Assembly: GCF_004766045.1 (NCBI RefSeq)
Contig: NZ_SPQQ01000002.1
Span: forward strand, 62,001-126,000
DNA: 64,000 bases
Source of the DNA: Desulfosporosinus fructosivorans
GTDB taxonomy: Bacteria > Bacillota > Desulfitobacteriia > Desulfitobacteriales > Desulfitobacteriaceae
Direction: 5' to 3'
Within the stretch, counting starts at the first letter, position 1. Each line of letters opens with the position of its first letter. The notes beneath the pieces are model-generated. The model made no database searches and was not told the origin of the DNA. It worked only from the letters and a program-made list of their open reading frames with translations. Positions 1-64,000 of this stretch are shown here, piece by piece. The position numbers and the translations under genes were made by a program.

Positions 1-684
1 AAAACGGTCCCCATCATAATGGATACAAATCCCCTAATAGTTGAAGACACCACACCTTTGGAGGTGGTGTCTAGTTTAGCTATGCAACGCTCGGATGCTC
101 AGCTATATGACGGAATTATTGTTGTTAACCAACACAAGCCGCTCGGCATGGTTTCCGTGGCAAATCTAATCAAAGCAATATCCGAAAGGCAGATCCAGTT
201 TGCCCAAGGTGCTAACCCGCTTACTGGGTTGCCGGGCAACCTACGCATTGATCAGGAGATACGGCAACATTTAGAACGTGGGTTAACTTTTGGACTTATA
301 TATGTGGACCTTAACAAGTTCAAGTACTATAACGACTTATACGGTTTTCAACAAGGAGACGTTGCTATCAAAATGTTAAGCGAGGTTTTGCTAAATGAGT
401 CATTTAAATCTGCAGGAAATACCTTTGTAGGACACATCGGCGGCGACGATTTTATTATTATCTCTTCCCCCTCAGACTTGGAAACGTTAGCAGTTAACAT
501 CCTTGCCCAATTCGAACACTCCTGCAAACAGTTAGCTGGTACAGAAAACCTTAGCGTAGCCTTAGCTTGCCTAATCATTAACACGAACGACCAAAGTTGG
601 ACAACCTTACTGGTCTCAGAACGGGCTGCCCAAATCAAAAAAGAGGTTAAGGCAATGGGAGGCAACTCTTTTTTATTACGATAG
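1..684 (+). CDS. CBS-GGDEF protein, 3' part (diguanylate cyclase-like)
   Basis: The frame is open from the first base, so the gene starts upstream of the window. About the first 60 visible residues look like the end of a CBS-type domain ([16 protein letters not shown]). A GGDEF domain follows, opening with NPLTGLPGN, with a metal-binding Asp in [12 protein letters not shown] and the signature GGDDF. GG[DE][DE]F is the accepted active form, so c-di-GMP synthesis is plausible. No RxxD inhibitory site is visible just upstream of the signature. It is probably the C-terminus of an EAL-CBS-GGDEF type protein, but the N-terminal part cannot be seen. The chemoreceptor gene follows 14 bases later, so the two are probably cotranscribed. 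Confidence 0.85.
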
Positions 685-698
685 GAGGATTAATGTTA

Positions 699-2417
699 AT
701 GAAATGGTTTTATAACTGGAAAATGTTTTATAAGATTAACGCTCTGGTCCTCGTCATGGTAGTTTTCATGCTTGGTTTAAGCTTAATGGGGTATTTCATT
801 TATAATCGATCTAAAGTCACCATGAATGACACTTATTCCAATGCTCTAATTTCTGTCAAATTAATCAACGAAGCCAATGCCAATATGCGCATGATACGTA
901 GTATAAACGTTGAACTTATCTTAGCTTCTCTTGACCCTTCTAAGAAGCAAAACCTCCTCATTCAAACTACAGTACTGAAAGGCTTAACCAACGAATCCCT
1001 TGACAGCTATACCCCCCTTGCCAAAGACCCTTTTGAAACCAGCAAACTCGCGAATGTAAGGGACGCTTTGGTGGAATACAGTAACGAATGGCAAAAGGTA
1101 GTCTCTCTAATGGATAGTGGGGACAAAGAAGGAGCGTATATCTACTTTTCTAGCAACGCGACTAAACACTTAGATACTATTCAAATCATACTTGCCGAAC
1201 TTGTAGACTTTAACACACAGAAAGCCAAAAGCACCATCATGCGTGAAAATCTTAATTCTGCGCAAACAATGAAGATTCTGCTAGGATTCCCTCTTGCCGT
1301 TGCGGTTCTGGCATTCATCATTGGGGCATTGGTGGCCCGCGCCATCGCCAAACCTCTACAAATAATGCTAACAAACGTTCAAGAGCTTGCCTCCGGAAAT
1401 CTTGGAGTGAACAAGTTAAAAACTACCTCCAAAGACGAAGTTGGACAACTTGCCCAGGCTTTTAATCTTATGACAGATAGTCTGGCGGGCTTGGTCAGAC
1501 AAGTCTCCGAATCATCAACGGACGTCGCTACCTCAGCTTACCAGCTTTTAAATATTACGGAACAGAGTTCAAATGCCTCTGGCCAAATAGCGCTATCCAT
1601 TAGCGAAGTGGCAGGGGGTACTGAAAAACAAGCTGGTGCAGTCAATGAGACCGTCTCTGCGATGGAGCAAATGAACGTTAACATTCAAAGGGTAGCCGAG
1701 GCTGGTCAGAGCGTCACAACCCTAACCTCAAAAACAACCACAACTACTGAAAATGGGCAAAGGGCACTTACTCAGGCCATTGCCCATATGGGCAACATTA
1801 GCAGAGATACTCAAGTCGTTAAAGAAACTATCACCTTACTGGCTGAGGGCTCCGAAGAAATAGCGGACATCGCTAGTATAATAGCTGGTATTACAGACCA
1901 AACAAATCTTCTAGCCTTAAACGCTGCTATTGAGTCTGCCCGTGCTGGCGAGCATGGTCGCGGCTTCTCTGTGGTGGCTGAAGAGGTTCGTAAGTTGGCT
2001 GAAAAAGCCAAAGTAGCGACTGGACAAATCACAGCTTTAGTAGTTCTAAACCAGGATAATATCAGTCGTGTTATCTCAGCTATGGATTTAGAAGAAGTTC
2101 ACGTGAACGATGGAATTAAAGTGCTAAACACTGCAGGCCTTGGTCTAAGTGATATATTACATATGGTAATTGAAGTTTCTGTACAAGTAGGTGGGATCAC
2201 CTCTTCCATCCAGCAAATGGCGAGCGGAAGCCAACAAATTGTCTCAGGGATTCAGCACATCGGTGCTGTCAGCCAAGTTACTGCTGACCAGGCAACCACC
2301 GTTTCAGCGGCCATCGAAGAATTTACCTCTTCTATCGATCAGATTAACTTGTCATGTCAGAGTCTGTCAGATTTAGCCCAAGATCTACAAATTGGGGTCA
2401 GCACGTTTAGGATTTAA
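699..2417 (+). CDS. methyl-accepting chemotaxis protein
   Basis: Transmembrane chemoreceptor that feeds CheA/CheW. The order is a short cytoplasmic start, TM1 (about residues 10-33), a helical periplasmic-type sensor of about 155 residues (4HB_MCP-like), TM2 (about 190-213), HAMP, and a long cytoplasmic signalling coiled coil. The hairpin tip is nearly canonical ([19 protein letters not shown] then [16 protein letters not shown]). AGGAGG lies at 683-688. The ATG at 699 has a 10-base spacing; the in-frame ATG at 693 has 4 bases, so 693 remains possible (adding two residues). The ligand cannot be told. Adjacency to the GGDEF gene suggests linked motility control, which is inference. Confidence 0.95.
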
Positions 2418-2456
2418 CTATAATGAAAAGCTTAATAACGCTAGGGGGAATTTACT

Positions 2457-3173
2457 GTGAGAGTTGCATTTATATCGGATATTCATGCCAACATCGTTGC
2501 TCTAAAGGCTGTGCTAAAAGATATTGAAGAACAACAAGTTGACAGAATTTATTGTGTAGGTGATTTAGTAGGATATGCCCCGTTCCCCAACGAAGTCATT
2601 GATTTAATCAGAGAAAAGAATATCCCGACAGTGATGGGTAACTACGACGATGGAATTGGTTATCAACGATTTATTTGTGGTTGTGACTATAAGAATGCTG
2701 AAGCTGAAGCTCTAGGACATGAGTCTATCGTGTGGACCAAGAATCACACCTCTGAAGAAAATAAAGAGTTTTTGAGAAGCCTTCCTAAAGAGATACGAGT
2801 AACTATAGAAGGTAGACGATTGCTTCTAGTCCATGGCAGCCCAAATAGGTTAAACGAGTATGTCACAGAAGAAATCTCTAAAGATTATGCCAGTGAACTC
2901 ATTACCCTTGCTGATACCGATATTCTTATCTGTGGTCATACCCACCTTCCCTTTAGCATGGTCTTGAAGGATAAATTGTTAATTAACGTAGGCAGTGTCG
3001 GAAAACCTAAGCATGGGGGGCCGCAAGCTATATATGCACTTTTATCTTTTCAAAGGAAGGTAACAGTTGATTTTCGAAATATATCTTATGATTATGAGGC
3101 AACAGCCTCGGCAATTGAGGCCTCTGAGTTGCCAAATGAGTTTGCTAAAATAATTAGGACGGGGAAATTCTAG
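2457..3173 (+). CDS. metallophosphoesterase (YfcE/MPP superfamily)
   Basis: 238-residue calcineurin-like phosphoesterase. All binuclear-metal motifs are present in order: SDIH (residues 7-10), GDLVG (35-39), GNYD (61-64), HGSP (126-129) and GHTH (160-163), followed by INVGSVG. This is the small cytoplasmic bacterial type acting on phosphodiesters or phosphoproteins; the substrate cannot be named. It starts with GTG behind AGGGGGAA. It begins 39 bases after the chemoreceptor stop with no terminator between, so it may share that transcript. Confidence 0.9.
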   Translation: MRVAFISDIHANIVALKAVLKDIEEQQVDRIYCVGDLVGYAPFPNEVIDLIREKNIPTVMGNYDDGIGYQRFICGCDYKNAEAEALGHESIVWTKNHTSEENKEFLRSLPKEIRVTIEGRRLLLVHGSPNRLNEYVTEEISKDYASELITLADTDILICGHTHLPFSMVLKDKLLINVGSVGKPKHGGPQAIYALLSFQRKVTVDFRNISYDYEATASAIEASELPNEFAKIIRTGKF

Positions 3174-3304
3174 ATCTTAGACTAGAAGGTAATCTCAACT
3201 TTAACTTAAACTTAACTTGACGATAATTTCCCGTTAACAATTAGACTATATAATGAACTAAACGGGTAGATAACCTGAGAATTTAAAAATAATGAGGTGT
3301 TAAA

Positions 3305-4075
3305 ATGGAACTACTGGTAGATTTGCATACCCATACTATTGCCAGCGGACATGCTTACAGCACTATTACCGAAAATGTACATGCAGCTTCACGTAGAGGA
3401 ATAAAATTATTGGGAATGACAGATCACGGTCCAAGTATGCCAGGTTCTCCTCACCTTTTTCATTTTGAAAACTTGTCAATTATTCCGGATGAACTCTCCG
3501 GGGTTAAAGTACTACCTGGCGTTGAGGCCAATATCACGAACCACGAAGGCGATTTAGATATGCCGTTAAAGTATTTAACGTATCTAAAACTTATCCTCGT
3601 CGGTCTACATCCTATCTGCTATCCAGGTGGGACATGTGAACAAAACACGCAAGCTTATATTAAAGCGATGGAAAATCCCTATACCGATATGATGGTACAT
3701 CCTGGTCGACCGGATTTTGAGATGGATCTAGAAAAAATAGCACACACTTCTGCCCGTTTGAATATTCCTGTTGAAGTTAATAATAGTTCACTTTCGACGA
3801 TTAGAGATAAGGATGAAGCACGAGATAATTGCCGATCTATTGCTCGTTACATGGTGAAGTATAATAGTCCCGTTATATTGGGGAGTGATGCTCATTTTTG
3901 GGACCGAGTCGGTGAGTTCAGCGACGCCCTCGATTTGGTCTATGAGGCTGGGATTTCGGAGCATCAGATTCTTAACACATCACCTGATCGTGTACTTGAT
4001 TATTTGGCAACACGCCGCAGAAATCGCCCCGACATAAGCAGACTATTGCACCCATATAGGTTAAATATCGCTTGA
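3305..4075 (+). CDS. PHP-domain phosphoesterase (YcdX-like)
   Basis: 256 residues of the PHP metal-dependent hydrolase fold. It opens with DLHTHTIASGHAYST (metal His at 8 and 10, further His at 16), then GMTDHGP, an EANI segment around residue 75, VHPGRPDFEMD and GSDAHFWDRVG, which supply the remaining His/Asp/Glu ligands of a trinuclear zinc site. Length and motifs fit the stand-alone YcdX-type phosphatases rather than histidinol phosphatase or polymerase PHP domains. The start ATG has GAGGTG six bases upstream. A -10-like TATAAT lies near 3250, but I see no convincing -35. Confidence 0.88.
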   Translation: MELLVDLHTHTIASGHAYSTITENVHAASRRGIKLLGMTDHGPSMPGSPHLFHFENLSIIPDELSGVKVLPGVEANITNHEGDLDMPLKYLTYLKLILVGLHPICYPGGTCEQNTQAYIKAMENPYTDMMVHPGRPDFEMDLEKIAHTSARLNIPVEVNNSSLSTIRDKDEARDNCRSIARYMVKYNSPVILGSDAHFWDRVGEFSDALDLVYEAGISEHQILNTSPDRVLDYLATRRRNRPDISRLLHPYRLNIA

Positions 4076-4133
4076 TGCCAGACTCAAAATAGGCATACGA
4101 TCTATGTCCATGATAAAGGGTGGGTGATTCTAG

Positions 4134-4319
4134 TTGTTTTCTTCCCTTAGTGTCATTTCAGGTAATCTGGCTGTATCACTTTTAGTAGCCACTATAATTT
4201 ATTCTTTCACAAATTATAGCTTTGGAGTTGACAGAGGTAAGGTCCTTTTGGGTGGCGGATTTGTCGCACTGATTCTTCTAGCGGTATCCTACTTACTAAA
4301 TAACAACCCGTTAATTTAG
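4134..4319 (+). CDS. small hypothetical membrane protein
   Basis: 61 residues with two hydrophobic segments (about residues 9-26 and 39-55) separated by a short polar loop containing VDRGK. The start is TTG behind a purine-rich GGGTGGGTGA stretch, so the start is uncertain. I do not recognise a family. A good plus-strand terminator 55 bases after the stop supports a transcribed gene here. Confidence 0.5.
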   Translation: MFSSLSVISGNLAVSLLVATIIYSFTNYSFGVDRGKVLLGGGFVALILLAVSYLLNNNPLI

Positions 4320-4373
4320 CGGTTCAGATAAACTACATTTTCCTTCTTTTTTCTTCTCTTTCCTTCTTCTCGC

Positions 4374-4398
4374 CCCTCGTTAACGAGGGTTTTTTTTT
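4374..4398 (+). terminator. intrinsic terminator
   Basis: The 16-base perfect inverted repeat CCCTCGTTAACGAGGG (4374-4389) is followed by nine T residues. It closes the small membrane-protein transcription unit. Confidence 0.85.
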
Positions 4399-4436
4399 AA
4401 TTATTTTAAGGTGTCTTTGAAAGCAAACACACTTAA

Positions 4437-4462
4437 ACCCGCCGTTTTTGTATGGCGGGTTC
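4437..4462. terminator. weak hairpin between convergent genes
   Basis: AACCCGCC and GGCGGGTT flank a 10-base loop. It lies downstream of the minus-strand arsC stop and could serve as its terminator, although the U-tract is poor on both strands. Confidence 0.4.
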
Positions 4463-4520
4463 TTGAAACAGTTTTACCATGCTGTTGGTATTTTTCCGTA
4501 GACTGAGAGGTGGCAGCAAC

Positions 4521-4955
4521 CTATTCCATGAACTCATAAATAAACTGCTGAACCATCTGTTTTATTTTATCACGCAGTTCCCTTACCATTTCCATTTTTT
4601 CTTCCTCAGTTCCTATGAAATCTTCTGGGTTTTCCAAATCCCAATGGATTCTAGTTGGATTTCCTGGAAATATCGGACAATCTGATTCCTTCGCCTTATT
4701 ACAAACGGTAATTACATAGCCGAAGAACTTCTTCTCGTTATACAGATTAAAAACACTTTGAGTTCTTTTGCCAGTTAGGTCTACCCCTTCTTCCTTCATA
4801 GCTCGAACAACAAGAGGATTGATTTCAGTAGCCTCAAAGCCAGCACTTTCTGCTTCAAATTTTTCCCCACCAAACAGTCTTAAAAACTCTTCTGCCATTT
4901 GACTCCTTGCCGAATTATGAATACAAATAAATAGTACTTTTACTTTACTTTTCAT
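4521..4955 (-). CDS. arsC: ArsC-like low-molecular-weight phosphatase/arsenate reductase
   Basis: 144-residue LMW-PTPase-fold protein with the P-loop CIHNSARS (C11-X5-R17). A second cysteine pair, C85 and C93, sits in VCNKAKESDCP, and the catalytic-acid Asp is in HWDLENPEDF (D106). Three cysteines in this order are the hallmark of thioredoxin-coupled ArsC, which reduces arsenate to arsenite. The second pair is spaced C-X7-C, one residue longer than I recall for the Staphylococcus/Bacillus enzymes. No arsR, arsB or acr3 lies next to it, so a protein-tyrosine phosphatase role is not excluded. AAAGGGG precedes the ATG. Confidence 0.82.
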   Translation of the reverse strand: MKSKVKVLFICIHNSARSQMAEEFLRLFGGEKFEAESAGFEATEINPLVVRAMKEEGVDLTGKRTQSVFNLYNEKKFFGYVITVCNKAKESDCPIFPGNPTRIHWDLENPEDFIGTEEEKMEMVRELRDKIKQMVQQFIYEFME

Positions 4956-5284
4956 ACGCTTAATTGCCCCTTTAACGTCTAATTTAGTTATATCTCAATG
5001 AGTGAAGCTTTTTTGGGGTTCTTTAACTAATTATATCCTTCTATCATTATGGCAGTATTAACCCAACTTTAAGATTAGGTTAATTATATTAGTATCCTTA
5101 TCTCCCCTAAAGTCACAGATAGGATCATACGCACTTACACCGTAAGCAAGAAACACAGAGAAATTGCACGTAAGGATTAGATTTTTTATCTTCAAGGTTA
5201 GCGTGCTATCTTTACATACTCAATTTATAGTGCTATGATATTCAAATATTTTTATACAATAATGAATGAAAGGTAACTATAAAC
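4956..5284. other. intergenic region between divergent genes
   Basis: Contains the upstream regions of arsC (minus) and the L-2-hydroxyglutarate oxidase-like gene (plus). The only structure I see is an inverted repeat, ATTAACC (5057-5063) and GGTTAAT (5078-5084) with a 14-base spacer, which could be a regulator site. No ORF or RNA was recognised. Confidence 0.4.
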
Positions 5285-6409
5285 GTGGAAAAAGTTGATG
5301 TACTTATTATCGGAGCCGGAGTTGTCGGCTTAGCCGTTGCCGCAGAACTATCTAAACATTTTAAGAATCTCTCTTTACTCTTACTTGAACGGCATGGTAA
5401 GTTTGGACAAGAAACCTCCAGCCGCAACAGTGAAGTAATTCATTCAGGTATTTATTATCCAACAGGAAGCCTCAAAGCAAAATTGTGTGTTGAGGGTAAC
5501 CAACTTCTTTATGAATTTTGCCGGGAATGGGATATTCCACATAAACGCCTAGGAAAATTAATAATTGCTCGTAATCATAATGAAATTCAGTCATTAGAAT
5601 CGATTTTGGCTCAGGGGCGAATGAACGGGGTTAACGATCTTGAACTACTTGATAGAGATCAGATCACAAAATTAGAACCAAATATCAGCGCTGTCGCCGC
5701 AATATTATCTCCCTCTACCGGGATCATTGATTCACACAAATTGATGCTACGACTTGAATGGTTAGCACTCGAACATAGTGCAATGATAGCCTATAATCAT
5801 GAAGTAATTGGAGTGGATTCAAAAGGAAATGGGTATGATGTAGCCTACAGTAATCCAACAGGCCAACTGGAATCGATTCATTGTCGCTGGTTAATTAACT
5901 GTGCAGGATTAAGCTCCGATCAAATCTTTTCTTTCTTGGGGATTAACCTTGACGAGATTGGGTACCGCATCTACCCATGTAAGGGCGAATATTTTAGTGT
6001 CTCAAATACTAAATCAGCTCTAGTATCACGATTAATCTATCCTCCTCCCTTAAAGGAATTGAAGGGCCTTGGAATTCATGCTACCAAAACACTCGATGGC
6101 CGATTGAGGTTTGGCCCAAATGCTATCTATGTAGAAAAGTTAGAGTATGATGTGAATGCAGATCATGCCCAAGAGTTTTACAATGCCGCCAAAACATACA
6201 TGCCCTTTCTTAAATGTACAGATTTTGTTCCAGATATGGCTGGTATAAGGCCAAAAATTCAGGCCCCCGGTGATCCGTTACGTGATTTTATTGTGTGTCA
6301 TGAAGTTGAACGTGGATTTAAGGGCTTAATAAATCTAATCGGCATTGAATCACCTGGCTTAACCTCGTCTCTAGCTTTAGCAGAGCTAGTAAGGAGTTTT
6401 ATTCATTGA
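5285..6409 (+). CDS. lhgO: FAD-dependent oxidoreductase, L-2-hydroxyglutarate oxidase-like
   Basis: 374-residue flavoprotein of the DAO/glycine-oxidase fold. The FAD Rossmann motif GAGVVGLAVAAEL is at residues 10-22. ETSSRNSEVIHSGIYYP is the conserved L-2-hydroxyglutarate dehydrogenase signature after the ADP-binding unit, and a late GIRPKIQ plus IGIESPGLTSS closes the FAD site. Family members oxidise L-2-hydroxyglutarate to 2-oxoglutarate with quinone or oxygen as acceptor. The GTG start has a moderate AAAGG site. Monocistronic: a strong terminator follows directly. Subfamily assignment is from motif resemblance; related L-alpha-hydroxyacid or amine oxidases are possible. Confidence 0.82.
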   Translation: MEKVDVLIIGAGVVGLAVAAELSKHFKNLSLLLLERHGKFGQETSSRNSEVIHSGIYYPTGSLKAKLCVEGNQLLYEFCREWDIPHKRLGKLIIARNHNEIQSLESILAQGRMNGVNDLELLDRDQITKLEPNISAVAAILSPSTGIIDSHKLMLRLEWLALEHSAMIAYNHEVIGVDSKGNGYDVAYSNPTGQLESIHCRWLINCAGLSSDQIFSFLGINLDEIGYRIYPCKGEYFSVSNTKSALVSRLIYPPPLKELKGLGIHATKTLDGRLRFGPNAIYVEKLEYDVNADHAQEFYNAAKTYMPFLKCTDFVPDMAGIRPKIQAPGDPLRDFIVCHEVERGFKGLINLIGIESPGLTSSLALAELVRSFIH

Positions 6410-6435
6410 GCCTTCTATCAAGATTCCGCGCACTC

Positions 6436-6474
6436 AAGAAGCCTCTTCCTTTTTAGAAGAGGCTTCTTTTTCTC
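6436..6474 (+). terminator. intrinsic terminator
   Basis: Perfect 13-bp stem AAGAAGCCTCTTC / GAAGAGGCTTCTT (6436-6448, 6456-6468) followed by a T-rich tract, just after the preceding flavoprotein stop. Confidence 0.85.
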
Positions 6475-6510
6475 TTTGAAACACAGGGACAGATAAAGAG
6501 TTTCAAGTGA

Positions 6511-8034
6511 TTACTTTAATGGCTCTGGCTTAAAACTCGACGACAAGCGGCAGGGTATGATAAGCGGAGCACTTATCCCAACAAGCTTATCATTCACAAA
6601 GTTAAATTGTTGACGAAAGATTTCCGTGTCTTTATTCCAGGGATTTGAATTACCCCCAAATACAAAGTTTCCCAGACTATAGACTATACATTTGCCTTGA
6701 TATATTTCGTATGGCTGAATAACATGGGGATGATGACCGAGGACCAAATCTGCACCTTGGTCAACTGCATAGCGCCCAAGTTCACGCTGTCCTTGGGTTG
6801 AATTATTTTTATTTTCCGTGCCCCAATGGAAACTTACTACTATTAATGAGGTTCTTTCTTTTAAAGCCTGGATGTTAAGCCTTAACTCTGACATAAGGTT
6901 TTCTAAGTTAACCCCTTCTTCCAATGGTCCTAAAGTGTTAACCCCAATTAATCCGACCTTCACCCCATTTTTTTCATAGATCATAATTTTATCATCACCA
7001 AAACTGGCTATTCCCGCATGGTCTAACGTTGATACAGTGTCTGTAAATCCTTTGTTAAGATAATCCAGACAATGGTTGTTGGCTAAGTTTACCGCCTCAA
7101 TACTCCCATCCTTCAAGATCTCAGTATAGTACGGATTTCCCTTAAAGAAAAAGGCCTGGCTACCTTGCAGCCGTTTATCCGGTTTTTCTGTTGCCTCAGT
7201 TAAAGTTCCTTCTAAATTCGCAACGGTTAGATCGTCTTCACTGAGTATTTTCTTTACCCCCGCGAAGAAATACCCTGCGCCGTTCAATTTGTAATAATGA
7301 TCAAAACTACCTTTATATAAATAGCGTTCATCTTGGCCCAATGTAACATCTCCAATGGCACTAATGCTAATACTAGTTTTTTCATTTTGACGCATTACAA
7401 ATGACGTTGTTTCCTGGGCAAAATCAGCGGGTGTATAAGAATCCTTATCATCAAAGTGCCACCACTCGGTCGCCAATGCCTTAAATCCGTGCTTGACCAT
7501 GACTTTTTTTAAGTACTTTGCATTTTCATTCGTCCGAGCTGCTGCATCTGTAAAATTGTCAAAGCTCGTCGGCATGGCAAGTTCAGTTCCCTGAATGTCC
7601 ACCAGCGTCAAATCAACAGCCGACCCTCGCGAGTGGTTAGAATACCCTTTATGAGGATTCGCTACATACCGTGTATCAGGTACGAGATCCCACATGGCGT
7701 ACTGAGCTTCAGGACTCCTATAGGCATCCCAAATTTTCAGACGGTATCCTTTTTCTTCTACTTCGTCAGCTACCTTTTTAAGTTTCTCGGCTGTCCCTCT
7801 GCGAAGAAATGCTTTTGAACTATCATATAGTTTGGTATGTGTAAAATTATCAGTGGTTGCATACTTTATGTCCAGATCCACGGAGGGGATAATTTGCTGG
7901 ATATCGACAAAATCAGTTTTCTTTTTAGTATCTAAGATGTCTTGATGAAGGGGGGAATCCGCTGCTCGAACTTGGGCTGTAAATCCAAAAACGAAGGTGA
8001 AGGATATGAGGATAGCTAGAAATCGTTTGAACAT
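6511..8034 (-). CDS. VanX-like D-Ala-D-Ala dipeptidase fused to CapA-type metallophosphatase
   Basis: About 507 residues. A signal peptide (hydrophobic core LAILISFTFVFGF, cleavage near VRA-AD) is followed by a peptidase M15D domain (residues about 40-215). It carries WDAYRSPEAQ, the zinc motif SNHSRGSAVD (His about 134, Asp about 141) and EWWHFD (Glu about 190, His about 193). The rest is a PGA_cap/CapA domain: GDVTLG, ANLEGTL, NLANNHCLDY, SFHWGTE, GHHPHVIQP and SLGNFVFGG. Both halves keep their metal residues, so an exported wall-active bifunctional protein is likely. The ATG at 8034 has GGAAGGTGG eight bases upstream; the in-frame GTG at 8046 lies inside that site and is less likely. Confidence 0.88.
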   Translation of the reverse strand: MFKRFLAILISFTFVFGFTAQVRAADSPLHQDILDTKKKTDFVDIQQIIPSVDLDIKYATTDNFTHTKLYDSSKAFLRRGTAEKLKKVADEVEEKGYRLKIWDAYRSPEAQYAMWDLVPDTRYVANPHKGYSNHSRGSAVDLTLVDIQGTELAMPTSFDNFTDAAARTNENAKYLKKVMVKHGFKALATEWWHFDDKDSYTPADFAQETTSFVMRQNEKTSISISAIGDVTLGQDERYLYKGSFDHYYKLNGAGYFFAGVKKILSEDDLTVANLEGTLTEATEKPDKRLQGSQAFFFKGNPYYTEILKDGSIEAVNLANNHCLDYLNKGFTDTVSTLDHAGIASFGDDKIMIYEKNGVKVGLIGVNTLGPLEEGVNLENLMSELRLNIQALKERTSLIVVSFHWGTENKNNSTQGQRELGRYAVDQGADLVLGHHPHVIQPYEIYQGKCIVYSLGNFVFGGNSNPWNKDTEIFRQQFNFVNDKLVGISAPLIIPCRLSSSFKPEPLK

Positions 8035-8401
8035 GAAAAAGACCACCTTCCATGACGTTAAAAATTACATCATAGTTTAAATTCCCCTAGAGGTTGCCTT
8101 CTTATCTCAATTTCCAGCTGGTAATATAAAGGCCTTCTACCTGTTTTAGGTAGAAGGCCTTTATATTTCGATGGAGCTTGTCTGAAAAATATAAGTAAAA
8201 TTCAAACAGAAGATGAGTTCCTCTTAAAAAGAAACACTATTTACACAGTGGAAAAGATTATATATTATACCGATTCAAATGTAATTGTACTATGTAAAGT
8301 TCAGTAAATTTAGCTTAATTTTTCGGTTTAGCTAAAGGTATTGGCAAAACTATGACGAATAAACTCAAAATATCTCTATTTTAAAAGATAAGGAGTTTAT
8401 A
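8035..8401. other. divergent intergenic region with long perfect hairpin
   Basis: Carries the control regions of the VanX-CapA gene (minus) and the DUF401 gene (plus), plus the hairpin listed separately. No ORF was recognised. The plus-strand side is AT-rich. Confidence 0.5.
8123..8167. repeat. 20-bp perfect inverted repeat
   Basis: AATATAAAGGCCTTCTACCT (8123-8142) and its exact complement (8148-8167) are separated by five bases. It looks like an intrinsic terminator, but no gene ends here: it lies about 90 bases upstream of a minus-strand start and 235 bases upstream of a plus-strand start. Confidence 0.8.
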
Positions 8402-9640
8402 ATGGAAACTGCAAAATTACTGATTGTATTTGTGCTTATGATGGTACTACTATGGCGAAAGATTCCATTGGTCTATGTGGTAATTGGGGCTTCGATTATT
8501 TTGGCATTTTTGTTCGGGACCGATATAATCGGCTTTTTGAACATGGTTTGGTCTGCCACAAAAGATCCTTCCACCATAGAAATTGAAGTCATTTTAGCTT
8601 TGATTATGATTCTTGAGCTAATATTAAGGCAGCAAGGATATTTAGAGCGTATGCTCAACTCACTAACTAAGCTAATAAAGGACCGTAGAATCGTAATGGC
8701 AATCATACCCGCTTTTATCGGACTTATGCCTAGTGCCGGAGGGGCACTTTTCTCTGCTCCCTTGGTCGAACAAGCGGTGGGTAAAAGCGTTTCGCCTGCA
8801 AACAAAACCTTCATCAACTTCTATTACCGTCACATCTGGGAATTCTTTTTGCCCCTTTATACAGGAGTACTCCTAGTCTCAAACATTACAGGTATACCAC
8901 TGACTCGCGTACTTCTGGGACTTATGCCTTTTGGTATCTTAGTAATTTTCCTCGGACTTCCCTTTCTCTTCAGGATCAAGGTTGATGAGGAATTAGCAAT
9001 AGTTTCTCCAACACTCGAAGCAATAACTTCTAAAAATGGAGTTAAGGAAACTAGGCGAAACCTGATCAAAGACGTTTTCTTTAGTACCCTACCTGTGATT
9101 GCACTAGTTAGTCTTGTTATGGCCAAAGTACCTATTACTTTGGCCATAACAATAGTTATCGCTGTACTCAGCATAAGACACAAATATAATTTAGTATCAT
9201 TTCTTAAATTGGCACATAAAGCTATAGTTATTAGAACACTAATTATGATCTGGGGAATTATGTTGTTTAAACAGGTAATGGAAACAGTCGGTTCTTTTGA
9301 AGAATTACCTGCTTTATTAGGAAACCTTCCCGTGCCAGAATTTCTAATATTTGCTTTGATTGCCTTCCTTCTCGCTTTCCTGACTGGGCAAACGGGTTCT
9401 TACATCGGCATTGCTTTTCCAATTGTTATGGCGGCTACCGGGGGCAATGTCAGTGTACCACTGGTGGTATTGGTTTTTATGGCGGGGTCTGCTGGAACAA
9501 TGCTAAGTCCTATGCACCTCTGTCTGTCCCTTACTATTGAGTATTTCAAGTGTGATCTAAATAAAGTATTGGGAATGTTAGTCATTCCAGAGAGCATTCT
9601 GGTCGGAACAGCCATCGTGTCCTATCTAATTCTTTCTTGA
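8402..9640 (+). CDS. DUF401 family integral membrane protein
   Basis: 412 residues with about ten hydrophobic segments across the whole length. Conserved features are IPAFIGLMPSAGGALFSAP (around residue 100), YRHIWEFFLPLYTG, and near the end TGQTGSYIGIAFPIV with LSPMHLCLSLTIEYF. Two re-entrant-looking Gly/Ser/Pro motifs in matching halves resemble ion-transporter-superfamily carriers. I recognise it as DUF401 (archaeal and Clostridia members); the substrate is unknown. ATG with AAGGAG six bases upstream. Monocistronic with its own terminator. Confidence 0.85.
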   Translation: METAKLLIVFVLMMVLLWRKIPLVYVVIGASIILAFLFGTDIIGFLNMVWSATKDPSTIEIEVILALIMILELILRQQGYLERMLNSLTKLIKDRRIVMAIIPAFIGLMPSAGGALFSAPLVEQAVGKSVSPANKTFINFYYRHIWEFFLPLYTGVLLVSNITGIPLTRVLLGLMPFGILVIFLGLPFLFRIKVDEELAIVSPTLEAITSKNGVKETRRNLIKDVFFSTLPVIALVSLVMAKVPITLAITIVIAVLSIRHKYNLVSFLKLAHKAIVIRTLIMIWGIMLFKQVMETVGSFEELPALLGNLPVPEFLIFALIAFLLAFLTGQTGSYIGIAFPIVMAATGGNVSVPLVVLVFMAGSAGTMLSPMHLCLSLTIEYFKCDLNKVLGMLVIPESILVGTAIVSYLILS

Positions 9641-9694
9641 TGCTCCCTTGCCTTAATCCGCAAGACCAAGCGGGCATTTGGGCCGTGATAGGTT

Positions 9695-9732
9695 AACAGC
9701 CTCATCCCCTTTTAGGAGACGAGGCTGTTTCT
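9695..9732 (+). terminator. intrinsic terminator
   Basis: AACAGCCTC (9695-9703) pairs with GAGGCTGTT (9721-9729) followed by TCTGT. It lies between the convergent DUF401 and PAP2 genes. Confidence 0.75.
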
Positions 9733-9736
9733 GTGA

Positions 9737-10414
9737 TTAAATCTCTGATCTCTTTTTCATCATCAACCACAAGTATTGTTCCTTAAGCCATGCGCGTAAT
9801 CCCTCCATGTTTACGTAAAAAACGAGATCAAAAATTAGTCCAGCCAATACTATAGCAGATAAGAGATCTAGAATAACATGCTGCTTGATAAATTGGGTCG
9901 CTAGAATTATTGAAATGGCAGTTATATAAACTAGAGCTACGTTTAAATAGTTCTTAGCTGAATACTTATTGATCGCTTTAATCATTAAGAAACTTGTTAG
10001 AACGTGAATACTGGGGAAGGCGTTATAGGGCTGATCATTATTATAAACAAAAGAAATCAACATAGTCAAAAAGTCATTGCCTATTAGATCCGGCCTCGGA
10101 ACATTAGTTTGGAAAAAGAAATATATCCCGTAAGATATTAACAAACACAGATTAAGTGACAATAGCGTTCGATAGTATATTTTTTTATCTTTCCAGCAAA
10201 AGTATGCTAAAGTTCCGAAAATGAAAAAATACCATATTAAGTAGGGCAAAATAAATATCTTTAGAAATGGAATCCCTAGATCTAAATCTGTCACTAAGTT
10301 ATGGCTACCTCGATTATCATTATTGAGAAAACAATAGATAATATTTAAAATCGGAATAGACAACATTAAACAAAAGGGCATGAGGTTTTTAATATATTTT
10401 CGAATCTCTTTCAT
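9737..10414 (-). CDS. PAP2-superfamily membrane phosphatase
   Basis: About 225 residues, six hydrophobic helices. The PAP2 catalytic motifs are PSIHV (residues about 134-138) and QHVILD (nucleophile His about 179, Asp about 183), with RP in VPRPD as the first motif. This is the sub-type related to inositol-phosphoceramide-synthase-like PAP2 proteins, acting on lipid phosphates at the membrane. The ATG at 10414 is chosen because AAAGGAAG lies just upstream. The frame stays open to a TTG at 10462, which would overlap the upstream glycosyltransferase gene. Cotranscription with that gene suggests a joint role in glycolipid or polyprenyl-lipid metabolism (inference). Confidence 0.85.
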   Translation of the reverse strand: MKEIRKYIKNLMPFCLMLSIPILNIIYCFLNNDNRGSHNLVTDLDLGIPFLKIFILPYLIWYFFIFGTLAYFCWKDKKIYYRTLLSLNLCLLISYGIYFFFQTNVPRPDLIGNDFLTMLISFVYNNDQPYNAFPSIHVLTSFLMIKAINKYSAKNYLNVALVYITAISIILATQFIKQHVILDLLSAIVLAGLIFDLVFYVNMEGLRAWLKEQYLWLMMKKRSEI

Positions 10415-10454
10415 TCTTTCTTCCTTTCTAAGATAATAGACCATTTTATAAATA

Positions 10455-11615
10455 TCAACCAATTCTTTGATCCAATCTTTGATCTATATTTGTATTCACT
10501 ATTAATTTAAACATATTTTCTACAGCCCGTTCTGCTGAATGACCCTGAAAGGCGATCGCCGCCTTTCCTCTCATCTCCTCGATTTCCTGAGGATTACTCA
10601 AAAAACAACCCAGCAGTTCTTCTAATTCTTCCTCAGTACGTGCCACGTTTCCAGCACCGATACGTTGAACAAAGTGTGCATTTTCGTTTTCCTGACCTGG
10701 TATGGGCTTATAAACTAATAGTGGCAAGTGCTTCGTGAGCGCTTCAGTAACCGTTAATCCTCCAGCCTTCGTTATGATTAGATCAGAAACCGACATCAGC
10801 TCCTCCATGTTATCTACGTACCTTAAACGGACTAAGGGATTACGAGCATTTGTATTCACTTCTTCTAAGGAATGATACAATTTCTCATTATTCCCACATA
10901 CAATAATCGACTGTACTGGAATCTGAGAATCTGTGAGTTTTTTACAGATTCTTTTTGTGATTTCCAAATTTCCATATGCTCCCATCACAAGAAAAGTGGG
11001 AATATCTGGTATAATTCCTAACTTGGTGGCAATCAGCCGTCGATCTATCTTCCCTTCGAATTTTGGACTGATTGGAATCCCTGTCACATGAATCCGTTTC
11101 GTTAGGATTCCCTCATTCACTAACATCTCCTTAACTTCCTCACAAGCCACCATGTAGCTGTCCACACCCGGATGGACCCAATGATTATGAACCGTATAAT
11201 CTGTAATTACTGTGATCACTGGAACCTGAAGTATGTGTTCTATTCTCAATTGAGCTAGAATCGAAGAAATAGTAGGATAAGTGCACACAATCAGATCTGG
11301 CTCAAATTCCTGAATATACTTTAGAAAATCAGTACGACCCAATTGGTTTAAAAAACGCTGAATCCTTGACGTGGGATGTAGTTTAGCGGTTTGATAATAG
11401 AATTTGCCCCATAGCTTTGGAGAATGTTTAATCAACTCAAAGTAAAGTTTTTTAACCACACTGTTGAATCTCTTACTTAAGAAATCACCAAAATCCAAAT
11501 GCGTCACAATTGCCAAAGGTTCCTTGATACATATTTCTTCAATAACCGCTTCCGCGGCCCGCAAATGTCCGTTTCCAAACGTTGCAGAGAATACGAGAAT
11601 CCGTAACTGCTTCAA
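10455..11615 (-). CDS. MGDG-synthase/UgtP-like glycosyltransferase
   Basis: 386 residues, GT28-type. The N-terminal MGDG_synth domain begins VFSATFGNGHLRAAEA, with a conserved HP in DYTVHNHWVHPGVD and a nucleotide-sugar C-terminal domain holding VMGAYGNLE, a GG-T-EA loop (KAGGLTVTEAL) and PGQENENA. Family members transfer sugar from UDP-sugars to diacylglycerol or to peptidoglycan lipid (MurG relatives). The length and HP motif fit the diacylglycerol type. TTG start behind AGGGGGAGGG. First gene of a two-gene unit with the PAP2 phosphatase. Confidence 0.87.
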   Translation of the reverse strand: MKQLRILVFSATFGNGHLRAAEAVIEEICIKEPLAIVTHLDFGDFLSKRFNSVVKKLYFELIKHSPKLWGKFYYQTAKLHPTSRIQRFLNQLGRTDFLKYIQEFEPDLIVCTYPTISSILAQLRIEHILQVPVITVITDYTVHNHWVHPGVDSYMVACEEVKEMLVNEGILTKRIHVTGIPISPKFEGKIDRRLIATKLGIIPDIPTFLVMGAYGNLEITKRICKKLTDSQIPVQSIIVCGNNEKLYHSLEEVNTNARNPLVRLRYVDNMEELMSVSDLIITKAGGLTVTEALTKHLPLLVYKPIPGQENENAHFVQRIGAGNVARTEEELEELLGCFLSNPQEIEEMRGKAAIAFQGHSAERAVENMFKLIVNTNIDQRLDQRIG

Positions 11616-11960
11616 CTTTAGCCCTCCCCCTCAAGAACATTTCAAATAACTCTCTTCCGCTTACCGTGATGTATCTTATCAAAATACCTCAGATATTGGA
11701 TAACTGAATTATAAGGTTTAATTCTTAAAAATTAGTAGGACTAAATCTTAGGAAATCCTTAAATTTAAATTAAAATTGCATTGGAATTCAAATCCGTCAT
11801 GGTCTTGCAGAAAACCGACCTCAAAAAGAAAAAGGACCTGTATCACTTTAATGTGATCACAAGTCCTTATTGTTATATAACTATCCTATAAGCTATCAAT
11901 CAGTTACTCACTTCTATCCACTGCAAACTTTCAGTCTCGAATACCATTTGAAACTATACT
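11616..11960. other. intergenic region
   Basis: Holds the upstream region of the glycosyltransferase gene and, near its right end, the terminator of the MFS gene. No ORF or other structure was seen. Confidence 0.5.
11820..11872 (-). terminator. intrinsic terminator of MFS gene
   Basis: On the minus strand, AAGGACTTGTGATCAC pairs with GTGATACAGGTCCTT and is followed by TTTCTTTTT. Confidence 0.8.
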
Positions 11961-13223
11961 TTAATCGATAAGCTCAGGTTTTGAGGTTGGCTTGCCCGCC
12001 TCTAACAGCACTTTGTTGCCTAGTAAGAAAAACCCCTGAATAAACAGCAGCAAACCAGTTCCCATAAGGAGCCACTCTATTTTGATGATGTCAGCTATTG
12101 GTCCAAACAAAAGCATTCCTAATGGCATCATCGAGCTTGCTATCATCCCGAAAACACCAAATATTCTCCCTAGAAAATCCGCCTCAACTTTCTCCTGTAT
12201 TAAAACTGTAGAGGGCGTATTAAAGAGCGGCATAGTAATTCCGACCAACCCCATAATAATCAGATAGATCCAAAAGATAGGAATAACTCCAAGGGCAAAG
12301 GTACAGGCTCCAGTAACAAGCATAGACAATGTCATCGAGTGAATTCTATTCTTGAAACCGCCCCAAGAAGCCATGATAGCGCCGCCCACCATCATACCGA
12401 TAGAAAAGGTAATTTCTATCGCCGTTAAACGCCAAACATCATTACCAAAACTACGGGTAACCTGTAGGGGCGTTAAAAAGGCAACCGGCGCAACTAAGAA
12501 AAAGAAGAATGCGCAAAACAAAAAGAATCTCTTGATATACGCATGATTTTTGATGTAAGTAAACCCTTCATACATATCACCGAAATAGCTCGTCGTTTGC
12601 TTTGCTTGAGCTTTCGCATGAACAGGTACATGCAAAAACAAAAACAATACCGAAACTGCTATAGCTGCTGTAACTACATCTATAAAGAATATAGTTTCTA
12701 TGGTAGTCATCGTTAGCAGTGCACCACTAAGCATGGGAGACACCAGCATAACCATAGCTTGTATACTTCCATTGGTTGCGTTCACCTTAGTAAGTTTATC
12801 CTCCGGTACAATTTGCGGGAGAAAAGCTCCTATCGCAGGGATTTGAATTGCTGCCCCGAGCGCTCGTATGGCAGACGTCACAAAGAGCAACCATAACGAA
12901 CCATATCCCATGAGAAAAAATATGGCTAAGATAAGTGTTGATAAGGCAATCAGCGTATCAGATAGCATAATGAGTGTCTTTCGATTATAACGGTCAGCCC
13001 ATACTCCTGCAAACGGAGAAAGAAATAAAGTAGGCAGAAAACCGCAAATGATGGCGATTGTCATCATTACACCTGACTGTGTTGTCAATGTGATATGCCA
13101 CATAATTGCATATTGAACCAGCGATGATCCAAAGAGCGATATGGTCTGACTAGCCAAAAAGAGAATGATATTCTTTTTCCAATCTTTATTCATATCTAAG
13201 TGGTCTCTCCATTCAATGTTCAT
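11961..13223 (-). CDS. MFS exporter (MFS_3, macrolide/siderophore-efflux type)
   Basis: 420 residues with twelve predicted membrane helices. The typical MFS loop motif after TM2 is FAGVWADRYNRK, and TM4-5 carries RALGAAIQIPAIGAFLPQIVP, which is characteristic of the MefA/EntS-like MFS_3 group. Members expel macrolides or siderophores by proton antiport; the substrate here is unknown. ATG behind GGAGGG. Own terminator downstream, no partner gene. Confidence 0.85.
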   Translation of the reverse strand: MNIEWRDHLDMNKDWKKNIILFLASQTISLFGSSLVQYAIMWHITLTTQSGVMMTIAIICGFLPTLFLSPFAGVWADRYNRKTLIMLSDTLIALSTLILAIFFLMGYGSLWLLFVTSAIRALGAAIQIPAIGAFLPQIVPEDKLTKVNATNGSIQAMVMLVSPMLSGALLTMTTIETIFFIDVVTAAIAVSVLFLFLHVPVHAKAQAKQTTSYFGDMYEGFTYIKNHAYIKRFFLFCAFFFFLVAPVAFLTPLQVTRSFGNDVWRLTAIEITFSIGMMVGGAIMASWGGFKNRIHSMTLSMLVTGACTFALGVIPIFWIYLIIMGLVGITMPLFNTPSTVLIQEKVEADFLGRIFGVFGMIASSMMPLGMLLFGPIADIIKIEWLLMGTGLLLFIQGFFLLGNKVLLEAGKPTSKPELID

Positions 13224-13838
13224 TTATAGCCCTCCATGCGACATTTTATATTTGTGCACAACAAATCGGCCCGTCTGTTAACGGACTTATTATGAAAATG
13301 CACTTATCTAAGACGCCAGAAGGCTGACATAAGAATGAACTCCTTTCCAATCACTACAAAATTAGCATTCACTATAGAATAGCTTAACGCTCAATAAAAG
13401 TCTACTCTGGCAATCCGAACCTTTTCAACGTGTTTCAACATGACGCTAACTCTTATGGTTCCCATTGAAACCATAGGCATCCGCCTGATCAAGGAACTAA
13501 TGAACATTGCCCCGAAAACCATAAAGCTTCCAATCGCCAATACCTTCACTAGTACCTATAATAATTAAAGTCGGAGAAAGATAATAAATAGTTAATGGAA
13601 ACAAAAGAAACGATATATCTAGTCCCGTCTTTCTTAAAAGAATCATATGGCATTAGGAAAACATGAGCAGTGTAGTTTTAATGCCCATTTAAGATGCTTC
13701 ATTTTATCGGCTCTTACTTTGATATTTTTCTGTAGCTAAGGGGCTTTGATCCTCTGGAATAATGGTATTACCAAAAATTTAAATATTAACGTGACGTTTT
13801 AGCTTCTTTTACGTTTTAGTAACTGAGGAGGTGAAAAA
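13224..13838. other. 615-base region without a clear gene
   Basis: Lies between the divergent MFS and ECF sigma genes. A 43-codon minus-strand frame (13391-13522) and an overlapping 42-codon plus-strand frame (about 13440-13568) both read somewhat protein-like but lack ribosome sites, so decayed coding DNA is possible. The proximal 100 bases carry the sigma-factor promoter region, where no sigma-A pair is convincing. This fits, but does not prove, autoregulated ECF transcription. Confidence 0.4.
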
Positions 13839-14351
13839 GTGACCACAAAGAAAGGCCCATTTACCGAACAAAACATGGAAACCTGGTACCATCAAACGGT
13901 CTCTAAACTTTATCGATTTACTTATGCCCTTTTACAGAATCGAGAAGAGGCCGAAGATATTACGCAAGAAACCTATTTTCGTTGTCTAAAGAAAGACACG
14001 GGGAGCTACCCACCCTATCCATATCTTAAACAGGTCGCTCGTCATCTAATCTATGATCGCTATCGCCACTGGAAGATAGCAAGTAGCCAAAATGAGGCTC
14101 TTTCTGTATCAGAAAATGTATCAACCACTGAAGAAAATTGGATCGCTCGCGCCTTGGTAGAAGAGCTCATGAATAAACTTTCAACACAGCATAGGCAAGT
14201 TCTCGAACTACGTATTATTGAAGGGTACACACGCAAGGAAACTGCAGAACGCATGGAACGCAGTGAAGATGCCATTCGTGGTTTACAGTATCGAGCTCTC
14301 CAAGCTTTACGAGATTTATACCATGCCATAGAGGAGAACGGAGGAAATTGA
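13839..14351 (+). CDS. ECF-type RNA polymerase sigma factor
   Basis: 170 residues. Region 2 lies at about residues 14-80 (LYRFTYALLQNREEAEDITQETYFR, then YLKQVARHLIYDRYR). Region 4 at about 108-160 reads LSTQHRQVLELRIIEGYTRKETAERM, followed by the recognition helix around EDAIRGLQYRALQALR. GTG start with GAGGAGGTG upstream. It ends one base before the membrane partner gene, so the two are translationally linked. The partner is expected to hold it inactive at the membrane until an envelope signal arrives (inference from the family). Confidence 0.92.
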   Translation: MTTKKGPFTEQNMETWYHQTVSKLYRFTYALLQNREEAEDITQETYFRCLKKDTGSYPPYPYLKQVARHLIYDRYRHWKIASSQNEALSVSENVSTTEENWIARALVEELMNKLSTQHRQVLELRIIEGYTRKETAERMERSEDAIRGLQYRALQALRDLYHAIEENGGN

Positions 14352-14352
14352 T

Positions 14353-15864
14353 ATGAATCCATACGAAAAAGGCTTAGCTCAAACGTCTCTAGAGCTAGAG
14401 CTAGACGATTTCATCAATGCTCTCAATTTAGAACGTCAGCCTATCGAGAGCAACAATCAAGATGTCGCGGAACTTCAGATGCTGACTAGGAGAATTAAAA
14501 ACCAACGTCCTATTCCAGAACCCAGCGTAGAATTCTCACATACCTTATATCAAAAACTCCTTAAAGTGTCTAAACCTCGCAAAAGGTTCTTATCTTGGAG
14601 CGCCTTAATTGCAAGTGTCTTAGTCATTATCTTTTTGATTTCTCCCTGGTCACATTCCAACAAAGATATTGTCTTAGCAATGGAACAGACCGTTAAACAA
14701 CTTCAGAACTATCACGGAATCCTAGAAAAGGTCAGTACAAATGGCGCAGGTGAACATCAGGTCATCCAGCGAACTGAGATTTGGTCCGAGGGAAGTAAAT
14801 ACGCTACCAGTAGTGACGAGGGCGTGGTGACGGCGAATAACGGAGAACTTCGCTGGATGACTCAACCGAAAAACAAAGAAATCACACTACTGCCCATATA
14901 CCTTGATCCGCATGATTTTGACATCCAAAAAGAAGCGACAAAGGCTCAGCAATATCCCCATAAAATCGTCGGGCAAGACACAATTGCTGGTCGTACTGCC
15001 ACTCGCCTAGAGATTGCTCCCCCTGGCGGTTTACCCTATTATTTATGGATAGATCCTGACACTCACATGCCAGTTCAACTTCAGACCGCTATGCAGAAGT
15101 CCATTCAAACGACTTATACTTTTGTTACTCTTGAAACAAACATTAAAATTCCAGACACCACCTTCAACTACAATCCACCTAAGGAATATCAGATAGTTGA
15201 TCAAAATCCAGATAAACCTGTAGCTACCCTAACAGAAGCAATCGCGGTAAGTGGCTTTACTCCGCTTCAGCTCTCTGAAAAACCTCAAAGAATCTTTGCC
15301 TCCTCTAACCGAATCGTCTTTGACTTTGAAGATACGATTGTGATCGAGTCTAAAGCTACGGCTCCTTTCGTTCTTTCTCCTCTTGCAGCCTGCGGGCAGG
15401 TAGATGGAGCTCCCTTAGAAATTTTTCCAGATAGTCTGCGTTGGCAGAAAAATGACCTAGAAATTACAGTTCAGGGACAAAGACCTGCGGAATTAGCAAA
15501 ACAATTATCAAATAATATGGTTATCCCTCAAAGCGGCCAAGTCCTCCCTAATCAGCCTACAGTAGAAGTAGAGATTGACATGGAAATCGTTAAGAACAAT
15601 CAAAAACAGGTTGATGCAGGAAGTAGCCCTTGGCAACTCGACCCTGTACAAGTGGCATTTACCTTTGCCGTGCTGCAAATCTCCCCGGAGGGGATCGAGG
15701 GTGAACCACCACTCGATTACAACTCCCTCAAAGTCATATCAAATACAGGTACAGATGCAGTAATTCAAATATTAGACGGTCCGGTTAAAACTGTTTATGT
15801 TAAGCGTCTAATCCGTCAAGATCAAAGCGGAATATGGACCGTGGTAGGGTATGACCCACGGTAA
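14353..15864 (+). CDS. membrane-anchored anti-sigma / RseB-LolA-like protein
   Basis: 503 residues. A cytoplasmic N-terminus of about 75 residues precedes one membrane helix (SALIASVLVIIFLISPW). The extracytoplasmic part contains a LolA/RseB-like beta domain (about residues 95-285: VLAMEQTVKQLQNYHG, QDTIAGRTATRLEIAP, YYLWIDPDTHMPVQLQ), then a C-terminal part I do not recognise. This layout suits an anti-sigma factor with a built-in envelope sensor. I see no clear zinc HxxxCxxC motif in the N-terminus. GGAGG lies eight bases before the ATG. The gene pair ends at a terminator. Confidence 0.75.
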   Translation: MNPYEKGLAQTSLELELDDFINALNLERQPIESNNQDVAELQMLTRRIKNQRPIPEPSVEFSHTLYQKLLKVSKPRKRFLSWSALIASVLVIIFLISPWSHSNKDIVLAMEQTVKQLQNYHGILEKVSTNGAGEHQVIQRTEIWSEGSKYATSSDEGVVTANNGELRWMTQPKNKEITLLPIYLDPHDFDIQKEATKAQQYPHKIVGQDTIAGRTATRLEIAPPGGLPYYLWIDPDTHMPVQLQTAMQKSIQTTYTFVTLETNIKIPDTTFNYNPPKEYQIVDQNPDKPVATLTEAIAVSGFTPLQLSEKPQRIFASSNRIVFDFEDTIVIESKATAPFVLSPLAACGQVDGAPLEIFPDSLRWQKNDLEITVQGQRPAELAKQLSNNMVIPQSGQVLPNQPTVEVEIDMEIVKNNQKQVDAGSSPWQLDPVQVAFTFAVLQISPEGIEGEPPLDYNSLKVISNTGTDAVIQILDGPVKTVYVKRLIRQDQSGIWTVVGYDPR

Positions 15865-15895
15865 AGATGGCTGAGCACATATTTGATTTCGAAAA

Positions 15896-15948
15896 GAAAG
15901 GGGTCTGTAACTAAACTTGTTTTCCAGTTTGTTACAGACCCTTTTTGT
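15896..15948 (+). terminator. intrinsic terminator
   Basis: GGGTCTGTAAC (15901-15911) pairs with GTTACAGACCC (15931-15941), followed by TTTTT. It terminates the sigma/anti-sigma unit. The remaining bases to 16146 hold no gene I can support. Confidence 0.85.
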
Positions 15949-16146
15949 TCGAGAATTGCCGTTATTGTCAAGGATTATTCACCATTCCATAGGTGTGTGT
16001 TTAATCCTCTTTTTGGGGACAGCGCACCACCACTCAGAAAATTTCCCAAGTTTTATTACGCCCCCTCCTGTCTAAAACGTCGTCTCTGCCATAAAAGCCT
16101 AAACAACGCAACTGTCCCTTCGTTTCCAATCTAAGCTAAAATTTTC

Positions 16147-16905
16147 TTACGCTCCGATATAAACCAGAACTGCATCTCTTAAAAACTTGGCCGCGCCTGG
16201 TTGTTTCTCATCATAATATGCAGTAAATCTCGGATCATCGACATACATTTGAGCCAGTCCGGCATGCGCCTCTTTCGAGTAGCTATCCCAATAATAACAC
16301 AACCACTGACGATGGAGATCTGCAGCTTTTTGAGCTAGTTCTCCAGCAGGGTCCCCAGTTTTAAACGCAGCATGAAGGGTTTCGATAACATCAGTCCCAA
16401 GCTTTGTCACCTCATCATGTTGCTCTTGAGACATTCCTTTGACTTTCTGATTGGACTTGTTAACCGTCTCATCTCCATATTTTTCGCGAATTTCCTTACC
16501 ATACTTTGCTTCATTGTCATTGACTAGTTTTTGTTTAAACCCTTCAAACTTTTCTTTATCCATCATTTTAATTCCCCCTTCAGTAAGCGCAATGGTCTTT
16601 TCGACATTGAAAATCAACAGATCCAATTGCTCTCGCTTTTCAAGAAGCTTCTCACGGTGTTCTCTCAGTGCCTGTGCTCCGTTAAAAGTTGGCGCAGTTA
16701 CAATTTCTTTAATACTTTCAAGGCTCACACCAAGCTCTCGATAAAAAAGAATCTGTTGCAACCGATCAACCTCATCTTGCCCATAAATGCGATATCCTGA
16801 CGAGTTGATTCTTGCTGGCTTAAGCATACCTATCTCGTCATAATATCTCAGAGTTCGAGAGCTGACACCTGCCATCTGAGCTAATTTTTGCACTGTGTAT
16901 TCCAT
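16147..16905 (-). CDS. MerR-family regulator with TipAS domain (TipA/Mta-like)
   Basis: 252 residues. The N-terminal winged helix is typical MerR (VQKLAQMAGVSSRTLRYYDEIGMLKP, then SSGYRIYGQDEVDRL), followed by a coiled-coil linker and a TipAS-like ligand domain from about residue 120 (KQKLVNDNEAKYGKE, HRQWLCYYWDSYS, YVDDPRFTAYYD). TipA/Mta proteins bind hydrophobic drugs or peptides and activate exporters. None is adjacent, so it may mainly autoregulate. AGGAGGTGATCACATG is an ideal start. The promoter has the 19-base spacer expected for MerR-type control. Confidence 0.93.
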   Translation of the reverse strand: MEYTVQKLAQMAGVSSRTLRYYDEIGMLKPARINSSGYRIYGQDEVDRLQQILFYRELGVSLESIKEIVTAPTFNGAQALREHREKLLEKREQLDLLIFNVEKTIALTEGGIKMMDKEKFEGFKQKLVNDNEAKYGKEIREKYGDETVNKSNQKVKGMSQEQHDEVTKLGTDVIETLHAAFKTGDPAGELAQKAADLHRQWLCYYWDSYSKEAHAGLAQMYVDDPRFTAYYDEKQPGAAKFLRDAVLVYIGA

Positions 16906-16927
16906 GTGATCACCTCCTGTTGAAATA

Positions 16928-16958
16928 ACTATACACCTTTACGCTACGTCAATGTAAA
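16928..16958 (-). promoter_or_regulatory. MerR-type autoregulated promoter
   Basis: On the minus strand, -35 TTTACA (16953-16958) and -10 TATAGT (16928-16933) are separated by 19 bases. The spacer holds the imperfect dyad TTGACGTAGCGTAAA. A long 19-base spacer is the hallmark of promoters that MerR proteins untwist. Confidence 0.75.
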
Positions 16959-16991
16959 TAGGCATTTTTACATTTTTTTAGAAGTATTTCG

Positions 16992-17282
16992 TTACTTCGA
17001 TTTAAATCTTGGCACTATCAAATCTATGATTATGCTGGTTGCTAACCCTGAAACAAAACCAGCAAGAAACATCATAGACAAAATAATATTTGCAAGATCC
17101 GCGAATCCTTCATGCACTTGACCTGTCTTGCCTATGTAAAAGAAATATACCCCGACGAGTAGGCAAAGTACGGTGGGTGTGTATTTAACTAGCTTGACTC
17201 GCGGTGATACGCGCCATATTAGGTAGGTTATACTCGAAAAGAGTGCCACGATTCCAAGTAGAATGAGTATAAATCTATCCAT
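16992..17282 (-). CDS. small hypothetical membrane protein
   Basis: 96 residues, three predicted membrane helices (about 4-23, 34-50, 63-85), positively charged ends (PRVKLVK, PRFKSK). The ATG at 17282 is preceded at good distance by GGGGGC; an in-frame GTG lies one codon earlier. I do not recognise the family. It follows the DUF2238-like gene by 53 bases on the same strand and may be cotranscribed. Confidence 0.65.
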   Translation of the reverse strand: MDRFILILLGIVALFSSITYLIWRVSPRVKLVKYTPTVLCLLVGVYFFYIGKTGQVHEGFADLANIILSMMFLAGFVSGLATSIIIDLIVPRFKSK

Positions 17283-17335
17283 CACATTGCCCCCTTAAAA
17301 TAAAGTCTCTCCACAGGAAGTCTTGACGTCCATCA

Positions 17336-17941
17336 CTAGTTGAATGAGTTAACTTTTTTAAAATTGCAATAATAGCATATTATTCCAGTAATAAATGCAG
17401 CCAAAATTTTGATTAGTAGATCTGTCGAGGTGTCTTCAAGACCTCCTTTTACCATACCCGATTTAAATAAGTAATCTCCTATAAACTCAAACATCTCCCA
17501 CAAAGTACCTAAGGCGATCGAAAAGCTAAAGGCAAATATTATTGCAAATAAGGTAAACCTCTGCTCGGTAGTATCCTGTTCCTTTCTGAAAATCCCTTTT
17601 ATTAAATATAAGGCAATTATAAGCGCATAGCTACCAAATATAGCGTGAAGAAGTAAATCCCACCACCAAAATATTTGATAGAATTTCCGAATTTCCCCCA
17701 TGTATTGTGCCAAAAAAACAAATACTACCGTTGTTGATTGAAAACTAGGAGGTAGCACAAAGTTCTTTAGGTTCGCAGAATATGTAATTAGAAAAGGAAG
17801 ACTAAGACATACCATAGCGAGTAGCGTCAAGGATACATTCTTCCATTGTCTTGAAGCAATACTCAAAAAAGCTGTAATTATGAGAATTGTCTCAAACAAC
17901 ATCGCTATTCCAACTGAGAGCTTACTGTTTTGATTATTCAT
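17336..17941 (-). CDS. DUF2238/YjdF-like membrane protein
   Basis: About 201 residues with five to six hydrophobic helices. The signatures WWDLLLHAIFGSYALI and ALGTLWEMFEFIGD, ending in a DTSTDLL segment, match the YjdF/DUF2238 family of unknown function. The ATG at 17941 (MNNQNSKLSVGI) is chosen because the frame upstream of it only overlaps the GlmL-like gene and reads as non-protein. An AAGGGG element lies 12 or so bases upstream. It starts 17 bases after the GlmL-like stop and is likely cotranscribed. Confidence 0.75.
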   Translation of the reverse strand: MNNQNSKLSVGIAMLFETILIITAFLSIASRQWKNVSLTLLAMVCLSLPFLITYSANLKNFVLPPSFQSTTVVFVFLAQYMGEIRKFYQIFWWWDLLLHAIFGSYALIIALYLIKGIFRKEQDTTEQRFTLFAIIFAFSFSIALGTLWEMFEFIGDYLFKSGMVKGGLEDTSTDLLIKILAAFITGIICYYCNFKKVNSFN

Positions 17942-17958
17942 TAAACGAACTACCCCTT

Positions 17959-18936
17959 CTAATTCTCTACTCCAAGTGATTCCCGCAACAGCTGCCAGGC
18001 CCCTAGTCGAAAGGTCGTTGTTAATACTCCCATGGATGCCATAATACAATCTCGATCTAACAACACAGCTATGCCTTCTTGAGGAAACATAGCATCGGTC
18101 TTCTTCATAATGCTTTGCTTCATTATTTCGAGACCATTTGGTAGCTGAGTGAGTGCCGCACCAGTTCCAACAATCCACCGAATCCCCTTTAAATCCCGAC
18201 CCTCAAGACTCGCAACATTGCCACTCACCCAATTATTTAATCGTCCACTATGCCTTTCTAGAGCAGTTGTTATTGCCGCATCAGTTAACTCCGCGCTAAG
18301 AGCCACCTCTTCGGGCGTCTCAGGCCTTAATTTTAATAATTTTTTCCAACCTTGGCCATGACGCTCCTTGATGTTATTTTCGCCTATTAATTTCACTAAA
18401 GTCAAGGCATTGCTAAAAATACCAAGGTCTTCTTCAATCGTTTGATACGCTATTGGCTCCAACTTCAGGTTTGATTTTGATTTCTGATGTATATCATTCC
18501 GTGAAGTTATCGAGTATACCGCCGTCGATGCCCCTTCAACAGCAATAACTAGGACATCTCCTACTTCTTCATAAATGAGTTGGGCAGCTTGCGTGATTGC
18601 TCCTGGAGTTGTCAGAATCCTATCCTGGACAAAATGCCATATTTCATGAATGCCCAAAGAATCTGGAGAATATTGAACATTGCCCTTCTGAACAGCGCCT
18701 TGCGATGATAGCGAACTCGTCGCATAAAAAGGAATTTTGCCTAAAGAACTTACCGGTCCGATATTTTTTTCTAATGCAGTAACCGCAAATCGCAATCCAA
18801 TTCCGATATCCCCATTGCGTAATGTTGTCCGAGAAATTCCCTGCCCAAGTAACAGGGGATTTTCCGCATCTAAATCACCAAAGGCATTCACTACCGTCAT
18901 CTCACTTCCAATTTCGGCGACTAAAACCTTTTGCAT
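17959..18936 (-). CDS. GlmL/MutL-like ASKHA protein, internally shortened
   Basis: 325 residues. Both ends align with GlmL (MutL), the putative reactivating ATPase of glutamate mutase. The N-terminus has VLVAEIGSEMTVVNAFGD, NPLLLGQG and IGIGLRFAVTALEKNIG. The C-terminal half has TTPGAITQAAQLIYEEVGD, RWIVGTGAALT, and DRDCIMASMGVL. The roughly 140 residues that normally follow the ATSSAAGGL motif are missing: here ATSSLSS runs almost directly into the TPGA segment. The usual DIGGATTD loop reads AVEGASTAV, losing the acidic residues. Loss of ATPase function is likely. The ATG at 18936 has GAGGGAG upstream; an upstream TTG/ATG extension to 19026 is unlikely. No mutase gene is nearby. Confidence 0.75.
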   Translation of the reverse strand: MQKVLVAEIGSEMTVVNAFGDLDAENPLLLGQGISRTTLRNGDIGIGLRFAVTALEKNIGPVSSLGKIPFYATSSLSSQGAVQKGNVQYSPDSLGIHEIWHFVQDRILTTPGAITQAAQLIYEEVGDVLVIAVEGASTAVYSITSRNDIHQKSKSNLKLEPIAYQTIEEDLGIFSNALTLVKLIGENNIKERHGQGWKKLLKLRPETPEEVALSAELTDAAITTALERHSGRLNNWVSGNVASLEGRDLKGIRWIVGTGAALTQLPNGLEIMKQSIMKKTDAMFPQEGIAVLLDRDCIMASMGVLTTTFRLGAWQLLRESLGVEN

Positions 18937-19114
18937 AAGTTTACTCCCTCTCTTTGACAATATCTTAGTATTATCGTTCCCTGAAAGAAGAAAAGTTTGC
19001 AGAGGAATTACTAAATCCTCCTCCACCTACTTATCTACACTCAGCGGAGGGGCACATTAGCTGTAACACTTATATCCTGTCGTTCATAAACTGCCCAGAG
19101 GTGGTGAAACGACA

Positions 19115-19288
19115 GTGTTATTGCTTTGCCCAAATTGTCAGCGGATGGACCACTTAAGTAAGTGGATCCAATACACGGCTGAAACCCTTAAAATACATAT
19201 CATTTCAGCCGCGAAGAGTCATGTCTATGTCTGCCCGAAATGCCTAAATGCTTCCCCTAGCGCAAGTCTTCCGTACATTAACCATTAG
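19115..19288 (+). CDS. small CxxC-CxxC zinc-ribbon-like protein
   Basis: 57 residues from a GTG start, eight bases after an AGAGGTGGTG ribosome site. It has two CxxC knuckles, CPNC (residues 5-8) and CPKC (residues 40-43), separated by 31 residues and expected to bind one zinc. The spacing and good start argue for a real gene on the strand opposite to its neighbours. No family recognised; function unknown. Confidence 0.5.
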   Translation: MLLLCPNCQRMDHLSKWIQYTAETLKIHIISAAKSHVYVCPKCLNASPSASLPYINH

Positions 19289-19344
19289 GTTCAAAGAATA
19301 CCTAAATTCAATCCAGCGGTCAAAGGGAAGCGATCCACCAACAA

Positions 19345-19379
19345 AAAGCAACTCAGCATTTAAATAGCTGAGTTGCTTT
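19345..19379. terminator. bidirectional terminator
   Basis: AAAGCAACTCAGC (19345-19357) pairs with GCTGAGTTGCTTT (19367-19379), with a T-run on the minus strand. It ends the YjgB-like lipoprotein gene and may also stop the small plus-strand gene. Confidence 0.8.
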
Positions 19380-19384
19380 AATGT

Positions 19385-20044
19385 CTACCATTGTCGACCG
19401 GGGTCGTCCGCCATATTATTGACGGTGCCTCTAGGATAAAGAACGAGATAATGATCCATCATGGGGTTGGAATTAGTATTGGTCGGTTCTGGAAATACAA
19501 ATTCAATCTTAAACTCCGCCCCTGCAGTGTAACCGATGATTTCTTCTCCATTGACTTTCACATCATACGCAGGAGTTCCGTACACTTCTTTAGTTTTATT
19601 AAGGGAAAGGCTCTTCAATTGTTTATCAAATGAACGAACATCAAAGATTTGTGAACCTTTGTTGAAACCGAAAACCATTTCATGCATTGCATAGGTCGCA
19701 TAGCTTCCTTTGGCAGTTGCTACCCATTCAGTTTTATCCGGCTCCCCCCATTTTTTCTTTACATCTTCTATTGCGGTTGTCTTTGCAGGGAAATCACTGT
19801 TAATTACTTTCCCTTGCTCCGCCAATTTCCGCATATTTAATAATAGCTCTCGAGCAGTATCTGGGGGTTGTTCTGATGACGATGGGGGTGTAGTTTCTGA
19901 GGATGGAGTCGTTGGAGATGTCGAATCCGGTTGCAAGGGTGGAGACTGTGTACTCGATGGCGAACATCCGACAGTAAGAGTAAGAGTAAGAGCGAGTGTT
20001 GCAATTATCCACTTTAAGGCAAGTTTATTAGCTGGTTTGAACAT
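19385..20044 (-). CDS. YjgB-family (DUF4309) lipoprotein
   Basis: 219 residues. Lipoprotein signal with lipobox LTVGC (Cys near residue 27), followed by a Ser/Thr/Pro-rich linker and a DUF4309 domain (about residues 65-205). The domain contains AIEDVKKKWGEPDK, FGFNKGSQIFDVRSFD and a YGTPAYDVKVNGEEIIGY repeat-like half. Bacillus YjgB relatives are uncharacterised membrane-surface proteins. AGGGGAA lies upstream of the ATG. It follows the 104-residue gene by 18 bases, probably in one transcript. Confidence 0.82.
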   Translation of the reverse strand: MFKPANKLALKWIIATLALTLTLTVGCSPSSTQSPPLQPDSTSPTTPSSETTPPSSSEQPPDTARELLLNMRKLAEQGKVINSDFPAKTTAIEDVKKKWGEPDKTEWVATAKGSYATYAMHEMVFGFNKGSQIFDVRSFDKQLKSLSLNKTKEVYGTPAYDVKVNGEEIIGYTAGAEFKIEFVFPEPTNTNSNPMMDHYLVLYPRGTVNNMADDPGRQW

Positions 20045-20062
20045 GATAAATTCTATTCCCCT

Positions 20063-20377
20063 TCATTTTTTCCCGATAGGAAGTAAACGTTTTAGTCCAA
20101 CAGCTGCAGCTCCGAGAACGGTTGTTGCGCCAAGTGTATAAACCAACATACGAAGTATCGAGGATCTATTGGCTTCATTCTCACCTTTCTCACCTGAAGC
20201 AACATTTACTGGCGCGTTGGCAACCCCATCAGTTACAGTCGAAGTCCCCAATGTAACAAACTGCTGGCCTTGGACCATATCTTTGCCAAATATCTTATAA
20301 AGATACTCAGCACTGGTTTCGTTATAGGGTTCAATACCGATCTCAAGAAAATTACTTATCGGCCCAGTATGAGTCAC
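20063..20377 (-). CDS. hypothetical protein with C-terminal membrane anchor
   Basis: About 104 residues: a polar region (THTGPISNFLEIGIEP, YLYKIFGKDM), a Ser/Asn/Glu-rich stretch, then one C-terminal helix (LVYTLGATTVLGAAAVGL) and a basic tail (KRLLPIGKK). This is a tail-anchored arrangement. I do not recognise a family. The GTG at 20377 has GGAGGG seven bases upstream; a TTG at 20392 overlaps that site. A strong ribosome site driving only an AUG-UAA lies about 50 bases upstream (see findings). Confidence 0.6.
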   Translation of the reverse strand: MTHTGPISNFLEIGIEPYNETSAEYLYKIFGKDMVQGQQFVTLGTSTVTDGVANAPVNVASGEKGENEANRSSILRMLVYTLGATTVLGAAAVGLKRLLPIGKK

Positions 20378-20537
20378 TAAATAACCCTCCACAATTTACC
20401 CAAATAGATTTTGGACATTCGTTTACATTGTTACTTCCTCCTACACTTATAGACGAGAAAGAAGCGTAATTCTGACGGTTTTACTCCGCAAAACAAAACG
20501 CCCCTTACATTTCTGAAGTGATGCAAATTCTTAATTC

Positions 20538-21716
20538 CTATTGGGGCAGTTTTTTGCGAAGTAAGGCAAAGTACATAACCAAGGCTAACAAAGCAAAAAT
20601 AGCTGAGCAGCCATACATGTATTCGTAGCCCATTTTTTGAGCTAAGAAGCCGAGCGTAACTGCACCAAGCCCAATGCCTAGGTCCATAGCCACTGCAAAC
20701 GTTGCGTTGGCCGCACCCCTACGTTCGGGTGGGGATAAAGATATGACCAAGGCGTTTAAAATTGGCTGTACTGTTCCAAAACCAAGGCCGTAAACAACTC
20801 CCACAAGAAGAAACATTGGCAAGGAAGATGCCTTAACCAGTATAAGAAGAGCTGTAGCTATCATTAATATTCCGGGGACTAGAAATTTTCGGGCACCATA
20901 TCGGTCTGCCAATTTCCCTATTATCGGACGACCTAACAATAATACGAGAGCATATACCGTGAAAAATATCCCAATGTTTTCAACGCCTCGGTAGGCTGCA
21001 TACGAAGGTAAAAAGCTTACTATGCCACCATAGGTTAGGGTGATAAAGAACAAAACCAAAGCCGGAGGTATCGCGGTCTTTTCTAAGATTACACCTTTTA
21101 CTAGAGGGACTTTGACTTCATCTTGAACTTTACGAGGTATTTCATAATTAATAAAAAACGAGCCGACCAATCCCAGGGCGGCAAGGATTGCCGATCCTGT
21201 AAATAAGACTGAGTAACTTCTGTACTCCACTAGATATAGCCCTAAAGCTGGTCCAAGAGACATCGCGATGGTGGCCGAAATTCCATAGTACCCCATTCCT
21301 TCAGATCGCCTGACAGCCGGTATTACGTCTGAAGCTATTGTTCCTGTGGCAGTAGTAGATGCCCCCCATCCAATACCGTGAACTACTCTTAGAACTAGTA
21401 AAGTAATGATTGAGAAGACAAGGTTATAAGCAAGTGCTGAAATAAAGAAAATGCCAACTCCGATGATGAGAATTAGTTTTCTTCCCTTCCGATCAAGCAA
21501 GTTACCAAACCAAGGGCGTACCAAAACCGCTGAGAGGGTAAAAACGGCGACAATTGTTCCAGCTACAGTCTCGTTACCTCCGAGCGTCTGAGCATACAAA
21601 GGGAGGGTTGGCAGTAGCATATACATTGATAAAAACATTAAAAATGATACAAGCATTATTAAAAAGAAAGTTTTGTTCCAAATCCGGCCTTCAGGTACGG
21701 GATTAGCATTGAGCAT
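20538..21716 (-). CDS. MFS transporter
   Basis: 392 residues, twelve hydrophobic helices. The conserved loop motif GNLLDRKGRKLI follows TM2, TM4 has LRVVHGIGWGAS, and the second-half copy of the loop reads GKLADRYGARKFL. This fits drug-exporter (DHA1, YwoG-like) carriers. Substrate unknown. ATG preceded by GAGGGGG. A MarR gene lies 390 bases upstream on the same strand and could control it (inference). Confidence 0.88.
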   Translation of the reverse strand: MLNANPVPEGRIWNKTFFLIMLVSFLMFLSMYMLLPTLPLYAQTLGGNETVAGTIVAVFTLSAVLVRPWFGNLLDRKGRKLILIIGVGIFFISALAYNLVFSIITLLVLRVVHGIGWGASTTATGTIASDVIPAVRRSEGMGYYGISATIAMSLGPALGLYLVEYRSYSVLFTGSAILAALGLVGSFFINYEIPRKVQDEVKVPLVKGVILEKTAIPPALVLFFITLTYGGIVSFLPSYAAYRGVENIGIFFTVYALVLLLGRPIIGKLADRYGARKFLVPGILMIATALLILVKASSLPMFLLVGVVYGLGFGTVQPILNALVISLSPPERRGAANATFAVAMDLGIGLGAVTLGFLAQKMGYEYMYGCSAIFALLALVMYFALLRKKLPQ

Positions 21717-22108
21717 TTCGTAACCCCCTCAATATACTTATCTATTTTCCGGAAAAACTCTACCCTGCATTTGTAATCCTAGTCATTTAGTCGTGGAACT
21801 CCACTTCTACGAGGGGGATTAATAACCAAATCGGAATTATCACTTCTTCTACTTCCGAAGTGATATCTCCTTCTCTAGGATGCATCATCTCTGGTGATAT
21901 ACAGTACATTCAACAACATATCCCCTCTTCGCTAAGTTATACGTACCCCATCCTTGCAAGTAGGGAGAGCTAATCCGTGAATATTTGACAAATGATACTC
22001 GCATAGAAACAGCTTCATCCATTTTTAGAGATGAAGCATTAAATACTACTTATGAGTTCAGGCGCATATCAACTTTCTCTACTATGAGTAGCTTCAACTT
22101 TTCTCTAC
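21717..22108. other. intergenic region with hairpins
   Basis: Upstream region of the MFS gene. ATCACTTC (near 21840) pairs with GAAGTGAT (near 21860). A stem GCTTCATC / GATGAAGC (about 22010-22036) probably terminates the MarR gene. Near 22066-22108 a 25-base motif with CTACT-AGTAG symmetry occurs twice imperfectly, the second copy overlapping the MarR stop. These could be binding sites. Confidence 0.4.
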
Positions 22109-22552
22109 TTATAGTAGTTTCTCAATTGAGATAGATAAGATATTTAATGTACGCACAAGTTCTAAATATTCATCTCTGTTTAAATCAGATATGCAAGCCA
22201 TATTTGCACTATCTGAAATATTGATGAGTTGTTCCAGGACACTTTCACCCAACTCTGTAAGGGTTACGCTATAAATCCGGCGGTCATTTAGATCAATGTT
22301 TCTAGCAGCATATCCTTTTTTCACTAATAAGTCCAAAATCCTTGTTACGTTTGTTTTATCTTTAAGGCATGCTCGCGCTAAGTCGGTTTGTGATACTCCA
22401 GGATTATGATACACCGCATTAAGAATTGCCCATTGTTCTGTTGTAATGTTTAATTCATTGTCTTTTATTAACTTAGTAAAATAGGATTTCATATAGTAGT
22501 TTGTCTTAGCAACTATAAACCCTAAAGAATTTTCTATATTAAAATCTTTCAT
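22109..22552 (-). CDS. MarR-family transcriptional regulator
   Basis: 147 residues with the MarR winged helix: LNITTEQWAILNAVYHNPGVSQTDLARACLKDKTNVTRILDLLVKKGYAARN in outline, and the wing DLNDRRIYSVTLTELG. A dimerising helix at each end. The ATG at 22552 has AAGGGG at good distance; an in-frame ATG at 22579 would put that site inside the gene. Candidate target is the downstream MFS gene. Confidence 0.9.
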   Translation of the reverse strand: MKDFNIENSLGFIVAKTNYYMKSYFTKLIKDNELNITTEQWAILNAVYHNPGVSQTDLARACLKDKTNVTRILDLLVKKGYAARNIDLNDRRIYSVTLTELGESVLEQLINISDSANMACISDLNRDEYLELVRTLNILSISIEKLL

Positions 22553-22676
22553 AGTTTCCCCTTCTTCATCGATACCCATCTAAAGATAATAGCATGAATA
22601 TTAAGTAGTTCATACTTTGTTCTCCAAATCTTATCCCCTTTTAAAAAGCAAGGGGCAGTACCCTTGCTCCACTGAG

Positions 22677-23393
22677 TTAGATCCTTTCTGCAATTTTCAG
22701 CCACGTTTCTTTTGTTAAAAAGCTTTCTTCCACTTGCTCTTCTAACTCTAAAAAGCGCTTATATGGGATGCTGAAGGAGAGGATATCTTTGTCGATAAAC
22801 TTGCGTGCCGAGGGATCGGTTAGTCCAATAAAGCACTTAGGATTCTCTGCCTCCACTTGATCTAGCGCATACAATATGGACTGATGACAACCAGCTCCAA
22901 AGTCTACTTTAACATTATCTTGGGTCGGTTTATCGTAATTGACAAACCACATCAGAGCGGAAATTTGGTCAGGATTGGCTAAAATAATGATTATCTCAGG
23001 TATTTCACCTTCTACTAATTCTACCAAAGGTTTAAAGACAATATACGTTTTTGGAGAGACGACTGGTAAACCGGTTATAAATTTTGCTGCTAGCTCAGGA
23101 TTTTTTTTGTAAAATTCTCCCTCTTGTCCACCTACTCCACCAGTGGACAAAAAATACTCCATAAAACCCAATTCGAATTGTTTAAAGCCTAGACCCACTG
23201 CTCCGCCCCCACACCCAGAGGTTTTTGAATCGAACACTACGCTCCGCCCCTTACTTGCGGCATTTAACATTGATGTAACACAGCCCCACTTTTCCTCCTT
23301 AAATTGTAGAGCTCCCTCAGGTTTTAAATCTGTGCGAAATACGGCAACAGGTTGGGTCTTAAGTTTAATGGCATTGGCGATCTTGCTTTTCAT
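22677..23393 (-). CDS. DUF169 family protein
   Basis: 238 residues. DUF169 features are the PVAVFRTD start, [17 protein letters not shown], a glycine/cysteine cluster [23 protein letters not shown], and [13 protein letters not shown]. Conserved cysteines suggest a metal or Fe-S site, but the family function is unknown; it is common in anaerobes and methanogens. ATG with AAGGAAG upstream. Single gene between intergenic repeats and the MarR gene. Confidence 0.85.
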
Positions 23394-23762
23394 TTTTACA
23401 CTTCCTTTAAATATTTTATGGTTATAACAATTATAGATATAGCAACTATTATTGTCAACAAATTTTATCAGACCCTGTTTTTAATCTCCTGCCCGGGCAT
23501 CATGGTAATAATCCTTCTTTAAAACAATTTTCCTTTTGAAATAGAGCTCGACGAGAACAATATTACGCCATTAGGAACTTCTTTTGGGATCACGGCTTCG
23601 GCGATAGTCTCTCCTACATCCGTTTGGAACTTCTTTTGGGGTAGCGACTTCAACTATACTTTATCCTACGCCGTTAGGTATTTCTTTTAGTACTAGGGCT
23701 TCGGCGATAGTCTCCTCTGGAAACTATCGCACTGGAGATTATCGTCACTGAAGTCACGATGT
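23394..23762. other. intergenic region with tandem repeats
   Basis: Upstream region of the DUF169 gene and 3' flank of the rph-like gene. The three-unit repeat listed separately occupies most of it. No ORF was recognised. Confidence 0.6.
23565..23718. repeat. three tandem imperfect ~51-bp repeats
   Basis: Units at 23565-23615, 23616-23667 and 23668-23718 share the skeleton 'ACGCCGTTAGG-A-TTCTTTT' and 'GGCTTCGGCGATAGTCTC'; units 1 and 3 are closest. A further piece (ACTATCG-ACTGGAGA) follows to about 23750. A related copy lies at 47821-47911 between ilvC and leuA. Confidence 0.8.
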
Positions 23763-26450
23763 TTAATTATTGTTGAACGAGTCACTCGGTTCACTTAGTA
23801 TCTGAACGAACCCTTCTGTTCCATTTATTCGAATTAAGGAACCGTCTTTTATGATTTCCGTCGCTTTATCAATTCCCACTACAGCTGGAATGCCGTATTC
23901 ACGGGCAACCACCGAACCGTGAGTCATCGTCCCCCCGACTTCAGTAATGAGTCCTTTTATCGAGATAAACAAAGGGGTCCATCCTGGATCAGTATAGGGT
24001 GCGATTAAAATCTCCCCTGGATTGATCTTGGCGTCCTCTAGTCTGAGAACAACTCTAGCAATTCCTTCCACAATGCCTGCTGATACGGGTGTCCCGATGA
24101 GAGCGCCTGCAGGAGCCTGAACATCGCGTAGTTTGCCAGTGATGATCTCCCCTTCACTGGTCATAACGCGGGGAGGGGTCAATTTCTGATCTAACACATG
24201 TTGTTTTTCCCGCTCTTCTACAATTTCCTGAGCACCTCCTGAAAAACGGTTCTCTACCAAAGAAATGAGTTCTTCCATAGTAAAGTAGTATACATCCTGT
24301 TCACCTCGCAGGATTCCTTTCTGAACAAGGAGTCGTCCCTCTTCAAGAATAGCGCGTTTGTAAATATCCAAAAGCATTATCACGATAAATTTATGATTTT
24401 CACGCGTTCCCATCAGATTACGGTACAGTTTAATCAACCGGGATATGCTTCTTTTTTCGAAGTAACTAAACTGGGAAAGAATTTCTTTGGCTGCTTGGTC
24501 CGCCTCAATTTCACCCCGCTTGAATTTTTCTCTATGTTCCCCGAACGTGGTCGTTCGAATATTGCTGAGAATAGACGGTACAAGTTGGGTAGGATCCTCA
24601 TTCCATCTTGGCTTGGTAATATCAATTTCTCCTGAGCAACGCATACCATATTTATCTAGAAAAATTTCTAACTGCCGTTTAAATTCGAACCCACCACTAA
24701 CCCTAAGCAAATCTTCATAAAAACTCTCGATAGTTGCTCTTCCCAAATAATCAATGACTTCAGGATACTTTCTGGCAATATCGGTAAGGTCACCCAACTC
24801 CAGACCAAGCTCGCCTGTAACATTGCCCGGCAGAGATTTATTCAATTGACTTAACAAATAAGCTCCTTGCTTATCTCCCACCTTTTTACTCAGTTTCTTA
24901 GCCAGCGATCCCGATGCCAAAATTCCTGTAATTGGATAAGCTACAATTTTAGCCAGCACATTCGGAAACATAGTTTCCATACTTTGATGTATCACTCGGA
25001 GCCGATCTGCCCCTGATGTGTCCATTATATTCTTCTCATGTTCTTTCACTATTTTTTTCATTATGGAAGCAACATGAATTCTAGCTTTACTGGGATCTCC
25101 CACTAGCAAGCTGCTTCGAACTTTTATGAGTATCGGAATAACAATTGGAGCTATTTTGCGGACCACCCGGAACACTTCTTTTTTAGGGAAGGATTGATTG
25201 CGAAACTCTTCGCGCTGTATTACTTCTGACATGGCAGATGCCATTAACTCATCCATACCCTTAAACACTTTAAGCAACATATTGCGCGAAGGTTTTAACA
25301 AAAGAGGTCCTGTAACATCGGCAAAGGCTCTTCCGCCTGCAGCAAGTAAAAAACCAGGACCTGAAGAAGCAGGATCTTTTTTAATAAAATTCGGCAAATA
25401 ACTCAATAGCGATATGGCTAAAGGCTTCATAGCATCGGTCATCACTTGGATATAGCTAAACGAGACATAGACATGCAATTTATCATCGGAAACTTTTGGC
25501 GCTGGGTGTAATGATGTAATGGGACGGCTCTGAAGAATAAATATTTCTCCGTCAGCCAACCCCCATTCAATGTCCTGCTCGGAACCATAATGGACTTCGA
25601 TTCTCTGACCAAGTTCGGCTAACTTGATAATGTTATGGTCCTCTAGGGCTTGTATTTCCTGTTTTTCAAGAGGAATATCTTGAGTGAACGTTCCACCTTC
25701 AGGGACCGAATAGATAGCTATTTTCTTTTTTGATATTTGTTTCTTAATGATTTTTCCCGAGCGGACCTGATATAAATCCGCTGTAACAATCCCAGATACG
25801 AGAGCTTCACCCAGCCCAAAGCTGGCATCAATAGAGATCGTTTTCCGATGCCCTGTAATGGGGTCTGCTGTAAACATGATTCCTGCTACTTCTGGAAAGA
25901 CCATCTGTTGAACCACAACCGAAAGAAACACTAAGCGATGGCCAAATCCGTTTTTAGCTCGATAGGAGATAGCCCGGTCCGCGAACAGCGAAGCCCAACA
26001 GTCTTGAACCGCTTGGAGCAATTGTTCTGGACCTAGGACATTTAAATACGTATCTTGTTGTCCAGCAAAAGAAGCCGTTGGTAAATCTTCGGCCGTTGCA
26101 CTGGAACGTACGGCATAAGCTTGGGCTTGTCCGGTAATATTCCAGGCCTCCAAAATGCTTGATCTTACTTCCTCCGGCAAACTGAGAGACTTTAGGTGCT
26201 CCCTGATGCGTTGTCCCAAGATACAGATTGGTTCTAGCTCATCAGCATTTATCCGATCGAGAAGATCGTAAAATTCACTCATTTGCGTACTTGTATCGAT
26301 AAATGTGCGATACGCTTCGGTTGTGACACAAAATCCTTGAGGAACCGGAAAACCGGCTTTCGTCATTTCTCCCAGATTTGCACCTTTGCCTCCAACGTAA
26401 GCCAAATGCTGTTTGTCAATTTCCTTAAAGTATAAGACGTATTTTTGCAT
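23763..26450 (-). CDS. rph: rifamycin phosphotransferase (RPH)-family protein
   Basis: About 895 residues. An N-terminal ATP-grasp domain (VGGKGANLGEM, AYAVRSSATAEDLPTASFAGQ, MFTADPITGHRKTIS, DIEWGLADG..ILQSRPIT) is followed by a long middle domain (VMTDAMKP, YGMRCSGEIDITKPRW). The C-terminal swivelling His domain has GGTMTHGSVVAREYGIPAVVG, with the catalytic His in MTHG. The protein ends right after that domain, without the TIM barrel of PEP synthase. This is the RPH layout, in which ATP phosphorylates rifamycin. Start taken at ATG 26450 (AAGGGGG upstream); another ATG lies two codons earlier. A MarR gene sits immediately upstream. Activity on rifamycin itself is unproven. Confidence 0.82.
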   Translation of the reverse strand: MQKYVLYFKEIDKQHLAYVGGKGANLGEMTKAGFPVPQGFCVTTEAYRTFIDTSTQMSEFYDLLDRINADELEPICILGQRIREHLKSLSLPEEVRSSILEAWNITGQAQAYAVRSSATAEDLPTASFAGQQDTYLNVLGPEQLLQAVQDCWASLFADRAISYRAKNGFGHRLVFLSVVVQQMVFPEVAGIMFTADPITGHRKTISIDASFGLGEALVSGIVTADLYQVRSGKIIKKQISKKKIAIYSVPEGGTFTQDIPLEKQEIQALEDHNIIKLAELGQRIEVHYGSEQDIEWGLADGEIFILQSRPITSLHPAPKVSDDKLHVYVSFSYIQVMTDAMKPLAISLLSYLPNFIKKDPASSGPGFLLAAGGRAFADVTGPLLLKPSRNMLLKVFKGMDELMASAMSEVIQREEFRNQSFPKKEVFRVVRKIAPIVIPILIKVRSSLLVGDPSKARIHVASIMKKIVKEHEKNIMDTSGADRLRVIHQSMETMFPNVLAKIVAYPITGILASGSLAKKLSKKVGDKQGAYLLSQLNKSLPGNVTGELGLELGDLTDIARKYPEVIDYLGRATIESFYEDLLRVSGGFEFKRQLEIFLDKYGMRCSGEIDITKPRWNEDPTQLVPSILSNIRTTTFGEHREKFKRGEIEADQAAKEILSQFSYFEKRSISRLIKLYRNLMGTRENHKFIVIMLLDIYKRAILEEGRLLVQKGILRGEQDVYYFTMEELISLVENRFSGGAQEIVEEREKQHVLDQKLTPPRVMTSEGEIITGKLRDVQAPAGALIGTPVSAGIVEGIARVVLRLEDAKINPGEILIAPYTDPGWTPLFISIKGLITEVGGTMTHGSVVAREYGIPAVVGIDKATEIIKDGSLIRINGTEGFVQILSEPSDSFNNN

Positions 26451-26502
26451 ACTCATCCCCCTTTGCTTTATCTAATAAGCCGTAACAGTCCTACCATGAA
26501 AA

Positions 26503-26958
26503 TTATTCTTCCTCAATCATTCTGCTGATGAGTGTCTTCATATTGTTGATGGTTTCTTTAAACAAGGCCAGATCGTCTTTCGTGAATTTTTTCATACTTT
26601 TACTTAATGCTACTTTCAGTGTCTCTAAAAGTTTTTCAAAATAATCGCGTCCCTGCTCGGTTAGTTCGATATTTACTATTCGTCTGTCAACATCGTCAAA
26701 TTTTCTTCTAACAATATTTAACTCAACCAGTTTATCTACTAAAGTAGTAACATTCGGTTTGGAAACGGAAAGCAACCTGCCCAGATCACTCATGGAGCAA
26801 GGACCATAACTTCTTAAATTCTTCATTATTTGAAAATGAGGTCTGGATATTTCTTGATCCCTCAGAATATCGTCGCTTATTTTGAGAACTCTTTTACAGA
26901 ATACTGGTAGAACTGTGAACATCCCCTCTAGGATCTCATCGATATCTTTATTTTCCAT
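26503..26958 (-). CDS. MarR-family regulator of the rph-like gene
   Basis: 151 residues. Winged-helix core SRPHFQIMKNLRSYGPCSMSDLGRLLSVSKPNVTTLVDKL in outline; wing RKFDDVDRRIVNIELTEQG. GAGGAAG precedes the ATG. It lies 52 bases upstream of the rph-like gene, same strand, no terminator between, so they form an operon. A perfect inverted repeat directly after the -10 box suggests that it represses itself and rph until a ligand binds. Confidence 0.9.
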   Translation of the reverse strand: MENKDIDEILEGMFTVLPVFCKRVLKISDDILRDQEISRPHFQIMKNLRSYGPCSMSDLGRLLSVSKPNVTTLVDKLVELNIVRRKFDDVDRRIVNIELTEQGRDYFEKLLETLKVALSKSMKKFTKDDLALFKETINNMKTLISRMIEEE

Positions 26959-27017
26959 TGCTTTCTTCCTCTCACTGTTTTTTAACCGATTGAATCCTAA
27001 AGAAAAGGTTAATCATT

Positions 27018-27044
27018 ATAATAGTTATATATGTTAACTATTAT
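27018..27044. promoter_or_regulatory. MarR operator (perfect inverted repeat)
   Basis: ATAATAGTTA (27018-27027) and TAACTATTAT (27035-27044), 7-base spacer. It sits immediately downstream of the minus-strand -10 box, where a bound dimer would block initiation. Confidence 0.7.
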
Positions 27045-27046
27045 GC

Positions 27047-27074
27047 ATTGTAATATATCTGCTTAGCTTGTCAA
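27047..27074 (-). promoter_or_regulatory. sigma-A promoter of marR-rph
   Basis: On the minus strand, -35 TTGACA (27069-27074), 16-base spacer, -10 TACAAT (27047-27052). Confidence 0.7.
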
Positions 27075-27221
27075 ATAGTAATATCTATTCTGATCTGTAA
27101 TCTACACATTTTTGATAGGAACAACTACATTCCATCGAATCAAAAGTCTTTAAATTATATACCATGAAATTATTCTTCATCTCAAGATGTTAAGAATGCC
27201 GATGTATGATAATAAACCTTA

Positions 27222-27268
27222 AAAAAGTACAACCCTACCTATTCGAAATAGTGAGGTTGTACTTTTGA
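27222..27268 (-). terminator. terminator downstream of lipoprotein gene
   Basis: 12-bp stem AAAAGTACAACC / GGTTGTACTTTT with an inner short stem, T-run on the minus strand, 225 bases after the lipoprotein stop. Confidence 0.6.
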
Positions 27269-27492
27269 TCTTTTTCTATCATTCTAACGCTCAAGATATG
27301 GTAAACATAGTATAGAGTAAATATGAGGCCCATTATCGCTTTTATAATCGTCAATGGGCCTTCTGCTAAGATTTGAGACGATCCCCAAGGATACTATGTT
27401 TCTGCCCAAGAGAATGCGAGAAGCATCGGACGATTGTGAAGGGTAGAAATAAGGAACCCAGATAATCGATCGACTCCGCTTCGAAGCTGTCT

Positions 27493-28362
27493 CTAGTCTA
27501 AAAAATCAGCTCTAGTTAAGCGAATCATTTTTACTTTAGAATCCGTTTTTATCGCCTGGTTCAGCAGCGAATTATCATCCTTGTCCAAGTCAAAAATTAT
27601 TATCTGCCCATCTCCTAATTCGTAAAACCCTGCGACTTTACCATCTCCATGTCTACTTTCAAACTGCTTATAGTCTGACCCATAGTTATCAAACACGCCT
27701 TTGGCCATATCTCCTGTTTTACTTCCCTTATTTGTCGGAAACTGTGCCGAGGTGGTCTCAAGTTCGAGAACCTGACCAGAATCCTTTCCTACTATAACGC
27801 TAATCCCTTGCTCATAGGTCCTTTTATTCCACGACTCTGGAAAATGACCTGGCTCAGCAAAATACTCCTCCTTAAAGACAGTCCCTAAGATCTCATTGAC
27901 CTGACTCTGACTGTCACCCAGATGAATTTTCCCTATGCTAGGACGCGTATCTATCTGCTCATCCTTCAATACTATAATCTCATCGGCAGTAGCCTGGACA
28001 GGATATGATTCAGCGACTGGTCCATTGAAGCGTACTTCTACTCTTAGGTTTTCCTGCAATGAATCAAAGTTTGAATTTACGACCTTATCAGCTGACTTTT
28101 CATAGATCTTAGTCTTTTGAGTTACTTTAATGGATGCCTGGTCATAGGGCTTAGAACCCTTTTCTCCTTCGACTAAAATACTTCCAAGTATCTCTCCTGA
28201 CTGGTTCTTAGTCAACTTAATGAGGGTACCAAGAATGTCTACTTTTTTGTTATCTTGAAAATCTCCTGAATTTTGAGGTTGAACTGAACTGCATCCAGAA
28301 AGCACTAAGATCCCTATAAAGGAAATAACCACTAGTTTAATTATCTTCTTATTTATTTCCAA
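27493..28362 (-). CDS. lipoprotein with DUF3221-like and DUF4309-like halves
   Basis: 289 residues. Lipobox LSGC (Cys near residue 24). Residues about 42-130 resemble DUF3221 (ILGTLIKLTKNQSGEILGSILVEG, TQKTKIY), an OB-like domain of Bacillus surface lipoproteins. The second half (IGKIHLGDSQSQVNEILG, YEQGISVIVGKDSGQVLELETT) resembles DUF4309/YjgB, as in the lipoprotein at 19385. The TTG start is preceded by AAGGAGGAAG. Function unknown; surface-attached. Confidence 0.75.
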   Translation of the reverse strand: MEINKKIIKLVVISFIGILVLSGCSSVQPQNSGDFQDNKKVDILGTLIKLTKNQSGEILGSILVEGEKGSKPYDQASIKVTQKTKIYEKSADKVVNSNFDSLQENLRVEVRFNGPVAESYPVQATADEIIVLKDEQIDTRPSIGKIHLGDSQSQVNEILGTVFKEEYFAEPGHFPESWNKRTYEQGISVIVGKDSGQVLELETTSAQFPTNKGSKTGDMAKGVFDNYGSDYKQFESRHGDGKVAGFYELGDGQIIIFDLDKDDNSLLNQAIKTDSKVKMIRLTRADFLD

Positions 28363-28403
28363 CCTCTTCCTCCTTATTTTTACTTACTTTTGCCAGATCA
28401 AAA

Positions 28404-28430
28404 GAAGCCACGGGGCTATCCCGTGGCTTC
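28404..28430 (-). terminator. intrinsic terminator of CBS gene
   Basis: GAAGCCACGGG (28404-28414) pairs with CCCGTGGCTTC (28420-28430); the minus strand continues with TTTT. Confidence 0.8.
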
Positions 28431-28447
28431 AATAATTGGAACCAGAT

Positions 28448-28888
28448 TTAAGCAATTCCAGTCCTATTAGTGGCCTGCACTTTTCGTTGGAGCAAGAGTT
28501 TCGAGCAGTATTCAATCATTTCCCGCCTGCGAACAATCCCTATGAAAATCTGTTGATCGTCCACAACAGGCACAAAGTTTTGCACTACTGCTCTTGAAAT
28601 CAAATCCTCAATTTGGGCATCGATCGTTACAGGCGAATTCTGTACATGTTGCGCCACTTCGCTCAGAAAAATATCCTCTGTATTTTGGAAGGTCAAACCC
28701 GGAGTATTTTTTAGCTTCCAAAGTAAATCTCCTTCTGTAATCGTTCCGACATATTCACCCTCGTCATTAATAAGTGGGACTGCAGAGTAAGTGTGATACT
28801 CCATCCTCTCCAGAGCCTGACGCATCGTTGCAGTTTCTTTAAGATAAACAATGTCTTTTTTAGGTATAAGGAAAAAAGCTACATTCAT
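28448..28888 (-). CDS. CBS-pair domain protein (YkuL-like)
   Basis: About 146 residues holding two CBS motifs and little else: VYLKETATMRQALERMEYHTYSAVPLIND then GEYVGTITEGDLLW, and NSPVTIDAQIEDLISRAVVQNFVPVVDD then FIGIVRRREMIEYC. The start MNVAFFLIPK is typical of the Bacillus YkuL group, so the ATG at 28888 is preferred to the ATG at 28966. CBS pairs bind adenine nucleotides, including c-di-AMP in some Firmicutes; the ligand here is unknown. Confidence 0.85.
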   Translation of the reverse strand: MNVAFFLIPKKDIVYLKETATMRQALERMEYHTYSAVPLINDEGEYVGTITEGDLLWKLKNTPGLTFQNTEDIFLSEVAQHVQNSPVTIDAQIEDLISRAVVQNFVPVVDDQQIFIGIVRRREMIEYCSKLLLQRKVQATNRTGIA

Positions 28889-29016
28889 GATAATTACGCT
28901 CCATTTTAAAATTTTAACACCAATCCTGATAATAACAGACTTATCCGTGGCCTTAGGACCATTCAAGTCAGATAGGGTTTAGTTATATTATAAAGATATT
29001 CCTCCAAAAAGAAAAG

Positions 29017-29050
29017 AAGATAATCAATCACTGTCGTGATTGATTATCTT
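29017..29050 (-). terminator. intrinsic terminator of lrgAB
   Basis: Perfect 15-bp stem AAGATAATCAATCAC / GTGATTGATTATCTT with a 4-base loop; the minus strand continues CTTTTCTTTTT. Confidence 0.85.
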
Positions 29051-29092
29051 ACCCGCTTTAGCCATATACGATTGTTACAAGTATCTGATCTG

Positions 29093-29788
29093 CTATATAT
29101 TTATAAGCCAAGGAATGTAAAACGGGGCAATGAATGAAATGAAAATCGCTGACAACGCCATAGCTACTCCTGCCATCGCTCCTTGAGTTTTTCCTTCTTC
29201 TAAGATAATCGCTGTACCTTGGCCATGGGCCGTAACTCCCATAGCTAGCCCTCTGGCTACAGGATCATCTATCTTACATAAGGTAAGGAAGCTTGCACCT
29301 ATCATCGAGCCTAATGTACCTGTAAAGACTACAAAGGCAACTGCAATGGCAGGGTCTCCACCCGTGAGATGGGAGATTTCGATAGCAATAGGGGCAGTGA
29401 TAGATTTAGTGGCGATGGAGGTAACAATAAGTGAATCCAGTCCACTCATTTTGGCTAACAAAACGGCGGTCGTTAAAGTAGCTAGAGCACCGCTGGCTAT
29501 TCCCACAAGTATGGGCACAAATGATTTCCGCAGTACTTGTCGGTTTTGGTACAGAGGCAGTGCAAGGGCGACAGTAGCAGGTCCCAGTAAAAAGGTCATA
29601 ATATCTTTGCCTGGCTTATACTGTTCAAAGCTAATTCCTGAATAGTGCAGGATAATAATGATGGAAATGGTGCTGAGCAACAGAGGGGTTAACAATGCAT
29701 TTTGTGTCTTCAAATAGATCTTTCGGCTAATAAAATATAGGGAGACTGTAATGCTAATAGTGAAAGCAGTCATTGCGATGTTTGACAA
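29093..29788 (-). CDS. lrgB: LrgB/CidB-family membrane protein
   Basis: 231 residues, about seven membrane segments. Family motifs are FLLGPATVALALPLY, ATKSITAPIAIEIS, FTGTLGSMIG and RGLAMGVTAHGQGTA. LrgB works with LrgA in murein-hydrolase or pyruvate-linked control of lysis. TTG start with AAAGGAG nine bases upstream. It overlaps the end of lrgA by 35 bases, so translation is coupled. Confidence 0.93.
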   Translation of the reverse strand: MSNIAMTAFTISITVSLYFISRKIYLKTQNALLTPLLLSTISIIIILHYSGISFEQYKPGKDIMTFLLGPATVALALPLYQNRQVLRKSFVPILVGIASGALATLTTAVLLAKMSGLDSLIVTSIATKSITAPIAIEISHLTGGDPAIAVAFVVFTGTLGSMIGASFLTLCKIDDPVARGLAMGVTAHGQGTAIILEEGKTQGAMAGVAMALSAIFISFIAPFYIPWLINI

Positions 29789-30167
29789 GTGAGATCACTC
29801 CTTTCTTTTCCTGGGGGACTTTGGTGAGGATTTGAACAATTCCTCCTGTTGTTAGTAATGCTACTAAAGCACTCACTACTAGGGGGAGAAATAGGAGATA
29901 TCCCTTCTGCATAAACAAATCACTCCATTCCATTAATTGTACTGCAATAGGAATAAAGAAAAAGGAAAGATGTTTTAGCAGGGGATTTGTAGCTTTTGAC
30001 AACCATTGTTCTTTAATAACCCCTGTGGACAACAATACAAATAGGATAATCAGGCCCAGAACGCTTCCTGGTATTGGTAAGAGCAATAACTTTACTACCC
30101 ATGTACCAAGGTAGAAAATAACCCATAGAAAGAAGATTTGCAGAAGAATCTTCAGTATATTTTTCAA
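29754..30167 (-). CDS. lrgA: LrgA/CidA holin-like membrane protein
   Basis: 137 residues, four membrane helices. Signature LLLPIPGSVLGLIILFVLLSTGVIK and the segment LSFFFIPIAVQLMEW. Holin-like partner of LrgB. The TTG at 30167 has GAGGTGA at proper spacing; a TTG at 30173 nearly touches that site. A -10-like TATAAT lies at 30190-30195 on this strand. Divergent from a LysR gene, the usual arrangement for cid/lrg control. Confidence 0.9.
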   Translation of the reverse strand: MKNILKILLQIFFLWVIFYLGTWVVKLLLLPIPGSVLGLIILFVLLSTGVIKEQWLSKATNPLLKHLSFFFIPIAVQLMEWSDLFMQKGYLLFLPLVVSALVALLTTGGIVQILTKVPQEKKGVISLVKHRNDCFHY

Positions 30168-30272
30168 AGTCAATCACCTCTTTATGATAATTATACAGAT
30201 TTCTTTTCAGCATCTACCATCTCTGTTGCTGTCTATATTCTAAATCCAATCTATCTATAAGTAAAATATATA

Positions 30273-30289
30273 ATAGTAATCTTTACTAT
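30273..30289. promoter_or_regulatory. LysR-type operator over the lysR promoter
   Basis: ATAGTAA (30273-30279) and TTACTAT (30283-30289) form a perfect dyad with a 3-base centre. It overlaps the plus-strand -10 TATAAT (30269-30274), fitting autorepression. Confidence 0.6.
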
Positions 30290-31250
30290 GACCAAATTAG
30301 ATAGTACACTATCTTTGGAGGTGTTTACCATAGATATTCGACATTTAGAATATTTCGTTGAAGTGGCTCGCCAACAAAGTTTTAGTAAAGCGGCTACAAT
30401 ACGTCACGTATCCCAGTCTGCGATTAGTAAGATGATAAAAGATCTGGAAACAGAATTAGGAACTTCTCTATTTAATCGGACGTCGAAGTATGTACAGTTG
30501 ACTGACACGGGGATTGTTTTTCTTGACCAAGCACAACAGGTCGTATTTATGTTTGAAAATCTCACCACCGAATTCAACAACAAAATTAAAACTGAGAAGG
30601 GGAAAATTTCGATCGGCTTACTTCCAATCACTAGCTCAACGATATTTGCTGAGCTACTAGGAGAATTTAAAAAGAAGTATCCACAAATCGAAATTGTCCT
30701 CTCTGAATATGGATCCAAAAAGGTAACACTCGCAATTCAAGACGGAACTCTAGATACTGGTGTGATCTGCATTGTCCCAGATAATCACTATTTTGATTCT
30801 CTTCCTTTTTCGACGGACCCTCTTTGTGTTATTGTTTCTTCTCAGAATCCCATAAGTCATTTATCGTCCATTGATCTAGCATCTTTATCTAATGAATCTT
30901 TTGTATTATACAGTAAAGATTTCAGTCTACATGATGAGATTAAAAATCAGTGTCGAAATGTGGGATTTTTCCCGAATGTAATTTTTGAAACCTCCCAGCT
31001 TGACCTTATGACGCAGATGGTTGCCGCTAATTTAGGAATTGCGTTCTTGCCTAGTGTAGTGTGCACGCAATTAGATACTAATCGCATTGTTTCCTTACCG
31101 TTAACACACCCTCAGATCATTCACAGCATGTCTATCATATGGAAAAGAGGTCGCTCCATGTCCCATGCCACTCGTTTATGGTTACAGTTTGCCGAAAATT
31201 ATTTCACGTCAAATGTACCAAGATCAGATAAGAACCTTCTCTCTATATAA
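30288..31250 (+). CDS. LysR-family regulator of lrgAB
   Basis: About 306-320 residues. The N-terminal helix-turn-helix is typical (DIRHLEYFVEVARQQSFSKAA, SQSAISKMIKDLETELGTSLFNRT), then a periplasmic-binding-like effector domain from about residue 100 of the longest form. The start is unclear. The ATG at 30288 falls inside the operator and has no ribosome site. GGAGGTG at 30317-30323 would serve an ATA at 30330 (giving a start at IDIRHLEYF), and a GTG at 30321 overlaps the site. I give the longest form. Divergent from lrgAB; CidR-like by position. Confidence 0.88.
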   Translation: MTKLDSTLSLEVFTIDIRHLEYFVEVARQQSFSKAATIRHVSQSAISKMIKDLETELGTSLFNRTSKYVQLTDTGIVFLDQAQQVVFMFENLTTEFNNKIKTEKGKISIGLLPITSSTIFAELLGEFKKKYPQIEIVLSEYGSKKVTLAIQDGTLDTGVICIVPDNHYFDSLPFSTDPLCVIVSSQNPISHLSSIDLASLSNESFVLYSKDFSLHDEIKNQCRNVGFFPNVIFETSQLDLMTQMVAANLGIAFLPSVVCTQLDTNRIVSLPLTHPQIIHSMSIIWKRGRSMSHATRLWLQFAENYFTSNVPRSDKNLLSI

Positions 31251-31344
31251 TTTAGGGATTCCAATTTAGAGTTAGTAATTAAATAGCACACAAAATCGCT
31301 AACTAGCAGCCTAACAGAGCATTATTTTGTAGACTTTTAGCATA

Positions 31345-31384
31345 GAAATAACCCCGACTTGAATTCAAATCGGGGTTATTTCTA
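31345..31384. terminator. bidirectional terminator between lysR and proA
   Basis: AGAAATAACCCCGA pairs with TCGGGGTTATTTCT around a 12-base loop; A/T-rich flanks on both sides suit both convergent genes. Confidence 0.8.
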
Positions 31385-31406
31385 TATAACATTTTTGGAT
31401 TTATTT

Positions 31407-32657
31407 TTATACTATTTGTCCATCTCCATAAACCATATACTTAATCGTGGTTAATTCCCTCAGTCCCATTGGCCCACGAGCATGCAATTTTTGAGTACTA
31501 ATTCCGATTTCCGCTCCAAAGCCAAATCGTCCACCGTCTGTAAAACGAGTTGAGGCATTCACATAAACTACGGCAGCGTCAATTTCCCTTAAAAACCGTT
31601 GGGCCCGCGAATAATTCTCGGTGATAATCGTTTCCGAATGCTTGGTACTGTACTGATAAATATGATCGAGTGCCCCATCAAGGCCGGGCACGACTTTAAC
31701 ACTTAAGATAAGGTCAAGATGTTCCTCTACCCAGTCTTCCGGGGCGGCAGGAACTGCATAAGACAATATTTCGCAGGTTTTTGGGCACCCTTTTAGTTCG
31801 ACTTGATGGCTCTTGAGCACTTCCCCAATTAGTGGAAGAAAATCTTCGGCGATTGCTTCATCCACGAGCATAGTTTCCAAGGCATTGCAAACCCCAGGAC
31901 TTTGAGTCTTGGCATTAATGACGATCGGGATTGCCTTTTCATAATCAGCTTCTCTGTCAATAAACGCGTGACACATGCCTGTTCCGGTTTCGATCACTGG
32001 TACGGTGGCATTTTGCACCACAGCCTGGATCAGCCCAGCTCCCCCTCTTGGGATAATGACGTCCACATAGTCATTCATACGCATTAACTGTTGAACCCAT
32101 TCTCGACTGGTCTCTGTTATTAGTTGGATACATCCTGACGGCAAACCACTGTCTTCAGCGGCCTCTGCAATCACTCTTGCCAAAACTCTATTACTTTCTA
32201 AGGCCTCAGATCCGCCTCTTAGAATTACGACATTACCAGATTTCAAACACAAGGCCGCAGCATCGACTGTCACATTAGGTCGTGCTTCATAGATCATCGC
32301 CACAACCCCAAGCGGAACACGAGTTTGTTGAATACGTAGTCCATTCGGACGTGTCCACACTTCGCCCTCTCCTACGGGATCTCGTAAGGCAACCACGTCC
32401 TTTAGAGCTTGGCTGATTTGTGCAATTCTTGCTGAGGTCAGACTTAGACGATTGACAAGGCTTCTCTTAAGTCCTTTCTCTTCTGCAGCTTGAACATCTA
32501 GGCTATTGGCTCTTAAGATATCCTGCTCATTATTTATGAGGGCTTCGGACATCGCCAGCAGTGCATTATTCTTCGACTCTGTACTAGCAAATGCCAATTG
32601 ACGAGCGGCTTGCTTGGCTCTGCGGCCAATCTCAAGTAAATCTGGGTGAAACACCAC
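31407..32657 (-). CDS. proA: gamma-glutamyl phosphate reductase
   Basis: About 416 residues. Second step of proline synthesis: NADPH-dependent reduction of glutamyl-5-phosphate to glutamate semialdehyde. ALDH-fold motifs are PLGVVAMIYEARPNVT (residue about 100), NVVILRGGSEA, VIIPRGGAGLI, the catalytic Cys in SPGVCNALETMLV, and the family tail RGPMGLRELTTIKYMVYGDG. The start is GTG at 32657 or the next codon, both just after AGGGAGGG; an ATG ten codons earlier places that site within the gene. Unusually it is not next to proB-proC, which lie 8 kb away on the same strand. Confidence 0.95.
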   Translation of the reverse strand: MVFHPDLLEIGRRAKQAARQLAFASTESKNNALLAMSEALINNEQDILRANSLDVQAAEEKGLKRSLVNRLSLTSARIAQISQALKDVVALRDPVGEGEVWTRPNGLRIQQTRVPLGVVAMIYEARPNVTVDAAALCLKSGNVVILRGGSEALESNRVLARVIAEAAEDSGLPSGCIQLITETSREWVQQLMRMNDYVDVIIPRGGAGLIQAVVQNATVPVIETGTGMCHAFIDREADYEKAIPIVINAKTQSPGVCNALETMLVDEAIAEDFLPLIGEVLKSHQVELKGCPKTCEILSYAVPAAPEDWVEEHLDLILSVKVVPGLDGALDHIYQYSTKHSETIITENYSRAQRFLREIDAAVVYVNASTRFTDGGRFGFGAEIGISTQKLHARGPMGLRELTTIKYMVYGDGQIV

Positions 32658-32780
32658 AATTCCCTCCCTATCATTCGTTTGCAATAGTTAACGCTATGTA
32701 ACCCTTAAGCTAAATTCGAAATCAAACTGATAACCTAATGCTAACTTCATTATAGCAGAAAATAGGGAGGTAATCTTAAA

Positions 32781-32812
32781 AAGGCCTCAATGGTTTAGAG
32801 CCATTGAGGTCT
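32781..32812 (-). terminator. intrinsic terminator after P5C dehydrogenase gene
   Basis: CCTCAATGG (32785-32793) pairs with CCATTGAGG (32801-32809); the minus strand continues CTTTTT. It separates the catabolic cluster from proA. Confidence 0.75.
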
Positions 32813-32894
32813 GAAACGTTTATGCGCTGGTCCATATAACTTCCGCCTGCCATCATGTGATAACCTATACTTTCAGGAGTGATTGAGGAAGCGA

Positions 32895-34526
32895 TTATTC
32901 CTCAATCATATAAGGATAGCTAACTTCTGTGCGAGGAACCAGGGTCTCCTTAATTGTACGTTGACTCATCCAACGATATAAGTTGATTGCACTACCAGCT
33001 TTATCATTGGTACCTGAGCCACGACTGCCTCCGAAAGGTTGTTGTCCAACAACTGCACCGGTCGGTTTGTCGTTGATGTAGAAGTTACCGGCTGCATGAT
33101 CTAAGGCTTTTGTCATCTTGATAACGGCTGATCTGTCTTGAGCAAATATTGCACCTGTTAAGCCATAGATCGTAGCCGTATCGCAGTCTATTAATGTTGC
33201 CTCGAATTTGTCATTTGGATAGACATAAATGGTCATAACGGGTCCAAAGATTTCTTCTACCATCGTCTTGAAGGTAGGTGTCTTGGCTAGGATGACTGTA
33301 GGTTCTACAAAATATCCTACACTATCGTCGCATCCACCCCCAATGATGATTTCAGCATCACTTGACTCCTTTGTATAATCAAGATAGGTTTGAATATTCT
33401 TGAACGATTTCTGATCAATAACTGCGTTCATGAGGTTTGTAAAGTCACAAACATTGCCCATCTTAATCTTCTTGATTTCATTTTCGAGTCGTCCTTTTAA
33501 TTCACCCCATAAACTTTCAGGAATGTAAGCGCGGGAAGCGGCCGAACATTTTTGCCCTTGATATTCGAAAGAACCAAGCACAATAGCACAGGTAAGTGCT
33601 TCGATATCGGCTGATTCATGAGCAAAGATAAAGTCTTTACCACCTGTCTCACCCACAAGACGAGGATAGGTAACATACTTTTCAATGTTTCCACCCACTT
33701 GATTCCAAATACCATTGAATACTCCTGTAGAGCCTGTGAAATGGAAGCCTGCCATCTTAGGATGACTAACCACAACTTTACCGAAGTCAACTCCTCTACA
33801 AGGGACAAAGTTGATAACACCGGCTGGTAAACCAGCTTCCATAAAAATCTGCATGACGTAGTAGTTTGAAAGTACAGATGTTGTTGATGGTTTCCATAAA
33901 ACAGTGTTTCCCGCCATGGCTGGAGCGGAGGCCAGGTTTCCACCGATCGCTGTAAAGTTAAAGGGTGTGATAGCTGCCACAAAACCATCCAAGGCGCGAT
34001 ATTCGACACGATTCCAAACCCCATTTGAGTTAGCTGGTTGTTGTTTGTAGATTTCTTGTACGTAGTAAGTGTTGAAACGTAGGAAATCTGCCAATTCACA
34101 AATTGCATCAATTTCTGCTTGGTAAGGATTCTTACTTTGACCAAGCATACAAGCAGCCGCTAATTTTGCTCGGTATTTTCCGGTCAACAGATCCGCGGCC
34201 TTTAGAAAAATTGTAGCTCTATGCTCCCAAGGCATGTTCTCCCATTCTTCTTTGGCTGCTTCGGCGGCTTCGATGGCCATTAAAAGTTCTTTTTCGCCAG
34301 CCACATGATATTCGCCTAGTACCTTTTGATGATCATGAGGGCAAATCATCTTTGCTTTATTCTCTGTGCGAATTTCTTTGCCACCAATAATAATTGGTAT
34401 TTCAACTGGATTAGCTAATTGTCTTACAAGTTCTGCCTTTAAAGCTGCTTTTTCAGGTGACCCCGGCAGATAACCCTTTACAGGTTCATTTTCTGGAAGT
34501 TTAATTTGAAAATATGCATTGTTCAT
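32895..34526 (-). CDS. pruA: delta-1-pyrroline-5-carboxylate dehydrogenase
   Basis: 543 residues, ALDH fold. It oxidises glutamate semialdehyde (from proline) to glutamate with NAD. Visible motifs are ITPFNFTAIGGNLASAPAMAGN (cofactor), GSTGVFNGIW, VGETGGKDFIFAH (general-base Glu), YQGQKCSAASRAYIP (catalytic Cys) and EIFGPVMTIYVYP. The N-terminal extension and KPTGAVVGQQPFGGSRGSGTNDKAG put it with the long ALDH4-type enzymes. ATG behind AAGGAGG. It follows the last dehydrogenase subunit gene by 58 bases with no terminator, so it is probably the last gene of that operon. Confidence 0.93.
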   Translation of the reverse strand: MNNAYFQIKLPENEPVKGYLPGSPEKAALKAELVRQLANPVEIPIIIGGKEIRTENKAKMICPHDHQKVLGEYHVAGEKELLMAIEAAEAAKEEWENMPWEHRATIFLKAADLLTGKYRAKLAAACMLGQSKNPYQAEIDAICELADFLRFNTYYVQEIYKQQPANSNGVWNRVEYRALDGFVAAITPFNFTAIGGNLASAPAMAGNTVLWKPSTTSVLSNYYVMQIFMEAGLPAGVINFVPCRGVDFGKVVVSHPKMAGFHFTGSTGVFNGIWNQVGGNIEKYVTYPRLVGETGGKDFIFAHESADIEALTCAIVLGSFEYQGQKCSAASRAYIPESLWGELKGRLENEIKKIKMGNVCDFTNLMNAVIDQKSFKNIQTYLDYTKESSDAEIIIGGGCDDSVGYFVEPTVILAKTPTFKTMVEEIFGPVMTIYVYPNDKFEATLIDCDTATIYGLTGAIFAQDRSAVIKMTKALDHAAGNFYINDKPTGAVVGQQPFGGSRGSGTNDKAGSAINLYRWMSQRTIKETLVPRTEVSYPYMIEE

Positions 34527-34584
34527 TTTAACGTTCCTCCTTGAATTAATTTAATGAATTAATATCTTTATGCAGGCTCTATCT

Positions 34585-35733
34585 CTAAACCACCGCAGGT
34601 TCACGTAGTAATTCTCCTGTGCGGAAGCGGTCCAACCCAAAACGTTCAATCGGCATAAAACTCTCTTGTCCAAGAATCTTTTGGGCTAATAGCACTGCTG
34701 TCTGAGGGCCAACCATGAAACCATGTCCACTAAAACCAGCGGCCACCCACATCCCTTTCGCGTCTGGAATTTCATCCAAGATCGGATTGGCATCCGGGCT
34801 CATATCATAAAGACCTGACCACTGACGAACAACACGTAGGTTTTTCAGAAGTGGCAAGACGGTAGTTGCTTGGCGAGCGACATCTTCTAAGAACTCCCAG
34901 CTGGAATTAATGTTGAAATCCTTGGGTTCGTTGGGATCACCCACACCCATGATAAAACTGCCATGTGGGGTCTGCTGACAGTATAAACGATGGTGGAGGG
35001 AGATTACCATCGGTCCTTGGCAAGGTTCAACAGGCTCAGTAACAAGAGCCTGATGTCGTTGGGGATAAAGAGGCAGTTCGAAGCCAGCCATTTCGCAAAT
35101 GGTACCAGCCGCGTAGCCGCAGGCATTAATCACCAGAGAGGTAGCGATATCCCCTTTCGTGGTCTGAACAGATGTGACCCTTCCTTTTTCACGCCTTATT
35201 CCTGTGACAGAGGTGTAGGTCTCGAATTTCACACCAAGCCGACTGGCTGCTTTATAATAGGCATCCACCACGTGAAACGGGTTGGCATGTCCGTCAGTTT
35301 GACAAAACGTGGCACCAATCAAACCATTGATGTTCAAATGGGGCACAATCTCTTGGGCTTCTAGGGGGGTAATCATTTTAGTGGGTATCCCTAACCTATG
35401 CTGAATAGCAACATTTTTTTTGTATTGGTTCCATTCGTTTTGGGTGTAGGAAACCATCAAGTAACCGCCTTGTTTAAATTCGATATCCATATCATATTCA
35501 AGTTCTTCGTTCATACCTTCAAAGCGTTTCACACTGTCCCGGGCAAGAATGGCATTAGTTTCCGTTCCCCACTGTTGGCGAACTCCAGCACCGCATCGAC
35601 CCGTTGCTCCGGAAGAAAGATATTGTTTTTCAAGGACCACAATGTCCTTCACCCCACGGACGGCCAGTTCATAGGCCACGGAACACCCTATAATCCCGCC
35701 TCCGATAATGACGACGTTAGCAATATTTTGCAA
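34585..35733 (-). CDS. FAD-dependent amino-acid dehydrogenase, catalytic (beta) subunit
   Basis: About 382 residues, DAO fold. N-terminal FAD motif VVIIGGGIIGCSVAYELAVRG, then SSGATGRCGAGVRQQWGTE; C-terminal ANPILDEIP and WVAAGFSGHGFMVGP. This matches the beta subunits of sarcosine oxidase, hydrogen-cyanide synthase (HcnC) and dye-linked L-proline dehydrogenase. With P5C dehydrogenase next door, proline or hydroxyproline is the likeliest substrate (inference). The TTG at 35733 lies four bases after a G-rich ribosome site that also ends the preceding gene; an upstream TTG at 35751 is less likely. Confidence 0.85.
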   Translation of the reverse strand: MQNIANVVIIGGGIIGCSVAYELAVRGVKDIVVLEKQYLSSGATGRCGAGVRQQWGTETNAILARDSVKRFEGMNEELEYDMDIEFKQGGYLMVSYTQNEWNQYKKNVAIQHRLGIPTKMITPLEAQEIVPHLNINGLIGATFCQTDGHANPFHVVDAYYKAASRLGVKFETYTSVTGIRREKGRVTSVQTTKGDIATSLVINACGYAAGTICEMAGFELPLYPQRHQALVTEPVEPCQGPMVISLHHRLYCQQTPHGSFIMGVGDPNEPKDFNINSSWEFLEDVARQATTVLPLLKNLRVVRQWSGLYDMSPDANPILDEIPDAKGMWVAAGFSGHGFMVGPQTAVLLAQKILGQESFMPIERFGLDRFRTGELLREPAVV

Positions 35734-35734
35734 T

Positions 35735-36004
35735 TTACTCCCCCCCCGCAAACGTTCCCAGCTTCACTGGCTTCACAGGCGCACGGAAGGTAGGCATCAA
35801 AACATCGCATACTGGAATCTCATAAGCCTTGGCTAGCTCCTGGGCAATGAGCATCCGACAGTTGCGGCCTTGACAGGGACCCATTCCTGCGCGGACAACC
35901 CGTTTAATCTCATCAATGGTGCGGTACCCTTGGCTGATCAGCGATTTAATCTCGTCAAGGGTGATGTCCTCACATCGGCAGACGATAGTTTCCTTAGTTT
36001 GCAT
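35735..36004 (-). CDS. BFD-like [2Fe-2S] subunit
   Basis: 89 residues: VCRCEDITLDEIKSLISQGYRTIDEIKR, then GMGPCQGRNCRMLI. The four cysteines (CxC ... CxxxxC) are the bacterioferritin-associated-ferredoxin-like motif found as a module in proline and sarcosine dehydrogenase complexes. The ATG at 36004 has GGGAGGG seven bases upstream; the frame is open further to 36046, which is unlikely to be used. Overlaps both neighbours slightly, indicating coupled synthesis. Confidence 0.85.
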   Translation of the reverse strand: MQTKETIVCRCEDITLDEIKSLISQGYRTIDEIKRVVRAGMGPCQGRNCRMLIAQELAKAYEIPVCDVLMPTFRAPVKPVKLGTFAGGE

Positions 36005-36497
36005 TTCGAATCCCTCCCAAACGTATACCGCGCACGTCCATGGCAAGATCTTGGGGAACGACCAAGCATATTGTGTAGGTTTTATTTTTCCTGCCGCCTG
36101 ACTGAACCTTATTTACTTCAAAGGTACCAAGTTCTTCCCCAGCCCTATTCAATCCAACCACTTGTTCCCCAACTTGAGGTACTGGTGCATATTCATAGGG
36201 AATCCTGACTATTGCTTCAGTATCACTGTAGGAGGCATCTACTATAAAGATGGCCAACCCCGGACAGCGGCTCAGGCAAACACCGCAGCCATTACATTGA
36301 TCGAAATCCAGTTTTGGCAGGTTGTTAATATCTTCCATCGGTTGAATTGCGCCTTGCTTACAGGCTTCTGTGCAAGGATTGCAGGGAATCTCTTGGAAGC
36401 ATTCGATGATGGCTACCGGACCTTTTTTCAATCTTGCCTCGGAAGGAGTAACAGTTTTTATATCTTCTGATGTCGGAATCCCAGTCGTGTTCAGCAT
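35994..36497 (-). CDS. 4Fe-4S ferredoxin-like subunit
   Basis: 167 residues. First cluster region ECFQEIPCNPCTEACKQGAI, second CNGCGVCLSRCPGLAIF, giving two [4Fe-4S]-type cysteine sets. A C-terminal beta-rich part (VPQVGEQVVGLNRAGEELGTFEV) is also seen in such complexes. Expected role: electron wire from the flavin subunits. Overlaps the flavoprotein gene upstream by seven bases. Confidence 0.85.
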   Translation of the reverse strand: MLNTTGIPTSEDIKTVTPSEARLKKGPVAIIECFQEIPCNPCTEACKQGAIQPMEDINNLPKLDFDQCNGCGVCLSRCPGLAIFIVDASYSDTEAIVRIPYEYAPVPQVGEQVVGLNRAGEELGTFEVNKVQSGGRKNKTYTICLVVPQDLAMDVRGIRLGGIRNAN

Positions 36498-37585
36498 GCC
36501 GCTCCCCCCTTGTTCATCAGTTTCATAATTCCTTTCACCGTCTTTTGTCCAGCAGGCCCGGCGCGAAGTTCACTTAACTCAGCCAAGGCTTCTGCTTGAA
36601 GTTTTGGAGTCACATCGTTTCCGTGCCCCAGACTTGAAGCAGCGCAAATGCCGGCCAAGCGACCTTCCACCATAGCAGAACTGGCTTCTTCAACTCCACT
36701 GACGTCCCCTGCGACATAGAGCCCGAGACGGGTGGTTTCTAAATATTTATTTCTAATGGGCACATGTCCAGAAAGTTCCGGCACGTATTTCATCTGACAG
36801 TCCGCTTGGAAGCAGAGCTCGGTTAAAGGGCTCAAACCAACTGCGAGACAGATTACATCCACTTTAAGATCTTGTTTGCTCCCAGGAATCGGCTGCCATT
36901 TATCATCGAGCTTGCAGATAATGGCACCTTCTACGCTATCCTTACCGTAAGCTTCTATAATGGTATGTGAGGTTAAAATCGGCACTCCAGCGCGTCGAAT
37001 CTTAGAAGCATGTACAAGATAACCTCCGATGGTAGGCGACGCTTCGATAATCCCAGCGATTTCCACGCCGGCCTGCATCAATTGATAGGAGACAATCAGT
37101 CCAATATTGCCAGCGCCGATCATCAACACGCGTTGTCCTGGAACAATACCATGCACGTTCATCAGAGTTTGAACCGCTCCTGCTCCATAGATACCGGGCA
37201 AATCGTTATTCGGAAAAGTAATCATTCTCTCTGAAGCACCAGTAGCCACAATAATTTTTTCTGGATTGATTTTAAGATGTTTACCTTGGCCTTCAGCAGT
37301 GACCACACCGTCTTCATAAATTCCCAGCACGGTGGTCTCTGTCCACACTTCAACCTTAGGATTATTTTCACACTGCTCAATAAGAAAATCGCCAATCTGG
37401 TAACCGCGGTCCCCAGCATACTGCTTTTTTGAACCGAAGAATTTATGAGTCTGTTTAACCAATTGACCGCCAGGTTTATCATCCCGTTCTAGGAGCAGAA
37501 CACTAGCACCTAAATCAGCCGCAGCAGCGGCAGCACTCAGACCAGCTGGGCCGCCACCAATAACGAGAATCTCTATCTCTTTCAC
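36491..37585 (-). CDS. FAD/NAD(P)-type oxidoreductase, alpha subunit
   Basis: About 364 residues, two-dinucleotide-binding fold. First Rossmann motif ILVIGGGPAGLSAAAAAADLG, then PGGQLVKQTHKFFG. Second GQRVLMIGAGNIGLIVSYQLMQAG. FAD-closing YVAGDVSGVEEASSAMVEGRLAG. This is the HcnB/LhpF and dye-linked proline dehydrogenase alpha-subunit group, normally passing electrons between subunits. Start GTG at 37585 with AAAGGGGTG upstream; a GTG at 37594 is also in frame. Overlaps the 2Fe-2S gene. Confidence 0.85.
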   Translation of the reverse strand: MKEIEILVIGGGPAGLSAAAAAADLGASVLLLERDDKPGGQLVKQTHKFFGSKKQYAGDRGYQIGDFLIEQCENNPKVEVWTETTVLGIYEDGVVTAEGQGKHLKINPEKIIVATGASERMITFPNNDLPGIYGAGAVQTLMNVHGIVPGQRVLMIGAGNIGLIVSYQLMQAGVEIAGIIEASPTIGGYLVHASKIRRAGVPILTSHTIIEAYGKDSVEGAIICKLDDKWQPIPGSKQDLKVDVICLAVGLSPLTELCFQADCQMKYVPELSGHVPIRNKYLETTRLGLYVAGDVSGVEEASSAMVEGRLAGICAASSLGHGNDVTPKLQAEALAELSELRAGPAGQKTVKGIMKLMNKGGAAC

Positions 37586-37887
37586 CTGAGGCACCCCTTT
37601 CCTTGCTGAGTCTCTACCCTCATGCCGGACTGAACTTTTTCCACACAGATTCTGATATTTGGTTCCCCATTAACCACCATTAAACAAGATGAACAATTAC
37701 CGATCGCGCAGAATAGACCCCGTGGTCGGTGCATTACGTGGCTGTGGCCCAAAACTCTGATCCCTCCTGCATGTAAGGCAGCTGCAATGGTCTCGCCTTC
37801 AAAACCCTTTAGTTCCTGCCCATCAAAGAAGAAGGTAAATTCTTCTCCACGTTCAAAGTCTAAAATAGGATGCTCTGTGATTCTCAA
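37582..37887 (-). CDS. [2Fe-2S] ferredoxin-like small subunit
   Basis: About 101 residues with the Fer2_4-type motif GLFCAIGNCSSCLMVVNGEPNIRIC (in outline C-x4-C-x2-C ... C) and the conserved GFEGETIAAALHAGGIRVL, as in HcnA or the N-terminus of sarcosine oxidase alpha. First gene of the five-gene dehydrogenase operon. TTG at 37887 has GAGGGAG eight bases upstream; a GTG at 37896 nearly touches it. A sigma-54 promoter lies 48 bases upstream. Confidence 0.83.
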   Translation of the reverse strand: MRITEHPILDFERGEEFTFFFDGQELKGFEGETIAAALHAGGIRVLGHSHVMHRPRGLFCAIGNCSSCLMVVNGEPNIRICVEKVQSGMRVETQQGKGCLR

Positions 37888-37934
37888 TGAACTCACTCCC
37901 TCAGTATGTAACTATCTTATTCAATCACAATAGT

Positions 37935-37950
37935 TGCAATTTTCGTTCCA
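37935..37950 (-). promoter_or_regulatory. sigma-54 promoter
   Basis: Minus strand TGGAACGAAAATTGCA: GG and GC separated by exactly ten bases, as in the -24/-12 consensus TGGCACN5TTGCA. It faces the five-gene dehydrogenase operon. Confidence 0.8.
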
Positions 37951-38044
37951 ATATTATTGAAATGATTGAATTGCAAAAATTAAAGTTTTGAAAAATAATG
38001 CTATGTTGAATAAGTTAATTTTCAGGAGATATTCGCAAAAAAAT

Positions 38045-38072
38045 ATCGGCTTATCAAATTTGACAAGTCGAT
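38045..38072. promoter_or_regulatory. 28-bp near-perfect palindrome, candidate activator site
   Basis: Left half ATCGGCTTATCAAA, right half TTTGACAAGTCGAT; two mismatched base pairs. It lies about 95 bases upstream of the -24 box, the right distance for a sigma-54 enhancer site. A similar half CTTATCAAA occurs near 38096. Confidence 0.65.
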
Positions 38073-38100
38073 AAAAACAAACACAACAAATTATATCTTA

Positions 38101-38385
38101 TCAAACGAGCTGTAATCTCATTTGCGTGCATTTCGGTTCAATAAAGCCAAGTTTTTCATACAATGGTTTACCATCTTGTGTAGCAGAAAGATCAATTGAG
38201 GACACGCCTAATCGTTTTGCTTCATCAATTATTTTACATATCGCCTTTGTAGCAGACCCCATTCTGCGATACTTAGGATATGTAAATACATTAAGTAAAG
38301 TTCCGGTTTTACCTGTTATAAATGATGGATTTGCAGGTCTTTCTGATATTGAGAGAAATGCCGTTGAAACACTATAGGAATCCCC
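38101..38385 (-). pseudogene. 5'-truncated GNAT acetyltransferase remnant
   Basis: 94 codons open from a TAA at 38386-38388 to TGA at 38101-38103, with no usable start. The translation keeps the acetyl-CoA core (FTYPKYRRMGSATKAICKI, with the RxxG loop) and the end SATQDGKPLYEKLGF of a GNAT acetyltransferase, but the N-terminal strands are missing. It sits between the sigma-54 regulator and its target operon, next to the enhancer site. Confidence 0.7.
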
Positions 38386-38431
38386 TTACAAATGTGTGCA
38401 ATTATTCGACACTTGTTTTGAAAACCGACAC

Positions 38432-40036
38432 CTATCTTAGGCTGAGCTTTTTCATTTTATAATATAAAGTACTGCGCGGAACCCCTAATTTCCTAGCTGC
38501 TTTTGATTTATCCCCACTACATCCTTCTAGGGCCTGGAGGATAACTTCCCGTTCCGCCCGGTCAGTGATATCAGTAAGAGTAGAATCTGGATCAGAGACG
38601 GCGAGATTATATTTTTGGAAACGGATAGTTTCTGGTAGGTGATCTTCTAAGATCAAATCCTCCTCAGCGAGGATAACCATGCGTTCCACCACATTTCGGA
38701 GTTCTCGTACATTTCCCGGCCAGGGGTAATTGAGCATGAACGGCATCACTTCTGGAGCCATTTGAGAAAGATCACGCCCCTGTTGCAAACAAAATTCCCG
38801 GATAAAAAGATAGATCAAATCCAGAATATCCTCTTTGCGCTGACGTAGGGGAGGGATTTCTATACTAACGACATTAATCCGATAATAGAGGTCTTGTCGA
38901 AAAGATCCATCGCTTATCATTTGTTCTAAGTCTCGATGAGTGGCTGCAATAACACGCACATCTACTTCTACAAGGTCATTGCCCCCGACCCGATAAAAAC
39001 ACTTATTTTGAAGAACACGGAGAAGCTTTACCTGCATTTCTAATGGCATTTCCCCAATCTCATCGAGAAAAATAGTTCCCTTGTGGGCAGCTTCAAATTT
39101 TCCCTGTCGCCCTTGGCGGTCGGCGCCAGTAAAGGCACCCGCCTGGTAACCAAATAACTCGCTTTCAAAAAGTGAAGCAGGAATAGCCCCACAATTAATA
39201 ACCACAAAAGGGTTATTGTGTCGGGAACTTTCCTCGTGAATCGCCTCCGCAAACAACTCTTTTCCTGTACCACTCTCCCCGCGAATCATTACGGCTGCAT
39301 TTGTATTAGCCACCCTTTGAGACAGACTGACGGTTTTCTGAAGTCCTTTGCTGTGCCCTGCAATTTTTCCAAATGCGGTGTTTGGACGGTGTATCTTGGT
39401 GATTTCCTTCTTAAGCTGTCGCACTTCCGAACTAGCCTTAGAGAGTTCATTGTGCAAAAGAACGATTTCCGTTATGTCTCTCTCCGCGCAGACGCTGCCA
39501 ATAACTTCATCTCCATTAGTAATTGATGAGGCGTTGATCAAGACGTGAGTTCCGGGGAGAGGTTGATGATAATTTTCACGAATGATTTTCTTTTTAGGCA
39601 AATCTGTATTAATGACATGGGTAACGACTAGGCTAGAAAAAAAGTTCTGGATATCTTCACCAACAATGGTCGTCCCAGCAATCCCGTAAAGATCTTCCGC
39701 TTTTTTATTCCAACCAATCACCGTGTTGTTTTGATCAATGACCGTGACCGCATCATTCACCGTGTCCATGAGCATCGACATGGAACTACTCAGCCGCCTA
39801 GTTTCCTCCCATAATAGCGAGATCAACATGGACGGATCAATGACCCCCTGAGGAACGTGCTCGGAATCTAAAAGGACCGCGTTTTCCCCCGGATGAGATT
39901 TGATAGCGTCTATCAACTCTTGGAACGTTCCAGAAAGAGGAAAAGTAAAACTCGTCAGGGGCCGTTCCTGACCACCCTTCAAAGGAGTCATCATATCTAT
40001 TGGTTTCCACACATCGCTGAAAGCTCTAAACAACAC
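38432..40036 (-). CDS. sigma-54-dependent transcriptional activator (PAS-AAA-Fis)
   Basis: 534 residues. N-terminal part (about 28-80) looks like a single CBS-type sensing unit; PAS at about 85-195 (DAVTVIDQNNTVIGWNKKAEDLYG); AAA core at about 225-460 with GESGTGKE (Walker A), GAFTGA (sigma-54 contact) and GTIFLDEIGEMP (Walker B); C-terminal Fis-type HTH (CSGDKSKAARKLGVPRSTLYYKMKKL). It activates sigma-54 promoters; the adjacent one drives the dehydrogenase operon. Its ligand could be proline, as for PrdR-like activators (inference). TTG start behind GGTGGGGGTGA. Confidence 0.93.
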   Translation of the reverse strand: MLFRAFSDVWKPIDMMTPLKGGQERPLTSFTFPLSGTFQELIDAIKSHPGENAVLLDSEHVPQGVIDPSMLISLLWEETRRLSSSMSMLMDTVNDAVTVIDQNNTVIGWNKKAEDLYGIAGTTIVGEDIQNFFSSLVVTHVINTDLPKKKIIRENYHQPLPGTHVLINASSITNGDEVIGSVCAERDITEIVLLHNELSKASSEVRQLKKEITKIHRPNTAFGKIAGHSKGLQKTVSLSQRVANTNAAVMIRGESGTGKELFAEAIHEESSRHNNPFVVINCGAIPASLFESELFGYQAGAFTGADRQGRQGKFEAAHKGTIFLDEIGEMPLEMQVKLLRVLQNKCFYRVGGNDLVEVDVRVIAATHRDLEQMISDGSFRQDLYYRINVVSIEIPPLRQRKEDILDLIYLFIREFCLQQGRDLSQMAPEVMPFMLNYPWPGNVRELRNVVERMVILAEEDLILEDHLPETIRFQKYNLAVSDPDSTLTDITDRAEREVILQALEGCSGDKSKAARKLGVPRSTLYYKMKKLSLR

Positions 40037-40102
40037 GTCACCCCCACCCGAACAATTCGAAACCGTGTGATTATCTCGTTATGTTCTACCTTTTTCAGTC
40101 TG

Positions 40103-40141
40103 AATATAAAAATGCAATTGAACGATTATCATTCAACTGCA
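40103..40141 (-). terminator. intrinsic terminator after thiF/moeB-like gene
   Basis: On the minus strand TGCAGTTGAA pairs with TTCAATTGCA (one G-T pair) and is followed by TTTTTATATTC. Confidence 0.7.
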
Positions 40142-40214
40142 CTTTATTATAACATCTTTATAAGTCCTATAGCTCAATAGTTCATACGAATAAACAAGAT
40201 ATTTTCGTCGTAGA

Positions 40215-40967
40215 TTACCCACACGCAATACAATTAGTCCTGGCTGCGATTTCTACTTTCCTGAATTCCATATCCAAAGCGTCAAATACCAACAATTTAC
40301 CTGTCAAAAGTTCTCCGATCCCAAGCAGAAACTTGATTGCCTCAGTTGCCTGAATAGTACCAATGACACCTGGTATAACACCGAGCACGCCTTTTTCTTC
40401 ATTAGTTTGGACACCTGTTGCCGGTGGAGGATTTAGAAATATACACCGGTAACAAGGACCTTCACCTGGAACATAGGTCATAGTCTGACCAAAAAGCTGA
40501 CTGACTCCCGCGTGGGAGAAGGGCTTTTTTAACAGTACACAGGCATCGTTAATCAGAAATTTACTTGTGAGATTATCTGTCGCGTCGATAATAAAATCAT
40601 AGTCTCTATCCTTTAAGATGTCTGATATATTCTCGGAACTAACCCATTCTTCATAGGTTACAACATCCACATCTGGGTTCAAACTATTGATTGTTTCTTT
40701 TCCTGATATAACTTTAGGCCTTCCAAGATCTTGACTAGAGTGGATAATCTGTCTTTGTAGATTTGAGAGTTCAACAACATCTGGATCAACAAGTCCGATC
40801 GTCCCTATGCCTGCTGCCGCTAGATACATAGCCACGGGTGAACCAAGCCCTCCCGTTCCTATAACAAGAACTTTAGAATTAAGAAGTTTCATTTGCCCCT
40901 TAACGCCGATTTCTTTTAAGACCAAATGTCTCGCGTACCTTTCGAGTTGATCCTTCGAAAACTCCAT
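40215..40967 (-). CDS. ThiF/MoeB/HesA-family adenylyltransferase
   Basis: 250 residues, E1-like. ATP-binding VLVIGTGGLGSPVAMYLAAAG (about 34-54), DNLTSKFLINDACV with catalytic Asp, and two zinc CxxC pairs, CYRC (about 172) and C-terminal CIAC. It adenylates the C-terminal Gly-Gly of a sulfur-carrier protein (MoaD, ThiS or similar). Its carrier is not in the window, so the pathway is open. ATG behind GGGGAGG. Ends the T-box-controlled proC-proB unit. Confidence 0.9.
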   Translation of the reverse strand: MEFSKDQLERYARHLVLKEIGVKGQMKLLNSKVLVIGTGGLGSPVAMYLAAAGIGTIGLVDPDVVELSNLQRQIIHSSQDLGRPKVISGKETINSLNPDVDVVTYEEWVSSENISDILKDRDYDFIIDATDNLTSKFLINDACVLLKKPFSHAGVSQLFGQTMTYVPGEGPCYRCIFLNPPPATGVQTNEEKGVLGVIPGVIGTIQATEAIKFLLGIGELLTGKLLVFDALDMEFRKVEIAARTNCIACG

Positions 40968-40996
40968 GCTTCCGCTTTCCTCCCCTAATATACAGC

Positions 40997-42118
40997 TTAT
41001 GCGTCCAGCATAAGCGTCATATTATCGCGATGAACTACTTCTTCCCCTTCAAAATCAGGAATGAGTTTGAGTATTACTTCAGAATGCAACCCTTTAACTT
41101 TCTGCACCTCATCACTACTCAGCTCTGCAACCCCTCTGGCAATCTCTTCTCCCAATATGTTGACAATACGAACGATTTCTTTACGTTCCCAGGTCCCCTC
41201 GATCGTTGTTATACCTTTAGCTAGTAAACTTTTCCCTTCCTCTACAAGAGCCTTAGCTGCCCCTTTGTCGACTTGGATACTGCCTTCGGATAAACCAGCA
41301 TAAGCGATCCAACGTTTTCTACCAGCAAGACGATGTTTTGCCGGTAAAAAATATGTTCCCTCAGTATCCTGTCCCTCTGTCAAGCTCAAGAGTTCTCTAA
41401 TCCGCGTAAAATTCAAAAGGAGCATTCCGATTCCAAAACGCGTGGCAATTTTTGCCGCCCTCAATTTTGTGACCATTCCTCCAGTACCTATCGTCGTTCC
41501 TGCTCCACCCGCCATACACTCTACCGCGGATACTTCGCAAACTTCTTTGACGAGTTGAGCCAAAGGATCTTTTTTCGGATTAGCGGAATACAAGCCATCA
41601 ACATCCGTCAAAATTACTAATAAATCTGCTCCAACGAGCCCGGCCACTAAGGCAGATAGGGTATCATTGTCCCCGAAACAGAGCTCATCCACCGCAACTG
41701 TATCGTTTTCATTAATAATAGGTACGACATGTAAGCGCATTAATTTCTCCAGCGTGTTTTGAGCGTTTCGATAGCGCGATGCATCCGCCAAATCTATACG
41801 GGACAATAGAATTTGAGCCCCCACGATATCATAGCGTTCTAGAGCTTGGGCATACCTCTCGATCAGCACCCCCTGTCCAACAGCTGCAACCGCCTGCTTG
41901 CCAGGTAAATCACGCGGGCGCACGTGTAGCCCAAGTTGACCCATACCGGCAGCGACCGCACCTGAAGTCACCAAAATACACTCCATGCCCTTTTTCTTCA
42001 GGGCTGCAATGACGGCGACTATTTCCGCGATGGCTTGATCATCTAACCCACCTTGAGGATGGTGCAAACTACTACTTCCAACTTTTATAACGACTCGTCG
42101 AACTTCAATTGCTATCAA
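40997..42118 (-). CDS. proB: glutamate 5-kinase
   Basis: 373 residues. Amino-acid kinase domain: VVIKVGSSSL start, LVTSGAVAAGMGQLG, INENDTVAVDELCFGDNDTLSALVAGLVGADLLVILTDVDGLY. C-terminal PUA domain (about 283-360). It phosphorylates glutamate in the first proline step and is normally feedback-inhibited by proline. TTG start with AAGGAGAG upstream; overlaps the end of proC by four bases. Confidence 0.96.
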   Translation of the reverse strand: MIAIEVRRVVIKVGSSSLHHPQGGLDDQAIAEIVAVIAALKKKGMECILVTSGAVAAGMGQLGLHVRPRDLPGKQAVAAVGQGVLIERYAQALERYDIVGAQILLSRIDLADASRYRNAQNTLEKLMRLHVVPIINENDTVAVDELCFGDNDTLSALVAGLVGADLLVILTDVDGLYSANPKKDPLAQLVKEVCEVSAVECMAGGAGTTIGTGGMVTKLRAAKIATRFGIGMLLLNFTRIRELLSLTEGQDTEGTYFLPAKHRLAGRKRWIAYAGLSEGSIQVDKGAAKALVEEGKSLLAKGITTIEGTWERKEIVRIVNILGEEIARGVAELSSDEVQKVKGLHSEVILKLIPDFEGEEVVHRDNMTLMLDA

Positions 42119-42924
42119 TCCGAATTCTCTCCTTCCAGGTCTTCAGCACGCTGAGCACATGCTTTAGCTGCCTTTAGAACGGTGAATTCTAATTTATCGT
42201 CTGTAAACACATTTAGTGCTGCATAGGTGGTCCCATTGGGAGAGGTTACTTCTTCGCGTAGCTTCCCCGGTGATTTATCGCTCTCAGCAATCATTTTTCC
42301 AGCACCAATTAGTGTTTCGAGCACTAGTATCTCTGCTTCTTCTTCGCTAAGACCTAGATGAACCCCTGCTTTAATTAAACTTTCGGCAAATAGATAAAAA
42401 TAGGCTGGCCCGCTGCCACTAATTGCCGTAAGTGCATTGATTTTCTCTTCCGGGACCCACATAATCTTCCCAGTGGCAGAGAAAATCTCCCCCCCCATCT
42501 CAGCCTGTTCCTCAGTGACATTCTCTCCACGCGCCAGGCCCGTCATAGAATGAAGCACTGCAGTTGAAGTATTCGGCATCGCTCGAATCACCGCAATTCC
42601 GGGAAGGTGCTTGTAAAATACCTTTAACGGAACACCAGCTGCTACACTGATAATTAATTTGTCGTGCAACCTGTAATTCTTTAACTGTTTAACCACTCCC
42701 AGAACATCTTTCGGCTTCACAGCGATGATCAGAACACGAGAGTTCTCCACAAGCTCCTCAAGATTGCTCGCCGTAATACTATATTTATCCACTAAATGTT
42801 GAAGACGTTCGTGATTCGAACGATTACTTGCTCGAATCAGAAATTGTGCATCTGCTTTCTTTAGTCCGCCGATTATAGCCTCCGCAATATTCCCTCCACC
42901 GATAAAACCAATTGATTGAGTCAT
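42115..42924 (-). CDS. proC: pyrroline-5-carboxylate reductase
   Basis: 269 residues. N-terminal NADP-binding GFIGGGNIAEAIIGGL; mid segment VIRAMPNTSTAV; C-terminal dimer domain with AISGSGPAYFYLFAESLIKAGVHLG and VTSPNGTTYAAL. It catalyses the last step of proline synthesis. ATG behind AAAGGGTG. First gene after the proline T-box. Confidence 0.96.
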   Translation of the reverse strand: MTQSIGFIGGGNIAEAIIGGLKKADAQFLIRASNRSNHERLQHLVDKYSITASNLEELVENSRVLIIAVKPKDVLGVVKQLKNYRLHDKLIISVAAGVPLKVFYKHLPGIAVIRAMPNTSTAVLHSMTGLARGENVTEEQAEMGGEIFSATGKIMWVPEEKINALTAISGSGPAYFYLFAESLIKAGVHLGLSEEEAEILVLETLIGAGKMIAESDKSPGKLREEVTSPNGTTYAALNVFTDDKLEFTVLKAAKACAQRAEDLEGENSD

Positions 42925-43039
42925 TAGCTACACCCTTTCATGAACCATTATTTCAATATTACCCTTTACTCACTTTTAAGCTTGCGCTCCATCCCCTCGG
43001 CGACGTGCTTCCCCGTTTCCATCCCTGTCTTCTGTGCTT

Positions 43040-43310
43040 TTTGACTAAAAAAAGGCTCCTCTCATCCCTATGTTAAGGGACGAAAGAAGCCTTCCGCGGT
43101 ACCACCTTTATTGCCTACGCCAACTTTATGTTACAGGATTAATCCTGCAACATTCCGCTTAACGGTGGAAACCGTCTGATTCCTCATCAGAGCATCACGA
43201 CTGGGTTTCTGATAACGGGGTGGAAAAACTCTCAGCTCAAGGTTTTTCTCTCTGAACACCACGCGTACCATACTAGGTCGATCTCATGCGATATTCCTTA
43301 TGCAGTTAAC
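43040..43310 (-). ncRNA. T-box leader (proline) upstream of proC-proB
   Basis: On the minus strand: an AGTA bulge element (near 43270), the CAGAGAG motif (near 43250), a Stem I with candidate specifier CCC (Pro) in GAAACCCAGTC (codon at 43205-43203), the T-box sequence GGTGGTACCGCG (43107-43096), and a terminator whose stem pairs GGCTTCTTTCGTCCC with GGGATGAGAGGAGCC before seven Ts. Uncharged tRNA-Pro is expected to stabilise the antiterminator and turn on proC and proB. T-box motif certain, specifier tentative. Confidence 0.88.
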
Positions 43311-43354
43311 TATACTCTAACTCACACATCTCAGAATTTCAAGTACTTCCACAC

Positions 43355-44422
43355 TCAGTTCCTAACAAGTGCCTCGACGATAGCATTGCCCATTTCCCGA
43401 GTTCCTAATACTTTATCGCCTGGTTTTGCCAAATCTGGAGTTCGGTATCCCTCAGCTAAGACAGCTTCCACCGCTTGCTCAATCATTTGAGCCTCTTCTT
43501 CTAAATCAAACGAATACCTCAACATTAAGGCTCCTGAGAGGATCGTTGCTAAAGGATTCGCAATGTTTTTCCCTGCAATATCAGGTGCTGAGCCGTGGGA
43601 TGGCTCATAGAGTCCTTTTTTTCCATTTAGACTTGCCGAGGGTACCAAGCCTATCGATCCACCCAGCATCGAAGCCAAATCAGTGAGGATATCTCCAAAC
43701 ATATTCTCCGTAACTATGACATCAAATTGATTGGGGCGCAGCACTAATTGCATCGCCGCATTATCTACATACATATGCGTCAAATCAACCCCTGGATAAT
43801 CCTTGGCAATTTCGACCGTGATTTCACGCCATAGACGGGAGGATTCTAGGACATTCGCTTTATCAACTGAACAAAGTCTCCCAGTTCGCTTGACGGCCAT
43901 CTGAAAGCCTAGTTCGACAATACGGCGAATCTCTTCCTCTGTATATATCAAAATGTCATAAGCACTCGTCGGGTTAGTCTTTCTTCCCTTTTCTCCGAAA
44001 TAAAGTCCACCAGTTAGTTCACGCAATACGACGAGATCAACGTCCTTGACCACCTCAGGTCGAAGCGTAGAGGCATCGACCAACATAGGGCTCATTTTCA
44101 CAGGCCGTATATTAGCGTACAGACTGAGGGCCTTTCTGATTTTGAGAAGGCCACCCAATTCTGGGCGTTCTTGCGCTGGGAGAGTTTCCCATTTTGGGCC
44201 ACCCACTGCACCCAGAAGAATCGCATCTGCTGCTTGAGCCGCTGCCAGCGTTGCATCGGGTAAGGCCTTGCCCACTTCGTCAATCGCTGCTCCACCAATT
44301 AAACCGTATTCAAAATTGAGGCTAGTCGATCGACCTTTTAATACCGCTTCTAAAACCTTAACCGCTTCAGGAGTAATCTCTTTTCCTATACCGTCTCCTG
44401 GGAGAACTAAAACATTAGGCAT
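43355..44422 (-). CDS. leuB: 3-isopropylmalate dehydrogenase
   Basis: About 355 residues. Start [33 protein letters not shown]; metal/substrate segment [21 protein letters not shown] then [18 protein letters not shown] loop [18 protein letters not shown]. Oxidative decarboxylation in leucine synthesis. The ATG at 44422 has GAAGGGAGG upstream; the longer frame to 44464 would overlap leuD. Last gene of the ilv-leu operon, with no terminator before the T-box. Confidence 0.96.
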
Positions 44423-44903
44423 TCTTATTCCTCCCTTCAATGTATGGGATAAGCCCACCTGCACGAATTAAGTCCTGCATAAAGGGCGGAAAAGAATTAG
44501 CTTGATACTTCATATTCGTTGTGCGATTCTCAATAATTCCAGTTGCCACGTCAACTTCTACCTCATCACCTTGAGAAATTCCCGCGGCTGCTTCCGGGCA
44601 TTCCATAATGGGCAATCCAATATTAATAGCATTGCGATAAAAAATCCGGGCAAACGACTCTGCAATAACTACTTGAATCCCACAAACTTTTATGGCAATC
44701 GGAGCATGCTCACGCGAGGAACCGCAACCGAAGTTTTTCCCGCCAACCATAACGTCCCCAGTTTTAACATCCTGAGCAAACGACGTACCCGCATCTTCCA
44801 TGCAATGTGCCGCCAGATGTTCAGGAGTGGATTTATTTAAATATCGTGCCGGTAAAATGATATCCGTATCGATGTCATGACCAAATTTCCACACTTTTCC
44901 CAA
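44415..44903 (-). CDS. leuD: 3-isopropylmalate dehydratase small subunit
   Basis: 162 residues, the short archaeal/clostridial type. Motifs [18 protein letters not shown] and [22 protein letters not shown], the swivel-domain substrate loop. Works with LeuC as isopropylmalate isomerase. TTG start with AGAGGAGGTG upstream; starts one base after leuC. Confidence 0.96.
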
Positions 44904-44904
44904 T

Positions 44905-46170
44905 CTAAGACACCTCCTCTGGATGGGCTATTTGGCCCTTGATAGCGGATGCAGCTGCCACTGCTGGACCTGCTAGGTAGACTTCACTCTCCACAGACCC
45001 CATTCGTCCTACGAAATTCCGATTGGTAGTAGATAAGGCCCGCTCCCCTTTGGCCAAAATTCCCATGTGACCACCTAGACAAGGACCACAAGTTGGCGTG
45101 CTAACGGCCACTCCGGCTTCAATCAATGTGTCGATAATCCCTTCACGCATCGCGTCCCGCATAATGGTTTGTGTTCCTGGAAAAGCCAAACAACGGATTT
45201 CCGAATGCACTTTCTTACCACGCAAAATCTCCGCTGCCATACGCAAATCTTCTAGACGACCATTCGTGCAGGATCCGATCACAACTTGGTCTATTTTAAT
45301 CCCACTAGCTTCTTGCACGGATTTGGCGTTTTCTGGGGAATGAGGGAAGGACACTTGCAAGGAGATCTCTGATACATCAAACTCCTGAACTTCTAGGTAA
45401 TGAGCGTCTGCATCGCTGTAAAGAAGAGGATACGAATGACGAGCTCGTCCTTCTAGATAAGCAAAAGTCTTATCATCCGGCGCGATAATGCCATTTTTTG
45501 CACCAGCTTCAATCGCCATATTACAGATCGTAAACCGATTATCCATGGATAAGGCCGATATACCTTCTCCTGTAAACTCCATTGCACGGTAGCGAGCCCC
45601 ATCAACACCCAATTTCCCAATGAGATAAAGGATGAGATCTTTTCCTCCGACCCATTTTTGAAACTTAGTCCCATGAAAGATAAACTTCATGGATTCTGGA
45701 ACACGGAACCAAGCTTCGCCAGTCGCTAACCCTGCTGCCAAATCTGTACTCCCAACTCCTGTTGCAAACGCTCCGACGGCTCCATAGGTGCACGTATGAG
45801 AATCAGCGCCAATAATGAGGTCTCCTGGCAACGTTAGTCCTTGCTCTGGTAGCAGGCAATGTTCAATGCCCATACGTCCTACTTCAAAATAATGTTCAAT
45901 ATGCTGCTCTCGAGCAAAGTCCCGCACAAATTTGCATTGTTCAGCCGATGAGATATCTTTATTAGGAGCAAAATGGTCAGGAACAAGAGCGACTTTTGTA
46001 GGATCGAACACTTTTTTCGTTCCAAATTTGGCAAATTCTTTGATCGCCACAGGGGCTGTAATATCATTGGCTAAGACAAGATCTAATTTTGCGGTAATCA
46101 GTTGCCCTGGAACGACGTTATCCAGTCCAGCATGTTGCGCCAAAATCTTTTCTGTAATGGTCATAGACAT
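44905..46170 (-). CDS. leuC: 3-isopropylmalate dehydratase large subunit
   Basis: 421 residues, aconitase-family short form. [33 protein letters not shown], and [4Fe-4S] ligands in [13 protein letters not shown] and [12 protein letters not shown]. Forms the isomerase with LeuD. ATG behind GGGAGGG. Confidence 0.96.
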
Positions 46171-46188
46171 TGCTCTTAATCCCTCCCT

Positions 46189-47721
46189 TTAGCTAGCATT
46201 TTTCTCTATAATCTTAATCCAGCCTCTGTCGAACGCCCGGTTTACAGCCTGGAGATAGCCTAATACGCTTGCTTCAATAATATCTGTGCTCACGCCACGG
46301 CCACCCACCATATTATCTCCGAATTTAACCGTAACCGTAACCTCTCCTTGGGCATCTTCTCCACCATCAATAGCCTGCAAGGAATAATGCATCAGCTTAC
46401 CCTCAGTTCCTAGAACCTTATCAATGGCTTTAAAGGCAGCATCGACCGGGCCATCACCACACGTCGCATCTTCTAAACGTTGTCCGTTATACAATAGACC
46501 GACCGTTGCGGTCGGGGTAAGATGAGTTCCGCTAGAGACCTGCATATAATCCAAGCGAATCTGATCCTCTGTCTCCGTTTTCAAATCCACTAAGGAGAAC
46601 AAATCAGCTGTAGTCACTTCTCGTTTACGATCAGCCAAAATCTTAAATTGTGAAAACACATCTTCGAATTGGCTTTCCCCTAAATCTAGTCCAAGGTCCG
46701 TTAATCGTTGATGAACTGCATGTCGCCCGGAGTGTTTTCCTAAGACAATTGTCTCTGCATCGATTCCTATGTCGCTCGGCAACATAATTTCATACGTGGA
46801 ACGGTCTTTTAGCATACCATCTTGGTGAATACCTGATTCATGCGCAAACGCGTTTTTACCCACTATGGCCTTATTATGCTGAATCACCATACCTGATAAA
46901 CGACTCACTAATTGACTCGTTCTTGCAATCTCCGTCGTCACGATCGATGTATCAACATCATATTGATCCCTACGAGTGTGCAGTGCCATCACGAGTTCCT
47001 CTAAAGCCGCATTTCCAGCTCGTTCTCCTATCCCATTGACCGTGCACTCCAGCTGATGCACCCCAACCCCAACAGCGGCAAGGGAATTTGCAACCGCAAG
47101 CCCCAGATCATTGTGGCAGTGTACACTTACTTTGACTTTCTCTATTCCAGTCGTACGCTCCATGACCGCTCGTAAAAATGCCGCATATTCTTCGGGTGTC
47201 GCATAGCCTACAGTATCTGGGATGTTGAGTACCGTAGCGCCTGCTTTTATTACCCCTGAGAAAACTTTTGCCAAAAAATCTACTTCACTCCGGGAGGCAT
47301 CTTCTGCACTAAACTCCACATCGCCCACTTTTAATTTAGCCAAACGTACTGCCTGGATGGCTAGTTCCAAAACTTCTTCGGGAGATTTTTGCAGTTTATA
47401 AAGCATATGAATCGGCGATGTAGCAAGAAAGGTATGAATACGAGGGGACTCCCCAACTGAGATTGCATCCCAAGCACATTCAATATCTTTGGCATTAGCC
47501 CGTGCCAAAGCTGCAACACTCAAAGTTCTTACCTCTTGCGCGATCCTACGCACTCCTTCAAAATCGCCTGGGGAAGAAATAGGAAAACCTGCTTCGAGAA
47601 CGTTGACGCCCAGCTTAGCTAATTGACGTGCGATTTGTAACTTTTCATCTGAGTTAAGTGCAACTCCTGGCGATTGTTCGCCATCTCTCAGGGTTGTATC
47701 AAAGATCTCAATCCGACGCAT
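46189..47721 (-). CDS. leuA: 2-isopropylmalate synthase
   Basis: 510 residues. TIM-barrel with [17 protein letters not shown] at the start and [20 protein letters not shown] carrying metal-binding His; [17 protein letters not shown]; a C-terminal regulatory domain from about residue 370 that normally binds leucine. It condenses acetyl-CoA with 2-oxoisovalerate. ATG with GGAGG seven bases upstream. A 211-base hairpin-rich gap separates it from ilvC, unlike the other tight spacings in this operon. Confidence 0.96.
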
Positions 47722-47820
47722 TCGCCAACCTCCATTTATCCAATTCTAAGAGCCCCACTTCTCTAGGTGGGAGTTCCTCGTTTGCTTCTTTTAATGGGTA
47801 GTTTTACTTCGCCGTCATGC

Positions 47821-47911
47821 TTTCTTTTGGGATTACGAGATTACGGCTTCGGCGATAATCTCCACTAGAGACTATCGTACTGGAGACTTTGGTCGCCAAA
47901 GTCTCCAGTAC
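47821..47911. repeat. dispersed repeat with 16-bp hairpin between ilvC and leuA
   Basis: TTTCTTTTGGGAT, then GGCTTCGGCGATAATCTCC and ACTATCG-ACTGGAGA, as in the tandem repeats at 23565-23750. It ends in the perfect stem GTACTGGAGACTTTGG (47877-47892) / CCAAAGTCTCCAGTAC (47896-47911). Smaller hairpins (TACAGC/GCTGTA, ACGAGT/ACTCGT) continue up to the ilvC stop. No U-tract, so not a standard terminator. Confidence 0.7.
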
Positions 47912-47932
47912 AGCCTTAGCTGTACGAGTTCA

Positions 47933-48931
47933 CTACTCGTGTTTTTTAAGCCAGCTCATCATGCCTCTTAATTTTTCCCCAACCTTTTCAATGAGATGAT
48001 TTTCTCCGTTGCGTGTCATAGCATTAAAGGCTGGACGATTTGCTTGATTTTCCAGTAACCACGCTTTAGCAAACGTTCCATCTTGAATTTCCGTGAGAAC
48101 TTTTTTCATTTCTTTGCGGGTTTCTTGATTAACAATCCGTTTACCTACGGTCATATCCCCATATTGTGCGGTATCAGAAACTGAATAGCGCATCCAACCT
48201 ATGCCGCCTTCATACATCAAATCAACGATAAGTTTAAGTTCGTGTAAGCATTCGAAGTAAGCAATTTCCGGCTGATAGCCAGCTTCTACCAAGGTGTCAA
48301 AGCCAGCTTTGACAAGTTCTGTAGCTCCTCCACAAAGGACTGCTTGTTCTCCGAACAAGTCTGTTTCTGTTTCTTCTCCGAAGGTCGTTTCTAAAACGCC
48401 AGCCTTCGTCGAGCCAATCCCCTTGGCATACGCTAGTGCTAATTCTTTGGCTTTGCCTGAGGCATCTTGATGGACCGCAATTAAGGCTGGTACCCCTGCC
48501 CCTTCTGTATAGGTGCGACGAACCAAGTGACCAGGGCTTTTAGGAGCGACCATAAAAACATCGACATCTTTGGGAGCAACAATTTGTCCAAAGTGAATAT
48601 TAAACCCGTGAGAAAAGACGAGCGATTTTCCAGCTGTCATGTACTGCGCAATTTCCGCATAATAAACTTTACTTTGCGTCTCATCTGGAAGCAGGATTTG
48701 AATGACATCTGCACGTTTTGCTGCCTCTTCCACTGTGAAAATCTCAAAGCCAGCAGCTAGCACACGTTCAGTGCGTGCACTTCCTGGACGAAGCCCTATT
48801 ATTACGTTAAGTCCTGAATCCTTTAAGTTTTGGGCCTGTGCATGCCCTTGGCTACCATATCCCATTACCGCAATAACTTTTCCTTTTAATAACTCTAGAT
48901 TTGCATCTACCTCATAATACATTTTTGCCAT
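47933..48931 (-). CDS. ilvC: ketol-acid reductoisomerase
   Basis: 332 residues, short class I. NADPH motif [19 protein letters not shown] then [23 protein letters not shown]; metal-binding segment [21 protein letters not shown] and the C-terminal knotted domain [19 protein letters not shown]. Second common step of valine, isoleucine and leucine synthesis. ATG behind GAAAGGAAG. Confidence 0.97.
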
Positions 48932-49005
48932 TATTCTAACTTCCTTTCAACTATAAGCCTTTCAATAAACAGGCTATATATACTATAACACGCCAAGCAA
49001 ATTCA

Positions 49006-49485
49006 TTAAACTTCAGATCTCAAAATAGCTATTTTACCAGTTCGAACCAGTTCTAATAATCCATAGGGACGAATCGCATAAACAAACGCATCAATTTTTG
49101 CAATGTCTCCTGTTAACTCAATGGTAATATTGCTTCTACCCATATCAACAACCCGACCTCGGAAAACTTCGACTGTCTGGAGAACTACTGAGCGTGTTTC
49201 CGCGCTAACTTCCACACGTATTAAAGCCAGCTCTCGATCAACAACACTTTCTCCGGTCAAATCTGTGACTGAGTGCACAATTACAAGTTTACTGAGTTGA
49301 TTCCTTACTTGCTCAATGATCTGATTATCTCCATTGACGACAATCGTCATCCTGGAAACTTCAGGATCTTCCGTCTGACAAACTGTAAGGCTATCAATGT
49401 TATACCCCCTGCGAGCGAACAATCCTGCTACCCGGATTAAAACACCAGGATAGTTCTCCACAAGGACTGCAAGTGTATGCAACAT
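49006..49485 (-). CDS. ilvN: acetolactate synthase small (regulatory) subunit
   Basis: 159 residues: an ACT domain (about 2-75, LVENYPGVLIRVAGLFARRGYNIDSL) that binds valine at the dimer interface, and a C-terminal ALS_ss domain. Activates and gives feedback control to IlvB. ATG behind GAGGTGA, four bases after ilvB. Confidence 0.96.
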   Translation of the reverse strand: MLHTLAVLVENYPGVLIRVAGLFARRGYNIDSLTVCQTEDPEVSRMTIVVNGDNQIIEQVRNQLSKLVIVHSVTDLTGESVVDRELALIRVEVSAETRSVVLQTVEVFRGRVVDMGRSNITIELTGDIAKIDAFVYAIRPYGLLELVRTGKIAILRSEV

Positions 49486-49489
49486 GTTA

Positions 49490-51184
49490 TCACCTCACTA
49501 TCATTTCCGTAATTTCTTTACCCGGCGGAACGAGGGGCAAAACCGCTTCGTTCGGAGAGATCGTAAAATTTACTAGCACTGGTCCGGGGTGATGAATGGC
49601 CTGTGAAATAGCATTTTTAACTTGATCAGGGGAATCAACATTAATGCCAAGCATGCCATAGGCCTCCGCTACTTTGACAAAATCCGGATTGCCATCAAGC
49701 TGAATTGAACTGAAGCGTTCTTCATAAAATGTTTTCTGCCATTGACGAACCATACCCAGGACGCCGTTATTCAGTAAGATAATTTTAATGGGCAATTTAT
49801 TCTGAGCAATGGTTCCCAACTCCTGTATCGACATCTGTAAGGAACCGTCTCCCGTTATCAATACCACCAAATCGTCCGGACGAGCAATTTGTGCTCCTAC
49901 AGCAGCAGGCAGTCCATACCCCATAGCACCAAGCCCACAGCTGGTCGCATAATTGCGCGGGTGTGCTATTGGATAATACTGAGCAGCCCACATTTGATGT
50001 TGTCCCACATCCGTTGTGACGATAGCATTTTCACTAGTAAGCTCTCCCAGAGATTCGATAACCATCTGAGGAGTAAGTCTGTCCAAGTCATAGCTCAAAG
50101 TATGGTCTTTCTTCCAAACCCGTAATTGATTCCACCAGTCTGTAACTTGAGGAACCGTAAATCCCGGAAAAGCCTCCAACACTTCTTCCAGAACCATGCG
50201 CGCATCCCCAACAATCTGGATATGTGTTTTTACCACTTTGCTAATCTCCACGGGATCAATGTCTATATGAATAACTGTTGCTTTGGTAGCAAAACGATGA
50301 CCCAAACCGCTGGTCACACGATCATCAAAACGCACTCCCACGGCAATCAGCAAATCACAATCATCAACTGCATAGTTCGCCGTCACCGTTCCGTGCATTC
50401 CAACCATCCCTAATAAATTGGGGTGCCCGAAAGGTAGGCTCCCAATGCCCATCAACGTGGTAACCACAGGTAAATCTGCTTTTTCGGCTAACAGCCGAAT
50501 AACAGCTTCCGCTCCTGCCGTAACCACGCCACCCCCGGCATAAAGTACAGGTTTTTTACATTCTGAGAGCGCCTTCGCTACTTCCTCGATCTTACAATTG
50601 TTTCCCCTGCCAAAAACTTTATACCCCTTCAATTTCATATCTGAAGAAAAGGGTTCAACATTTTCTTGCGCTAAAACATCCTTCGGAAGGTCGATAAGCA
50701 CTGGCCCCGGCCGACCTGTTCGAGCAATATAAAAAGCCTCTTTGACAATCCTCGGAAGTTCTCTCGGATCTCTAACCAAATAAGAGTGCTTAGTTATGGG
50801 CATCGTTATCCCGATGATATCCACTTCTTGAAACGAGTCAGATCCGAGAGAACTCGTAGATACCTGTCCCGTTAAGATGACTAATGGGATAGAATCTGAA
50901 TAGGCATTGGCAATACCCGTCACAACATTTGTCGCTCCAGGACCCGACGTTGCTAGACAAACCCCCACTTTTCCACTGACTCGAGAATAACCATCCGCAG
51001 CATATACCACGCCTTGTTCATGACGAGCTAACACATGTCGAATGGGACTATCCAGAAGGGCATCATACAATGGAAGTAACACTCCACCTGGATAACCGAA
51101 GATAACGTCAACGCCTTCCTGGTGCAAGGCATTTAATAAAACGGTTGCTCCTTTTAAACCTGATTTTTCTTCACTCATACTCAT
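49490..51184 (-). CDS. ilvB: acetolactate synthase large (catalytic) subunit
   Basis: 564 residues, thiamine-diphosphate enzyme. GYPGGVLLPLYDAL and HEQGVVYAADGYSR (catalytic Glu); central FAD-type domain; C-terminal ThDP motif ITGDGSLQMSIQELGTIAQ ending in LLNNGVLGMVRQWQ. Makes acetolactate or acetohydroxybutyrate. ATG with AGGAGGGG; the start may be this ATG or the one two codons on. Confidence 0.97.
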   Translation of the reverse strand: MSMSEEKSGLKGATVLLNALHQEGVDVIFGYPGGVLLPLYDALLDSPIRHVLARHEQGVVYAADGYSRVSGKVGVCLATSGPGATNVVTGIANAYSDSIPLVILTGQVSTSSLGSDSFQEVDIIGITMPITKHSYLVRDPRELPRIVKEAFYIARTGRPGPVLIDLPKDVLAQENVEPFSSDMKLKGYKVFGRGNNCKIEEVAKALSECKKPVLYAGGGVVTAGAEAVIRLLAEKADLPVVTTLMGIGSLPFGHPNLLGMVGMHGTVTANYAVDDCDLLIAVGVRFDDRVTSGLGHRFATKATVIHIDIDPVEISKVVKTHIQIVGDARMVLEEVLEAFPGFTVPQVTDWWNQLRVWKKDHTLSYDLDRLTPQMVIESLGELTSENAIVTTDVGQHQMWAAQYYPIAHPRNYATSCGLGAMGYGLPAAVGAQIARPDDLVVLITGDGSLQMSIQELGTIAQNKLPIKIILLNNGVLGMVRQWQKTFYEERFSSIQLDGNPDFVKVAEAYGMLGINVDSPDQVKNAISQAIHHPGPVLVNFTISPNEAVLPLVPPGKEITEMIVR

Positions 51185-51214
51185 TTCCCCTCCTAACTCA
51201 TCTGCCCTTTTCCT

Positions 51215-52096
51215 CTAAACGCTGTAAATTTGGGGACCGTTGACACGAGTAAGGTCCCGAAAGGCTGCGAGTAGTTGCTTATACACTTCTCTAGGGACTC
51301 CATCTCCGATTTCTCGCCCATCTACTTTAATCACTGGAATCAGTTCTGCGGCTGTACCTGTGAGAAAGCACTCATCTGAAGTATAGAGGTCGTGTCGTGT
51401 AAACAGCTCTTCCCTCGCTTCAATTCCCAATTTCTTGGCGATTTGTAGCACAGAATCCCGGGTGATACCTTCAAGTATTCCTGCTGAAAGAGGTGGAGTT
51501 ATTAAGACTCCCTCTCGATAGATGAAAATGTTATCTGAAGTACCTTCAGCGACATAACCTTCTTGATTGAGCATAATTCCTTCAACAACACCCGCTTGAT
51601 TGGCCTCCATCTTGGCAAGAATATTATTTAGATAATTGAGAGATTTTATCCTAGGGCTTAATGAATCTGGATTATTGCGACGGATTGCCACGGTTTTCAC
51701 TTCCAAGCCCTGCTCATACATTTTGGGTTCAAAAATCTTGATTTGATCCGCTATACAAAATATTGCGGCCCGCGCGCATTTCGCAGGATCAAGACCTAAA
51801 TCCCCTTTGCCACGTGAAACCACCAAACGGATATAGGCATCCTTTAAACCGTTCTTGCGAAGGGTTTCTAAGACAATTTCCTGCATCTCATCCTTAGAAA
51901 TGCCGATGTTCAATTGAATCGACTTCGCGGACTCATAGAGTCGTTTCAAATGTTCATCTAATTTAAATACTCGGCCATAATAGGCACGAATCCCCTCGAA
52001 GATGCCGTCTCCGTATAAAAATCCATGGTCGAAAACCGATACTTTTGCCTCTTCTTCTGGAACAAACGCTCCATTACAGTATATAACTAGTCCCAT
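51215..52096 (-). CDS. ilvE: branched-chain amino acid aminotransferase
   Basis: 293 residues, PLP fold class IV. FDHGFLYGDGIFEGIRAYYGRVFKLDEHL, the PLP Lys in RIKSLNYLNNILAKMEA, EGTSDNIFIY, and GITRDSVLQIAKKLGI. Transfers amino groups to branched-chain keto acids. ATG behind AAGGGG. First gene of the ilv-leu operon, preceded by the riboswitch. Confidence 0.95.
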   Translation of the reverse strand: MGLVIYCNGAFVPEEEAKVSVFDHGFLYGDGIFEGIRAYYGRVFKLDEHLKRLYESAKSIQLNIGISKDEMQEIVLETLRKNGLKDAYIRLVVSRGKGDLGLDPAKCARAAIFCIADQIKIFEPKMYEQGLEVKTVAIRRNNPDSLSPRIKSLNYLNNILAKMEANQAGVVEGIMLNQEGYVAEGTSDNIFIYREGVLITPPLSAGILEGITRDSVLQIAKKLGIEAREELFTRHDLYTSDECFLTGTAAELIPVIKVDGREIGDGVPREVYKQLLAAFRDLTRVNGPQIYSV

Positions 52097-52129
52097 TTAA
52101 TCGACGACCCCTTCCTGGTATAAACTCCT

Positions 52130-52182
52130 AAAATAAATAGCCCAAGCGTAGTCCCCTAATATCGTGGAACTTTCCGCTTGGG
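52130..52182 (-). terminator. riboswitch expression-platform terminator of ilvE operon
   Basis: CCCAAGCG (52182-52175, read on minus) pairs with CGCTTGGG (52148-52141), followed by CTATTTATTT. Its 5' arm can alternatively pair with TGGGT at the 3' edge of the aptamer, giving an antiterminated state. Confidence 0.75.
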
Positions 52183-52285
52183 TTTTTTCTACCCACGGTG
52201 TAAATCCAAATTGGATTCTGTACCGCTTGGACCAGACAGGTTTCCCCCGGAACCCTAGGTACACTTCCGCTTGTGTTGTATTACA
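52183..52285 (-). ncRNA. ykkC-family riboswitch, subtype 2a-like (ppGpp)
   Basis: Minus-strand leader of ilvE with the ykkC core ACCTAGGGTTCCG (52260-52248) and GGTCCAAGCGGTA (52233-52221). TGTACC and GGTACA pair around it, and ACACCGTGGG lies at the 3' side before a terminator. Subtype 2a members sense ppGpp and are known before branched-chain amino-acid genes, including ilvE in Clostridia. Expected effect: starvation alarmone binding allows the whole ilv-leu operon to be transcribed. Class by conserved core; subtype by gene context. Confidence 0.82.
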
Positions 52286-52308
52286 TTTAAAATGTAAACA
52301 TTGTGTAT

Positions 52309-52337
52309 ATGATACAGAATTCATCCTCCAGTGTCAA
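52309..52337 (-). promoter_or_regulatory. sigma-A promoter of ilvE operon
   Basis: Minus strand -35 TTGACA (52332-52337), 17-base spacer, -10 TATCAT (52309-52314). Transcription would start just before the riboswitch. Confidence 0.8.
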
Positions 52338-52378
52338 CCCTTTTCAAATGTAATGTCAGAAATTCCTCAAAGATTTTC

Positions 52379-52408
52379 TTGTCAAAATCCAATAGCACGA
52401 GGTATAAT
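52379..52408 (+). promoter_or_regulatory. sigma-A promoter of hom-thrB
   Basis: -35 TTGTCA (52379-52384), 18-base spacer, -10 TATAAT (52403-52408); faces hom, back-to-back with the ilvE promoter. Confidence 0.7.
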
Positions 52409-52455
52409 GTCCTCTATACAAATACATTTGTTTTTTTAAGAGGAGTTGACTTACT

Positions 52456-53760
52456 TTGGCAATTCAAATCGGCATATTAGGTTTAGGTACTGTGGGTACT
52501 GGAGTAGTGCGTATATTACAGCAAAATGCTGAGGATATTCAAACACGAACACACTGCGACATTCACATTAAATCAATTCTCGACAAGGATCTTCATAAAG
52601 AGCGTGAAGTTAAAGGAGATTTTTTCCTCACAGATCAACCAGACCAAATTCTTCAAGACCCAGAAATCGATATCATTGTGGAAGTAATGGGGGGAATCGA
52701 ACCCGCGCGCACATTTATTTTAGAAGCTTTACGACATGGTAAACATGTTGTTACCGCTAATAAAGACTTAATAGCCCTTCACGGTCATGAGCTCCTTGAT
52801 GCAGCTAATCTTGCTGGCAAAGACCTTTATTTCGAAGCTAGCGTTGGCGGCGGAATTCCCATCATAGCTGCTTTGAAAGATTCTCTAGCCGCTAATCGCA
52901 TTACTGACGTACTTGGGATTATTAATGGAACGACCAACTACATTCTTACTGCCATGGCCGAACAGGGCCGTGAGTATTCTGAAGTCCTTGCTGAAGCGCA
53001 ACAATTAGGATATGCCGAAGCGGACCCCTCTGCCGATGTTGACGGCTTAGATGCTGCACGAAAACTTGCGATCCTTTCCTCCATCGCCTTTAACTCCCGT
53101 GTAGCCCTCAAGGACGTCTTTGTAGAAGGCATTTCAAAAATAACTCGCGAAGATCTAGCTTTCGCCGCTGAACTTGGCTGTACGATTAAACTATTAGCCA
53201 TTGCTAAACATCAAGAAGAAGGGATTGAAGTACGCGTTCATCCAGCAATATTACCGCTTTCTCATCCTCTAGCCTCAGTTAAAGGTGTTTACAATGCTAT
53301 CTATGTAGTGGGCGATGCCGTTGGGGAAACCATGTTTTATGGTCGGGGTGCTGGTTCCCTTCCCACTGGAAGTGCCATTATAAGCGATATTATGCGTATC
53401 GTACGCAACATCCAATCGAACTCAACTTCTTCTATTAATTGCACTTGTTACCTCGATCTTCCACTTAAAGCAGTTTCGGATTTTTATACCGCTTTCTACA
53501 TTCGCTTACTTGTCAAAGACGAGCCTCGTGTCCTTGCTACTTTAGCCTTACTCTTCGCTGAAGCCAATATCAGCTTCGCCTCGATTATTCAGAAACCGCG
53601 TGGCGAACACCAGGCAGAAATTGTCCTAGTGACTCACCCCTGTCGTGAAGGAGCACTTCAAGAAGCACTTGATTCCGTTAAAGCGTACAGTAAGGTCTTG
53701 AATATTCACAACGTAATTCGCTTTGAAAATGGCCAGGAGGAAAACCATGATTCACGTTAA
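52456..53760 (+). CDS. hom: homoserine dehydrogenase
   Basis: 434 residues. NAD(P) motif GILGLGTVGTGVVRIL; VTANKDLIALHG; catalytic region FEASVGGGIPIIAALKDSL and INGTTNYILTAMAEQG; C-terminal ACT domain (about 350-430) for threonine feedback. Reduces aspartate semialdehyde to homoserine. TTG start behind GAGGAG. Overlaps thrB by 14 bases. Confidence 0.96.
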   Translation: MAIQIGILGLGTVGTGVVRILQQNAEDIQTRTHCDIHIKSILDKDLHKEREVKGDFFLTDQPDQILQDPEIDIIVEVMGGIEPARTFILEALRHGKHVVTANKDLIALHGHELLDAANLAGKDLYFEASVGGGIPIIAALKDSLAANRITDVLGIINGTTNYILTAMAEQGREYSEVLAEAQQLGYAEADPSADVDGLDAARKLAILSSIAFNSRVALKDVFVEGISKITREDLAFAAELGCTIKLLAIAKHQEEGIEVRVHPAILPLSHPLASVKGVYNAIYVVGDAVGETMFYGRGAGSLPTGSAIISDIMRIVRNIQSNSTSSINCTCYLDLPLKAVSDFYTAFYIRLLVKDEPRVLATLALLFAEANISFASIIQKPRGEHQAEIVLVTHPCREGALQEALDSVKAYSKVLNIHNVIRFENGQEENHDSR

Positions 53761-54646
53761 GGTACCAGCCACCTCCGCCAATTTAGGTCCCGGATTTGAT
53801 TGTTTAGGGCTGGCACTTCAACTTTACAACACGATATCAGTTGAACCTAATCGACCATTTCAAATTTCTTTGACTGGATCATATTATGAGGGAATTCCGG
53901 CCGATGAAAGCAACCTCGTTTGGCAAACAATGTGCCATCTGTGGGAACTGCTCCATTACCCGACTCCCTCCGTCGCCCTTACTTTAGAGAATCTAATCGC
54001 TCCTTCCCGTGGATTAGGAAGCAGTTCTGCTGCTATCGTGGGCGGTCTAGTAGCCGCTAACACTTTAGCTGGCTCACCCTATACTAAGTTTGAGTTGCTC
54101 CAAGTAGCTAACGACTTAGAAGGTCACCCAGACAATGTTACCCCTGCTTTATATGGAGGGGTAACCTTATCTGTACCCGCAAAAGATGGTATTTCGCCCC
54201 GCGTTCTGGCTCAATCACCTAACTTAAAAGCGGTTGTGCTTATACCCAACACCCTCCTGAACACAGAAAAAGCTCGAGGAATTTTACCGTTACACGTAAC
54301 ACGCAATGATGCCGTTTTTAACATTTCCCATGTTGGATTACTGATTGAAGCCTTTATTCGAGAAGATTACTCCCTGCTACAAGAAGGAATGCGCGACGTG
54401 CTTCACCAAAACCAACGAGCGATTCTTCTTCCCGGCATGCTCGAGACATTAGAATCAGCCCTCAAAGGAGGTGCCTATGGATCTGCTCTCAGTGGTTCTG
54501 GTCCCACTCTGATAGCTCTCGTTGCCGAAAGCACTCAGAAAGCAGTCAGCCAAAACATGCTCACCACGTTGGAGCAATATGGGGTGACCGCTCAAGCTAT
54601 GGTTTTAGAAATCGATTCTTGCGGAGCCACTTCGTCCAGAACTTAG
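53747..54646 (+). CDS. thrB: homoserine kinase
   Basis: 299 residues, GHMP kinase: VPATSANLGPGFDCLGLAL, the phosphate loop PSRGLGSSSAAIVGGLVAAN, and late GGAYGSALSGSGPTLIAL. Phosphorylates homoserine for threonine synthesis; thrC is not in the window. The ATG at 53747 has AGGAGG six bases upstream; an ATG at 53723 lies within hom without a site. Confidence 0.95.
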   Translation: MIHVKVPATSANLGPGFDCLGLALQLYNTISVEPNRPFQISLTGSYYEGIPADESNLVWQTMCHLWELLHYPTPSVALTLENLIAPSRGLGSSSAAIVGGLVAANTLAGSPYTKFELLQVANDLEGHPDNVTPALYGGVTLSVPAKDGISPRVLAQSPNLKAVVLIPNTLLNTEKARGILPLHVTRNDAVFNISHVGLLIEAFIREDYSLLQEGMRDVLHQNQRAILLPGMLETLESALKGGAYGSALSGSGPTLIALVAESTQKAVSQNMLTTLEQYGVTAQAMVLEIDSCGATSSRT

Positions 54647-54647
54647 C

Positions 54648-54693
54648 AATGGTACAAGAAACCTAATAATATTATTAGGTTTCTTGTACCATT
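54648..54693. terminator. 46-bp perfect palindrome after thrB
   Basis: The left arm AATGGTACAAGAAACCTAATAAT (written as 54648-54670) is followed at once by its exact complement (54671-54693), no loop. As RNA it folds into a long hairpin ending GGTTTCTTGTACC; probably the hom-thrB terminator although no clean U-run follows. Confidence 0.6.
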
Positions 54694-54817
54694 AAAAGAC
54701 AATCATTCATACTATAAAGTAGGAAGCATTAATAAGGAATTAGTAATCCCCTCCATCTTTTCTATTTCTTATTGAACCATGAAGGGTTCACACATCATTT
54801 TAGAAAGAGGGGTTACC

Positions 54818-54994
54818 ATGTTTCTAAATCGTAATTTGTCCTGTTATAAACATCAATGCGGTCCTTTACCAGGAACCTTACTCCGAGCCTTCGTTCCACC
54901 AGGCGCTGTTATTAATCTCCTTAACCTTATTGAAGTTGCCTCCCCTAGTGGCATTTGTCTAATTGTACGTTTACCCTTCCTTGGGTTACGCTAA
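54818..54994 (+). CDS. small hypothetical protein
   Basis: 58 residues from an ATG six bases after AGAGGGG. Two cysteines early (CYKHQC), then PLPGTLLRAFVPPGAVINLLNLIEVA and a hydrophobic end. No family recognised. A terminator lies 59 bases after the stop, supporting transcription. An in-frame ATG at 54779 lacks a ribosome site. Confidence 0.5.
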   Translation: MFLNRNLSCYKHQCGPLPGTLLRAFVPPGAVINLLNLIEVASPSGICLIVRLPFLGLR

Positions 54995-55052
54995 ACAATT
55001 AATTTGAGAGTAAATCTCGAAAAGAACGACTACTCATATTATAAAAACTTGG

Positions 55053-55086
55053 AATCCGCTAGGCTGATGCTTAGCGGATTTCCATT
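55053..55086 (+). terminator. intrinsic terminator
   Basis: AATCCGCTA (55053-55061) pairs with TTAGCGGATT (55071-55080), followed by TCCATTT. Confidence 0.65.
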
Positions 55087-55197
55087 TATATAGGAGACTA
55101 ACTAGCGTTTATAAGACAATTGCCTTAACCCATCATATCTTAATATAGAGTAACAATATACTGGTTCTCATCAAATGAAGGAGGAGGAGGAGATCCT

Positions 55198-55434
55198 ATG
55201 GAAAAGGAATATGTAACTGCCCGGCTATTTAAGAACCACAGGGCAGCAGACGGTCTGAATACTGAAGAAGAATTAAGCGACTGCGATCAACAACAATCGA
55301 CTGAAACCCAGATTAATTTGGGAGCAAATAGTGACACAGGCGCATCCGATTCAACTCAGAATATACCTTCCCTGCCCCAAAGACTACTAGACGTTATACA
55401 CCAAGTGTTAGAATTACTCAACCACAAAAAATAG
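55198..55434 (+). CDS. small hypothetical acidic protein
   Basis: 78 residues, polar, low complexity in the middle (EEELSDCDQQQSTETQ), with a C-terminal amphipathic helix (LPQRLLDVIHQVLELLNHKK). The ribosome site GGAGGAGGAGGAGA is unusually strong. No family recognised; a terminator follows. Confidence 0.6.
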   Translation: MEKEYVTARLFKNHRAADGLNTEEELSDCDQQQSTETQINLGANSDTGASDSTQNIPSLPQRLLDVIHQVLELLNHKK

Positions 55435-55477
55435 TTCTAGTAATAGTTTTTGTGTGTCAGTCCTATTGTACCAGTGA

Positions 55478-55525
55478 CAAAAAAACCGCCGTTTGCTGAT
55501 CAAGAGCAAACACGCGGTTTTCTGT
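55478..55525. terminator. bidirectional terminator
   Basis: AAACCGCCGTTTGCT pairs with AGCAAACACGCGGTTT; a seven-T run follows on the minus strand. Shared by the small acidic-protein gene and the convergent flavoprotein gene. Confidence 0.8.
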
Positions 55526-55546
55526 CACAGTTATAAAACACCATTT

Positions 55547-56437
55547 TTATGACTGGGGTAATTTTATACCATCTAAATATTTTACGGCCTGCAGGGCAGC
55601 TGTTCCACCTTCTCCAGCAGCTTTTATTAACTGGAAGGGTTGACCCGTGCAGTCTCCTGCAGCAAATAAGCCAGGCATACTCGTCTCTAGCTTATGATTG
55701 ACCTTAATTGCCCCATCTTCCATTTCTAAGCCGGATACCAATTGTTCAGCAGGCAAGGTATCTCGAATAATGAAGACACCGTCCACTGACAATTGTTCCT
55801 CCCCCAGATCGAGTTGGTTTACAGTTTCCGTTCCTACGATTCCCTTAACTTTGCTTTTCTTAACCTCGATTCGTGGGTCAAGCTTCGCTAAGTCGCTGTA
55901 GTAGGGAATATAATAAACCTTGGCACAGAAGTCCGCCATAAAATTGGCCTCATCTTCGCCTTCCTGATTGTAAGAAACGATTGCCACATTTTTATTTTTA
56001 TATAAGGGCCCGTCACACGTGGCACAATATCCGACACCACTCCCCAGTAATTCTGCTTCGCCAGGAAATAGTTTACCCACCGATACACCTGTTGCAATAA
56101 TAATGGCATCCGCTTCGAAGGATTGCTCCTTACCTACCAGCGTATGTGGTGGCCCAGGATAAATATTTGTCACTTTAAAAGGGACGATTTGAATGTCTTT
56201 GCTCTCAACATGCTTTAAGAAACGTTGACGTAATTCTTCCCCGGTTATTTCTGGAAACCCAAGCCAATTTTCAATGTGCGGAGCTTTCGAGAGTTTTGGG
56301 CTACAAAATTCAGAGCCCAGTAATATGAAATCTCGGTTCCGAATTTTGGCATTAAGAGCAGCTGCCATGCCAGCTGGCCCACACCCTATTATCGCCAGTT
56401 CATAATGATTCTTTAATGTTTGAAGACCTTCTGCCAT
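55547..56437 (-). CDS. thioredoxin reductase-like flavoprotein lacking NADPH motifs
   Basis: 296 residues. FAD motif AIIGCGPAGMAAALNA and redox dicysteine GVGYCATCDGPLYKNKN are intact, and the closing GLFAAGDCTGQPFQLIKAAGEG is present. Where NADPH-dependent enzymes read GGGDSAVEEA and HRR, this one has VSYNQEGEDEANFMADF and YYIPYYSDL. This is the pattern of clostridial ferredoxin-linked flavin thioredoxin reductases (FFTR), which take electrons from ferredoxin. ATG behind AGGAGG. No thioredoxin gene is adjacent. Confidence 0.82.
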   Translation of the reverse strand: MAEGLQTLKNHYELAIIGCGPAGMAAALNAKIRNRDFILLGSEFCSPKLSKAPHIENWLGFPEITGEELRQRFLKHVESKDIQIVPFKVTNIYPGPPHTLVGKEQSFEADAIIIATGVSVGKLFPGEAELLGSGVGYCATCDGPLYKNKNVAIVSYNQEGEDEANFMADFCAKVYYIPYYSDLAKLDPRIEVKKSKVKGIVGTETVNQLDLGEEQLSVDGVFIIRDTLPAEQLVSGLEMEDGAIKVNHKLETSMPGLFAAGDCTGQPFQLIKAAGEGGTAALQAVKYLDGIKLPQS

Positions 56438-56525
56438 TTTAACTCCTCCTATTTTTACTGACCGAACCTACAATAGTATCAGTTGCCCTCTTCAAGTATC
56501 CCCCGAATTGAACGAATCCATGATT

Positions 56526-58136
56526 TTATAAGATTCTACCATATTTCGCTAATAATTGCCCTGCCCTGACATCTTTTATCTTTCCATCATCTAAAGCTAC
56601 TTTGCCATTAACAATCGTATATTCAACACCACTTGCCATCGTTAATGGATTTCTATAATCGATTTCCTCGTTTGAAGGATAGCCAAAGTTCTCTATATCA
56701 ATGATGGTTATATCTGCCGCTTTCCCCTTAGCTAACACCCCTCTATCAGTCAATCTGAACTGCTGTGCGGGTAGGGAAGTTACCCTCCTAACAATCTCTT
56801 CTAGGTCTACACCTTTTTGCCTGCACAGGCCAAAAAACATTGGAAAGGCACCTTGTCTAAATAATTCATACCAAGCATATGGGTCGTCTGTTTCTCCAAA
56901 TATCCTATCTGAACCAACCATGACAAGTGGATTATTAGCCACATTATCCTCATAAGGTGTTCCGGGAAAGTCCTGTCTATTAAGTCCGCCTTGGCAGAAG
57001 GTCAGTTTATCCCGGTCTTTTTCTAATAAGGTGAGAATTAATTCATCGACAGCTAGCTTTTTCTCTAAGGCAATTTCTTTTAAGATTCGGTTTTCCAATA
57101 GAGGATCAGCGGTATTAATAATCAGTAGTTTATCCTTAAATTTAAGCTTATTCACTATTTTCTGTCTTCCCTCAGGCGTCTCAAAGGCCTCTAGTGAGCC
57201 ATTTCGGTCTAGATCAAAGAGCTTGGAGGATGCTGATACTGTAAACTGAAGCAACCGATCCCATCTCTTGAAATGTCCACTGCTCTTGGGGATAGTATCT
57301 ACTGCAATTTCCACCCCTCTCTTCCTTGCTATCAGTATTTCATCAAACGCTGCAGGACTATTTGGCGTTAGATGAGACACCTGAACTCTTATGCCTGCAG
57401 CTTCACCAATCCTTATGACTTCCTGAACAGCCTCCAGGATACCACTATAGTTTCTGATATGGGATGTATATATTCCATCATATTTTTTTGTTATCTTCGA
57501 TAGTTTTATTAATTCTTCGGTCTCGGCAAATTTACTAGGGCTATAGGTTAAACCAGTAGATATCCCTAAGGCCCCCTGTTCTAGTCCCTCTTCAATCAGT
57601 TGAACAATAATCCTTTCCTCTTCAATGGTTGGTTTTCTATTTTTAGACCCTCCCATAACGCTCCAGCGTAAAGTGCCATGCCCTAAGAGAAATCCCATAT
57701 TTATATTGGTACCTTTGTTCTTGATAACATTGATATAGCCTGAGAAATTAGTCCAGGCTGGTATAATCCGTTTATATCTTTCTTTGGTTTCCCTAGAAAT
57801 AAGCCCTTTTTGGGCCATATACTCATAAATATTATCAGAAGAATACGGAGTAATGGAATGTCCACAGTTCCCATTGATTGTAGTAGTAACTCCCTGGCGT
57901 AGGAATTCTTCAAACTTACCATTCGTTAAAACTGTAAGTTCTTCATGTACATGGGGATCAATAAAACCCGGACATACCTTTAAGCCTAAAGCATCGATAG
58001 TTCTCTCCGCTTCACATTCTAGTTTAGGGGCAATCGCAATAATCTTCCCTTCCCCCACTGCAAGATCGCCATAGAATCCCGGGTTTCCCGAACCATCTAT
58101 GATGAAGCCATTCTTTATCAAAAGCTCACAGCCCAT
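56526..58136 (-). CDS. D-aminoacylase-like amidohydrolase
   Basis: About 536 residues. Amidohydrolase fold: LLIKNGFIIDGSGNPGFYGDL, the metal-site motif GFIDPHVHEELTVL (the usual HxH reads HVH), VTTTINGNCGHS, GTLRWSVMGG, IYTSHIRNYSG, VQVSHLTPNSP, MVGSDRIFG, and a C-terminal composite beta part with GKAADITIIDIENFG. Family members hydrolyse N-acyl-D-amino acids or related cyclic amides. The ATG at 58136 has AAGGTGG upstream. It lies beyond the terminator of the decarboxylase operon, so probably its own unit. Confidence 0.83.
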   Translation of the reverse strand: MGCELLIKNGFIIDGSGNPGFYGDLAVGEGKIIAIAPKLECEAERTIDALGLKVCPGFIDPHVHEELTVLTNGKFEEFLRQGVTTTINGNCGHSITPYSSDNIYEYMAQKGLISRETKERYKRIIPAWTNFSGYINVIKNKGTNINMGFLLGHGTLRWSVMGGSKNRKPTIEEERIIVQLIEEGLEQGALGISTGLTYSPSKFAETEELIKLSKITKKYDGIYTSHIRNYSGILEAVQEVIRIGEAAGIRVQVSHLTPNSPAAFDEILIARKRGVEIAVDTIPKSSGHFKRWDRLLQFTVSASSKLFDLDRNGSLEAFETPEGRQKIVNKLKFKDKLLIINTADPLLENRILKEIALEKKLAVDELILTLLEKDRDKLTFCQGGLNRQDFPGTPYEDNVANNPLVMVGSDRIFGETDDPYAWYELFRQGAFPMFFGLCRQKGVDLEEIVRRVTSLPAQQFRLTDRGVLAKGKAADITIIDIENFGYPSNEEIDYRNPLTMASGVEYTIVNGKVALDDGKIKDVRAGQLLAKYGRIL

Positions 58137-58189
58137 AAATTCCGCCACCTTTTCAGTTCTGAAGTTAACTATTCAAGACCTTAATTATA

Positions 58190-58223
58190 ATACAAAAATC
58201 CAGAACGTAAAAATACGTTCTGG
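58190..58223 (-). terminator. terminator of methylmalonyl-CoA operon
   Basis: CCAGAACGTA (58200-58209) and TACGTTCTGG (58214-58223) around AAAA; the minus strand continues ATTTTTGT. Confidence 0.8.
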
Positions 58224-58394
58224 CAATCGAATAAATACTTCCCCATATCCCATCACTATCAATTAATTATGACGAGAAAGTCACTCTCGGAAACATTTTG
58301 ACTGACCTCGACTCCGTTATCCAATATCCCCCAGGACTTGGATATGGAAGTTATATTATCCATTTCCACAGTGCGTCACTTGATGTAGACATTT

Positions 58395-59546
58395 CTAATG
58401 CCCAAACATAGTCAAGAGAACACCTGCGGCACAGGCAGTCCCAATTACTCCTGCGACGTTTGGCCCCATAGCATGCATAAGCAGATAATTTGCAGGATTT
58501 TCCTTTTGACCAACCACCTGGCTGACTCTCGCAGCCATAGGCACTGCAGAAACTCCTGCAGAACCAATGAGCGGATTTACCTTTCCTCTGTACGCCAAGT
58601 TCATGATCTTTGCGATGAGTAAGCCGCCAAAAGTACTAAAGGCAAAGGCCACCAGACCTAACGCTATCAGTTTAAGCGTGTCCGGTCTTAAGAAAATATC
58701 TGCACTTGCCGTCGCACCCACGGTCAAGCCGAGAAATATTGTTACTATATTAATCAGTTCATTCTCAGCAGTGCTAGAAAGCCTCTGAACAACCCCACTC
58801 TCCTTGAATACATTGCCAAGCATCAACATTGCGACCAGCGATGCGATCGGAGGAAGAAGTAATGCTACGATGATTGTTACGGATAAAGCAAACGCAATTC
58901 GCTCAAACTTTGATACCTCTCTCATCTGCTCCATTTTTATCATTCGTTCCTTCTTCGTCGTCATCAGTTTCATAATTGGAGGCTGAATAAGCGGGACCAG
59001 TGCCATGTACGAATAGGCCGCAACGGCTATAGGACCGAGCAAATGGGGTGCCAACTTAGACGCCAGAAATATGGAAGTAGGACCGTCAGCGCCTCCGATA
59101 ATTCCAATGGATGCTGCTTCTTGGGGAGTGAAGCCAAGCAAAAGAGCACAAACAAAAGCGAAATATACTCCAAATTGGGCACCTGCTCCAAGTAATAAGG
59201 CAGAAGGTCTTGCAATCAATGGCCCAAAATCCGTCATTGCTCCGACTCCTAAGAAAATGAGTGGCGGGAAAATTTCAAACTGTACTCCTTGAAACAAATA
59301 ATAGAAAAGTCCTCCCATGACTCCACCCTCAGGAGGATTCATAAGGCCAGTAAGGGGTAGGTTTACAACAAACATACCAAACGCAATTGGAAGAAGCAGT
59401 AAGGGCTCAAAGCCTTTATTTATGGCAAGGTAAATCAGTAAAAAGGAGATACACACCATAATAACGTTCCCTGGGGCTATGGCTGGATATCCGGATGTTG
59501 CCAAAATATCCGAGATTGCTTTAATGAATTCCGTAAAAATCGACAT
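58395..59546 (-). CDS. mmdB: sodium-pumping decarboxylase beta subunit
   Basis: About 383 residues, nine or more membrane helices. Family segments are LIFLGVGAMTDFGPL, AASIGIIGGADGPTSIFLASKLAPHLLG (with the conserved Asp for sodium binding) and GSAGVSAVPMAARVSQ. Couples carboxybiotin decarboxylation to export of sodium ions. The ATG at 59546 follows AGGAGGTG. Last gene of the mmdA-D-C-B set. Confidence 0.94.
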   Translation of the reverse strand: MSIFTEFIKAISDILATSGYPAIAPGNVIMVCISFLLIYLAINKGFEPLLLLPIAFGMFVVNLPLTGLMNPPEGGVMGGLFYYLFQGVQFEIFPPLIFLGVGAMTDFGPLIARPSALLLGAGAQFGVYFAFVCALLLGFTPQEAASIGIIGGADGPTSIFLASKLAPHLLGPIAVAAYSYMALVPLIQPPIMKLMTTKKERMIKMEQMREVSKFERIAFALSVTIIVALLLPPIASLVAMLMLGNVFKESGVVQRLSSTAENELINIVTIFLGLTVGATASADIFLRPDTLKLIALGLVAFAFSTFGGLLIAKIMNLAYRGKVNPLIGSAGVSAVPMAARVSQVVGQKENPANYLLMHAMGPNVAGVIGTACAAGVLLTMFGH

Positions 59547-59567
59547 CTTAACACCTCCTCTCAATGA

Positions 59568-59933
59568 CTATTTGAGTAAAATCAGTGCATCTCCCGTCTT
59601 AACAGGTTTACCACTCGTTACTACAATTTTAGAAACAACGGCATCACGAGGTGCAATAATCTCATTTTCCATTTTCATTGCTTCAAGGATAAATAAGACT
59701 TGCCCCTTTTGAACCTTTTGTCCCTCAGTTACTTTTATACTTGTAATCGTTCCCGGCATCGGCGAATTCACCGTTTCTTCATCACTACTTGCTGCGGAAT
59801 AAGATGTCTTAGCAGGCTCTACCGGTGCCACCGCTGCATATTTAGTGGGGCTCTTAGCCCGATCTTTCGATTCAGTTACCTTTTCTACCTCTACTTCAAA
59901 TTTCTTACCGTTAACTGTTACGTTGTATTTCAT
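59568..59933 (-). CDS. mmdC: biotin carboxyl carrier subunit
   Basis: 121 residues. An N-terminal strand region (YNVTVNGKKFEVEVEKV), an Ala/Pro-rich linker, and a biotinyl domain from about residue 52 with the biotin Lys in EAMKMENEI. Carries CO2 from the carboxyltransferase to the beta subunit. ATG behind GGAGGTG. Confidence 0.94.
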   Translation of the reverse strand: MKYNVTVNGKKFEVEVEKVTESKDRAKSPTKYAAVAPVEPAKTSYSAASSDEETVNSPMPGTITSIKVTEGQKVQKGQVLFILEAMKMENEIIAPRDAVVSKIVVTSGKPVKTGDALILLK

Positions 59934-59962
59934 CCTTACACCTCCAAAGTATTGTAGTAAAT

Positions 59963-60268
59963 CTAAAGCGCCTTGATTGAATTAAATTGTAGCCTGCTTA
60001 AAGGAATATCTGCGTTATTGCTGACGGCTGCCATAATTACAGCCAGTGTCTCATCATCAATTATGGCATTTCTTTCAATCTCGATTTTGTCCGTATTTAT
60101 AGGTAAATTATCAACAGGTTTAGATTTCTTAAACATTTCCGAGAAATAAAATATCAGCTTTGACTGAACTACAATAACCGCCCATAAGACAATAAGGACA
60201 AGAAAAACAATTCCCATTCCATTCACTGTCGTGTTGAAACCCAGATGCAGATTCTCGGCTACTGTCAT
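59963..60268 (-). CDS. mmdD: OadG-like small membrane subunit
   Basis: About 101 residues: one N-terminal membrane helix (VNGMGIVFLVLIVLWAVIVVQ) and a polar tail ending with a DDETLAVIMAAVSN segment, as in OadG/MmdD subunits that assemble the decarboxylase. The ATG at 60268 lies six bases after GGAGGG; an ATG seven codons earlier is unlikely. Confidence 0.88.
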   Translation of the reverse strand: MTVAENLHLGFNTTVNGMGIVFLVLIVLWAVIVVQSKLIFYFSEMFKKSKPVDNLPINTDKIEIERNAIIDDETLAVIMAAVSNNADIPLSRLQFNSIKAL

Positions 60269-60385
60269 TTTTCGCCCTCCAATTTCCATATTATCGATAT
60301 ACTAAGTTGGATTTTTGAAAACCAAGCTCTTACAGATGTTTTTCCACTTTAATGTTAAAAAATTCCTCTTACAGTATTGCAGCAC

Positions 60386-61927
60386 TTAAAAAGGAATGTT
60401 GCCATGCTTCTTCCGTGATTGCGCTGCTCCCTTGGAGCTTAGCATTTTAAGACTTTCAATGATCGTTTTTCGGGTATCCCGCGGGTCAATCACATTGTCA
60501 ATCATACCCTTAGCACTGGCAATATAAGGGTTTGCGAACTTTTCTCTATATTCGGCGGTTTTTTGTTTCATTGTGGTCTTCGGGTCATCAGACTTCTTAA
60601 TCTCGTCCCGGAAGATAATATTGGCGGCACCGTCTGGTCCCATAACCGCGATTTCTGCCGTCGGCCAAGCTACGGCTACATCTGCGCCTAAAGAGCGACT
60701 ACACATCGCGACATAAGCCCCACCATAAGCCTTCCGTAGAATAATCGTAATTTTAGGGACAGTGGCCTCTGAATATGCGTAAAGGATTTTAGCTCCATGA
60801 CGAATAATTCCATTGTATTCTTGATCCACTCCCGGCAAAAAGCCAGGTACATCTACGAACGTTACCAAGGGAATATTAAAGCTATCGCATAGACGAACAA
60901 AACGGGATAGTTTATCAGAAGCATCAATGTCAAGGCAACCAGCTAAGTAGGCGGGCTGATTAGCAATAATCCCTACGGACATTCCTTCGAAACGAGCAAA
61001 ACAGGTTACAATATTTTTAGCAAAGCTTTGGTGAACTTCAAAGAAGTCACCGCCATCCACGACCAGATTTAGGACATCGCGGACATCATACTGCTTACTG
61101 GGTTCTATCGGTACTACGTTCAGTAGATCGTCCCCTTCAGCTTCAGGTGGCTCGTTCTCTAATAATGGAGATTCCTCCATGTTGTTTTGTGGTAAGAAGG
61201 TTAATATATGTCGAACGGATTGCAAGGTTTCTGTTTCTGATTCGCCAAGGAAATGGGCAACACCGCTCGTCTGATTGTGGGCTAGAGCCCCACCGAGTTT
61301 CTCTGCACTAACTTCTTCCCCTGTTATCGCCTTAATAACTTGGGGACCGGTAATAAACATTTTGCTGGTCTGATCTACCATGAAAATAAAATCGGTCAGC
61401 GCTGGGGAATAGACGGCACCGCCAGCACAGGGTCCCATAATAACTGAGATTTGTGGGATAACCCCAGAGGCTATGGTATTGCGATAGAAAATATCTCCAT
61501 AAGCGGATAAGGCGCCAACACCTTCTTGGATACGTGCACCTCCCGAGTCATTAAGCCCGATAACTGGAGCTCCTTTTTTTAAAGCGAGGTCCATGATTTT
61601 GCATATTTTTCGGGAATGAAGTTCCCCTAATGCCCCTCCGAAAACGGTAAAGTCTTGGGAAAACAGAAAAACCAGACGACCGTGGATTGTGCCATAGCCT
61701 GTAACGACGCCTTCACCATTGACCGAGTCAGGTTTCGAATCGGTCATCTCATCTCTAATAAAGGTATCCGTCTCCACAAAACTATCGTCGTCAAGGAGTG
61801 CTTCAATACGCTCTCGAGCAGTCATTTTGCCACTATCATGTTGCTTGCTAATCCTCTCAACACCACCCCCTAGTTTTGCTACTTCATGAAGGGCTGTGAG
61901 CTCACTAAGTTTATCGTAAATATCCAA
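60386..61927 (-). CDS. mmdA: methylmalonyl-CoA decarboxylase carboxyltransferase subunit
   Basis: About 513 residues, crotonase-fold carboxyltransferase: GSDFTVFGGALGELHS-type region, GGARIQEGVGALSAYGDIFYRN, VIMGPCAGGAVYSPALTDF, and FVDVPGFLPGVDQEYNGIIRHGAK with AYGGAYVAMCSR. Moves the carboxyl group of methylmalonyl-CoA to biotin, or works as propionyl-CoA carboxylase beta in reverse. Gene neighbours favour the sodium-pumping decarboxylase. The TTG at 61927 has AGAGGAGG upstream; the frame is open to 61969, which carries no site. Confidence 0.93.
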   Translation of the reverse strand: MDIYDKLSELTALHEVAKLGGGVERISKQHDSGKMTARERIEALLDDDSFVETDTFIRDEMTDSKPDSVNGEGVVTGYGTIHGRLVFLFSQDFTVFGGALGELHSRKICKIMDLALKKGAPVIGLNDSGGARIQEGVGALSAYGDIFYRNTIASGVIPQISVIMGPCAGGAVYSPALTDFIFMVDQTSKMFITGPQVIKAITGEEVSAEKLGGALAHNQTSGVAHFLGESETETLQSVRHILTFLPQNNMEESPLLENEPPEAEGDDLLNVVPIEPSKQYDVRDVLNLVVDGGDFFEVHQSFAKNIVTCFARFEGMSVGIIANQPAYLAGCLDIDASDKLSRFVRLCDSFNIPLVTFVDVPGFLPGVDQEYNGIIRHGAKILYAYSEATVPKITIILRKAYGGAYVAMCSRSLGADVAVAWPTAEIAVMGPDGAANIIFRDEIKKSDDPKTTMKQKTAEYREKFANPYIASAKGMIDNVIDPRDTRKTIIESLKMLSSKGAAQSRKKHGNIPF

Positions 61928-62047
61928 GGTTCCTGCCTCCTCTTGCTTAGCTCTAGCTGATCGAGTCAATGTGTGTACTAAATTCCAATATAATATGTCC
62001 TTACTATTGTCGACTTGAATAATAGATGAAATCTAAGTGCAATGCAT

Positions 62048-62455
62048 TTATTTACGCTGTGATAGTTCAAGCAAAATACCGCCTGTCGCTTTGGGGTGGA
62101 TAAAGGCAATACTCGCACCACCAGCGCCATAACGAGGAACTTCGTCAATTAAGCGGATACCTTTGGCCTTGAGGTCAACTAAAGCGTTTTCAATGTTATC
62201 GACCTTAAAAGCGATGTGTTGTATCCCTTCACCATTCTTTTCAATGAACTTGGCAATTGGGCCCTCCGGCGAAGTGGATTCAAGAAGTTCTATTTCGCTA
62301 TCACCGCTAGGAATGAAGCAAACTTTAACTTTCTGCTGTTCAACTACTTCTTCTCCTTGAGCCTTCATACCCAACACTTCCGTATAAAACTTCTTGGCCG
62401 CTTCCATGTCTTTTACAGCAATCCCGATATGATCTAATTTCAAAACATTGAACAT
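62048..62455 (-). CDS. mce: methylmalonyl-CoA epimerase
   Basis: 135 residues, VOC fold. Paired motifs KLDHIGIAVKDMEAAKKFY and GIQHIAFKVDNIENAL supply the metal His residues, with the last ligand Glu in GGILLEL. Interconverts R and S methylmalonyl-CoA. ATG behind AAGGAGG, same strand as mmdA and the mutase genes. Confidence 0.95.
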   Translation of the reverse strand: MFNVLKLDHIGIAVKDMEAAKKFYTEVLGMKAQGEEVVEQQKVKVCFIPSGDSEIELLESTSPEGPIAKFIEKNGEGIQHIAFKVDNIENALVDLKAKGIRLIDEVPRYGAGGASIAFIHPKATGGILLELSQRK

Positions 62456-62732
62456 TATAATCGTAAACCTCCTTCATTATGGTTCTAGGTAGAGTTCCCT
62501 TGTCCCATTTCTTTCTTAAACAACTACTCGATTTTCTTAAAATGGAAGAAAAGTGGTATCAAAAAGAAGGCCAATCTACTTTAATAGAAATTACGTATAT
62601 CTCTCATTACCACTCTTCTTTTGGAATCCAATGCCCAAAAGGTTTAGTAATTAATCCTTTGTCTGACCATTCTACTAGAATTCCCTTAAGAAACTGACGA
62701 AAGTAATTCTAAAATAGCATTTGATGCACAAA

Positions 62733-63131
62733 TTAAAGTTGCAGTTGTTTGATAAAATTCACAATATCCACCGTGGAGGTTCCCGTTCCGAAAATTTCTG
62801 CTACACCCGCTCCTTTTAATAAAGTTTTGTCAACTTCGGGAATAACCCCTCCAGCAATCACCAAAATATCTTGAGCTCCCTCACGAGCTAGACTTTCGAT
62901 AATTCTCGGTATCAGGTAACTGTGAGCCCCGGACAAGATGCTGATTCCAATGATTTGAACATCCTCTTGAATCGCTGCCTCAACGATTTGTTCCGGTGTT
63001 TGTCGTAACCCTGTATAAATAACTTCCATACCAGCATCTCGCAGCGCCTGAGCAATAACTTTAGCTCCGCGATCGTGACCATCCAAACCGACCTTGCCGA
63101 TCAATACCCGAATACGATGTCCTTTTTCCAT
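62733..63131 (-). CDS. methylmalonyl-CoA mutase, B12-binding subunit
   Basis: 132 residues, whole length a cobalamin-binding Rossmann-like domain. The base-off B12 motif DxHxxG is in [15 protein letters not shown]; later [12 protein letters not shown] and [11 protein letters not shown]. In this organism the mutase is split into separate large and B12 subunits. ATG behind AGGAGGAG; starts 16 bases after the large subunit. Confidence 0.94.
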
Positions 63132-63146
63132 GACGACTCCTCCTGC

Positions 63147-64000
63147 CTAAAAGGTGTTCTCTTGCCTATATTCTCCAAATACTTTCCTCAAGACATCGCA
63201 GATTTCACCCAATGTGGTGTACTCCCGGACACAATCCAGTAAATAGGGCATTAAGTTCTCCGTGCTTTTAGCGGCTTTTTCCAAGCGAATTAAGCCAGTC
63301 TCCACCTCTGCTTGATTTCTTTTCCGGTAAACTGCCGCTAATTTTTGCTTTTGTTCTTGCTCGACTTCAGGATTTAGCCTGAGTAATCCCTTCGGTGGAT
63401 CCTGCTTTGCCTGGAATTTGTTAATTCCGACAATAATTCTTTGTTGATTTTCGATCTCCATTTGATAACGATAGGCACTGGCTTGGATTTCCCTTTGTTG
63501 AAAACCAAGTTCGATTGCCCGGACGGCGCCTCCTAGTTCATCAATCTTATCTAGGTAGACCCAGACGGCCTTTTCAAGGTCCTCCGTCAACTTTTCTACA
63601 GCATAAGAACCGCCCAAGGGATCCACCGTATCCGTAACCCCAGTTTCGTAGGCAATCGTTTGTTGGGTTCGTAACGCGAGCAGCGCCGATTCTTGGCTAG
63701 GCAAAGCTAGTGCCTCATCCCAGGCGTTTGTATGCAGAGATTGGGTGCCACCGAGTACCGCACTCAGGGCCTGAAAGGCCACCCGCATAATATTCACCTC
63801 GGGTTGTTGAGCCGTTAAAGTGCAACCGGCCGTCTGAGTATGAAAACGTAGCATTAATGATTTAGGGTTCTCGGCTTTAAACCTAGTTTTCATGATCTTG
63901 GCCCACACTCGGCGAGCAGCTCTAAACTTGGCAATCTCCTCAAGGAAATTGGAGTGGGCATTAAAGAAAAAGGAGAGTCGGGGAGCAAAGCTATCAATTT
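63147..64000 (-). CDS. methylmalonyl-CoA mutase large subunit, partial
   Basis: The C-terminal 280 or so residues of the substrate-binding TIM-barrel subunit; the frame runs off the window end, so the start lies beyond it. Motifs: FAPRLSFFFNAHSNFLEEI, LRTQQTIAYETGVTDTVDPLGGSYAVE, EIQASAYRYQMEIENQQRIIVGINKF. Isomerises methylmalonyl-CoA and succinyl-CoA with the B12 subunit encoded next. Confidence 0.94.
   Translation of the reverse strand, partial: IDSFAPRLSFFFNAHSNFLEEIAKFRAARRVWAKIMKTRFKAENPKSLMLRFHTQTAGCTLTAQQPEVNIMRVAFQALSAVLGGTQSLHTNAWDEALALPSQESALLALRTQQTIAYETGVTDTVDPLGGSYAVEKLTEDLEKAVWVYLDKIDELGGAVRAIELGFQQREIQASAYRYQMEIENQQRIIVGINKFQAKQDPPKGLLRLNPEVEQEQKQKLAAVYRKRNQAEVETGLIRLEKAAKSTENLMPYLLDCVREYTTLGEICDVLRKVFGEYRQENTF

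Follow-up and report, generated by a model that had tools for sequence, protein, structure and literature searches.

The window analysed here, a 64,000-nucleotide stretch of the Desulfosporosinus fructosivorans genome, carries on its minus strand a gene for a shortened protein of 325 residues (positions 17959 to 18936). This gene is a relocated paralogue of the Or-4 family that has been kept under purifying selection. We favour, at a probability of roughly 0.55, the reading that the paralogue has been reused in the forespore as a nucleotide-independent remnant of an ASKHA protein. The fuller statement we place just short of even odds: within one genus, an accessory ATPase of a B12 enzyme would have turned into a nucleotide-independent spore protein by truncation of its ASKHA domain, loss of the ATP site and gain of a forespore promoter, and would now form a new pair of forespore genes with a membrane protein that fits no known family. 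An earlier note on this DNA had described a GlmL/MutL-like protein with its core removed; the promoter and the developmental context are new here.

The open reading frame runs without stops over 325 codons, from an ATG at 18936 to a stop codon ending at 17959. It is preceded by a GAGG-type ribosome-binding site, AGAGGGAG (18944 to 18951, minus strand), which lies 7 nt 5' of the ATG and at the same position in relatives. The Pfam MutL profile (PF13941) matches the protein with an E-value of 1.3e-49 (169.7 bits). In a whole-genome search, this match is split into an N-terminal piece covering profile positions 1−65 and a C-terminal piece covering positions 209−449, so that about 143 model positions remain without a match, and alignment with a 453-residue Or-4 protein of the same genus gives a net loss of 128 residues. 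The two ends match GlmL/MutL, and the central ~125−145 residues are absent. The shortening, the intact frame and the good ribosome site thus all stand as the earlier note had described them.

GlmL had been proposed as the identity of the protein. Homology to GlmL holds at both ends, but the closest family is Or-4: among the NCBIfam models, Or-4 (NF040744) comes ahead of GlmL with an E-value of 3e-70 versus 6e-30, and it is the top family by E-value for all 13 short forms described below. As Or-4 scores far better, GlmL is ruled out as the parent. The protein from the window stays below the curated cut-offs of both models, with 237.1 bits against 600 for Or-4 and 104.4 bits against 475 for GlmL (NF040745). 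There is no adjacent glutamate mutase, and the neighbourhood holds no B12 mutase of any kind, as had been noted before. A whole-genome profile search located two full-length paralogues elsewhere in the genome of the window, and searches of the literature brought up no publication on either Or-4 or the short gene.

Alignment with full-length Or-4 places the join at around residues 76−91 (SSQGAVQKGNVQYSPD; 18663 to 18711, minus strand), where about 125 parent residues are missing. The central part had been reported as missing after the motif ATSSAAGGL; the loss itself is confirmed, but the protein reads ATSSLSSQGAV, and AGGL itself belongs to the lost part. Judged by the order of predicted strands, the lost ~125 residues would correspond to the second half of ASKHA domain I. 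An AlphaFold model computed from nine sequences reached moderate confidence (pLDDT 64.9, pTM 0.66) and contains the initial strands and helix of domain I, plus the expected domain II strands and helices. Its best Foldseek matches are ASKHA proteins, namely HgdC-type activators, EutJ and DnaK, with E-values of ~1e-7 to 1e-5 and TM-scores of 0.3−0.5. A sequence search found no solved structure of the GlmL type.

The alignment identifies the motifs EIGSTTT, DVGGATTDV and GTGGALTRLP in full Or-4. The STTT run of the phosphate-1 motif is altered in all 13 short forms (to SEM, NET, NES, DDT and others), and none of them keeps the second glycine of GTGG. The phosphate-2 loop is likewise altered in 13 of 13, with a key residue lost in 10; the D-G-TD pattern of this loop is kept in three genomes only (G013, G017 and G028). 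In the protein from the window, the DIGGATTD-type loop reads AVEGASTAV (18516 to 18542, minus strand), exactly as claimed, and corresponds to the phosphate-2 loop DVGGATTDV of full Or-4. Because the phosphate-1, phosphate-2 and adenosine motifs are degraded, nucleotide use has probably been lost, and the short protein most likely works without ATP. The nucleotide independence suggested in the earlier note is thereby supported at the level of sequence.

A search for the same shortened form in related genomes, which had been suggested as a check, found it in 13 of 30 Desulfosporosinus genomes (the window's own, G000, and 12 others with orthologous short forms), in every case away from an ornithine operon. 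It was not found in other genera of the class. The short forms measure 325, 315, ~299, 298, ~290 and 254 residues, and one form of 382 residues keeps a remnant of the middle that aligns poorly. In the shortest of them (G003; L055, 9449 to 10210), part of domain II is missing as well and the phosphate-2 loop has become KLEEESITV, yet the GTG strand and C-terminal helix are kept and the promoter ranks 1−2. Full forms of 449−463 residues occur in two genomes of the genus (G004 and G009) and in other genera. Where their neighbours were read, by eye from the sequences, they were ord, ortA, ortB, oraS, oraE, a racemase and an arginase. A search for an OAM_dimer gene of OraE size found none in the 13 short-form genomes, and the sole OAM_dimer match in G000 lies in a 270-residue frame, KamE-like in size. 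In G023, an OAM_dimer domain (G023:C87:6750-6980) sits in an OraE-sized frame of 798 residues, and neither a full nor a short Or-4 was found in this genome.

Upstream of the short gene lies a −10 element of forespore type (sigma-F/G-like), GGGAACGATAATA (18969 to 18981, minus strand), which is the sole match to GGGNASKATAA in the 64 kb, against 0.58 expected. A −35-like element, GCAAA (18996 to 19000, minus strand), is separated from it by a 14-nt spacer, as in most of the small acid-soluble protein (SASP) promoters of the genus that were used for training. A block GGG-N-A-(C/G)-(G/T)-ATA is found ~45 bp before the ATG in 13 of 13 species, with the rest of the spacer variable, and in most of these it stands 14 bp past a pentamer beginning with G (GCAAA, GCAAG, GGGTA or GCGTA). 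The SASP genes of the genus carry GTATA-N14-GG(A/T)TA(A/G)(G/T)ATAAT. In C. difficile, sigma-F promoters are distinguished by a G ahead of the −10, and apart from this the motifs of sigma-F and sigma-G resemble each other (PMC3789822).

The upstream regions of spoIIR and gpr did not match the consensus pattern, so the promoter matrix was built on SASP genes only, with 14 sites for training; by eye, spoIIR reads GTTTA-N15-GGACAGGCTT. Ranks were taken within loci of 11−20 kb, each with 31,000−39,700 positions. The short-gene site ranks 1−2 in seven of the 13 species (G003, G006, G007, G011, G018, G019 and G022), 4−8 in G013, G027 and G028, and 23 of 39,728 in the species of the window, while G016 and G017 score poorly. 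The upstream regions of the full Or-4 genes rank 104−784, and none of them has the short-gene promoter. Compared with 307 neighbouring genes, the short-gene sites score higher with p = 9e-8, or p = 2.7e-5 when one member is taken per close trio. After wider training that included divergent SASP sites, the seven best remained at rank 1−2 and most others dropped; in the species of the window, another upstream position then outscores the site.

Most of the genomes listed, including G000, have two sigma factors of the sigma-B/F/G type above the cut-off, and the next sigma match is a frame of ~396 residues, SigA-like in size, so that no sigma-B was seen. Two such factors are consistent with SigF and SigG only. 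Taken across the genus, the promoters are good evidence that the short gene would be expressed in the forespore, and for the species of the window they are suggestive of the same. The GATAAT hexamer could in principle serve a housekeeping sigma factor instead.

The gene starting 17 nt after the short gene encodes a membrane protein of 201 residues with six predicted helices (17336 to 17941, minus strand). It directly follows the short gene in 10 of the 13 short-form genomes, is absent in G003, G013 and G028, and persists in G001 and G004, where the short gene is missing. It is likely an operon partner of the short gene, and not an obligatory one. The downstream partner had earlier been called DUF2238-like: a membrane protein of ~200 residues does adjoin the short gene, but the DUF2238 identity is unsupported by Pfam, with no match in eight members at E-values up to 1. 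No Pfam family was found for this protein at all, and its predicted model has a pLDDT of 58, a low confidence that does not allow a search by fold. Upstream of its start, the membrane-protein frame continues without a stop across the 3' portion of the short gene to a GTG codon (17942 to 18178, minus strand), and automatic callers may predict an overlapping gene of 280 residues; relatives favour the start at 17941. On the other side, an NlpC/P60 endopeptidase with a peptidoglycan-binding domain (L049, 8623 to 9294, and its orthologues) is encoded divergently upstream in 11 genomes, the one of the window not being among them.

That the membrane protein is tightly paired with the short gene in 10 of 13 genomes, and that a cell-wall gene lies divergently upstream in 11, would also suit a maintained role outside the spore; the short protein could, for instance, regulate metabolism or the envelope jointly with the membrane protein, with transcription by a housekeeping or other sigma factor. 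The weak promoter match in G000, G016 and G017 points the same way. However, the GGG-N-A-N-N-ATA element is present in 13 of 13, the match to the SASP promoter is far better than at the upstreams of neighbouring genes, and no good sigma-A −35 is seen by eye. We consider such a role unlikely, if the least unlikely of the alternatives to forespore reuse.

To place the short gene among its relatives, we turn to the phylogeny and the locus. In a rooted tree of the shared columns, the 13 short forms make up one clade (100/100), which is sister to the full Or-4 proteins of G004 and G009 (91/84) and lies inside Or-4. The short-gene locus is unrelated to the ornithine operons; its usual order in most species is a divergent NlpC/P60 gene, the short gene, the ~200-residue membrane protein, an aminotransferase, an amidohydrolase and a DUF3786 protein. 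As 28 of the 30 genomes have the amidohydrolase, the locus is open to inspection where the short gene is missing. In G015, the last 26 codons of the short gene alone remain. In G001, the membrane protein stands behind a promoter-like element and the short gene is absent. In G004, the ornithine operon includes a full Or-4, and a relic survives at the short-gene locus: the promoter and the initial four codons, with a fragment coding for LEKEIGPVG immediately ahead of the membrane-protein gene. Its ancestor therefore had two copies, and the short-gene locus is that of a relocated paralogue, neither an operon leftover nor a fresh deletion. A recent deletion at a full-length locus, which the earlier note had named beforehand as speaking against its reading, is rejected, since none of the relatives searched has a full-length gene there and the genes flanking the ornithine operons in G004 and G009 are different. 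Two or more losses of the short gene seem to have occurred, given the relics in G004 and G015, with G001 probably a further case; the gene is therefore dispensable, which counts against the favoured reading. In the genome of the window, the amidohydrolase (L090; G000:C22:32805-33959) is ~46 kb away from the gene pair, so the conserved neighbourhood is broken up there.

Pairwise dN/dS among the short forms is 0.19−0.50, and the short gene is kept under purifying selection. Full Or-4 has lower values (0.08−0.12), most neighbour genes have 0.02−0.3, and the membrane-protein neighbour is similarly raised (0.17−0.31). By segment, constraint is strong in residues 289−325 (0.11) and in residues 252−273 around RWIVGTG (0.13), followed by residues 106−127 (0.17), with 0.62 in the variable stretch 233−251. 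All 13 short-form frames are intact with 0 stops, where neutral drift would be expected to leave ~4 stops in the frame at 0.1 substitutions per site and ~9 at 0.3. The gene had been judged to be maintained rather than decaying, with an absence of purifying selection named as the contrary sign, and the dN/dS values together with the open frames bear that judgement out.

Several of these observations could nevertheless be accommodated by slow decay, in which an Or-4 copy left after loss of the ornithine operon would be shrinking by in-frame deletions. The lengths step down through 453, 382, 325, 315, ~297 and 254 residues, dN/dS is above that of full Or-4, and there are relics in G004 and G015 and an absence in G001. 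Against this, the 13 frames are open at a dS of ~0.5−1.5, where neutral frames would hold many stops, and some segments are under strong constraint (0.11−0.13). Furthermore, the promoter and the ribosome site are conserved, and G004 indicates a separate copy instead of an operon leftover. Decay is somewhat less probable again than a role outside the spore, and pure decay is disfavoured by the intact frames and dN/dS.

Least probable is continued service to a different B12 enzyme (glutamate mutase or lysine 5,6-aminomutase, for example), with the short protein as a cut-down factor for its reactivation or assembly. This would fit the descent from a mutase accessory family and the other full-length GlmL-family genes in the genomes, but no mutase gene lies nearby, full-length GlmL paralogues are already there for other mutases, the ATP motifs needed by a reactivase of the DdrA/EutA kind are degraded, and a KamE-like match occurs in only one of the 13 short-form genomes, on which ground KamE/lysine aminomutase was rejected as the new partner.

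Under the preferred reading of reuse in the forespore, a copy of Or-4 moved to a separate locus in an ancestor within Desulfosporosinus, shed the second half of ASKHA domain I along with its ATP-binding motifs, and acquired a promoter that in sequence resembles those of forespore genes. The short protein may then serve as a non-enzymatic binding or scaffold protein in the forespore, via its conserved GTG strand and C-terminal helix, often acting together with the membrane protein encoded next. If true, this would be a worked example of how a metabolic helper driven by ATP can give up its ATPase and half a domain as it enters a developmental programme, with intermediates and relics of the change still visible in sister species. 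It would show the binding surface of the GlmL/Or-4 fold (the C-terminal helix and the GTG strand) in a poorly studied reactivase-like family, and would give these environmentally important sulfate reducers a candidate pair of forespore genes that is specific to the genus.

Among known systems, Or-4 is the nearest, as the top family, with conserved N-terminal strands, GTG strand and C-terminal helix and with a sister-clade position in the tree. The short form differs from it in having 128 residues less, a score of 237 versus 600 bits, a place outside the ornithine operon, degraded phosphate loops and its own forespore-like promoter, in genomes without OraE. GlmL/MutL (NF040745, PF13941) shares homology across both ends but is more distant (104 versus 475 bits), and the short form has neither an adjacent mutase nor the core. 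For the predicted fold, Foldseek gives matches to HgdC-type activators (4eht) and EutJ (3h1q) at E-values of ~1e-7 to 1e-6, with 3e-7 going together with a TM-score of ~0.45. EutA and DdrA are ASKHA reactivases; compared with ASKHA activators and reactivases, the short form is without half of domain I and does not keep the ATP motifs, and the TM-scores are only 0.4−0.5. To our knowledge, no known forespore gene belongs to the Or-4/GlmL family, and the candidate membership of the short gene in the forespore sigma-F/sigma-G regulon is read from its promoter sequence. The likeness to that regulon, for example to the SASP genes, consists of the G-initial pentamer, the N14 spacer and GG-N-N-A-N-N-ATAAT, and the G run ahead of the −10 is shared with the sigma-F promoters of C. 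difficile (PMC3789822).
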